Source: a virus
Length of the DNA: 29,701 nt
IMG/VR virus record: IMGVR_UViG_3300027906_000095
Coordinates: 1 to 29,701 of that record
Strand: one strand, 5' to 3'
Shown here: positions 1 to 29,701 of the stretch, one piece after another
How the letters are laid out: the number at the start of each line of letters is the position of its first letter
Position numbering within the stretch: position 1 is the stretch's first letter
Notes under the pieces: model-generated
The model's database searches: none
What the model saw: only the letters and a program-made list of their open reading frames with translations
Told to the model about the DNA's origin: nothing
Position numbers and translations under genes: made by a program

Positions 1-1234
1 CTTGAGCGAAAGGATTTTTTGTCCAATCAATATCCATTTTTTCTTCCCCTTGATTAACCTCATCCGTCATGTAACCTTTAAATTTACCTTTCTGGATGGT
101 GTTCTTTTTGATTATATTTGATAACTTATCGCGTTTCTCTGAACTCTTTGCTTTTGCTCTTTCTTTAGCAGCAGCTGCGTCTTTATTTGAAATTCTGAAT
201 CCACCAGTATCATGTGACTCTTTGTCTTTTGACATGGCGCCTTCTTTCTGCAATTCTTTTGTTGTACTTGAGTATGTGTTTAACTCATATGGGTGTGAAC
301 CACCTTTGTTATAGACTTGCATGTGAACCATATGTTTCTTACCACTTTTGTCTTTAGCAGGAAGATTCACGCGAGTAGTTTTATCTTTGCCTGGCTTTTT
401 GGAATCCAGACCTATGTGTTGTGCCCTGTCATCAGCGGAAGATTCTAATCCACCTTTTTTGTGATGGGATAGTGCGTGATTAACTGCATCGGTGTAAGAC
501 TTGTGACCAGTTTTATATGCTTCAGATACTATTTCTAATTCTTCGCTTTCTTGCACACCTTTAGGTCTTGATTTATTCTTTGCCTTCATGCGGTCTTTTA
601 TCGCTTTGGTTTCATCTTCAGACTTTTCTTTAGGTCTAGTAAATTCTGACCTTTCAGCTTTTGTAAAAGGTCTAGGCCAATCTTTATCTTCTTCAACGAA
701 TTGATTACTATCCCCATATCCTTCGCTGACTCCAGAATGATGCTTGTCTGTTATTCTTTCACCTTCTCCATGCTTATTATATGAATAAGATCCCATTCCA
801 CCATATTTTCTATGAGTAAATCCAGCTTTCTTCATATGGTAAGCATCATACTTGTGTTGGACAGATACATCTTTCTTATAATTTGCACCATCTTTCTTAG
901 CATGAGCTATAGCATTTTGTGTTGCATTGTAGTCTTCTGTTTGATATTTTTTCTTTTGTACAGAAGTTCTTGCTCTATTGAATACAGTATCATCACCTAA
1001 TACGATGAACATCATACCATTTAGCAGTGTATTAACCGCGTTTCTTTCATTCGGTGCAGGCACTTTACCTTGGTTGAATTTCTCTAAACCGCGTTTCAAA
1101 ATTTGTAATTGAGAAGCAGGCATCAATCCCTGTCTCACGAGCATATCAAGTCTTCTTGACATATCCGCTTCTAATAGGGTACTCTCTCCGCCTTCGAGAA
1201 CCTCCCTAATTATTCTGTCTAATCTGCTGGACAT
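1..1234 (-). CDS. Large lysine-rich hypothetical phage protein, 3' part cut by window edge
   Basis: An open frame begins at the ATG at 1234, preceded by GGAG about 8 nt upstream, and stays open for 411 codons to the left window edge, so the C-terminus is missing. The N-terminus (MSSRLDRIIREVLEGG) is predicted helical. A more hydrophobic stretch near residues 70-80 (NGMMFIVLGDD) is followed by a long hydrophilic part rich in Lys, Ser, Glu and His with few hydrophobic residues. I see no catalytic motif and no signal peptide. A T4-type late box lies 35 nt upstream, which suggests a late, possibly virion-associated or packaging-side role; that is inference. Marine T4-like phages carry several such low-complexity late proteins. 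The frame is certain, the function unknown. Confidence 0.8.
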   Translation of the reverse strand, partial: MSSRLDRIIREVLEGGESTLLEADMSRRLDMLVRQGLMPASQLQILKRGLEKFNQGKVPAPNERNAVNTLLNGMMFIVLGDDTVFNRARTSVQKKKYQTEDYNATQNAIAHAKKDGANYKKDVSVQHKYDAYHMKKAGFTHRKYGGMGSYSYNKHGEGERITDKHHSGVSEGYGDSNQFVEEDKDWPRPFTKAERSEFTRPKEKSEDETKAIKDRMKAKNKSRPKGVQESEELEIVSEAYKTGHKSYTDAVNHALSHHKKGGLESSADDRAQHIGLDSKKPGKDKTTRVNLPAKDKSGKKHMVHMQVYNKGGSHPYELNTYSSTTKELQKEGAMSKDKESHDTGGFRISNKDAAAAKERAKAKSSEKRDKLSNIIKKNTIQKGKFKGYMTDEVNQGEEKMDIDWTKNPFAQ

Positions 1235-1268
1235 TTGGTATCTCCAATATAAATTTGTTTATTGGTAT

Positions 1269-1276
1269 TATTTATA
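1269..1276 (-). promoter_or_regulatory. T4-type late promoter box TATAAATA for the 1234 gene
   Basis: The minus strand reads TATAAATA, a perfect match to the T4 late-promoter element. With the T4 geometry (box at -13 to -6) the start site would be near 1263, giving a leader of about 29 nt with a GGAG ribosome site. It lies just beyond the stop of the 1288-1506 gene. Confidence 0.75.
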
Positions 1277-1287
1277 AAGTTCAAGTA

Positions 1288-1506
1288 CTAGGGATTTGAT
1301 TCTTGGGCAGGAACTTTAACTATTTTAACTCCTCGCCTCACAAGTTCATTCCGAAATTTCTGTTTGCTCTTTGGTTTTGTACTGGAATTGTTTAGCATTT
1401 CAAACAATTTCTCTACAGATAATGATTTCACATAGAAGTGTTCTATGGTAGTTTTCTTTGTATTCCTATCAAATCTGAGAATACTGGGTTTATATTTTGT
1501 TGGCAT
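1288..1506 (-). CDS. Small basic hypothetical phage protein (72 aa)
   Basis: The start ATG at 1506 has an AAGGAAA ribosome site a few bases upstream. The 72-residue product is basic, starts MPTKYKPSILRFDRNTKK, contains an alternating hydrophobic segment (HFYVKSLSVEKLFEML) that looks like a strand plus amphipathic helix, and ends in a Lys/Arg-rich part. No cysteines, signal or membrane segment are seen. It sits 10 nt downstream of the 69-aa gene and is followed by the late promoter of the next gene, so it is probably the last gene of the kinase operon. It resembles short conserved hypotheticals of marine T4-like phages by length and character; no function is assignable. Confidence 0.7.
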   Translation of the reverse strand: MPTKYKPSILRFDRNTKKTTIEHFYVKSLSVEKLFEMLNNSSTKPKSKQKFRNELVRRGVKIVKVPAQESNP

Positions 1507-1516
1507 ATTTTCCTTG

Positions 1517-1726
1517 TCATACTAAATAATCTATACTGTGCGAGGTAGTTACTGTTTGTTTGTTACCAGCAGCATCATAGATTGTTGTGTTGTAAATATC
1601 TTGTTTCACTTTAAGTTGTCCGTCATCACCAGAGTAAACTTTAGTAACAACTTGTCTATCAGTCCAAGAGTGAACGGAACTAGATGTAGGAGCAATTGGT
1701 GTTATGTGTATATTTGTTCCTTCCAT
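1517..1726 (-). CDS. Small hypothetical phage protein (69 aa)
   Basis: The start ATG at 1726 overlaps the stop of the upstream gene (TAATG), typical translational coupling in this window. The protein begins MEGTNIHITPIAPTSSSVH, is rich in Thr, Ser and Val, and alternates polar and hydrophobic residues, suggesting mostly beta structure. There are no cysteines or membrane segment. Its location among late genes and its beta-rich look would fit a small structural or decoration protein, but this is only inference. An opposite-strand frame covers part of the region but has no ribosome site and is treated as a shadow. Confidence 0.65.
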   Translation of the reverse strand: MEGTNIHITPIAPTSSSVHSWTDRQVVTKVYSGDDGQLKVKQDIYNTTIYDAAGNKQTVTTSHSIDYLV

Positions 1727-1959
1727 TAATAAATCTTCTTAATCTGGTAGTCAAAAGGTTCCGTTGTTTTTATTTCAATCTGATTGTTATCTATATCTAT
1801 ACCCCTAAAATGGGTCTGCTTTTTAGTTTGTATTTTTTTCATAAGAAATACCTTTTTACTTCGCGTTTTCTCATCAACAAATGGATTCGGTTTCTCTTTA
1901 TTAAACCAAATAGTAACTTCGTATTCCTCAAACCAGAGTCTTTTCAACCACTCTATCAT
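1726..1959 (-). CDS. Small hypothetical phage protein (77 aa)
   Basis: The gene overlaps the end of the large kinase-like gene by 4 nt (ATGA) and ends in TAATG with the next gene, so it is embedded in a tightly coupled operon. The product starts MIEWLKRLWFEEYEVTIWF and is rich in Lys and aromatic residues near the N-terminus. The pattern suggests a short helix followed by a beta-sheet-rich fold. No recognised motif is present. Coupling to the kinase gene suggests co-expression late in infection. Confidence 0.7.
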   Translation of the reverse strand: MIEWLKRLWFEEYEVTIWFNKEKPNPFVDEKTRSKKVFLMKKIQTKKQTHFRGIDIDNNQIEIKTTEPFDYQIKKIY

Positions 1960-3851
1960 TTCGTCTTCTTTGCCGCCTTAGGTTTCTTTGCTAATTTTGG
2001 TTTAGCAAATGTTTTCTTAGTTGCTTTATACTTCTTACCCTTTTGTTTCGATGCTTGGAATTTTGCCTTCGTAGGATTATACTTCTTCGCTTTCTGGGAT
2101 TTCTGTCTTGAACCAGATTTCAACCTTTTCATCTCGTTCTTACGAACAATAGGTATCATCCTTTGAGCAATCCTAGATACTAATCCAGAAAATCTCATGA
2201 CCATACCTTCGATACGAGCTTTTTCAGCGGGTGGTAAAGAACCTATGTCTCTTCCTCTCGCAATCCTCTGTTTCAACATGTTTCTCGCACCACGAGTAGC
2301 ACGCCTCTTCAACCTAGTCGGGTCAGCTGCCCTCCTCGCGGCTCTCATACGAGCAACTTTTAATTTTTGTCTATTTCTTCTAGCAGCAAATCGTCTTTTC
2401 ATTCTACCTTGAATAGATAGAACTTCGGTTATTTGTATTTCATCGTGCCAGTCGGTATCTTGGTCAAATGCCTCAAAGTCTTCTAACTCATCTTCATCAT
2501 ACATTCCCAAACTAACCATACCGTCAAAAGTTAACTCATCCGCTTCTTTTTCAATCTCTTCTATTTCTGGTTCTGTGAATATTGCAGTCCAATCGTTATC
2601 TATAGTATCTAGAGTAATGATTCCTTCAAAGTCATCTTGAGTCCCATCCACATCTTTGTGTATTTGGTCATGGGTTGCAGATGATATTGATTTTAATTCT
2701 TCCGCATCTCCCTCTTCGCATACTGCCTTGTAGTGTTTAAGGTTTCCGTTAGACTTGTTCTTTTTGGTAGTTTTACCAGGCTCGCCAGGCGTCAACGCTT
2801 TCATATAATCAGTACCATCTGGTCTACCCCATTCGTACCTACTAATTTTAATATCTTCAGTTATGCGTTCTGATACAGATGCGAGTTTAGCGGCAATCGC
2901 CATCTCTCTGCGTTTCTTTTTAGATTTACCTTTGAACTGTGGCGCGTCACTCTTATAAAAGTCTTTGATAACATCACCCATGTCCATTTTGTCTATATCT
3001 TCTGTGGGGCCATATCCTTTCGGTGTCACATCTTTTACTGTGAACTTGACTTTTGGTTGTTTCTTATCCGCTTTCCAATCCCCAGACTTCCAAGAACCTT
3101 TCTTGACATTTCCGTCCTTGTCAAAATGTCTCTTGAGATGTGGTGGTAATTCTGCTTCTTTAATATTGCGTCTTTGTTTCTGGTCTTTCACCCACGCCTT
3201 CGCAAGTCTATGTTGTGGTGGTTTTCTTGACCACGCGCCTATCTTTCTGTATACCGCCAAAGCACCTTTATTATAATCAGCACCTTCTGAATTATCAACA
3301 ATGTACATATTGCCACGGAATAGGTTTTGGAATCTACCTATATTCTTTTGTACTGATTTCCACATTGGAGTAATTGCAGATGCTCCCAATGTTCTGGTTC
3401 TTGCTTTGTCTCTACTGACAGCAGTATCTAGGTCTGTGTTAACCATTATCATGGCAGTCTCATAACCCAGTTTTTCTAATTCTGTTTTTTGTTTTGATAT
3501 CTTGTCATACTCTCTACCAGTACCATCAATAACTAATCCAAGTCTTCCCCCTAGATAGGAATCTTGTCTTTTTAAAGTAAGAAATTTAGCGCGGTCTCTG
3601 AGAGATTGACCTTTTGTTGAAAATATATCCGCTGCTTTCTGAGATAAACCAGCGTTTTTTAGTGCGAGTTCAAATTGTTGGTCAGAATTGACTATCTTGA
3701 ACCCTAGTGCATTTAGACCTGTTTGTCCAACCATGAAAGACTTACCAGACCCAGGCCCGCCGGCAAGGAAAACTGCTTTGAAGATAGCAGGGTCATTAAC
3801 ACCCTCTTCAAGCTCTGGGATATCTACAAAGTCTGCAAAGGTCTTTTCCAT
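1956..3851 (-). CDS. Zeta-toxin-like P-loop kinase with large basic C-terminal domain (631 aa)
   Basis: The N-terminal part carries a Walker A motif GGPGSGKS (residues 31-38) after a hydrophobic strand, then a conserved IVNSD and a Walker-B-like LVIDGT, the layout of Zeta-toxin or polynucleotide-kinase-like small-molecule kinases (residues about 20-220). The middle contains PPHLKRHFDKDGN and acidic stretches (about 400-470). The C-terminal 150 residues are extremely Arg/Lys-rich (RRFAARRNRQKLKVARMRAA and more) and end in a poly-Lys tail, suggesting nucleic-acid or capsid binding. I recall similar basic domains in other marine T4-like phage proteins. The substrate is unknown: a nucleotide, nucleic-acid end or UDP-sugar are all possible. 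A late promoter ends 8 nt before the ATG, and no ribosome site is visible. Confidence 0.8.
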   Translation of the reverse strand: MEKTFADFVDIPELEEGVNDPAIFKAVFLAGGPGSGKSFMVGQTGLNALGFKIVNSDQQFELALKNAGLSQKAADIFSTKGQSLRDRAKFLTLKRQDSYLGGRLGLVIDGTGREYDKISKQKTELEKLGYETAMIMVNTDLDTAVSRDKARTRTLGASAITPMWKSVQKNIGRFQNLFRGNMYIVDNSEGADYNKGALAVYRKIGAWSRKPPQHRLAKAWVKDQKQRRNIKEAELPPHLKRHFDKDGNVKKGSWKSGDWKADKKQPKVKFTVKDVTPKGYGPTEDIDKMDMGDVIKDFYKSDAPQFKGKSKKKRREMAIAAKLASVSERITEDIKISRYEWGRPDGTDYMKALTPGEPGKTTKKNKSNGNLKHYKAVCEEGDAEELKSISSATHDQIHKDVDGTQDDFEGIITLDTIDNDWTAIFTEPEIEEIEKEADELTFDGMVSLGMYDEDELEDFEAFDQDTDWHDEIQITEVLSIQGRMKRRFAARRNRQKLKVARMRAARRAADPTRLKRRATRGARNMLKQRIARGRDIGSLPPAEKARIEGMVMRFSGLVSRIAQRMIPIVRKNEMKRLKSGSRQKSQKAKKYNPTKAKFQASKQKGKKYKATKKTFAKPKLAKKPKAAKKTK

Positions 3852-3859
3852 AGTAACAC

Positions 3860-3867
3860 TATTTATA
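3860..3867 (-). promoter_or_regulatory. T4-type late box TATAAATA for the kinase-like gene, very short leader
   Basis: A perfect TATAAATA on the minus strand overlaps the stop codon of the 80-aa gene. By T4 geometry the start site is about 3854, giving a leader of only 3 nt before the ATG at 3851. No Shine-Dalgarno sequence lies between the box and the start, so translation from this transcript would be nearly leaderless. Confidence 0.65.
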
Positions 3868-4105
3868 ATATTTTAATTAGTGTCGTAAGGTGTGTTACTA
3901 TCATTTCAGCAAATACTTTAAGTTTTTCTTCCTTAATATCTGCCTTTATTGCCTCTACATCTGTGAAATCTTGGACTAGTTCTTTATACTCATCTGGGGA
4001 CAAATGTCCTTCGTCCAATAAATTATTTAACTCTTTTAACTTATCTTCATATTGTTCTAAGAGTTTCCCCTGTGTTAGTTCAAGCGATTCTTTTGACATC
4101 GGCAT
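3863..4105 (-). CDS. Small acidic helical hypothetical protein (80 aa)
   Basis: The start ATG at 4105 overlaps the stop of the upstream lipoprotein gene (TAATG); the third codon is a second possible ATG. The sequence MPMSKESLELTQGKLLEQY continues as charged heptad-like helices (LKELNNLLDEGHLSPDEYKE) and ends with a hydrophobic helix (VTHLTTLIKIL). It has no cysteines. Helical content suggests a small coiled-coil or oligomerising protein. It follows lysozyme and lipoprotein genes and precedes the kinase; its function is unknown. Confidence 0.7.
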   Translation of the reverse strand: MPMSKESLELTQGKLLEQYEDKLKELNNLLDEGHLSPDEYKELVQDFTDVEAIKADIKEEKLKVFAEMIVTHLTTLIKIL

Positions 4106-4485
4106 TATTTTCTCCTACTTCCACTCACTTCAAGAGCGCGGTTTGTTACATCGTTTATATTTCGCCATTTCAATTTGCAGTAAGCATCAGATGGCGATTC
4201 CCTTTCATGCAATTCCTCAACCAAGTCATTAATTTGGTAATAGATTTCAGCATTGTTTCCATTTAATGTGTGTTCCGCGTATTTAGACAGAAATGCAGAC
4301 ATCTCATATGCCTCGTGAATGTCTTCCTTTGAACATTCAGTAGATTCTGATACCAAATTCAAACGAACTAATTCACTAAATTCTGTACTATCAAATTTAT
4401 CTGGTAATCCACTTTGCATTGCACTACATCCTACAATACCCAATAATACCACAGTTGGTAACCACATATACATAAAATTCTTCAT
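4105..4485 (-). CDS. Predicted outer-membrane or periplasmic lipoprotein (126 aa)
   Basis: The N-terminus has Lys, then a hydrophobic core and a lipobox GIVGC with the acylated Cys at residue 20, the signature of a signal-peptidase-II lipoprotein. The mature part is acidic and helical (about residues 30-110) and contains two further cysteines. The ribosome site is GAGGAAATCTA-ATG, and the start abuts the lysozyme stop. Being next to the lysozyme it could be an envelope factor acting in lysis or superinfection exclusion, but no homologous family is recognised. It is one of four lipoprotein genes in this window. Confidence 0.75.
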   Translation of the reverse strand: MKNFMYMWLPTVVLLGIVGCSAMQSGLPDKFDSTEFSELVRLNLVSESTECSKEDIHEAYEMSAFLSKYAEHTLNGNNAEIYYQINDLVEELHERESPSDAYCKLKWRNINDVTNRALEVSGSRRK

Positions 4486-5093
4486 TAGATTTCCTCTAAT
4501 TTACTCATTAATCTTTCCGCTCTATTGTTTACTTGTTCGTACCATTTAGAGTCGCGTCCTTCGATAGCAGCTTGTTTCCAATCCTGTTTCTCTAATGCCC
4601 TATGCATATTCTTGAACTTACTAAGTCTAGGTAGACCCATATTAAATGTCATATTAATAAGGATATTTTGGACTTCTTCGGGCCACTCACAAAATCCAGA
4701 CCAGCCGTATATATTAACTGCATCTCTACAGGCGATTCCGATATCTTCTTTGAAGAGTTCGATGACTCTTTCTTCTGAGACTTCATCTCCGACTTCAAGT
4801 TCCGCTTCGGCATCTTCTGGTTTAATGAGATGGCCGATACCACAGGTGGGATACCCAATGTGGTCAAGATAGACTTCATATTTTACTCCTTCATCTACTT
4901 TCAGTTGTTCAAGAAGTTCCTCGCGTTCTGCAACTTCTTCATAATATTCATCTGGTAAATCAGATGGGTCTTGAATGCCTGGCCCATTTGCTTTTAATCC
5001 ATATAATCCCCACATACCGTCTGGATGTGGTGCATGTTCCTCATAGAATGGTAACCCTGTTGTGGGAAGTAAACCCTTTAGATATTTTGACAT
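4485..5093 (-). CDS. T4-type lysozyme / endolysin (GH24 muramidase)
   Basis: A muramidase of the T4 gpE family that would cut the glycan strand of peptidoglycan. After an N-terminal extension of about 60 residues comes the catalytic region VDEGVKYEVYLDHIGYPTCG followed by IGH: by alignment to T4 lysozyme (Glu11, Asp20, Thr26) the active residues are Glu68, Asp77 and Thr83. The C-terminal lobe has NMTFNMG and the terminal NRAERL segment, matching the T4 N-R-A-K-R region. At 202 aa it is longer than T4 lysozyme (164 aa) because of the Gly/Pro-rich N-terminus, which may mean a virion-associated or baseplate lysozyme rather than a free endolysin. No signal peptide is seen, so a free form would need a holin. 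The ribosome site AGAGGA lies inside the end of the preceding gene. Confidence 0.9.
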   Translation of the reverse strand: MSKYLKGLLPTTGLPFYEEHAPHPDGMWGLYGLKANGPGIQDPSDLPDEYYEEVAEREELLEQLKVDEGVKYEVYLDHIGYPTCGIGHLIKPEDAEAELEVGDEVSEERVIELFKEDIGIACRDAVNIYGWSGFCEWPEEVQNILINMTFNMGLPRLSKFKNMHRALEKQDWKQAAIEGRDSKWYEQVNNRAERLMSKLEEI

Positions 5094-5096
5094 TTA

Positions 5097-5684
5097 TTAT
5101 CCTCTTAAAAATTGTGAAAAGGTATGATGTTTATCCTCTTTTAACTCCATTCCCTTTTTCACATCTTTAAATAAAGCTTGAGACCCACTATAACCAGTAG
5201 GTAACCCTCTTTTGAATGAGTTAAAATCGTTATTCTTTGCAAATAGTCTCATCTTACTAGCACTTATACCTGTTACGCCTTCCGCGTCTGGGTCTCTTTG
5301 TCCAGCAGAGATTACATCTATTTGGTCAAACTTAAAATCTTTTCCGTTGTATCTATCCAGTATTCTCTGGAATTCTTGAACCCTATCTGAACCAGCAACC
5401 ATAATAACCTTGTCATATTTACCTGTTAATAATCCCAGTTGTTTTATGAAGTTTGGATTGACTCTATCAGATGCCTTAAATTTAGTTCCCATAAACATCT
5501 TTTTAAGGTGAGCAACTTTTTTCTGTGGTGTTAGTGGATTCTTGTGTTTATCTTGACTGTGACTAACCACAATAAGATGGTCTGCCCTTTCTCTTTGAGC
5601 AAGTTGTTTTACTTTCTGGACAAGTTTTCCATGTCCCGCTGTGGGTGGATTCATCCTACCAAATGCATATACTAATGTTTTCAT
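5097..5684 (-). CDS. HxGH-superfamily nucleotidyltransferase (NMNAT / cytidylyltransferase-like)
   Basis: The first 20 residues contain GRMNPPTAGHGKLV, the nucleotide-binding T/HxGH motif (Thr15-His18) of the adenylyl/cytidylyltransferase superfamily. A second superfamily motif, ISASKMR (residues 140-146), matches the ISSTxxR signature. SQDKHKNPLTPQKKV (44-58) is typical of phage NMNAT-like proteins. At 195 aa it has a full single-domain length. The reaction would be transfer of AMP or CMP from the nucleotide triphosphate, perhaps making NAD or a CDP-activated compound; the substrate cannot be read from sequence. Its start overlaps the upstream ligase-like gene by 4 nt, so the two are coupled and may act in one pathway. 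Confidence 0.85.
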   Translation of the reverse strand: MKTLVYAFGRMNPPTAGHGKLVQKVKQLAQRERADHLIVVSHSQDKHKNPLTPQKKVAHLKKMFMGTKFKASDRVNPNFIKQLGLLTGKYDKVIMVAGSDRVQEFQRILDRYNGKDFKFDQIDVISAGQRDPDAEGVTGISASKMRLFAKNNDFNSFKRGLPTGYSGSQALFKDVKKGMELKEDKHHTFSQFLRG

Positions 5685-6934
5685 CTATCCCACGCCTTAA
5701 TTGCTGTAAAGTTATTATAACTGAATTCCATTCTATCTACTAGTTTAACCGCGTTACCAGAAACCCTGTCAATGGCAACATATCCTTCTGGATTGGTAAC
5801 CTTGAATCCCTGTTTAGTTCTAACAAAAGTATCCATTAACTGTTTTACTCTATTTAATTTACTAACTATTACCATTTTCGCCTCTACCATAGAGTTCTGG
5901 AAATTGATAACATTAGTAAGAAGAGCAGTATACTGATTTAGTTCTCTTAGGGTTTCAGTTTTTCTTTTTTCTAATAAACTCTTGGATTTCTCCGTCTTTA
6001 ACTTATTTATCTCTAAATCAAATTTGTCTTCTACCCATTTCGCGTATCCAGAAACATGTCCAGACACATTTGATATCTTCGCACCAACTTTTACTTTTGA
6101 ATTATTATAGGTTTTGATATTGGCGCCAATCATTTTGCCAGTAAACCCATTTTGAAATTTTAAGAATCTGCCTAATTGTGCTGAATTTATTTGTTTAAAT
6201 ATTCTACCACATTGAGATAATTTTGTAGTCACAGCGGCGGTTTCTGTTTTTGTGAATGTAGAAGTTCCACTAGTATCTCTGTAACTAGCATCATCCATCC
6301 AGACATTTTTTGATTTTCTAAGACCACTAATGTTTACACCGAAAGATGCTTTCATACTCTCCAATGTATTACCAGAATATGTAGTATGCCACACCACACC
6401 AATTTTAGACGCTTTGATTTTCTGTTCCAGTTCTGACATCTTGGGAACAGCATAGACTATAGTGTTTGGTTGGAATGTGGTATATCTCTCACCATCAATG
6501 GTCTCGGATTCAAGTGAACCAGAAGTGAACATCAAATCACCCTGTAATACACCCTTGATTCCGAGTTTGCTAAATTCTTGTAACGCGATTGTGAAGGCGG
6601 GTTTTAGTGCTTGTGGTAATTTACTATCTTTGTTTATCTCTTGCGTGGACTTATATAATAGTGGTGTTTTATTGAATACACCTTTCTTAGCAACAAAGAA
6701 TTTACCATCGCTGGGGTCTATACCAGCAAATATAGCAGGAGCGCCATCCCACTTGACTGTCATGTTTACGGATGAACGAGAACTTCCCGACAGCATATCT
6801 CTCAATGACTGTAGGAAATTAATTGCACCACGAGCACCACCTATCCCGAAATTTAGTATTTCGTCTTCTAGATGTTCAAGATGTAGGTTCTTGCCCTGTG
6901 CATCTTCGTTTAGATATGATAAAAACCCTACCAT
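5681..6934 (-). CDS. DUF6267-like protein with KxDG ligase/nucleotidyltransferase motifs (417 aa)
   Basis: The N-terminal segment LHLEHLEDEILNFG and the following SSVNMTVKWDGAPAIFAG are familiar from a conserved T4-like marine phage family (DUF6267, from memory). Residues 61-64 are Lys-Trp-Asp-Gly, the KxDG motif in which ligases and capping enzymes attach AMP or GMP. Further downstream are QGDLMF (131-136, resembling motif III), PEGYVAID (382-389, resembling motif IV) and VKLVDR (396-401, resembling motif V with Lys397). Motif order and spacing agree with covalent nucleotidyltransferases, though the central 200 residues are unusual. Predicted role: nucleic-acid end sealing or nucleotidyl transfer; this is inference. 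A late promoter precedes it, with ribosome site AGGAAT. Confidence 0.8.
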   Translation of the reverse strand: MVGFLSYLNEDAQGKNLHLEHLEDEILNFGIGGARGAINFLQSLRDMLSGSSRSSVNMTVKWDGAPAIFAGIDPSDGKFFVAKKGVFNKTPLLYKSTQEINKDSKLPQALKPAFTIALQEFSKLGIKGVLQGDLMFTSGSLESETIDGERYTTFQPNTIVYAVPKMSELEQKIKASKIGVVWHTTYSGNTLESMKASFGVNISGLRKSKNVWMDDASYRDTSGTSTFTKTETAAVTTKLSQCGRIFKQINSAQLGRFLKFQNGFTGKMIGANIKTYNNSKVKVGAKISNVSGHVSGYAKWVEDKFDLEINKLKTEKSKSLLEKRKTETLRELNQYTALLTNVINFQNSMVEAKMVIVSKLNRVKQLMDTFVRTKQGFKVTNPEGYVAIDRVSGNAVKLVDRMEFSYNNFTAIKAWDR

Positions 6935-6965
6935 TATTCCTTTCCATAAACATTATGTTTTGTAC

Positions 6966-6973
6966 TATTTATA
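6966..6973 (-). promoter_or_regulatory. T4-type late box TATAAATA for the ligase-like/lysozyme operon
   Basis: A perfect TATAAATA on the minus strand, 32 nt before the ATG at 6934. The predicted start is about 6960, with a leader of about 26 nt. It drives the coupled run ligase-like, nucleotidyltransferase, lysozyme, lipoprotein, 80-aa gene. Confidence 0.75.
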
Positions 6974-6982
6974 AAAATCCTT

Positions 6983-7456
6983 CTAGGCGTCTTCTGGCTG
7001 GGGTTTATTTTTCGCGCTATTTTTCTTAGAAATAGCGTTTCCTTTTTTGAGCGACTTCAATTCAGAACGAATTGCCTTGAGTTCTTCTTTAGCTTTTAAC
7101 TTCTCTTTTATCTCGTGGTCTAGGCCAATCTTCTTTTCTTCATAGTTTTTGAGAAGTATCTGTACATTAGCATTCGCTTTAATTAACTGGTCACGCAAGG
7201 CAACTCTCGCTGTTTCAGCAACTGCAAAGTTTCTTTCTAATAGTTTCATCTGTGCAAAAACTTTCCACTTCTCAATGTAGTCAAGTTCTAAAGCATGTGA
7301 TAGTGCCTTAACTGTTTCAGCATCGATGTCTTCATCGTATAAACTATCAAATTCATCCATTAAATTTGGATTGATCGTTTGTTTTTCTAAGTTTAATTCT
7401 TCGGGGGGTTGAACTACGAATTCCTCACCTTCAAGAATCTTTTTTATTTCTGTCAT
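6983..7456 (-). CDS. Coiled-coil hypothetical phage protein (157 aa)
   Basis: The ribosome site GAGG lies 6 nt before the ATG at 7456. The N-terminal third is acidic (MTEIKKILEGEEFVVQPPEE and DEFDSLYDEDIDAE). From about residue 55 to 135 the sequence is a continuous charged helix with heptad-like spacing, and the tail is Lys-rich (KKGNAISKKNSAKNKPQPED). No enzyme motif or signal peptide. It lies alone between the 7.48 kb terminator/promoter and the next late promoter. A scaffold, core or chaperone-like role would suit an acidic coiled-coil late protein, but I do not recognise the family. Confidence 0.75.
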   Translation of the reverse strand: MTEIKKILEGEEFVVQPPEELNLEKQTINPNLMDEFDSLYDEDIDAETVKALSHALELDYIEKWKVFAQMKLLERNFAVAETARVALRDQLIKANANVQILLKNYEEKKIGLDHEIKEKLKAKEELKAIRSELKSLKKGNAISKKNSAKNKPQPEDA

Positions 7457-7472
7457 AATTTACCTCATAATT

Positions 7473-7498
7473 AAAAAAGGGGACTTTGTGTCCCCTTT
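7473..7498 (-). terminator. Intrinsic terminator after the repeat lipoprotein gene
   Basis: On the minus strand a GGGGAC/GTCCCC stem (6 bp, extendable by three A-T pairs) with a 5-nt loop is followed immediately by six T residues, a textbook rho-independent terminator. The + strand has only three T after the stem, so it works best leftward. The late promoter of the next gene overlaps its upstream arm. Confidence 0.85.
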
Positions 7499-7505
7499 AT
7501 TTATA
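7498..7505 (-). promoter_or_regulatory. T4-type late box TATAAATA for the coiled-coil gene
   Basis: A perfect TATAAATA on the minus strand. The predicted start near 7492 falls inside the 5' arm of the terminator stem, so transcripts begun here would lack half of the hairpin and escape termination, while read-through from upstream would be stopped. Confidence 0.75.
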
Positions 7506-7515
7506 CAACTTTTTA

Positions 7516-8346
7516 CTAATCTATCTCAGAACAAACCACAGCGTTATTTACTATGTTACATTGTATATTTGTACTAGTCGTTGTTGTACTTGTTGTTGTA
7601 TTCGTTAAGGGATTAGTTAGCAACTGTCTAAGTTCTGCCGCCCAATCGTCATTTATACCAAGTATTGTTGTGTTATAATTGGTAGACATGGCGTTTAGGG
7701 CATCGAACCCTTCGGTTGCAACTGTACCCAATTGGGTATAACCAGCTACTGCGGTTGTACCTATTTGAGTAAATCCACTAACACTTACCTCTTCTAAGGA
7801 ATCAAACCCAGCGATTGCTACATCTTTGGTTTGTCCTCCAGCGATATTTAGTGCATCGAATCCAGCAAGTCCCATATCTAATAGATATTGAGAATTTGCC
7901 TGACCAGCATTTGCCCATTGTCCAGCAAGACCTACATATGTTGCTTGCGTACCCAACTGAATAGCTTCTTGAGATTCAAAACTTGCCATTTGAATAGCTT
8001 TACTATTATTTGATTGAGTCTTAGCGAGATCTGTCTGGAACCACAATCCACCCAAAGTAGTCATAGAGGGAACCATGACTTGCGCCCATTTAAGAGCATC
8101 ACTTTCAATGAATTGAGGAACAATTGGTGTTTCACTAGTCATTGCGATTGCCATTACAGCGGCAGTAGAGGCACCAGAGTCACCAGAGGCTGCAACCTTT
8201 GAAAGTGCATCGTATCTTGCTTCTTGTACTCTTGCCTGTGCTTCCGCGGCCTGTCTTATCGCGTCATAATATTGAGTGCCACCTGTGGCACATCCTACCA
8301 TCAAGATAGTCACTATCAATGTGACCACCTTTAAGGTGCGAGTCAT
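7516..8346 (-). CDS. Lipoprotein with internal 12-residue repeats (276 aa)
   Basis: The N-terminus is a lipoprotein signal: Arg and Lys, hydrophobic core, then MVGC with Cys19. The mature protein starts with a helical region rich in Ala and Gln (residues 25-60). Between about residues 155 and 220 five imperfect repeats of roughly 12 residues occur, built on A-x-A-G-F-D-x-L or G-F/Y-T-Q-L/I-G. The tail has a Thr/Ser run and two cysteines that could pair. A strong ribosome site (AGAAGAGGAA) precedes the ATG. It is expressed from its own late promoter and ended by a terminator, so it forms a single-gene unit. Export to the host envelope late in infection suggests lysis control, exclusion or receptor blocking; the family is not recognised. 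Confidence 0.8.
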   Translation of the reverse strand: MTRTLKVVTLIVTILMVGCATGGTQYYDAIRQAAEAQARVQEARYDALSKVAASGDSGASTAAVMAIAMTSETPIVPQFIESDALKWAQVMVPSMTTLGGLWFQTDLAKTQSNNSKAIQMASFESQEAIQLGTQATYVGLAGQWANAGQANSQYLLDMGLAGFDALNIAGGQTKDVAIAGFDSLEEVSVSGFTQIGTTAVAGYTQLGTVATEGFDALNAMSTNYNTTILGINDDWAAELRQLLTNPLTNTTTSTTTTSTNIQCNIVNNAVVCSEID

Positions 8347-8377
8347 AATTAATTCCTCTTCTCGTCCATGAATTGTT

Positions 8378-8395
8378 GTGCCAATCCTTTGGCAC
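8378..8395 (-). promoter_or_regulatory. Stem-loop at the predicted 5' end of the repeat lipoprotein mRNA
   Basis: A perfect 6-bp stem GTGCCA/TGGCAC with a 6-nt loop. With T4 late-promoter geometry the start site would be 8395, which is the first base of the stem. No T-run follows, so it is not a terminator. A 5'-terminal hairpin is known to stabilise bacterial mRNAs. Confidence 0.55.
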
Positions 8396-8400
8396 CTGTA

Positions 8401-8408
8401 TATTTATA
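8401..8408 (-). promoter_or_regulatory. T4-type late box TATAAATA for the repeat lipoprotein gene
   Basis: A perfect TATAAATA on the minus strand, 55 nt before the ATG at 8346, just beyond the stop of the 106-aa gene. The predicted leader is about 49 nt and begins with a stem-loop. Confidence 0.75.
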
Positions 8409-8410
8409 CA

Positions 8411-8731
8411 TCATGAACCGTCTGTAATAGAACCCAATTTCTTTCTGACTCGTTTCATACTGTCACGAATAGCAACTGATTTTTTATCTTTTTTTCCATA
8501 ATCATCAGCAATTTTAGATGTTGGATTTGCATCAGCAATCTTTGATAAAACATCTTTAAATCCACCATCGGGTTTTACTCTATCCCCAACACCACCAAAA
8601 TTTAAATTTGGTGCAGCTGGAATTTGCCGACAATGTGGATTCTTTAGTAACCACGATTCTTTATCATTAATTTTCATCATGACATCAAATACTTCACCTG
8701 TCTCAGTATTTTCTATTGTATAAATTGGCAT
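8411..8731 (-). CDS. Conserved hypothetical phage protein, FmdB-like N-terminus (106 aa)
   Basis: The start ATG at 8731 overlaps the stop of the upstream membrane protein gene (TAATG). The opening MPIYTIENTETGEVFDVMM resembles the start of FmdB-type zinc-ribbon proteins, but the paired cysteines of that family are missing; only one Cys is present near residue 34. The middle has the Gly-rich NLNFGGVGDRVKPDGGFKDV and the tail is basic with a helical KRVRKKLG. The look is that of a small conserved protein of marine T4-like phages. A nucleic-acid-binding role is possible from the basic tail, unproven. Confidence 0.7.
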   Translation of the reverse strand: MPIYTIENTETGEVFDVMMKINDKESWLLKNPHCRQIPAAPNLNFGGVGDRVKPDGGFKDVLSKIADANPTSKIADDYGKKDKKSVAIRDSMKRVRKKLGSITDGS

Positions 8732-9099
8732 TAAAAACTTCCCCTATAATGACTGAGTAAACCTATGAGAAGAAGGGCGCAACTAATAACATTCATAATA
8801 ATTATTGCTCTATCCTTCCAAAGAATCCCAACATATGTCCATCCAATCATACCGAAAAACCCAAACCACATATCATATATGCGTGGGTAATCAGCAGCTC
8901 TAATTGTAAGTGCTACTAATATTAATATAGATGAAAACCATTTCACATACCAACTAAGGTCATATTTTGGTGTAGCAGATTTAAATATGCGATTGGAATT
9001 TTCAAGTTCTTCTGGTGCAAACTTGGGTTCATCCACGGTGTTCTCCTCTTCCGATTCTACTAGAAAAAGTTCTAATTGTCTTGGGTCTCCGTCACTCAT
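8731..9099 (-). CDS. Small membrane protein with about three transmembrane helices (122 aa)
   Basis: The cytoplasmic-looking N-terminal 50 residues are acidic (QLELFLVESEEENTVDE). Then come hydrophobic helices about 53-68 (SSILILVALTIRAA), 75-92 (MWFGFFGMIGWTYVGIL) and 97-117 (AIIIMNVISCALLLIGLL). No signal peptide, no catalytic motif. The gene overlaps its upstream neighbour by 8 nt and its downstream neighbour by one. It could be a second holin-like or membrane-remodelling protein, but the long acidic N-terminus is unlike standard holins, so it is left as an inner-membrane protein of unknown function. Confidence 0.75.
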   Translation of the reverse strand: MSDGDPRQLELFLVESEEENTVDEPKFAPEELENSNRIFKSATPKYDLSWYVKWFSSILILVALTIRAADYPRIYDMWFGFFGMIGWTYVGILWKDRAIIIMNVISCALLLIGLLSHYRGSF

Positions 9100-9322
9100 C
9101 TTTACTCTGATATTGATATAAATTTTGTTCTACTTTAGGCATTCCCAAAATGTGTCTTGCTTCATCACGAACTTCTGCCGTGACCGCGTGACCGAATCCT
9201 TCTGGGTCTAACATCCTATATATAAACTTATAAGCGTCCAAGATATTTCGTGCCATTGGTTCTTTTTCGTCTGGCCATTTACTTATCTCTTCTGATATTT
9301 CTTTTAATATTGTATCACCCAT
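9092..9322 (-). CDS. Small hypothetical protein (76 aa)
   Basis: The ATG at 9322 overlaps the stop of the 90-aa gene (TAATG), and its own end overlaps the membrane protein start by 8 nt. The protein is acidic and helical, with MGDTILKEISEEISKWPDEK, then an aromatic helix (LDAYKFIYRMLDPEGFGH) and EVRDEARHILGM. No cysteines or membrane segment. This is a member of a coupled run of four small genes; function unknown. Confidence 0.7.
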   Translation of the reverse strand: MGDTILKEISEEISKWPDEKEPMARNILDAYKFIYRMLDPEGFGHAVTAEVRDEARHILGMPKVEQNLYQYQSKDE

Positions 9323-9594
9323 TATGTTATAATTCCACTTGTAAATTTACGATAAGATTTTTGTACTTCTTCATTGGTTGGGGAAACAAAAACAATCCCA
9401 CCCGAATAAAATGTCATCTCAGAAGCATTTTCCACTCCTGTAAGACATACTCCACGAGCAAATCCCATGCCCTCATTTGTTGTAATTAACATGCGTGGGT
9501 CATTTAATTTCAATCGCGTGTCTGTTTCATAAGCAAGTTTACCGATAAACTCACCAGCGGGGGTGATTACCGATACTATATCATTTTGGTTCAT
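9322..9594 (-). CDS. Small beta-rich protein, possibly Sm/Hfq-like fold (90 aa)
   Basis: The ribosome site GGAGAAATT-ATG precedes the start. The first 35 residues, MNQNDIVSVITPAGEFIGKL followed by AYETDTRLKLNDPR, show the strand pattern and the G-x-F-x-G-x-L ... D-x-x-x-x-L-x-D-P spacing of the Sm1 motif in LSm/Hfq-like proteins. The rest is beta-rich and closes with a helix. The similarity is by eye only; it could also be another small beta-barrel. If real, it would be a small RNA-binding protein encoded by the phage. It follows a terminator, so it probably has its own promoter (a TATAAT-like hexamer is at 9603-9608, with no good -35). Confidence 0.65.
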   Translation of the reverse strand: MNQNDIVSVITPAGEFIGKLAYETDTRLKLNDPRMLITTNEGMGFARGVCLTGVENASEMTFYSGGIVFVSPTNEEVQKSYRKFTSGIIT

Positions 9595-9610
9595 AATTTC
9601 TCCATTATAT

Positions 9611-9639
9611 AAAAGAAGAGGGGCGTTTTCATTCCCCTC
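9611..9639 (-). terminator. Intrinsic terminator after the 135-aa helical gene
   Basis: On the minus strand GAGGGG/CCCCTC (6 bp) with a 10-nt loop is followed by TTCTTTTATA. Moderately strong rho-independent terminator, stopping transcripts from the 10.7 kb early promoter. The 9640-9692 stretch between it and the stop codon shows no further gene. Confidence 0.75.
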
Positions 9640-9692
9640 GCGGATGTTCGGTCATCAACCTATACAGACTTTAGCAGGCATCCTGTATTCGC

Positions 9693-10100
9693 CTATGAAG
9701 CGTCTTTAAGTTTTTCTTGTTCCCATTCTAAGTCATCAAGTTCATACTCAAAATCATCTTTCTTATTTTCAGCAGACCTTTTCATGTCAGTAAATGGTTC
9801 TGACAACTCATATATGGCAGACTCTAAAGCGTTAACTGCTTCACGAACTTCATTAACTTTCCATTTAAGGTCATCTTTCAGTTCTTTACTTTCTTCTGCA
9901 CTAAGTTGTGTTCCCAAAGTGTCGGCAATCCCTTCGACTGCCAAATAAATGTTACTAGGAACCTCATTGTATTTGATAGACTTTGTTTCGTCATTCACAT
10001 TGCGAACAGCAGAATCAATCTTATCAACAATCTCTTCCCATTTATTTATCTGGGATTTGAGATATCCTTTTTCAGCAATTATATCACCTTCCATTTTCAT
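9693..10100 (-). CDS. Acidic coiled-coil hypothetical protein (135 aa)
   Basis: I choose the ATG at 10100 because it overlaps the stop of the zinc-ribbon gene as ATGA and has GGAGAGAG just upstream; a longer frame from 10124 would be fully inside the upstream gene. The protein (MKMEGDIIAEKGYLKSQINK) is nearly all helical with strongly charged heptad-like segments and very few cysteines or glycines. It has the appearance of a coiled-coil oligomer. It is the last gene before the 9.6 kb terminator and thus the end of a four-gene early or middle unit. Function unknown. Confidence 0.75.
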   Translation of the reverse strand: MKMEGDIIAEKGYLKSQINKWEEIVDKIDSAVRNVNDETKSIKYNEVPSNIYLAVEGIADTLGTQLSAEESKELKDDLKWKVNEVREAVNALESAIYELSEPFTDMKRSAENKKDDFEYELDDLEWEQEKLKDAS

Positions 10101-10309
10101 ACTCTCTCTCCTATATCTTCCCAAATAGGTTTAACATCGCCCATACAGAAGACTTCTAGAACGGACTTCTGTTCGCCCGTTGCACCATTGGTGAGCATTT
10201 CTTTCTCACCGCATGGACGGCAGAACTCAATCCATTGTTCACCCAAAACTAGGTGGTTAGTGCCCGTTGCTGGGCGTCTAGTGTCACAAATTCCGCAATG
10301 GTCTGCCAT
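10097..10309 (-). CDS. Small zinc-ribbon-like protein (70 aa)
   Basis: Two CxxC pairs occur: C5-G-I-C8 and C30-R-P-C33, spaced like a four-cysteine zinc ribbon; a third Cys lies near residue 55. The ribosome site AGGAGAGACTT-ATG is clear. The region between the pairs (LVLGEQWIEF) is strand-like, consistent with a zinc ribbon. Such small proteins in phages bind nucleic acid or host transcription proteins, but nothing more specific can be said. It lies 9 nt from the end of the 117-aa gene and overlaps the following gene by 4 nt. Confidence 0.75.
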   Translation of the reverse strand: MADHCGICDTRRPATGTNHLVLGEQWIEFCRPCGEKEMLTNGATGEQKSVLEVFCMGDVKPIWEDIGERV

Positions 10310-10318
10310 AAGTCTCTC

Positions 10319-10672
10319 CTATCTCAAATACTGTGGGCCAGTCCATCTTACCCAACCAGTTCCTTTGCCATCCAACATCTCAAAGACATTGCCTCTAGGT
10401 TTGTTCCTAGCGGGGGCAGCCCAACCAGCGGGTTTCAAAATGTCACCCTTCTTAAATAATTTATCGGTTTCAGTCTTCACGATGAAACCCCAAACAGACC
10501 TATCAGAAATGATTTTAATATATTTCTGACCTTCTTTGACCTCTATATTAGAGGCGAATTCCGCGACCCTTTGTTCTGCCCTACCGTCATCGGAATAGGA
10601 TAGAGACCTAGATGTCCAGTTTTCATAGTCATTTATAATCAGTTCTTTTAGGTTTTCAATTTCTTGTTTCAT
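10319..10672 (-). CDS. Conserved hypothetical phage protein (117 aa)
   Basis: The first gene of an early/middle operon with a well-defined promoter at 10702-10730 and a GAGAGA ribosome site. The N-terminal 45 residues are helical and charged; the C-terminal part (YIKIISDRSVWGFIVKTETD, KGDILKPAGWAAPARNKPRG, TGWVRWTGPQYLR) is beta-rich and Gly/Trp-rich, like a small SH3-like or OB-like barrel. I recall this kind of protein as a conserved hypothetical of marine T4-like phages. No catalytic residues stand out. Function unknown. Confidence 0.75.
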   Translation of the reverse strand: MKQEIENLKELIINDYENWTSRSLSYSDDGRAEQRVAEFASNIEVKEGQKYIKIISDRSVWGFIVKTETDKLFKKGDILKPAGWAAPARNKPRGNVFEMLDGKGTGWVRWTGPQYLR

Positions 10673-10697
10673 ATTCTCTCACTTCTCTAATTTATAT

Positions 10698-10730
10698 GAT
10701 CATGATCTCATATTTTCACCCAAATGTCAA
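10698..10730 (-). promoter_or_regulatory. Early/middle promoter with palindromic GATCATGATC
   Basis: TTGACA at 10725-10730, a 17-nt spacer ending in TATGA, and GATCAT at 10702-10707 as the -10, with an extended TGN. The 10-bp palindrome GATCATGATC covers 10698-10707. An 18-base block around the -35 (10721-10738) is identical to the promoter at 25.9 kb. A T-tract lies upstream as a possible UP element. Confidence 0.75.
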
Positions 10731-10783
10731 GGGCCAAAGCGAAAAAAAGTGAAATTAAATTGTCAATTAAATCAGTAACTTAC

Positions 10784-10993
10784 TTAAAATCTTACTCTTG
10801 GGGATGATAAAAAGGTGTTTAATCTCTGTACAGCATCACCTTTGTGCATCCTTTTACACTCTTTAAAACCACCTATGGTTTCGCAGTATATTAGAGTGTC
10901 ATCTGTATTGTTCTGAAATGTGGGTCTTACACCCTGTCCACTAGCGCATCCTGCTAGTGCGATTATTAATGCGATGCCAACCGCAATTTTCAC
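10784..10993 (-). CDS. Small lipoprotein (69 aa), GTG start
   Basis: The start codon is GTG at 10993 with AAGGAGAAA upstream. The N-terminus KIAVGIALIIALAGC is a lipoprotein signal with lipobox ALAGC and Cys16. The mature peptide of about 54 residues contains two more cysteines (IYCETIGGFKECKRM) that may form a disulfide in the periplasm, and a basic C-terminus. It follows the holin-like gene and the spanin pair, so it belongs to the late lysis group and could be an accessory lysis or exclusion lipoprotein. No family recognised. Confidence 0.7.
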   Translation of the reverse strand: MKIAVGIALIIALAGCASGQGVRPTFQNNTDDTLIYCETIGGFKECKRMHKGDAVQRLNTFLSSPRVRF

Positions 10994-11019
10994 TACTTGT
11001 TTTCTCCTTATGTTAGGGG

Positions 11020-11412
11020 TTATTGTTTACCGAATGCCTTACCAGCTTCTGCAATTCCGAAAGCACCCAATGTAACTACTACAAATGAAGTGTAGATTGT
11101 ATCAGATATTGTGATATCCTGTCCCCAAAATCCTGTTACTAAGTCAACAATACCAAACGCGAGCATCATAATAAATGATGCAAATCCTATAATGGACTTT
11201 TCGTTAATATCATTTTCATCTCTAAACAAAGCACCTATTGAGAATTTTGTGCTTGGTTGTGCAGCCTTGGTTGTAATCTTCAGTTCTTTTGTAATTTTTT
11301 CCATCTCTCTAATTTTGTCTTGCGCTTCGTCAAGTTTCAAAATTAAATCGGTGTATCTATCTAAATCAACATCTACCTTATTAGTTCCTGTGTCAATTGT
11401 TTCCTTTGCCAT
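11020..11412 (-). CDS. Holin-like membrane protein (130 aa)
   Basis: A long soluble N-terminal region (about 55 residues with a coiled-coil LILKLDEAQDKIREMEKITK) is followed by two predicted transmembrane helices, about 73-97 (SIIGFASFIMMLAFGIVDLV) and 104-125 (IYTSFVVVTLGAFGIAEAG). Two C-terminal membrane helices fit a class II-like holin, and the position directly after the spanin pair supports a lysis role. The ribosome site is AGGAGAAAT, and the start overlaps the o-spanin gene by 20 nt. The alternative is another small membrane protein; holin assignment is by context and topology, not sequence identity. Confidence 0.65.
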   Translation of the reverse strand: MAKETIDTGTNKVDVDLDRYTDLILKLDEAQDKIREMEKITKELKITTKAAQPSTKFSIGALFRDENDINEKSIIGFASFIMMLAFGIVDLVTGFWGQDITISDTIYTSFVVVTLGAFGIAEAGKAFGKQ

Positions 11413-11815
11413 TGTCAGATTTCTCCTCTATATTTTCTTCATCATCTGACATAACAGTTCTATAATACACAATCACTTCTTTGGTTTCTTTCACGAATCG
11501 TTTAATCTCTTGGAGATTATACGCCATGAGTTCATAATCTGGAACAGACATTGCCATAAAGACCATCTGTCCAGCCTCTTTCTCTATTTTGACTAGAAAT
11601 TCGTCTAAGTTTTTATCGGATACGACATACCACTTTGGTTCTTTCATATCGATTGGTCGGGGGTACACAGGATGCTGTATAGGTATACGCACCTCTACGG
11701 TTTTGATTTCTACCTCACGCGGTTGTTTTGGTATTAAAGAACAACCACTAATTATCAGCATCAAACTCAAAACTGGAATCAGTTTCGAGGCTGTCGAATA
11801 CATCTTTTGTCGCAT
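11393..11815 (-). CDS. Putative o-spanin-like outer-membrane lipoprotein (140 aa)
   Basis: The signal peptide ends in a lipobox IISGC with Cys25, so the protein is a predicted outer-membrane lipoprotein. The mature N-terminus is proline-rich (IPKQP, IPIQHPVYPRPIDM), as is common in Rz1-type o-spanins, and the rest is helical. Its first 68 nt lie in another frame inside the end of the i-spanin-like gene, the classic overlapped Rz/Rz1 arrangement. Together they would link inner and outer membrane and fuse them at lysis. At 140 aa it is longer than lambda Rz1 (60 aa). A different envelope role cannot be excluded. Confidence 0.7.
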   Translation of the reverse strand: MRQKMYSTASKLIPVLSLMLIISGCSLIPKQPREVEIKTVEVRIPIQHPVYPRPIDMKEPKWYVVSDKNLDEFLVKIEKEAGQMVFMAMSVPDYELMAYNLQEIKRFVKETKEVIVYYRTVMSDDEENIEEKSDNGKGNN

Positions 11816-12131
11816 TATTCACCCTTGGTTCAATTAGGCCTGGTTTAGCAGCAGCAAGTTTCGCCAAATTATGTCTGCGGAAAATATCAAGATATCTTGA
11901 CATCTCTGCTTCAATAACAGCATTCTTTGAAGTCAACTCACCAAGCGCTTTCGCTTGTGTTTCGTATTGTTTAGACATTTTATCAATGGTTTCATTTTGT
12001 GTAGCGACTTGTAATTCCATCGCCATATTATATTCACGAAGCTCGATAAGTTCTGCCTGAGTATTTGTGTAATACAAGTACCCGACAATTCCACCAGCTA
12101 AAATGACACCAAATAATACTTTACTAATCAT
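11748..12131 (-). CDS. Putative i-spanin-like inner-membrane protein (127 aa)
   Basis: MISKVLFGVILAGGIVGYLY is a single N-terminal transmembrane helix without a cleavage site, followed by a long periplasmic coiled coil (about residues 25-85), the structure of Rz-type i-spanins. A segment SRYLDIFRRHNLAKLAAAKP near 83-102 looks like a conserved marine T4-like phage block as I recall it. Its end overlaps the o-spanin-like lipoprotein in another frame. A late box ends only 5 nt before the ATG, which predicts a leaderless mRNA. The alternative is a structural coiled-coil membrane protein. Confidence 0.7.
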   Translation of the reverse strand: MISKVLFGVILAGGIVGYLYYTNTQAELIELREYNMAMELQVATQNETIDKMSKQYETQAKALGELTSKNAVIEAEMSRYLDIFRRHNLAKLAAAKPGLIEPRVNNATKDVFDSLETDSSFEFDADN

Positions 12132-12136
12132 ACGCC

Positions 12137-12144
12137 TATTTATA
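12137..12144 (-). promoter_or_regulatory. T4-type late box TATAAATA for the lysis cassette
   Basis: A perfect TATAAATA on the minus strand. Five bases (GGCGT) separate it from the ATG at 12131, so with T4 geometry the transcript would start exactly at the A of the start codon. It overlaps the stop codon of gp41. Confidence 0.7.
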
Positions 12145-13519
12145 CTTTTATTTGACTCAAGTTCATACGAGAACCAAAATTTCCTTTATCAAATACTGGT
12201 TGGTCATCTTCCTGTCCAGAATCTACCAGATTTTGTTGAGCATCTTCTAAATCATACAATCTCATCTTCGCCCTATCAACACCAATCATAAATCGTTTGT
12301 TTCTTGTAGGGTCACTATATCTATTCTTCAATTGTTTGACCATCATATGACCTTGTTGTTCTAACTCTTCTGTACTGATAAGAGCAAACATCAAATCAGC
12401 GGTTGCAGGCAATCCAAAACTCTCTGAGGTGTCCGTCAAATCAACATCACTATTGTTAAAACCACCTCGCGTGGTCTGGGTTGCGGATACTATTGGTAAA
12501 TCATACTCTACTGCCAGTCCCCTTAGTTCCTCAGCGATTGCCTTGACTATAGTATATGAGTTTGCACCAGTATTATTCCTTAGTCGTTGACTCACACAGA
12601 TATTTAAATAGTCAATAAAAATTATGTCTGGATAGAAATTTTGTTTCAGTTTTAATTCTTCCAGAAGTGCTCGGAAATGTCCAGCATGAGCAGTTGCAGT
12701 AGGATACTCTTTAACAATCAACCTACCGTCAACTTTGTTTTGGATTTTCTGAATACGGTCTGTGTACATAGACTTGGATAAGTCTCTCAAATCTTGCATG
12801 GAAACATCCATCATATTCGCATCGATTCTTTCAGCGATTCTTTCCTCTGCCATCTCTAATGTGATATACAAAACATTCTTACCTTGAGCAATCATAGATG
12901 CACCCACATGACACATGAAAAGAGATTTACCCACACCTGTACCAGCAAGAGCAATATTGAGTGTCTTGTTTATCAATCCACCTTCAGTAATCTTGTTGAA
13001 ATATTCTAAGTCGAATGGTAATTTTTCTTCGTGTCTATGATAGAAATCAAATCGTGCTTCCGCGTCACCAACATAATCGTGACCAATGTTATTATCAAAA
13101 CCAACACTAAGAGCATCTGACAATATGGAAGGCAAAGAATCTACCGAATATGTTTTATCCTGTCCATCAATAATCTGAATAGATTGCATGATAGCATTGT
13201 AAACTGCCTTGTCCTTACAGAATTTTTCTGTTTGGTCAATCAACCACCTTTCATCTTCATTAGTCGGACTGAGACTGTTGATAAGTTCCTCACATTTTTC
13301 ATAGAGGTCTTCAGTAATTTTTCTGTTATCTTGTAAGGCAATTTTAAGTGCGCTTGCTTGTGGTGGGGAATTATATGCCGTAACATAATCACGCACACAT
13401 TTGAATACCTCACGATACTCAGCATCTAAAAAATAAGATGCTTTTAAATGTGCAATTGATTGTCTGACATAATCTTCGTTATGTATCAGATTCGATAATA
13501 TTGTCTGTTCTAATCTCAT
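12140..13519 (-). CDS. gp41: Replicative DNA helicase gp41 (DnaB family)
   Basis: This is the 5'-3' replicative helicase of the T4-type replisome. The RecA-like core has Walker A AGTGVGKS (192-199), the TLEMAEERIAER segment after the third strand with the catalytic Glu, a Walker-B-like DIIFIDYLNI and a later LPIVSATQTTRG sensor region. The N-terminal 150 residues are the helical domain that docks primase. The length of 459 aa fits T4 gp41. The start at 13519 overlaps the zinc-ribbon gene by 41 nt in another frame, with an AAGGAAG ribosome site. It forms one transcription unit with polymerase and UvsX. No primase (gp61) is in the window. Confidence 0.95.
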   Translation of the reverse strand: MRLEQTILSNLIHNEDYVRQSIAHLKASYFLDAEYREVFKCVRDYVTAYNSPPQASALKIALQDNRKITEDLYEKCEELINSLSPTNEDERWLIDQTEKFCKDKAVYNAIMQSIQIIDGQDKTYSVDSLPSILSDALSVGFDNNIGHDYVGDAEARFDFYHRHEEKLPFDLEYFNKITEGGLINKTLNIALAGTGVGKSLFMCHVGASMIAQGKNVLYITLEMAEERIAERIDANMMDVSMQDLRDLSKSMYTDRIQKIQNKVDGRLIVKEYPTATAHAGHFRALLEELKLKQNFYPDIIFIDYLNICVSQRLRNNTGANSYTIVKAIAEELRGLAVEYDLPIVSATQTTRGGFNNSDVDLTDTSESFGLPATADLMFALISTEELEQQGHMMVKQLKNRYSDPTRNKRFMIGVDRAKMRLYDLEDAQQNLVDSGQEDDQPVFDKGNFGSRMNLSQIKV

Positions 13520-13655
13520 TATAAAAATCTTCCTTCACTATTTCAACACATTCTTCACAGAGATACGCATCTCCATCCGCGTGTCTAAAAACAATACAAG
13601 CATCGTTTTCCATGTCGATGCTCTTCTCACATTTATCACACTTCGGAGTAGGCAT
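13479..13655 (-). CDS. Small zinc-ribbon protein between uvsX and gp41 (58 aa)
   Basis: I place the start at the ATG at 13655, because the longer frame lies inside uvsX and GAGGATATC upstream of this ATG is a fair ribosome site. MPTPKCDKCEKSIDME gives a CxxC pair and YLCEECVE a second CxxC pair about 26 residues later, i.e. a four-cysteine zinc ribbon. It overlaps both neighbours: about 20 nt of uvsX and 41 nt of gp41. Position between recombinase and helicase suggests a DNA- or helicase-linked cofactor, but this is unproven; it is not a recognised UvsY. Confidence 0.75.
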   Translation of the reverse strand: MPTPKCDKCEKSIDMENDACIVFRHADGDAYLCEECVEIVKEDFYNEIRTDNIIESDT

Positions 13656-14694
13656 CCTTGATATCCTCTTCACTAACTTCTGACTGCATGATAGCATCAG
13701 CAGACATCAAATATCTTTCTTCAATCCACTTGATGAAAGTTTTATCACTAAGGATTGGAATCCAGAAGTCTTTGTTGTATGTATCTTTAAGTCTGACCTT
13801 CTTTGCATCGTCTTCACCAGATTTCGCATACCATCCGTTTGATGGTTTGACCACATGACCAGACTCAAGAGCCATATCAATGAGACCAGACCACTTGCTA
13901 ATGCCACCTTCCCAAGTAACTTCGATGGGTATCCTTGATTTCTCGCGTACAAATCTTGACTTCTCGACATTAATAATAAAGTTGTATCCTACAACTTCCT
14001 TCCCTTCCTTCTCTTGTTGTCTACCAATGATAAAGATATTGTCAGCACTATAATAAACACCAGTTCCACCAGACACTACATCTTTGGGGAACAAACCGAT
14101 TTCTTTATATGTGTGGTTCACAACCACCGCTGGAATATCTTTGATTGTAAGGTGAGGAGTAATCATACGAAATAGAGATTTCATTTGTTTTGCACGAGTC
14201 ATATCGGCAACTGACTTACCATCTATCGCATCTTCAACTTCTTTACGCGAGGCAAGGTTACCTACAGAGTCAACAATAATAATTACACGGTCACCTCTTT
14301 CGATACCTTGGAGTTGGGACATGACATCATGTTTTAATTGTTCAATGTCTGTGACAGGAGTATGAATAACTCTGTCTGTGTCTATGCCGAAACTGTCGAA
14401 ATATCCTTGAGGAGCGCCGAACTCAGAATCATAAAATAACACCACTCCATCATCGTATTTATCTAAATAAGATTTTGACAATAACATGGCAAAAGCAGTC
14501 TTGAAATGTTTAGATGGGCCAGCAAAAACTGTTAGACCTGTAGAAAGTCCACCATCCAATTTACCACTCAACGCCACATTCAAAGCGGGAACGGTTGTCT
14601 GTACAATATCTTTATTGTTCAGAAATTTACTCTTGGATAAAACCTCTGTATGTTTTATCGTTGAGTTCTTTTTTAATTTATCTAATGTGCTCAT
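13636..14694 (-). CDS. uvsX: RecA-like recombinase UvsX
   Basis: T4-type strand-exchange protein acting in recombination-dependent replication and repair. Walker A is GPSKHFKT (59-66 from my start), the UvsX variant of the P-loop, and RVIIIVDSVGNLASRKE forms Walker B. MTRAKQMKSLFRMITPHL and IPAVVVNHTYKEIG are typical of UvsX. I take the ATG at 14694, since the earlier in-frame GTG at 14700 lies within the AGGAGTGAAT ribosome site. The 352 aa is slightly shorter than T4 UvsX (about 390). The C-terminus is acidic, as in T4. It lies directly after the polymerase gene. Confidence 0.96.
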   Translation of the reverse strand: MSTLDKLKKNSTIKHTEVLSKSKFLNNKDIVQTTVPALNVALSGKLDGGLSTGLTVFAGPSKHFKTAFAMLLSKSYLDKYDDGVVLFYDSEFGAPQGYFDSFGIDTDRVIHTPVTDIEQLKHDVMSQLQGIERGDRVIIIVDSVGNLASRKEVEDAIDGKSVADMTRAKQMKSLFRMITPHLTIKDIPAVVVNHTYKEIGLFPKDVVSGGTGVYYSADNIFIIGRQQEKEGKEVVGYNFIINVEKSRFVREKSRIPIEVTWEGGISKWSGLIDMALESGHVVKPSNGWYAKSGEDDAKKVRLKDTYNKDFWIPILSDKTFIKWIEERYLMSADAIMQSEVSEEDIKDAYSEV

Positions 14695-14702
14695 ATTCAC
14701 TC

Positions 14703-17207
14703 CTAAAATAACGACTCCAATGTTGCTACTGGTCTAGTCTTCCAATCCAAACTGGTGACTATAGTAGTCAATGGGTCAATGAATGCTTTCTCAAACATTG
14801 TTTCATAATCAATGTATCGATGTAAGTCAAACTCTTTTGGCATTAGACCATTCATCGCTACGGTATTTTCTCTCACATGGTTAGGTTCTTTCAGATAGAG
14901 GAATTTAATCTTATCACCATCTTGAATGGTTTGATATTTCTTCTCTAGTTTCTGAGTCCTAAGCAAGTGATTGTAAACCAAGGCACCCCGAACATGCATC
15001 GGAGTTCCCTTAGTGTAAACTGTTTCGCGTGAAGAATACTTATCAATGTTGTTACATCCGCGTGGGAAGGCAATTTCTTCTGGAGGCATCTTACTAAATG
15101 CCTGCCATGTATTCTCAACGAAATCCTGTAATTCTTTTTCATCCTTGTTCAAACATAACTCAACTGCCTCTCTGAGACTTGAACGAACTGGTGCTGGTGT
15201 TGAAGACCTTACAATCTCCAGACCCATCACTTTAAGTTTGGGTTCCTTGTATCGGACACCTTCGTTGTCCCACACATTCATAGCGTATCTTTTCTTCGCA
15301 ACCCATATACCTGTATCGGCAATTGCCTCGCGTTTGAAATCTATCTTGGGTTGGAATACATTCATGTAATCACCCAACTCTGCCATGCGACCATTGATTG
15401 CCGGCACTAGTTTATCTTCCGTAAACTTATCAAGGATATCAATTATCTCTTCTTGAGACTTATCCTTCATGTGGAGTTCTACCATCTTATCAAGAGTAAT
15501 ATAACAACTATCAGTATCAGTATAGAAAGAATATTCAACATCCTCTGTACCAAGAAACTTGTTTAGAAACTCATCAACTGCCTTACCAGTATCACGAATG
15601 ATTAACTGACCAGTTAGTGTGATTGCCTCTGCAATGCGTTCATCAAAATATCTGAACCACTTGTTACCTATCGCACCAAAGAGAGAGTTCAATTGAATCT
15701 TTCTTGCCATCTGGAAGTTGTTGAACTTCGCAATATCTTTTTTGAGTTCTGGATTCTTGGTATCCTCAAAATCCTGTTCTGCTTTCTTCATAAGTTTCTT
15801 ATACTTCTGTCTATCGTCAAAAAACTTCTGAGTAATTTCTGCCATGAATCCTTGTGTATCTCTCGCAAACAGATAACCATTGGCTGCCATAGACAATCCT
15901 GCCTCTTTCATCTTTTTGGTTGAGTGTTTTCTTTCTAGAATACTATCAACCGTACAGTCAAGAGGTTTGTGTCCTTCTGCCAACATCTCTGGTGACAGAT
16001 TGTGTTGCATAATAATAGATGGATACAGAGAAGTCGCATCAACTGATACAACCCACTTGTACTTACCCAATTTAGGGTCTTGCACATAACCACCAGCAAA
16101 TCCCTTAGAGAAGTGTTCCTTCTTCTGAGGAATCATAATGTTCTTTTCAAGTAAGTGATTAAATAACAAGCAATCCCAAGTTCTCACAGATGAAAAGATA
16201 TCATTGTAATTACATTTACAGTCATATCCCATCGTGATAATCAGTTCAAGAAACTTCATCTTGTCTTCAAGTTCATCTACCAGAACCGTATCGATAATAT
16301 TATAATCAATAAATCGATTCCAATCGTTCTCATAGAATTCTCGGAAAGTTTCAAACCCACTCTCCAGTTTCTTCTTACCAAGTTCTACCTCGGCAATATA
16401 ATCAAGTCGATAACTCTCTTGGAAAGTGTAAGTAAACTTTTTATATAAGTCCATGTAGTCAAGTTGAATGATACCCTTCATATCAACCTTCAACAATTCG
16501 CGGTTGTTGTGACCCTTAATGACTTTCTTCCTAGTCATAGAATATGGACTGAGATTGTTCTTCGCGTTGTTGCCAAACATTCGGTCAATTCTTCCAACCA
16601 AATAAGGCATATCAAATAATTCTAGGTTCCATCCAGTAACTATGTCTGGATAATCCTGTGCCCACCAAGTCATAAACTTTTCCAACAAGTCATACTCATC
16701 GGAACAATAAGTGTATGTAACAGGGAGGTCTTTAGTCTCTTCGCCTGGCTTCCATTCACCAGAACCCCAAGTAAATATTTCTTTGGTGTAGTTATCTACG
16801 ATTGTAATAAGAAGAACTTCTTCGATAGGATTCTCTGTATCTGGGAATCCATGTTCTGCTGTTGTCTCAATATCGATGGAATAAATCTTCATCTTACTGA
16901 GGTCAAACTCAATATCGTTTGGATACATTGCAGACAAATACTGATATGTTAAATCAGTTTGTCCGTAAATAGGATAGTTATCTACCTTGGAGTATTTGTC
17001 TAGGAATTCTTTGCAGTCGCCATTATCTCCAAACTGAATTGGTTTTAGATAATGACCATCGATGTTGGTAAATTCAGAAGTTCCATTACTTCTGACATAT
17101 AAGGTAGGTTGAAATGGATGTTTTTCGGTGAAACGCTTCCCATTCCTAACCCCACGAGTTAGGATAGAATTTCCATATTGCCACGCATAAGTATAAAAAT
17201 TAGACAT
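14703..17207 (-). CDS. gp43: DNA polymerase gp43 (family B)
   Basis: The replicative polymerase with proofreading. Exonuclease motifs: Exo I around Asp112/Glu114 (SIDIETTAEHGF), Exo II TGWNLELFDMPYL (191-203), Exo III with Asp306 (YNIIDTVLVDE). Polymerase motif A DATSLYPSI (390-398), motif B KIQLNSLFGAIGNKW (503-517), motif C YTDTDS (562-567), and the KKRYA motif at 637-641. The C-terminus ends LESLF, consistent with a clamp-binding peptide. All catalytic residues look intact; 834 aa compared with 898 in T4. It is read from a strong sigma70-like promoter 29 nt upstream of the ATG. No good ribosome site is seen, so it may be weakly translated or regulated by RegA or autogenously, as in T4. Confidence 0.97.
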   Translation of the reverse strand: MSNFYTYAWQYGNSILTRGVRNGKRFTEKHPFQPTLYVRSNGTSEFTNIDGHYLKPIQFGDNGDCKEFLDKYSKVDNYPIYGQTDLTYQYLSAMYPNDIEFDLSKMKIYSIDIETTAEHGFPDTENPIEEVLLITIVDNYTKEIFTWGSGEWKPGEETKDLPVTYTYCSDEYDLLEKFMTWWAQDYPDIVTGWNLELFDMPYLVGRIDRMFGNNAKNNLSPYSMTRKKVIKGHNNRELLKVDMKGIIQLDYMDLYKKFTYTFQESYRLDYIAEVELGKKKLESGFETFREFYENDWNRFIDYNIIDTVLVDELEDKMKFLELIITMGYDCKCNYNDIFSSVRTWDCLLFNHLLEKNIMIPQKKEHFSKGFAGGYVQDPKLGKYKWVVSVDATSLYPSIIMQHNLSPEMLAEGHKPLDCTVDSILERKHSTKKMKEAGLSMAANGYLFARDTQGFMAEITQKFFDDRQKYKKLMKKAEQDFEDTKNPELKKDIAKFNNFQMARKIQLNSLFGAIGNKWFRYFDERIAEAITLTGQLIIRDTGKAVDEFLNKFLGTEDVEYSFYTDTDSCYITLDKMVELHMKDKSQEEIIDILDKFTEDKLVPAINGRMAELGDYMNVFQPKIDFKREAIADTGIWVAKKRYAMNVWDNEGVRYKEPKLKVMGLEIVRSSTPAPVRSSLREAVELCLNKDEKELQDFVENTWQAFSKMPPEEIAFPRGCNNIDKYSSRETVYTKGTPMHVRGALVYNHLLRTQKLEKKYQTIQDGDKIKFLYLKEPNHVRENTVAMNGLMPKEFDLHRYIDYETMFEKAFIDPLTTIVTSLDWKTRPVATLESLF

Positions 17208-17235
17208 AATAAAACCGATTTTTCATTTAAAGGAT

Positions 17236-17264
17236 AGTATACACGATTGTGTATCAAAAGTCAA
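17236..17264 (-). promoter_or_regulatory. Sigma70-like promoter of gp43
   Basis: TTGACT (17259-17264), a 17-nt spacer and TATACT (17236-17241), close to the sigma70 consensus on the minus strand. The start site would be near 17229, a leader of about 22 nt. It lies right after the stop of the 135-aa gene. Confidence 0.85.
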
Positions 17265-17269
17265 GCAAA

Positions 17270-17677
17270 TTATCCTGTAAATTTCGGTTTTGTTTTCATC
17301 TCTGTCGTTTGCGTGTGTGTAAATTTATTCAACCATTCTTTTACCAAATCTTCCTTGGGGTCATAAATGTATTCTAATTGACCATATGGTACAAATAGGA
17401 CACCTTTACTAGCAGGGGACTGTGGAACAAATGCAATTTTGAATTGTCCTTGTTTTCCCTCTGTAGGAACATATTTGATGTTAGCAGGGTTGGTAATAAT
17501 ATACCTACCACCTTGGTCATCCTTTTGTAGATAGCAAATCATCTCATCAGCACCAGAGATTTTAATGCCACATATCTGCTGAGGACTATCTTCTGTTTCC
17601 TCGCGTGTCACTTCTTCTGGTGGAATATCTATTTTTACTTCTTCTACAACTTTCTTTTCACTTTTCTTTTTTGTCAT
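17270..17677 (-). CDS. Conserved hypothetical phage protein (135 aa)
   Basis: A good ribosome site AGAGGAAATT precedes the ATG at 17677. The first 40 residues are highly charged (MTKKKSEKKVVEEVKIDIPP then EEVTREETED), followed by a beta-rich domain (ICGIKISGADEMICYLQKDD and RYIITNPANIKYVPT) and a C-terminal segment VPYGQLEYIYDPKEDLVKEW. No cysteine pair or catalytic motif is clear. It is just upstream of the polymerase promoter and is expressed with the 34-aa membrane peptide and hsp20. It has the feel of a conserved marine T4-like protein; function unknown. Confidence 0.75.
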   Translation of the reverse strand: MTKKKSEKKVVEEVKIDIPPEEVTREETEDSPQQICGIKISGADEMICYLQKDDQGGRYIITNPANIKYVPTEGKQGQFKIAFVPQSPASKGVLFVPYGQLEYIYDPKEDLVKEWLNKFTHTQTTEMKTKPKFTG

Positions 17678-17689
17678 AATTTCCTCTAA

Positions 17690-17794
17690 TTATATAAGTT
17701 GAACTAAACTATATATCATGGTTCCACATGTTACCAATGATATAAGATAGATTCCGTATGTATTGAACTTACGGAAAACCATATCTTGTTTCAT
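17690..17794 (-). CDS. Small single-pass membrane peptide (34 aa)
   Basis: The ATG at 17794 is preceded by AAGAAGGAGAGAA, a very strong ribosome site. The peptide MKQDMVFRKFNTYGIYLISL continues VTCGTMIYSLVQLI: a positively charged N-terminus and then one hydrophobic helix of about 20 residues reaching to the stop codon. It ends 13 nt before the start of the 135-aa gene. A tiny membrane peptide may influence a host envelope protein or membrane enzyme; no family is known to me. The strong ribosome site in the correct place is the main argument that it is real. Confidence 0.65.
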   Translation of the reverse strand: MKQDMVFRKFNTYGIYLISLVTCGTMIYSLVQLI

Positions 17795-17815
17795 TTCTCT
17801 CCTTCTTGAGTAAGT

Positions 17816-17833
17816 GGGGGGCATACGCCCCCC
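17816..17833 (-). other. GC-rich hairpin after hsp20, without T-run
   Basis: A perfect 7-bp GGGGGGC/GCCCCCC stem with a 4-nt loop, in a sequence otherwise AT-rich. No T-run follows on either strand, so it is not a standard intrinsic terminator. It may protect the hsp20 mRNA 3' end or separate expression of hsp20 from the genes after it. Confidence 0.6.
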
Positions 17834-17839
17834 TGTAGG

Positions 17840-18289
17840 TTACTTTGTTTTAATCCTAATAGTTTGAGCTTTCTTTTCCTCTGGAATAATATTCTCCAAA
17901 GCAATTCTAAGAATCCCATCAGTCAATCTAGCACCCTTGACAACAACTGTGTCAGCGAGACTCCATGACTTTTTGAATTTTCTTTGAGCAATACCTTGAT
18001 GAATAAAATCAACTTCTGAATCGGATTCTTGGTTCCCCTCAACAGTAAGCGTACCTTCTTTCACTTCAATTGCCAAATCAGAATCCGTGAACCCAGCGAG
18101 AGCCATTTGAATCTCGTAGTTCTCTTCGTCTAATTTTTCTATGTTGAAAGGTGGATATGCGTTCACATTTGGTTCAAAGTTTTGATTGAGTAAATCGATT
18201 ACTCTATCGAACCCTACGAACTGTCTGCGAATGTGTGGAAATGCAGAGACAAGATTGTCCCAATGCGCTTGCGTGCTTAATGTATTCAT
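17840..18289 (-). CDS. hsp20: Hsp20 small heat-shock chaperone (IbpA-like)
   Basis: An alpha-crystallin-domain holdase that binds unfolded proteins. Recognisable elements: VGFDRVIDLLNQ in the N-terminal part, YPPFNIEKLDEENYEIQMAL entering the crystallin fold, the DGILRIALEN strand pair that fits the G-x-L-x-I-x-L signature, and a C-terminal I-x-I type IRIK. Length 149 aa fits bacterial Hsp20. Small heat-shock proteins are common in marine T4-like phages and are thought to assist virion protein folding. The promoter region carries both a -10-like GATCAT and a TATAAATA box, suggesting expression early and late. Ribosome site AAGGAG. Confidence 0.92.
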   Translation of the reverse strand: MNTLSTQAHWDNLVSAFPHIRRQFVGFDRVIDLLNQNFEPNVNAYPPFNIEKLDEENYEIQMALAGFTDSDLAIEVKEGTLTVEGNQESDSEVDFIHQGIAQRKFKKSWSLADTVVVKGARLTDGILRIALENIIPEEKKAQTIRIKTK

Positions 18290-18347
18290 GTTTTTCTCCT
18301 TGTTAAGCGAGTTAAAGTGTAGACCTCACCATGAGCATCTACTACTA

Positions 18348-18384
18348 TATTTATATGATCTGGGGACTTTTTTTCCAAATTCAA
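18348..18384 (-). promoter_or_regulatory. Overlapping early-type and late-type promoters of hsp20
   Basis: TTGAAT (18379-18384), an 18-nt spacer and GATCAT (18355-18360) form an early-type promoter, with a T-tract upstream as in the 10.7 kb promoter. The TATAAATA late box (18348-18355) overlaps the GATCAT by one base. The leader would be about 52-58 nt. This explains the 105 nt before hsp20. Confidence 0.6.
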
Positions 18385-18394
18385 GCGAAAAAAA

Positions 18395-18694
18395 TTATAA
18401 ACCAGCCAGCATTTCTAGTGGTGATTCAGTCTCCCTATCAATTAAAGTTATACGACCAGATGATTTGTCCTGTATACAAGTCACATATTGTGCCCCTGTA
18501 GAACCTCTGACCCTATATTTTGCTATCGCATTACTCGGATTATAATCTATACCGCGTAGGATAGCTCGACCTTGAAGGTTTTGTTTGATTGCGGATTTAC
18601 ATGCCATATGTAAGTCTTCATTGGGGCCTGCAACGCCCTCTATTGGTAGTAACATAGCAAAAATGACAGCAGCAACTGTCAACACCTTTTTCAT
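18395..18694 (-). CDS. Exported small protein with signal peptide (99 aa)
   Basis: The ATG at 18694 is preceded by AAGGAGAACTTTA; the TTG upstream would be inside the ribosome site region and is not used. MKKVLTVAAVIFAMLLPIEG is a Sec signal peptide with cleavage probably after VAG or GVA near residue 22-23; no lipobox Cys. The mature part has two cysteines (HMACKSAIKQ and VTCIQDK) that could form a disulfide and shows a short alpha/beta pattern. It would be periplasmic. It lies 23 nt after regA. Function unknown. Confidence 0.75.
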   Translation of the reverse strand: MKKVLTVAAVIFAMLLPIEGVAGPNEDLHMACKSAIKQNLQGRAILRGIDYNPSNAIAKYRVRGSTGAQYVTCIQDKSSGRITLIDRETESPLEMLAGL

Positions 18695-18717
18695 TAAAGT
18701 TCTCCTTTTATTCAAGG

Positions 18718-19134
18718 TTATCGTTTTCGCCCGATATTATATTTCGTAACGAGCGTCCATTCATCCTTCTCTTTGAAGGACAAAATCTTTATCTGACTCA
18801 TCGGAGCCATTTCTTCTTCAATAGATTCGTCAAGAAGCTTTACTAAACCCCAATCGCTTAACAATTTAGCAATTGCGTTTCGTCTTTTTAAATCGTTATC
18901 AGTCAAGTCTGCTTCTTTACCATCTAGAGCAAAAAGTTCCTTGAAATGAGTTATAAAATATCTACCTTGTTTATGGAGAATATGGCAAGACTGATATAAT
19001 GTCCTGTCTTTCTTTGATGCCACTCCAATGCGAGACAAAGTTTCCCTAACCTTTAAAAAATCATCCTCTTTTTCTAAAACTATTTCTACTGGTTTGTAGT
19101 CGGGGAAGTCAATGTCAAAAAAATCATCCACCAT
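18718..19134 (-). CDS. regA: RegA translational repressor
   Basis: T4 RegA binds the ribosome sites of many early phage mRNAs and shuts off translation. The match is clear by eye: FLKVRETLSRIGVASKKDRT, LYQSCHILHKQGRYFITHFK, KRRNAIAKLLSDWGL and SFKEKDEWTLVTKYNIGRKR align along almost the whole length of T4 RegA. It has 138 aa compared with 122 in T4, with an N-terminal extension of about 15 acidic residues. The ribosome site is AAGGTATTATC-ATG, and RegA usually represses its own mRNA there. In T4 the order 44-62-regA-43 is the same; here an exported protein, hsp20 and hypotheticals separate regA from 43. Confidence 0.95.
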   Translation of the reverse strand: MVDDFFDIDFPDYKPVEIVLEKEDDFLKVRETLSRIGVASKKDRTLYQSCHILHKQGRYFITHFKELFALDGKEADLTDNDLKRRNAIAKLLSDWGLVKLLDESIEEEMAPMSQIKILSFKEKDEWTLVTKYNIGRKR

Positions 19135-19171
19135 GATAATACCTTCATAATTTTGTTAATTAATATGAAAG

Positions 19172-19179
19172 TATTTATG
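19172..19179 (-). promoter_or_regulatory. Possible weak late-type box (CATAAATA) before regA
   Basis: CATAAATA differs by one base from the T4 late consensus and lies 38 nt upstream of the regA ATG, with a predicted leader of about 31 nt. One mismatch makes it uncertain; regA may simply be transcribed from the upstream gp45-44-62 unit. Confidence 0.35.
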
Positions 19180-19185
19180 GTTTTA

Positions 19186-19629
19186 CTATTTTCCACCCTT
19201 CCTCAGTAATCCTTTTATCGCCTCAATGTCTGCATCACTTAAAAGTCTGAGTGCTTCTTGAGCTCTAACATTACTGTAACCAAAATATTCTTTTATAATT
19301 TCCAGATGTTCTTCTTTCTCTGGTTTTAACCATTTGTTAAATCTTTTTTTCTTGCGAACAAAACCACGCAAAAAATCATACTGCATTTTTGCATCCAAGT
19401 GTGGTCTGGAATTCATTTCATTGGCTGCCACAACCGTATCGATTCCATGAGACAATGACTTGTTCACTATAAAAGCATTGTACTGTTTCTCAGACCAATC
19501 ATCTACAATCAAATCCTCTTTGGTGTAGTTGATACTATTCGCAAAGTCAAACGGACTAATTGCTTTTTTCTTTACCTTAAACTCTTCAGCATCATAAGTC
19601 TTTACTGGTTCGCCCAATCCCTCAATCAT
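19186..19629 (-). CDS. gp62: Clamp loader small subunit gp62
   Basis: gp62 forms the 44/62 clamp loader that puts the gp45 clamp on DNA. The product (MIEGLGEPVKTYDAEEFKVK) shows the pattern NSINYTKEDLIVDDWSEKQY then AFIVNKSLSHGIDT and KMQYDFLRGFVRKKKRFNKW, which corresponds to T4 gp62 (KDYSKFMVENALSQFP and NYLMAAVPRGKRYGKW). At 147 aa it is shorter than T4 gp62 (187 aa), as in marine relatives. Its start overlaps the gp44 stop by 4 nt (ATGA), the same coupling as in T4. The C-terminus is a basic helix. Confidence 0.9.
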   Translation of the reverse strand: MIEGLGEPVKTYDAEEFKVKKKAISPFDFANSINYTKEDLIVDDWSEKQYNAFIVNKSLSHGIDTVVAANEMNSRPHLDAKMQYDFLRGFVRKKKRFNKWLKPEKEEHLEIIKEYFGYSNVRAQEALRLLSDADIEAIKGLLRKGGK

Positions 19630-20555
19630 TTGAATTCTACACTCGCCATGATATCAGTTAGACACGCGGTCAAGTTAATCTCTTGGTCTGCCACAAATGC
19701 ACTCTTGTACTGATAGTCAGCAATCAATAGTACCAAGTGGGGTACTTGTTTTACCTTATCGATAAGAGAGTCATAGACCTTCCTGTAGACACCTTGTGGG
19801 TCATTATCTACATTGTTAACTACCCATTGTCTCATCTTCTTCCAATCTTTATCCTTCAGACTGTCAATCAATTCCTTGGTGTTTATCTCAGCAATATTAC
19901 TTAGGATACCACTATCAATAGAACCACTCCTAGAATATCTCTGGAGTTCATTTAGAACCCTACGATAATCTGGGAAGTGTTTCATCAATAGTTCCGCGAG
20001 AACATTCCCTTCATACGGAATACCTTCTTGAGTTAGGATATACTGCATCCTTCCCATGAACTTCTGTGCCATCTCTGGTCTATCTTTTTTCTCAATCTTA
20101 AAATCGATAACAGATGTTCTACTGTGAAGAGGTTCGATTATTCGATTCTTGAAATTACATGTAAAAATAAATCTGCAATTGCCAGAAAACTCCTCAATAA
20201 AAGCTCTAAGTGCTGGTTGCGTTGAGTTTGGATTTAGATAGTCTGCCTCGTCTAGAATAACAACCTTCGCCTTACTTTCAAAACTGACTGTACTAGCAAA
20301 GTCTCTTATCTTAGTACGCAATACATCGATACCACTTTCATCCGAACCGTTGATAACAATATAGTCACAACCAAGTTCATTACAAAGTGCTCTCGCCACC
20401 GTGGTCTTACCTGTACCAGCAGTCCCACACAAAAGCATATTAGATATTTCACCAGCATCCACATACTCTTGGAAGGTTTTTTTCAAATAATCTGGTAAAA
20501 TACAATCGGAAATAGTTTGGGGTCTATACTTCTCTACCCATAAAAACTCATTCAT
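19626..20555 (-). CDS. gp44: Clamp loader large subunit gp44 (AAA+ ATPase)
   Basis: The AAA+ subunit of the phage clamp loader. LWVEKYRPQT at the N-terminus is the clamp-loader signature; Walker A GTAGTGKT (44-51), Walker B ILDEAD (100-105), sensor 1 FTCN (131-134) and the SRT motif with Arg146 as arginine finger (the SRC motif of RFC/gp44) are all present. Full length, 309 aa (T4 gp44 is 319). It overlaps the 68-aa gene by 4 nt and gp62 by 4 nt, so the complex is made from one coupled mRNA. Confidence 0.97.
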   Translation of the reverse strand: MNEFLWVEKYRPQTISDCILPDYLKKTFQEYVDAGEISNMLLCGTAGTGKTTVARALCNELGCDYIVINGSDESGIDVLRTKIRDFASTVSFESKAKVVILDEADYLNPNSTQPALRAFIEEFSGNCRFIFTCNFKNRIIEPLHSRTSVIDFKIEKKDRPEMAQKFMGRMQYILTQEGIPYEGNVLAELLMKHFPDYRRVLNELQRYSRSGSIDSGILSNIAEINTKELIDSLKDKDWKKMRQWVVNNVDNDPQGVYRKVYDSLIDKVKQVPHLVLLIADYQYKSAFVADQEINLTACLTDIMASVEFK

Positions 20556-20758
20556 GATTGCACCCTTTTCTGTAATACCTCAATCTGGTAATCACGGTTC
20601 TTGTTCCAAGTTTCCTCAGAACGGTCTACCATGATAGGTTCGCTTTTAGTGAACTTACCAGACTTCACCTTTTTTGGAGTGAACTTTGCTTTCAACAAGT
20701 TCTCCAATGCAACTTGTCTTCTCGCCTTAACTCCTTTTTTCCATCTTGCTCTTGTCAA
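20552..20758 (-). CDS. Small very basic protein (68 aa), TTG start
   Basis: The start is TTG at 20758, overlapping the stop of the fusion gene as TTGA, with AGGAGATAG about 6 nt upstream. The peptide (TRARWKKGVKARRQVALENL) is strongly basic over its first two thirds and ends with a more neutral helical segment. Basic composition suggests nucleic-acid binding. It sits at the place where T4 gp45 would adjoin gp44, but resembles neither RpbA nor another named protein that I recognise. Confidence 0.7.
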   Translation of the reverse strand: MTRARWKKGVKARRQVALENLLKAKFTPKKVKSGKFTKSEPIMVDRSEETWNKNRDYQIEVLQKRVQS

Positions 20759-21522
20759 TGTACTATCTCCTGTCTTTCTATGTCATCTTCTTCGACATAA
20801 GAACCATGTTGTATTTCAATTATCTTTAGGGGTTCATTACCCACATTTGTTATTTGATGCCATTCGTAAGGTATTATACTGAAGTTCTGACCAGAAGTCA
20901 AGTACTCATACTCATAATTTGCTGGATTGCCTCTACTGGTTTTAATCATTGCCATACCATTTACAATATGCCAGATTTCCCCACGATAAAAATGTCTTTG
21001 ATAACTGATACTTTTATTGATATCAATGTTTAATATTTTTACTTTAGCAGTTGGTTCCGCGTGAATAATTTTATAGTCACCCCACGCTCTCTCTTCAATG
21101 TTGACATTACTACTGGAGTATGATTTTTCTCCACCAACACCAAAGGCAAACTCCAAATGAGCATGAGAATATTTTTCTCTTAGTTCCATCTCTGGTATAT
21201 TATCTTCTGTCCTGTCACCACCATTCACAAATACAAACTTGTGGTCTATTCCCCATGAAGCAATTGCTTTTTCTATAAAGTCTTTAGCAGTATCGTCATC
21301 ATCATTAAAAGGAACTACATGGTCAACACATTTTAATTCCATCAACATATCCATTCTGTCCCATTGTGACATAAATGGTGACCCCTTCTTTCTGGTCAAC
21401 CACTCATCACTATTAAGACCTACCGATAGATGGTCACCCATCTCTTTTGCTTGTTTCAATAGGTCAAGGTGTCCTTTGTGTAGTGGGTCAAATCCACCCG
21501 ATACTAAAATAACTTTGCTCAT
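20755..21522 (-). CDS. Cytidylyltransferase (RfaE-C-like) fused to ManC-type cupin
   Basis: Residues 1-135 form a nucleotidyltransferase: GGFDPLHKGH (9-18, HxGH motif) and VNGGDR (99-104) as in RfaE C-terminal or glycerol-phosphate cytidylyltransferases. Residues about 144-250 form a cupin typical of type II mannose-6-phosphate isomerases: ERAWGDY, then SYQRHFYRGEIWHIVNG, then IPYEWHQITN and IEIQHGSYVEEDDIER with the metal-binding His/Glu pattern. The fusion suggests production of an activated sugar or polyol, perhaps for capsule, LPS or DNA glycosylation; the substrate is unknown. The ribosome site is GAGGAATATT; the end of the Mom-like gene overlaps by 4 nt. Confidence 0.88.
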   Translation of the reverse strand: MSKVILVSGGFDPLHKGHLDLLKQAKEMGDHLSVGLNSDEWLTRKKGSPFMSQWDRMDMLMELKCVDHVVPFNDDDDTAKDFIEKAIASWGIDHKFVFVNGGDRTEDNIPEMELREKYSHAHLEFAFGVGGEKSYSSSNVNIEERAWGDYKIIHAEPTAKVKILNIDINKSISYQRHFYRGEIWHIVNGMAMIKTSRGNPANYEYEYLTSGQNFSIIPYEWHQITNVGNEPLKIIEIQHGSYVEEDDIERQEIVH

Positions 21523-22334
21523 AATATTCCTCTTAAAGATGCCCCACCACCGTCTATGTTCCTCGCGTTATGAAGAACATTATCATATGTAAAGTGAGGT
21601 TGTTCAATTTCAAATTTGGGTTTACTAGTTTTGTCAAACCATTTTAAGTTATGGTCTTTTGGATAAGTTCTAGTCCATTCCATATTTGATTTTTTCAATA
21701 ATTTTTTTGCCTTCTTGTTCAGCGGAAAGATATATCTAAACATATATCCTTCTATTTTTTTGATTCCTCTGTCTATCATAAAATCAGAGGTCAACCAAAA
21801 AACTCTCTCTTTGCCAGAGAACCTTGCGTTCTCTTCACATAATTTTCTTGTTGCTCTTGGGTGAACTTTCTCTCCATTTATTTCGTATACTTGAGTGAAG
21901 TATTGTCCACCATATAAAAAGTTACTTGCCTGATATACATATCCACATTTACCCATGATACCATCTGCCATTGTATAAAGAAACAATACATCTGGACAAT
22001 TATCTTTTATCCATCTCACAGCTTTCTTTATCATCTGTGATTCGGAATTGGTTGGCATTTCATCTGTCATGCACATCTTACCAATTTCCCAGTAATGTTT
22101 TGACTCCAACCCAGTAAACATCTTGTTTATTGTTTGTCGAGGCTGTGTTCCCCAACCCAGAGTCAAAACACCTACTAGTTCACCTTCCAAGAAACACCCT
22201 AAAAAGTGTTTCGTGAGTTTAGGCATCATAGGTGAATAATGATGCGTTTGTATAAAATCGATTGCGAGTTCTTTTGATAAAGGTTTTAAATCGTAATCAA
22301 CTTTATGCAAACTGTTCTTCTGTTCCCAATCCAT
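21519..22334 (-). CDS. Mom-like (GNAT-fold) putative DNA-modification protein
   Basis: The segment FIQTHHYSPMMPKLTKHFLG (from about residue 28), then GELVGVLTLGWGTQPRQTI, EIGKMCMTDEMPTNSESQMI and FLYTMADGIMGKCGYVYQAS follows the pattern of phage Mu Mom-like proteins and GNAT acyltransferases: substrate His/Tyr, hydrophobic strands and a Q/S-rich cofactor-binding loop. Mu Mom adds a carbamoylmethyl-type group to adenine to block restriction. I infer a similar modification or a related transfer. The Lys-rich C-terminal part is specific. I use the first ATG (22334); a TTG at 22310 would leave a shorter overlap with the peroxiredoxin gene and is also possible. No strong ribosome site is seen. Confidence 0.75.
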   Translation of the reverse strand: MDWEQKNSLHKVDYDLKPLSKELAIDFIQTHHYSPMMPKLTKHFLGCFLEGELVGVLTLGWGTQPRQTINKMFTGLESKHYWEIGKMCMTDEMPTNSESQMIKKAVRWIKDNCPDVLFLYTMADGIMGKCGYVYQASNFLYGGQYFTQVYEINGEKVHPRATRKLCEENARFSGKERVFWLTSDFMIDRGIKKIEGYMFRYIFPLNKKAKKLLKKSNMEWTRTYPKDHNLKWFDKTSKPKFEIEQPHFTYDNVLHNARNIDGGGASLRGIL

Positions 22335-22917
22335 CTTCAAGATTCAATTCGTGCTGACGCCCTACAGGACTTTCAGTTTGAACATACTCCATCATAGTTA
22401 GTGGGTCAGATACTTCATATGGGTCTGTCGGACAATCGTCACCACATCCATCTTCGACAAATGCGACTTCAACTACACCATCATTCGCGAGCAGAGAATA
22501 TCTCCATGACCTCGCTCCGAATCCCAGATTGTCTTTTCTTACTAATGCACCTATTTGCTCAGTAAAATAAGCACTACCATCTGGAATCATTTTTACATTA
22601 TCGATATTCAACCATTCCGCCCACTTGTTCATAACAAAACTATCATTAACAGATAGACAGTATACTTCATCAACACCATTCGCCTTGAACAACTCATAGT
22701 TGTTATCATAGTCTGGTAGTTGATAAGTAGAACATGTTGGCGTGAAAGCGCCTGGCAAAGAAAAGAGAATTACCCTCTTATCCTTGAACAAGTCAGTTGA
22801 ATTAACCATCTGCCAAATGTATGGGTTCTCATCACCCTGTGCTGCCATGTTTTCATCCCTTACCCTTATGTGGAAAGTGATATCTTGTGGCAGTTTTTGA
22901 CCAACTTCGATTTCCAT
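22303..22917 (-). CDS. Peroxiredoxin (Prx5/thioredoxin-fold redoxin)
   Basis: Predicted thiol peroxidase reducing peroxides. PGAFTPTCSTYQLP contains the peroxidatic Cys62 in the Prx P-x-x-x-T-x-x-C context; a conserved Arg in FGARSWRY is in the expected area. The segment VILFSLPG is the core strand. A second cysteine pair (DGCGDDCP, about 157-161) could be the resolving site. The C-terminal 30 residues extend beyond a minimal Prx5. It may protect the host from oxidative stress while the phage replicates. The ATG abuts the stop of the 54-aa gene (TAA-ATG), and AAGGAGAAG is the ribosome site. Confidence 0.9.
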   Translation of the reverse strand: MEIEVGQKLPQDITFHIRVRDENMAAQGDENPYIWQMVNSTDLFKDKRVILFSLPGAFTPTCSTYQLPDYDNNYELFKANGVDEVYCLSVNDSFVMNKWAEWLNIDNVKMIPDGSAYFTEQIGALVRKDNLGFGARSWRYSLLANDGVVEVAFVEDGCGDDCPTDPYEVSDPLTMMEYVQTESPVGRQHELNLEDGLGTEEQFA

Positions 22918-23082
22918 TTACTTCTCCTTCAACTTTTCCTTGTCATGTGCTAACCAATTGTATATTTTTTTGGTTACCCATAACTGGGAATTTCTAATAA
23001 AATCACCTCTCGGCATTAACCAGCCGGCCATGAAAGAAAGTATCATTCCATAGACAGCAATCATTCCTTCAACCCAAGCCAT
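22918..23082 (-). CDS. Small membrane protein between gp45 and peroxiredoxin (54 aa)
   Basis: The ATG at 23082 overlaps the gp45 stop (TAATG) and the stop codon abuts the peroxiredoxin ATG, so it fills the gap exactly. MAWVEGMIAVYGMILSFMAG (then WLMPRGD) gives a hydrophobic N-terminal helix about residues 4-22; the rest is basic with a helical WVTKKIYNWLAHDKEKLKEK. A single-pass inner-membrane protein with its tail in the cytoplasm is likely. No homologue is recognised. Exact coupling to both neighbours supports expression. Confidence 0.75.
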   Translation of the reverse strand: MAWVEGMIAVYGMILSFMAGWLMPRGDFIRNSQLWVTKKIYNWLAHDKEKLKEK

Positions 23083-23732
23083 TAAATATTTGAACTTGGT
23101 TCAAGGGCCAAGAAGTAGGTTCTCTTCGCGTTAGAAAATTTGAATACTTTCTTTTGAGAAACAGTAACCTCATAATCATCGGGGATTACTTTTAGATTCT
23201 CAATACCTAGTCTAGCATCAAATTGTACATTCGCTTGACCAATGTCAGTAGTGAATGAATTACTCTTCGGAGTATTGGGGTCACCAACACTAAGGACTAC
23301 TCCATTACCACTAGCAACCACACTAAGAGTAGGTGCAGAGATTACACTCGCTGCCCTATAAATAGTGTTGATTTGTTCTTTGGTAATATTGAATTGATAG
23401 AAAGCATCAATTTCAATTTCTTTCTCTGGCGCTGCCACGATGATAGATGGTTCCGCGTAATAAAACTTGAACCTCCCAGCATCAGATTTGCATGTCAGAT
23501 AATCTTCAGAAAAATCAATCTCAGTATCTTCACTCATAGTGACCAAAGATAGGAATTGATTTAAGTCATAGATTGCGAACTCCTGTGGGAAGTTCTCTTC
23601 TATAGTGCCCTTTGCAAGAATAGACTTTGAAGCGGACACAGTTGATAAACTACTACCAGATTTTACCAAGAGATTGGTATTAATCGTAGCGTAGTTCTTC
23701 AACAACTCCAGAGTACTTTTGGATAGTTTCAT
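23082..23732 (-). CDS. gp45: Sliding clamp gp45
   Basis: The T4 DNA-polymerase processivity clamp and late-transcription coactivator. The start MKLSKSTLELLKNYATINTN matches T4 gp45 (MKLSKDTTALLKNFATINSG) closely, so I use the ATG at 23732; an upstream in-frame TTG lies inside the GAGG ribosome site. AIYDLNQFLSLVTM corresponds to the T4 AIYDLNGFL segment, and YNI-type strands follow. 216 aa compared with 228 in T4. As in T4 it would also couple replication to late transcription at TATAAATA boxes. Its promoter is a clear TTGACA/TATTAT site. Confidence 0.97.
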   Translation of the reverse strand: MKLSKSTLELLKNYATINTNLLVKSGSSLSTVSASKSILAKGTIEENFPQEFAIYDLNQFLSLVTMSEDTEIDFSEDYLTCKSDAGRFKFYYAEPSIIVAAPEKEIEIDAFYQFNITKEQINTIYRAASVISAPTLSVVASGNGVVLSVGDPNTPKSNSFTTDIGQANVQFDARLGIENLKVIPDDYEVTVSQKKVFKFSNAKRTYFLALEPSSNI

Positions 23733-23760
23733 AATATACCTCAATCAAATTAAACATCAT

Positions 23761-23790
23761 ATAATAACATTTGTTAGGGGCAAATGTCAA
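23761..23790 (-). promoter_or_regulatory. Promoter of gp45
   Basis: TTGACA (23785-23790), an 18-nt spacer ending in TGT and TATTAT (23761-23766) on the minus strand. The first 14 bases from the -35 are identical to those of the promoter of the CobS-like gene at 25.9 kb. Confidence 0.8.
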
Positions 23791-23799
23791 CCCCATTCT

Positions 23800-24150
23800 T
23801 TATACTTCCGCCGTAGTAGTCTCAGCAGTCATACTATTAGCAGTTAAGTAATCGGTGTACGCGGTTTCTGATAGATGAGCAGTGCCAGAGTATGGTGCAG
23901 ATGCAAATAAAGCATCTCTATCTACTACAAATGCATCATAAGCATCCTCATCAGCAAAGTCTAATTCCCATTTAAATGAGAGATTATCTTCTGCTACAGT
24001 AAGTGTTACTGTTACATCGCTTCTCGCGTCAAGCCAATTCCTAAAATGTGTACCATTAGTTTCAAAACCAGAGTCAGCATCCTCAGCAAAGAAATACCAA
24101 TCTTTTGTAGTATCTGGTCGAGTACTTGTGTATGTTAATCTATATGCCAT
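23800..24150 (-). CDS. Acidic hypothetical phage protein (116 aa)
   Basis: The ribosome site AGAGGAATG is 5 nt before the ATG at 24150. MAYRLTYTSTRPDTTKDWYF starts a strand-rich acidic protein with many Asp, Thr and Ala. Its tail (TAETTTAEV) is Thr-rich. No cysteines, signal or catalytic motif are seen. It has its own late box and precedes the gp45 promoter, so it is a single-gene late unit inside the early region, which hints at a small structural or decoration protein; that is inference. Confidence 0.75.
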   Translation of the reverse strand: MAYRLTYTSTRPDTTKDWYFFAEDADSGFETNGTHFRNWLDARSDVTVTLTVAEDNLSFKWELDFADEDAYDAFVVDRDALFASAPYSGTAHLSETAYTDYLTANSMTAETTTAEV

Positions 24151-24181
24151 TGTTCATTCCTCTAAAAAATTCTTACTCTCT

Positions 24182-24189
24182 TATTTATA
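24182..24189 (-). promoter_or_regulatory. T4-type late box TATAAATA for the 24150 gene
   Basis: A perfect TATAAATA on the minus strand 32 nt before the ATG at 24150. The predicted start is about 24176 with a leader of about 25 nt. It lies 9 nt after a large terminator-like hairpin. Confidence 0.75.
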
Positions 24190-24197
24190 ATAAAAGT

Positions 24198-24269
24198 GTC
24201 GGGAACTTGATACTTCTTGTGAGAGAGTAAGAGAGAGGTGTACCAAGTCCCGACTGCCCGCTGGGGGCA
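24198..24269 (-). terminator. Structured intergenic element: long hairpin with T-rich tail plus small GC hairpin
   Basis: On the minus strand GTCGGGACTTGGTAC (24254 to 24240) pairs with GTATCAAGTTCCCGAC (24213 to 24198): a 15-bp stem (one G-T pair, one bulged T), followed by ACTTTTATTATA. A small TGCCC/GGGCA hairpin (24255-24269) stands just before it. The T-rich tail makes it a plausible terminator for the VWA-ATPase-DUF3310 unit. The 26-nt loop is almost all C and T (CTCTCTCTTACTCTCTC), unusual for a terminator, so it may be more than that. Confidence 0.65.
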
Positions 24270-24274
24270 AACTG

Positions 24275-24646
24275 TTAAAAGGGTATATCGTCTACGATAT
24301 CGCCTTCAAATTGTTCGTACTGGCGAGTCTCTTCTTCATACTCTTCTTCTTCGCCATCAATAAATTGTTCGTTGTCATGTACATGCAATGCAATAATAGC
24401 ATAGTGCAGTACCTTTAATAAATCTTTACGGTTAGTACCGTCTTTTTTTCCATACCTCTGGGCATACTTTAGAATGTTTCCAATGCAAAATCCCATCCCA
24501 TGGCCACCATCAATAATGAATTCGGTTGCCTGATATTTGTTTTGGGAATAATGTTGCCCATAAGTTTCATCTATATAAGATTGGAGCTCTTGAATAAGAG
24601 CCCCTTCATTATATTTGTAGTCAATGTTAAAAGTCATAACTGTCAT
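24275..24646 (-). CDS. DUF3310-like small protein (123 aa)
   Basis: The core ATEFIIDGGHGMGFCIGNIL then YAQRYGKKDGTNRKDLLKVL and HYAIIALHVH is the DUF3310 pattern (I-E-x-I ... F-C-L-G-N-x-x-K-Y-x-x-R-x-x-x-K-x-G ... D-L-x-K-x-x-x-Y), a short phage family often called a nucleotide-kinase-like protein without proof. The rest is acidic and ends EGDIVDDIPF, like the acidic tails seen in T4-type DNA-metabolism proteins. I place the start at the ATG at 24646, close behind GAGG, overlapping the ATPase end by 20 nt; the ATG at 24637 is also possible. Function unknown; DNA metabolism suggested by neighbours. Confidence 0.8.
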   Translation of the reverse strand: MTVMTFNIDYKYNEGALIQELQSYIDETYGQHYSQNKYQATEFIIDGGHGMGFCIGNILKYAQRYGKKDGTNRKDLLKVLHYAIIALHVHDNEQFIDGEEEEYEEETRQYEQFEGDIVDDIPF

Positions 24647-25865
24647 TTTCCTCAGAAGTTTCAGTTTCAGAACCATCGGTAGGATTGTCCATGATTTCTT
24701 CTACAGAGGCACCAGCATCAACCTTAGTGTAAAGGTCAATAAAGGCAGTCTTAGTGTCGGTATCGAACCTATTGACACACAACTGAATTGCCTTGATTCT
24801 ATCAGAGAACATCGCGTATGCCTTGACAATGTGTTCCAACCTTCTGGTAGAAACCAACTCATCAATTCCACCTTCGTAGAAAGTCTTTCTGATTATGTCA
24901 GCCCACATGACCAACTTGTCAGCAAAGTCTTCATCGATACACTCAGCAACACCCATTTTGTTCATGACAATTTTCTTCTCTTGAACACTAGAAGGATATT
25001 CCTGTTCCACCGTGATAGCAAACCTTTCTAGGAACGCCTCATCCAGAACTTGAGCACCCATGAACTTACCGTCATCGGAACCTTTACCTTTTGTGTTCGC
25101 AGTAGCAATCACATTGAAACCAGTAGCAGGCGTAATGACCTCACCAGACTTCTTATTGAAGTAAGGTTTCCCTTCAAGGATTGCCTGAAGGCACATCAAC
25201 TTGTTAGAACCCCTATCAATTTCATCTAGGATAAGAATCGCACCTCTCTTCATGGCAGTCAGAACAGGGCCTTCCCTGTAAACAACATTACCATCAACAA
25301 GAGTATTGCCACCGATTAAATCATCCTCATCAGTTTCGATAGAGATGTTAACCCTAATCGCTTCTTTTTTGAGTTTGGCACAAACCTGTTCCACCATCAT
25401 AGTCTTACCGTTACCAGATAGACCACAAATAAATGTAGGATAAAACATACCAGACTTGATAATGTTCACCAAATCTTTATGGAACCCAAATGGGACATAA
25501 GTACTATCTGAATCTGGAATTAAATTTTCAATTTCCACCGCAAGTTTTGCCTGTTTTACAATCTTGGCATCCAATGTTTGAGACTGAATTGTCTCAATTG
25601 GTTCTAGGGTAGATACCGACTCTTCAAGGGCAGGCGCCACAGGGGCGACAGGTTTGAGAGCAGTATTACCCACCGTCATTAGAGTTGCCATGTTTGGCGA
25701 AAATTGGTTCCTACCAATTTTACACTCTTTAAAAAACCACATGGGATTTTTCAACCCATTCGATTTTGCAATCTGCATTGCCTCCGTTTTGGAGAACACG
25801 GCAGACGCGGAATTGTTCACATCGGCAAGGGCCTGAAGGAACTGTTCTTTTTGTTTTACACTCAT
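24627..25865 (-). CDS. cobS: CobS/MoxR-like AAA+ ATPase (412 aa)
   Basis: AAA+ ATPase of the MoxR/CobS group. Walker A GLSGNGKT (148-155), Walker B LILDEID (211-217), sensor 1 IATAN (253-257) and the arginine-finger region LDEAFLERF (274-282) are all present; TDEDDLIGG and KRGAILILDE are typical. The N-terminal 125 residues contain a helical charged part and a Pro/Ala-rich linker. The acidic C-terminus ends ENDSYDF. Such genes in marine T4-like phages are commonly annotated as cobaltochelatase CobS, but the neighbour here is a VWA protein and not CobN, so a MoxR-type remodelling ATPase is equally likely. Promoter at 25899-25927; ribosome site GAGAGG. Confidence 0.88.
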   Translation of the reverse strand: MSVKQKEQFLQALADVNNSASAVFSKTEAMQIAKSNGLKNPMWFFKECKIGRNQFSPNMATLMTVGNTALKPVAPVAPALEESVSTLEPIETIQSQTLDAKIVKQAKLAVEIENLIPDSDSTYVPFGFHKDLVNIIKSGMFYPTFICGLSGNGKTMMVEQVCAKLKKEAIRVNISIETDEDDLIGGNTLVDGNVVYREGPVLTAMKRGAILILDEIDRGSNKLMCLQAILEGKPYFNKKSGEVITPATGFNVIATANTKGKGSDDGKFMGAQVLDEAFLERFAITVEQEYPSSVQEKKIVMNKMGVAECIDEDFADKLVMWADIIRKTFYEGGIDELVSTRRLEHIVKAYAMFSDRIKAIQLCVNRFDTDTKTAFIDLYTKVDAGASVEEIMDNPTDGSETETSEENDSYDF

Positions 25866-25898
25866 AATATATAACCTCTCATCTCAATTTACTAGATC

Positions 25899-25927
25899 AT
25901 GATCCCATATTTCGGGGCAAATGTCAA
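25899..25927 (-). promoter_or_regulatory. Early/middle promoter of the CobS-like gene, with GATCATGATC palindrome
   Basis: TTGACA (25922-25927), a 17-nt spacer ending in TATGG and GATCAT (25899-25904) with TGN. The palindrome GATCATGATC spans 25895-25904. An 18-base block (25918-25935) is identical to that at 10721-10738. Confidence 0.75.
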
Positions 25928-25932
25928 GGGCC

Positions 25933-25954
25933 AAAATGAATTTTTTTTCATTTT
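25933..25954. other. AT-only inverted repeat upstream of the CobS-like promoter
   Basis: Arms AAAATGAA and TTCATTTT (8 bp) with a 6-nt loop of one base type. It lies between the stop of the VWA gene and the -35 region. It could be a weak terminator or UP element. AT-only, so the stability is low. Confidence 0.35.
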
Positions 25955-25976
25955 CTTTCCCTGTAAAATCAACCAC

Positions 25977-28403
25977 TTACGCGACCTCATCTATGAATCT
26001 GTTTAAGAACTGTCTAGAATTGGACTTGCCTTTCTGGAATTTCTTAAACCCTCTCAATATGTCAGCCTTAGTATCAGACTTGACTTCAAACTCTGCCTCT
26101 TCATTAAGAGACTTTGCACCTTTCAAAATGAAAGTAGCATCACTTCCCAACTTAGACTGGCAAGACATGAAGTTATTGAGTTTCCAATTAGTTGCCTTTT
26201 CTTTAGCAAAATTGTCATCGTACTCGGCATACTCACCTGTCATATCAGTCCACGCCTGTCTCGCTTCTCTAATGTTATTATCAACTAAGAAGAAGTGAAC
26301 AATTCTGGAACCTACAAACTTTTTGTAGTAGTCAAAAGTAACAGCAGTAGCACTTTCATAACTGACTCTACCGTAGTTTGTTCCATACATCCCTTTGATG
26401 TTAGTGGTAACTGACATACCGTTGCCTTTCAATTGGAACTTACCAATGTCACATCTTTCTGAACCGTATCCACAAAACTCTTTTGAGATGGCATTTTCAT
26501 ATCTGAACCTACCATTCTCTTCATATTGACCTTCCGCGATTACTTCTAAGTCAGAAGTGTTTCCACCATCGGAAAGAACAATTGTGTTCATAACTTCAAT
26601 TCTGTTTCTTTCCTTGAACTGTTTAGCAATCTTAGCACCAACTATCATACAACTTGACAGCGGAGTAGAACCAAGATAAAGATGGTAAGGACAGTCATAT
26701 CTTTCCATTCTTGGTTTCATATCTCTCCACTCATACGCGGTTTTGTAACCAAGTAATTTTTTGAAACATCTATTGTACTCACCTTGAGGCAACTCAGAAG
26801 ATATCAACTGAAGCAGAGCGAATCCACCAGCCTCAATAAACAACTCACCATCATTAGCAGATTGGAAAGCAGAACCTCTAGACCCATTCCCAAACTTCTC
26901 ACTTTGGAGAGAGTTAGCACAGTTTGAAAAACCGTACACATCAAATGGGATACCAACTTTTTTACAGAAGGCAACTTGGATTAGTGTCTGTTCAATAGTA
27001 CCAGCCATGTGTCTACCCATTGAACCAGAAAAGTCTACAAACATCATCATGCCGTGGTTCTGACCATTTGGCACAGTAGTACTCGATAGGAACAAGTCTT
27101 CAGTCAACTTGTATGCCCATAACTTATCTTCATTCAACTTACCAGTTTTATTGACTCGAGCCTTCTTTAATAGAGTGGCTTTTTTCTTCATCTCAAACTG
27201 CATAACCAGTTGATTGATTGAACCTTTATTTCTTTGCATAAATTCATCAAGCAATGTTTTCTCTACATCCTTAGCAGAACCAGCAGGAACATCATCGTAC
27301 CTTCCACCACAAATATACTTGAAATCTTGGGCAGGCCAAACATCGGTAGTTGGGAAAACAAAGTACTTAGTCTTGAACTTAGGCATAGTAGCAGTAACAA
27401 CACCATTGGTCTTGCCATCTTCTACTAGGTTTTGTTCAGCATCCCTAAACGCTTCATCGGTAAATGACTTAGGTTCCGCGTCATCGAAATCGTGAGGATT
27501 GTGTCCCTCAGTTTCAGTAGAACCCTCTTGAATCGGGCCATCTTCTGGGTCACCAGACTCTTTAGTATCTTCAGTATCTTTTGATTCTTCATTAGAAGGC
27601 GTAGTCTTTTCAGTTTCTTTTTCAGTCTCTTCACCTTCACCAGACTCAGCGCCACTCTCTTCTGATTCTTCAGACTCTTCAGTCTCTTCACCAGACTGAG
27701 CATCGCCCTCTTCTGATTCTTCAGACTCTTCTTCACCGTATGGATTTTCAACCCATTCGCCATTCTCATCCATATCAAAATCATCTTCATCATCACCGAA
27801 CTGGGGCATACCCATGTTCTCATCTAAAAGATCTTGCATCGCATCTTCAGTCTTAGAGAACTCAAATAATTCCTCAGCGATGGCGACAACCTCATCCCAA
27901 GTCTCAGCAGCGAAACACTTGTCAAGTATGACCTGTTCCTCAGCAGTGAATTGTAGAGTAAGGAAAGCACCAACCTTAGCGTGAAGATTGATTCTATCAA
28001 TTAATGGTAATTCTTGGGGAGTCTTTTGTAATTTTGAAAGACCGAAAAAGTCCTTCTTATAAAGCATTTGATATCCTTTATAGAATGACTTGACCAAGCC
28101 TGGATATCTAATTTTAACTAGTCTCTCATTCCTAACATCTTCTACGACATTCAAGAATGATTTGAAATTCGCACCCTTACTAGAAGCGGCAGTATGCCAA
28201 CCTTCAGCGGGAGTTACTAGAGCGTGACCTACTTCATGACCAATCAATAAATCATACAAGAAATCAGGCATGTCCTTCCAATTGGGAAGTACAATCTTCC
28301 TAGATTTCAAATCAAAGTACGCGGTAGGTACATTCCTATGTTCAATCGAAACATCCTCAGTAGCGAGGAGTTTCGCAAGGTATGATTTTTGGGTTATGTC
28401 CAT
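25977..28403 (-). CDS. VWA-domain protein with HExxH motif (CobT-like, 808 aa)
   Basis: Two recognisable parts. The N-terminal region has HEVGH at 56-60 and FLNVVEDVRNE near 83-93, the arrangement of a zincin-like (gluzincin) domain where the later Glu may be the third zinc ligand. Residues about 205-310 are very acidic and Ser-rich (EESEESEE repeats). The C-terminal half has a von Willebrand A domain with the MIDAS motif D457-F-S-G-S461 and later TPLSSCM and IVLSDGGN. This is the CobT-like layout (acidic linker then VWA). It is translated just before the AAA+ ATPase; the two probably form a metal-dependent ATPase/VWA complex. Protease activity is inferred from one motif only. Promoter at 28431-28459. 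Confidence 0.85.
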   Translation of the reverse strand: MDITQKSYLAKLLATEDVSIEHRNVPTAYFDLKSRKIVLPNWKDMPDFLYDLLIGHEVGHALVTPAEGWHTAASSKGANFKSFLNVVEDVRNERLVKIRYPGLVKSFYKGYQMLYKKDFFGLSKLQKTPQELPLIDRINLHAKVGAFLTLQFTAEEQVILDKCFAAETWDEVVAIAEELFEFSKTEDAMQDLLDENMGMPQFGDDEDDFDMDENGEWVENPYGEEESEESEEGDAQSGEETEESEESEESGAESGEGEETEKETEKTTPSNEESKDTEDTKESGDPEDGPIQEGSTETEGHNPHDFDDAEPKSFTDEAFRDAEQNLVEDGKTNGVVTATMPKFKTKYFVFPTTDVWPAQDFKYICGGRYDDVPAGSAKDVEKTLLDEFMQRNKGSINQLVMQFEMKKKATLLKKARVNKTGKLNEDKLWAYKLTEDLFLSSTTVPNGQNHGMMMFVDFSGSMGRHMAGTIEQTLIQVAFCKKVGIPFDVYGFSNCANSLQSEKFGNGSRGSAFQSANDGELFIEAGGFALLQLISSELPQGEYNRCFKKLLGYKTAYEWRDMKPRMERYDCPYHLYLGSTPLSSCMIVGAKIAKQFKERNRIEVMNTIVLSDGGNTSDLEVIAEGQYEENGRFRYENAISKEFCGYGSERCDIGKFQLKGNGMSVTTNIKGMYGTNYGRVSYESATAVTFDYYKKFVGSRIVHFFLVDNNIREARQAWTDMTGEYAEYDDNFAKEKATNWKLNNFMSCQSKLGSDATFILKGAKSLNEEAEFEVKSDTKADILRGFKKFQKGKSNSRQFLNRFIDEVA
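27657..27731. repeat. 24-bp perfect direct repeat in the acidic linker of the VWA gene
   Basis: CTCTTCTGATTCTTCAGACT plus four more bases occurs at 27657-27680 and again at 27708-27731, 51 bp apart, which is 17 codons, so the repeat stays in frame. It encodes acidic EESEESEE-type residues. Similar shorter variants lie nearby, so the acidic linker probably grew by in-frame duplication. Confidence 0.85.
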
Positions 28404-28430
28404 ATGTCTCTCACTCTCAAATACATGTAT

Positions 28431-28459
28431 ATGATCGCATATTCCATAGCAGAAGTCAA
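28431..28459 (-). promoter_or_regulatory. Early/middle promoter of the VWA gene
   Basis: TTGACT (28454-28459), a 17-nt spacer ending ATATGC and GATCAT (28431-28436) with an extended TGN, as in the promoters at 10.7 and 25.9 kb. The leader would be about 20 nt. Within the 121 nt between 28404 and 28524 I see nothing else except an AT-only stem next to the stop of the preceding gene. Confidence 0.75.
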
Positions 28460-28501
28460 GGATTATCTGCCTCTCTAAGTCATTGATTTACAAGGAAAAG
28501 T

Positions 28502-28522
28502 AAAAAAAGTTTAATTTTTTTT
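28502..28522 (-). terminator. Weak AT-only hairpin after the 50-aa gene
   Basis: A run of A pairs with a run of T across a 6-nt loop just after the stop codon at 28525, followed by T-rich sequence on the minus strand. It has no G-C pairs, so it is at most a weak terminator. Confidence 0.3.
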
Positions 28523-28524
28523 CA

Positions 28525-28677
28525 CTAAAATTGTTCAGAAATCCACTTTTCTACCGCTTTTTGCTGTTCTTCTATCGCTTTTTGTTGGTCATCGATAGAC
28601 TTCTTTTGGAATCTCAAAGATTGTTTCTGGTGTTCCGTCATGTCCTTTTGGTCTCTTAATTCTTCGTCCTCAGCCAT
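28525..28677 (-). CDS. Small charged helical protein (50 aa)
   Basis: The ATG at 28677 is preceded by AGGAGAAAACGC, a good ribosome site. MAEDEELRDQKDMTEHQKQS continues as a glutamine/lysine/glutamate-rich helix (SIDDQQKAIEEQQKAVEKWI) with a near-repeat of Q-Q-K-A. The product is a single amphipathic or coiled-coil helix without cysteines or membrane segment. It sits between the 28704 gene and the VWA promoter. The function is unknown; small coiled-coil peptides often act as inhibitors or assembly factors, which is inference. Confidence 0.7.
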   Translation of the reverse strand: MAEDEELRDQKDMTEHQKQSLRFQKKSIDDQQKAIEEQQKAVEKWISEQF

Positions 28678-28703
28678 GCGTTTTCTCCTATAGAATTTAC
28701 CCA

Positions 28704-29069
28704 CTAGATACGCTCAAAGTATCTTGTTACTGCTGTTATCCTTTCAATTTGTTTGTCTATGATTACATCCCTGTTTGGCCAATGAATATAATCTTTCTCT
28801 GGATTGCGTTTAAGATTCTTTAATAGTGGTAGTATTAAATCCTCTGCATCGCGTAGTTTAGTAGCAACATCACTTTCCAGTAATGCCCTATGTTCATTTA
28901 TCATTCCAGAATTATCAGATGCAAGAATCCTAGACTCTAACTGTTCTAGTTTGTCCATTATCTTTTCTATCTGGTCTGAAGGGATTTCCGCCTGTACAGG
29001 AGTTTCTTGTCTTTCTCCTGCTGGTATGTCATCTACTGCGGTAAACCCAAAATCGAAATCGTCTGCCAT
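28704..29069 (-). CDS. Conserved hypothetical phage protein (121 aa)
   Basis: The ATG at 29069 has AGGAGATAAC just upstream; the longer frame starting at 29120 lies inside the Fe-S gene and lacks a ribosome site. MADDFDFGFTAVDDIPAGER is an acidic, Phe-rich N-terminus followed by a helical region (EKIMDKLEQLESRILASD) and a C-terminal NLKRNPEKDYIHWPNRDVII. I recall this pattern as a conserved marine T4-like hypothetical. No catalytic motif is clear. It is 9 nt downstream of the IscA-like gene. Confidence 0.8.
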   Translation of the reverse strand: MADDFDFGFTAVDDIPAGERQETPVQAEIPSDQIEKIMDKLEQLESRILASDNSGMINEHRALLESDVATKLRDAEDLILPLLKNLKRNPEKDYIHWPNRDVIIDKQIERITAVTRYFERI

Positions 29070-29077
29070 GTTATCTC

Positions 29078-29401
29078 CTATACTGCCGATGTGAATTGTA
29101 TGCTTTCGCCACATCCACATGAACTTACTTCGTTGGGGTTTGTTACTTGAATATGAGACCCCCCTAAGTCTTTTTGAAATACTATCTCACTACCATGTAA
29201 AAACATTTCTGCATAATCATCCACTACTAATATATCATCAATTAAAACACCACGGTCAGAATTATCAGTATACTCCCATGAATATGAGAATCCGGCACAG
29301 CCGCCACCTTTGACGCCCAATCGTACATATTTTGCACTAGGTTTTTCATTTATCAGTTTGCTCCAATAATCTTTTGCATCTTTAGTTAATGTTATCTGCA
29401 T
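29078..29401 (-). CDS. iscA: A-type Fe-S carrier (IscA/ErpA/HesB family)
   Basis: Cysteines at 35 (GGGCAGFSY) and 95/97 (SSCGCGES) form the C-x(59)-C-G-C signature of A-type Fe-S cluster carriers; the length of 107 aa is standard. The protein would receive a cluster from an IscU-like scaffold and pass it to a target. Its start overlaps the IscU-like gene by 20 nt, so the two are co-translated. No NifS-like cysteine desulfurase is in the window; sulfur is probably taken from the host. Confidence 0.93.
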   Translation of the reverse strand: MQITLTKDAKDYWSKLINEKPSAKYVRLGVKGGGCAGFSYSWEYTDNSDRGVLIDDILVVDDYAEMFLHGSEIVFQKDLGGSHIQVTNPNEVSSCGCGESIQFTSAV

Positions 29402-29701
29402 TTGGTTCCTCTTTGGGCATGGTAATTTGTTCTAACCATGTAGTATTACGACCAGCTTTCTTTTCAGCCCAATCTTGTATTGCTCTCTTGATACTATCTT
29501 CTGCAAGTACCGAGCAATGTATCTTGATGGGCGGAAGTGCTAGGGCATCAGCGATGTCTTTATCTTTAATCATCTTCGCATCATCGATGTGTAATCCTGT
29601 CAGCATATCTACAAACATACTAGATGATGCGATAGCTGACCCACAACCATATGTCTTAAACTTAACATCCTCAATAATCTCTGTTTCGGGATTAAGTTTA
29701 A
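29382..29701 (-). CDS. iscU: IscU/NifU-like Fe-S scaffold, 5' part beyond the window edge
   Basis: The visible C-terminal 105 residues show EIIEDVKFKTYGCGSAIASS (the IscU Cys63 motif) and LALPPIKIHCSVLAEDSIKR (Cys106 motif), both metal ligands of IscU scaffolds. The frame is open to the right window edge, so the start and the first Cys motif are outside; an internal ATG at 29618 is inside the conserved motif and is not the start. The C-terminus is extended by about 25 residues (TTWLEQITMPKEEPNADNIN) beyond the usual end. It lies directly before the IscA-like gene, a two-gene Fe-S module. Confidence 0.93.
   Translation of the reverse strand, partial: KLNPETEIIEDVKFKTYGCGSAIASSSMFVDMLTGLHIDDAKMIKDKDIADALALPPIKIHCSVLAEDSIKRAIQDWAEKKAGRNTTWLEQITMPKEEPNADNIN

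Follow-up and report, generated by a model that had tools for sequence, protein, structure and literature searches.

Does the gene that phage annotations usually call cobS, together with the VWA gene that stands beside it, belong to vitamin B12 synthesis, or does the pair serve the virus in another way? Cyanophage cobS is regarded as an auxiliary metabolic gene of vitamin B12 synthesis, and virome surveys score it under that heading. The viral record analysed here, from a marine phage and taken whole as the window (29,701 bases), carries both genes on its minus strand as two ORFs with 111 bases between them, and they were found exactly where the initial annotation had placed them. The features it had described in the larger product are all present as well, namely an HEVGH motif, a very acidic linker and a VWA domain with a MIDAS, with the AAA+ ATPase after it (Table 1). 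Homologs of the 808-aa protein are named CobT-like or peptidase in phage records, and using tblastn we found the VWA protein in 463 such records, nearly all from marine cyanophages and pelagiphages, and the ATPase in 817.

Table 1. Features of the gene pair and of its surroundings in the window.
Feature	Positions	Strand	Details
808-aa zincin-VWA protein	25977..28403	-	phrog_459 'peptidase', E=1.1e-168
N-terminal zincin-like domain	27819..28403	-	residues 1-195; AF2 pLDDT 84.6, pTM 0.80
HEVGH, metal-binding-type motif	28224..28238	-	residues 56-60; H, E, H invariant in 62/62
NVVEDVRNE motif	28125..28151	-	residues 85-93; N85, E88, D89, R91 invariant in 62/62
Disordered acidic linker	27474..27818	-	residues 196-310; 43% D+E, 3.5% K+R, pLDDT < 50
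Long helical segment before VWA	27144..27275	-	residues 377-420; AF2 secondary structure
VWA domain with large insertion	26238..27062	-	about residues 448-722, borders approximate; Foldseek
MIDAS DFSGSM	27018..27035	-	D457, S459, S461; invariant in 49 sequences
MIDAS T580 in GSTPL	26658-26672	-	invariant in 49 sequences
MIDAS D612 in LSDGG	26562-26576	-	invariant in 49 sequences
412-aa MoxR-type AAA+ ATPase	24627..25865	-	phrog_249 'porphyrin biosynthesis', 4.7e-112; usually called CobS
gp45-like sliding clamp, downstream of the pair	23082..23744	-	
gp44-like clamp loader	19626..20555	-	
gp43-like DNA polymerase, UvsX recombinase, DnaB-like helicase	12140..17207	-	
Mom-family DNA modification protein	21519-22340	-	Pfam Mom, 4e-58
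Cytidylyltransferase-like and mannose-6-phosphate isomerase C-terminal domain fusion	20755-21522	-	
Iron-sulphur carrier-type protein	29078-29401	-	Fe-S_biosyn

By its AAA_5 core (PF07728; 64 bits against a cut-off of 22) and its Walker A (GLSGNGKT) and Walker B (ILILDEID) motifs, both of which are intact, the 412-aa protein belongs to the MoxR-class AAA+ ATPases. In a sequence search of the PDB its best match was midasin (1e-37, over several domains), with CobS at 4e-22. The 808-aa partner was matched by no Pfam family, VWA models included, and a PDB sequence search with the alignment of its VWA part returned weak matches, none of which was a VWA protein or a peptidase. Structure comparison with Foldseek was more informative: in the full-length AlphaFold model, itself a weaker prediction (pLDDT 69, with the linker disordered), the VWA part matched the MIDAS domain of MDN1 (2.9e-4) and the VWA domain of NorD (1.8e-3). 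The MIDAS pattern DxSxS...T...D is complete, with all five positions invariant, and, judging from the model, the long helical segment that precedes the domain is possibly the equivalent of the NorD finger.

The N-terminal domain is the most constrained part of the 808-aa protein and the one under the strongest purifying selection, as dN/dS against the four closest relatives was 0.065-0.19 in this domain, 0.25-0.35 in the linker and 0.16-0.20 in the remainder. Seven residues, H56, E57, H60, N85, E88, D89 and R91, are invariant across 62 diverse marine N-domains. Four of them lie in NVVEDVRNE, a second conserved motif that the initial annotation had overlooked, and E88 is presumably the third metal ligand. 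As the pattern used to retrieve N-domains itself contained HE, the 21 loci outside that pattern were checked separately, and HExxH is present in every one. A protein of this composition would be expected to hold about 0.016 HExxH motifs by chance, which, together with the invariance in all 62 domains and the presence in all 21 further loci, argues that the motif is not fortuitous. Loss of HExxH in close relatives, which the initial annotation had named as an observation that would speak against it, was looked for and not observed; loss was confined to some distant relatives. Phage nickie and locus L250 lack HExxH, and JPW has a changed downstream motif; not every version of the protein can therefore depend on catalysis.

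In the AlphaFold model of the N-terminal domain a small strand region is accompanied by a helix that carries HEVGH and, later, by a long helix that carries NxxEDxR. Its best structural matches in the PDB were abylysin and jannalysin (probability 0.97-0.99), then ArdC and selecase, with PprI and ZMPSTE24 lower down; the matches were mostly minigluzincins or other zincins, the best E-value was 0.089, none fell under 0.001, and an unrelated protein, AFF4, also stood among the first ten. A Pfam search with the domain returned no meaningful family and reached no peptidase family, and among viral structure models the domain matched CobT-like or VWFA proteins of Haloarcula tailed viruses and actinophages. 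The domain carries the gluzincin-type motif, HExxH with a downstream glutamate, and its model resembles the minigluzincins; it is a candidate for metal binding and proteolysis.

The association of the two genes, which the initial annotation had raised, was borne out in large viral contigs: the ATPase is present in nine of nine that bear the VWA gene, unlinked in one. Linkage is not strict, as the record of locus L099 (G130) has the VWA gene and the ATPase at a distance of about 18 kb. Related arrangements occur in Staphylococcus phage K (L019:4837-5682) and Listeria phage A511 (L020:4743-5588), where a related ATPase adjoins a 281-aa protein with neither HExxH nor a classical MIDAS, and in Pseudoalteromonas phage XG4 (L018:3920-6162), where zincin and VWA are separate ORFs; as the XG4 record is flagged unverified, a sequencing error may account for the split.

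In the window the pair stands at the head of a replication gene cluster, with the genes for gp45, gp44, gp43, UvsX and the DnaB-like helicase following on the same strand. This placement would be in keeping with the activity early in infection that the initial annotation had suggested. Of the 27 viral loci in which the VWA gene is flanked by 3.5 kb or more on both sides, 24 have replication or recombination genes beside it (gp46/47 and/or gp45/44): gp46 lies upstream in 23 and gp47 in 21, and gp45 lies downstream in 22 and gp44 in 19. A search of the same flanks for any of 11 virion or packaging genes was negative at all 27 loci. The annotations of HTVC008M, P-SSM2 and syn9 agree with this arrangement. 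In SSU5-type phage-plasmids and in phages nickie and RHph the pair adjoins DnaE, and in most of these cases DNA ligase lies upstream. Such evidence from neighbouring genes is indirect, and because T4-like genomes hold mainly replication genes in this region, proximity to them in phages is partly to be expected. The replication region of the window also holds the gene for the Mom-family protein, and the cytidylyltransferase-like fusion gene lies next to it; the gene for the iron-sulphur carrier-type protein lies upstream of the pair, and a gene of this type is also found in 3 of the 27 long-flanked viral loci.

Conjugative elements carry a comparable set of genes. On an IncC plasmid and on pKFu015_1, p18001477_NDM, pT159A and pPre20-95-1, genes for an HExxH-VWA protein, a MoxR ATPase and a DUF3150 protein lie by RecT/Bet and lambda exonuclease, and SSB is often also present in neighbourhoods of this kind, conjugative or chromosomal. 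The stretch retrieved from Alcaligenes pGZAF1_VIM holds SSB, exonuclease, DUF3150 and VWA, the MoxR gene not being annotated there; Vibrio pVA249 has exonuclease, ATPase and DUF3150 together and VWA about 4 kb further, and a Pseudomonas plasmid has ATPase-DUF3150-VWA close to genes for a 3'-5' exonuclease and a helicase. HExxH is present in the VWA protein of each of these plasmids. Among genome loci, bet and exo are found at L246, L247 and L249 and ssb alone at L251, and L248 has neither. Plasmid records with DUF3150 are predicted to be conjugative in 970 of 1102 cases, and conjugative plasmids make no virions. DUF3150 (PF11348) was found neither in the window record nor in any phage record tested, so the conjugative system is not identical to the phage pair; a search of the literature available to the analysis found nothing on DUF3150 together with VWA. 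The position beside replication and recombination genes in phages and conjugative plasmids suggests a role on the element's own DNA machinery.

What, then, of vitamin B12? Liu et al. (2021; PMC8651126) interpret genes of this kind as cobST whose products work with host CobN, and call 'peptidase' a mistaken annotation, and a 2016 review had already doubted the homology of cyanophage cobS to bacterial cobS (PMC5083919). Against the CobS model TIGR01650 the ATPase scored 83.9 bits, over 470 bits short of the curated equivalog cut-off of 558.55. The 808-aa protein gave no match at E<=0.01 to the CobT model TIGR01651 (cut-off 759.05 bits), for which a bona fide CobT from Cereibacter, the positive control, scored 808 bits. 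The window holds no CobN, just as the initial annotation had stated. A search of 24 further records for CobN was likewise negative in the 23 phage and plasmid records with family members (nine named phage genomes among them) and in one Cereibacter plasmid. The latter carries cellular cobST, which can therefore sit apart from cobN, so that the absence of CobN alone is not diagnostic. Among sampled Pseudomonadota, a CobN match was present in 28 of 33 CobT-family genomes and in 3 of 8 DUF3150 genomes (Fisher p about 0.013; G022 is in both sets, and genome completeness is not given). Strong CobT-family matches occur with no CobN match in G015, G023, G082 and G122, possibly incomplete assemblies. 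Moreover, the pair-carrying phages HTVC008M and Mosig infect SAR11, which is reported to be auxotrophic for B12 (PMC9296465). Both the motifs and the scores speak against CobST, and by the tests run on these sequences the zincin-VWA/MoxR pair is not a cobaltochelatase. The initial annotation had called this activity doubtful, and the wide failure of the CobS and CobT models, the lack of CobN in 23 related records and the presence of the pair in SAR11 phages all strengthen that doubt.

The pair does have a relationship with CobS and CobT. The cellular CobT proteins examined lack HExxH, and nearly all retain ExxRxE. In hhalign comparisons the marine phage N-domains matched those of plasmids and other phages (probability 99, E=7.8e-18), and the profile of the latter matched that of CobT N-domains (probability 95, E=2.4e-8). 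Compared directly, marine and CobT N-domains gave no significant match (probability 3.6), so the link between them rests on the plasmid forms as intermediates. Following this chain, we infer that CobT carries a decayed zincin domain. In trees of the ATPases, 15 marine phage sequences, 13 CobS and 24 NorQ/CbbQ each form a well-supported group. In AU tests, a clade that unites CobS with the marine phage ATPases (p 0.375) and a placement of CobS outside every mobile-element form (p 0.198) both escaped rejection; exclusion of the marine phage ATPases from the CobS clade, and nesting of CobS inside the mobile-element forms, were accordingly both considered and not shown. The trees are compatible with recruitment of CobS/CobT from the mobile-element system. 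Only tentatively do we propose a single widespread system of mobile elements to which both the phage and the plasmid pairs belong, an ATP-driven protease that would remodel DNA replication and recombination complexes, and from which bacterial CobS/CobT would have been recruited with loss of the zincin site.

Several readings of the pair have to be weighed. If it joined host CobN, it would provide more cobalamin for nucleotide synthesis, as the cyanophage auxiliary metabolic gene literature and Liu et al. (2021) propose; in its favour, the ATPase is a distant homolog of CobS (84 bits, and the CobS match in the PDB), the N-domains of plasmids and other phages are distantly homologous to that of CobT, and the AU test does not reject a clade of CobS and the marine phage ATPases. 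Set against the missed CobS cut-off and lack of any CobT match, the HExxH that bona fide CobT proteins lack, the auxotrophy of the host of relatives and the lack of a CobN match in five of the eight DUF3150-system genomes, this reading is highly improbable. If, instead, the zincin site bound metal only structurally and the machine were a pure remodeller, the retention of the CobT N-domain despite the loss of HExxH, and the condition of nickie and L250, would be explained; the strict conservation of H, E, H, N, E, D and R in the 62 marine sequences, including the catalytic-type glutamate E57, makes this quite improbable.

A function in virion assembly, with a MoxR-VWA chaperone and a metallopeptidase that processes structural proteins, sits poorly with the homologous HExxH-VWA/MoxR genes kept by conjugative plasmids, a distribution that argues against it as the shared role, and with the flanks of the 27 viral loci, none of which has a virion gene. 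It was proposed earlier for the same architecture in group 2.2 jumbo phages (Iyer and Aravind, 2021; PMC7824862), and the MoxR/VWA pair p618/p892 of ATV is tied to tail development (PMC4124505); we consider it unlikely here. Rather unlikely, too, is a counter-defence or host take-over protease that would protect the element's DNA by unfolding and cleaving a defence or regulatory protein of the host. Such a protease would suit a pair common to phages and conjugative elements, and the fold matches include the ArdC antirestriction and PprI/IrrE zincins, but PADLOC gave no match for the VWA protein and weak matches for the ATPase, and cobS, the ATPase gene, is a conserved cyanophage core gene and not a variable accessory one (PMC3037559).

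Neither the metallopeptidase-vWA/MoxR architecture (Iyer and Aravind, 2021) nor the cobST naming (Liu et al., 2021) is new. The jumbo-phage pair, compared by description only, likewise consists of a MoxR ATPase and a VWA protein that has a metallopeptidase domain at its N-terminus; virion assembly was proposed for it, whereas the neighbourhoods in the present analysis are those of replication and recombination and extend to conjugative plasmids. CobS/CobT share the AAA+ ATPase, which is homologous, and the VWA protein with an acidic linker and a related N-domain, and differ by the absence of HExxH from CobT, by equivalog cut-offs that the present pair falls far under and by CobN, which it lacks. 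The conjugative cluster has the HExxH-VWA and MoxR genes beside recombination genes, and a homologous N-domain, but a third gene, DUF3150. NorQ/NorD also combine a MoxR AAA+ ring with a VWA partner that has an N-domain and a linker, and the VWA folds match, yet they insert iron into nitric oxide reductase and their ATPase falls in a separate clade. In ATV a MoxR ATPase interacts with a VWA protein (PMC4124505), although this is an archaeal virus, the process is tail development and no peptidase domain is reported (PMC7824862). Midasin (Rea1/Mdn1), the best PDB sequence match of the ATPase, joins an AAA+ ring to a MIDAS VWA domain but is a single giant eukaryotic protein that acts on pre-ribosomes.

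Finally, the reading we prefer, to which we give an even chance, is that the pair is a two-gene remodeller, possibly a protease, that acts on replication and recombination complexes. Intact ATPase and MIDAS motifs, the invariant HExxH...NxxEDxR, the conserved pairing, the conserved replication/recombination neighbourhood and its counterpart in conjugative elements are seen in the sequence; that the two proteins form a complex, that metal is bound, that proteolysis takes place and what the substrate is are what we infer. The MoxR ring, driven by ATP, would move its VWA partner, whose MIDAS site would grip the target, while the gluzincin-type N-domain, tethered by the long acidic linker, would bind metal and probably cut or clamp the same target. 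NorQD serves as the working model, in which the VWA domain is turned by the ring relative to the N-domain while the linker is stretched (PMC13036017). The likeliest targets would be the replication and recombination complexes of the phage itself or of the host (gp46/47, UvsX, clamp, loader), which might, for example, be dismantled or recycled. The initial annotation had offered MoxR-VWA remodelling with possible protease activity, which the conserved motifs, the zincin-like model and the NorD and midasin VWA matches favour, and metal insertion, for which we found no specific support. If the pair is indeed a replication/recombination remodeller, the inferences on vitamin B12 drawn from cobS in viromes would be wrong for this gene. 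The kind of neighbourhood shared by phages and conjugative elements gives a core gene of highly abundant marine viruses a specific function that can be tested.
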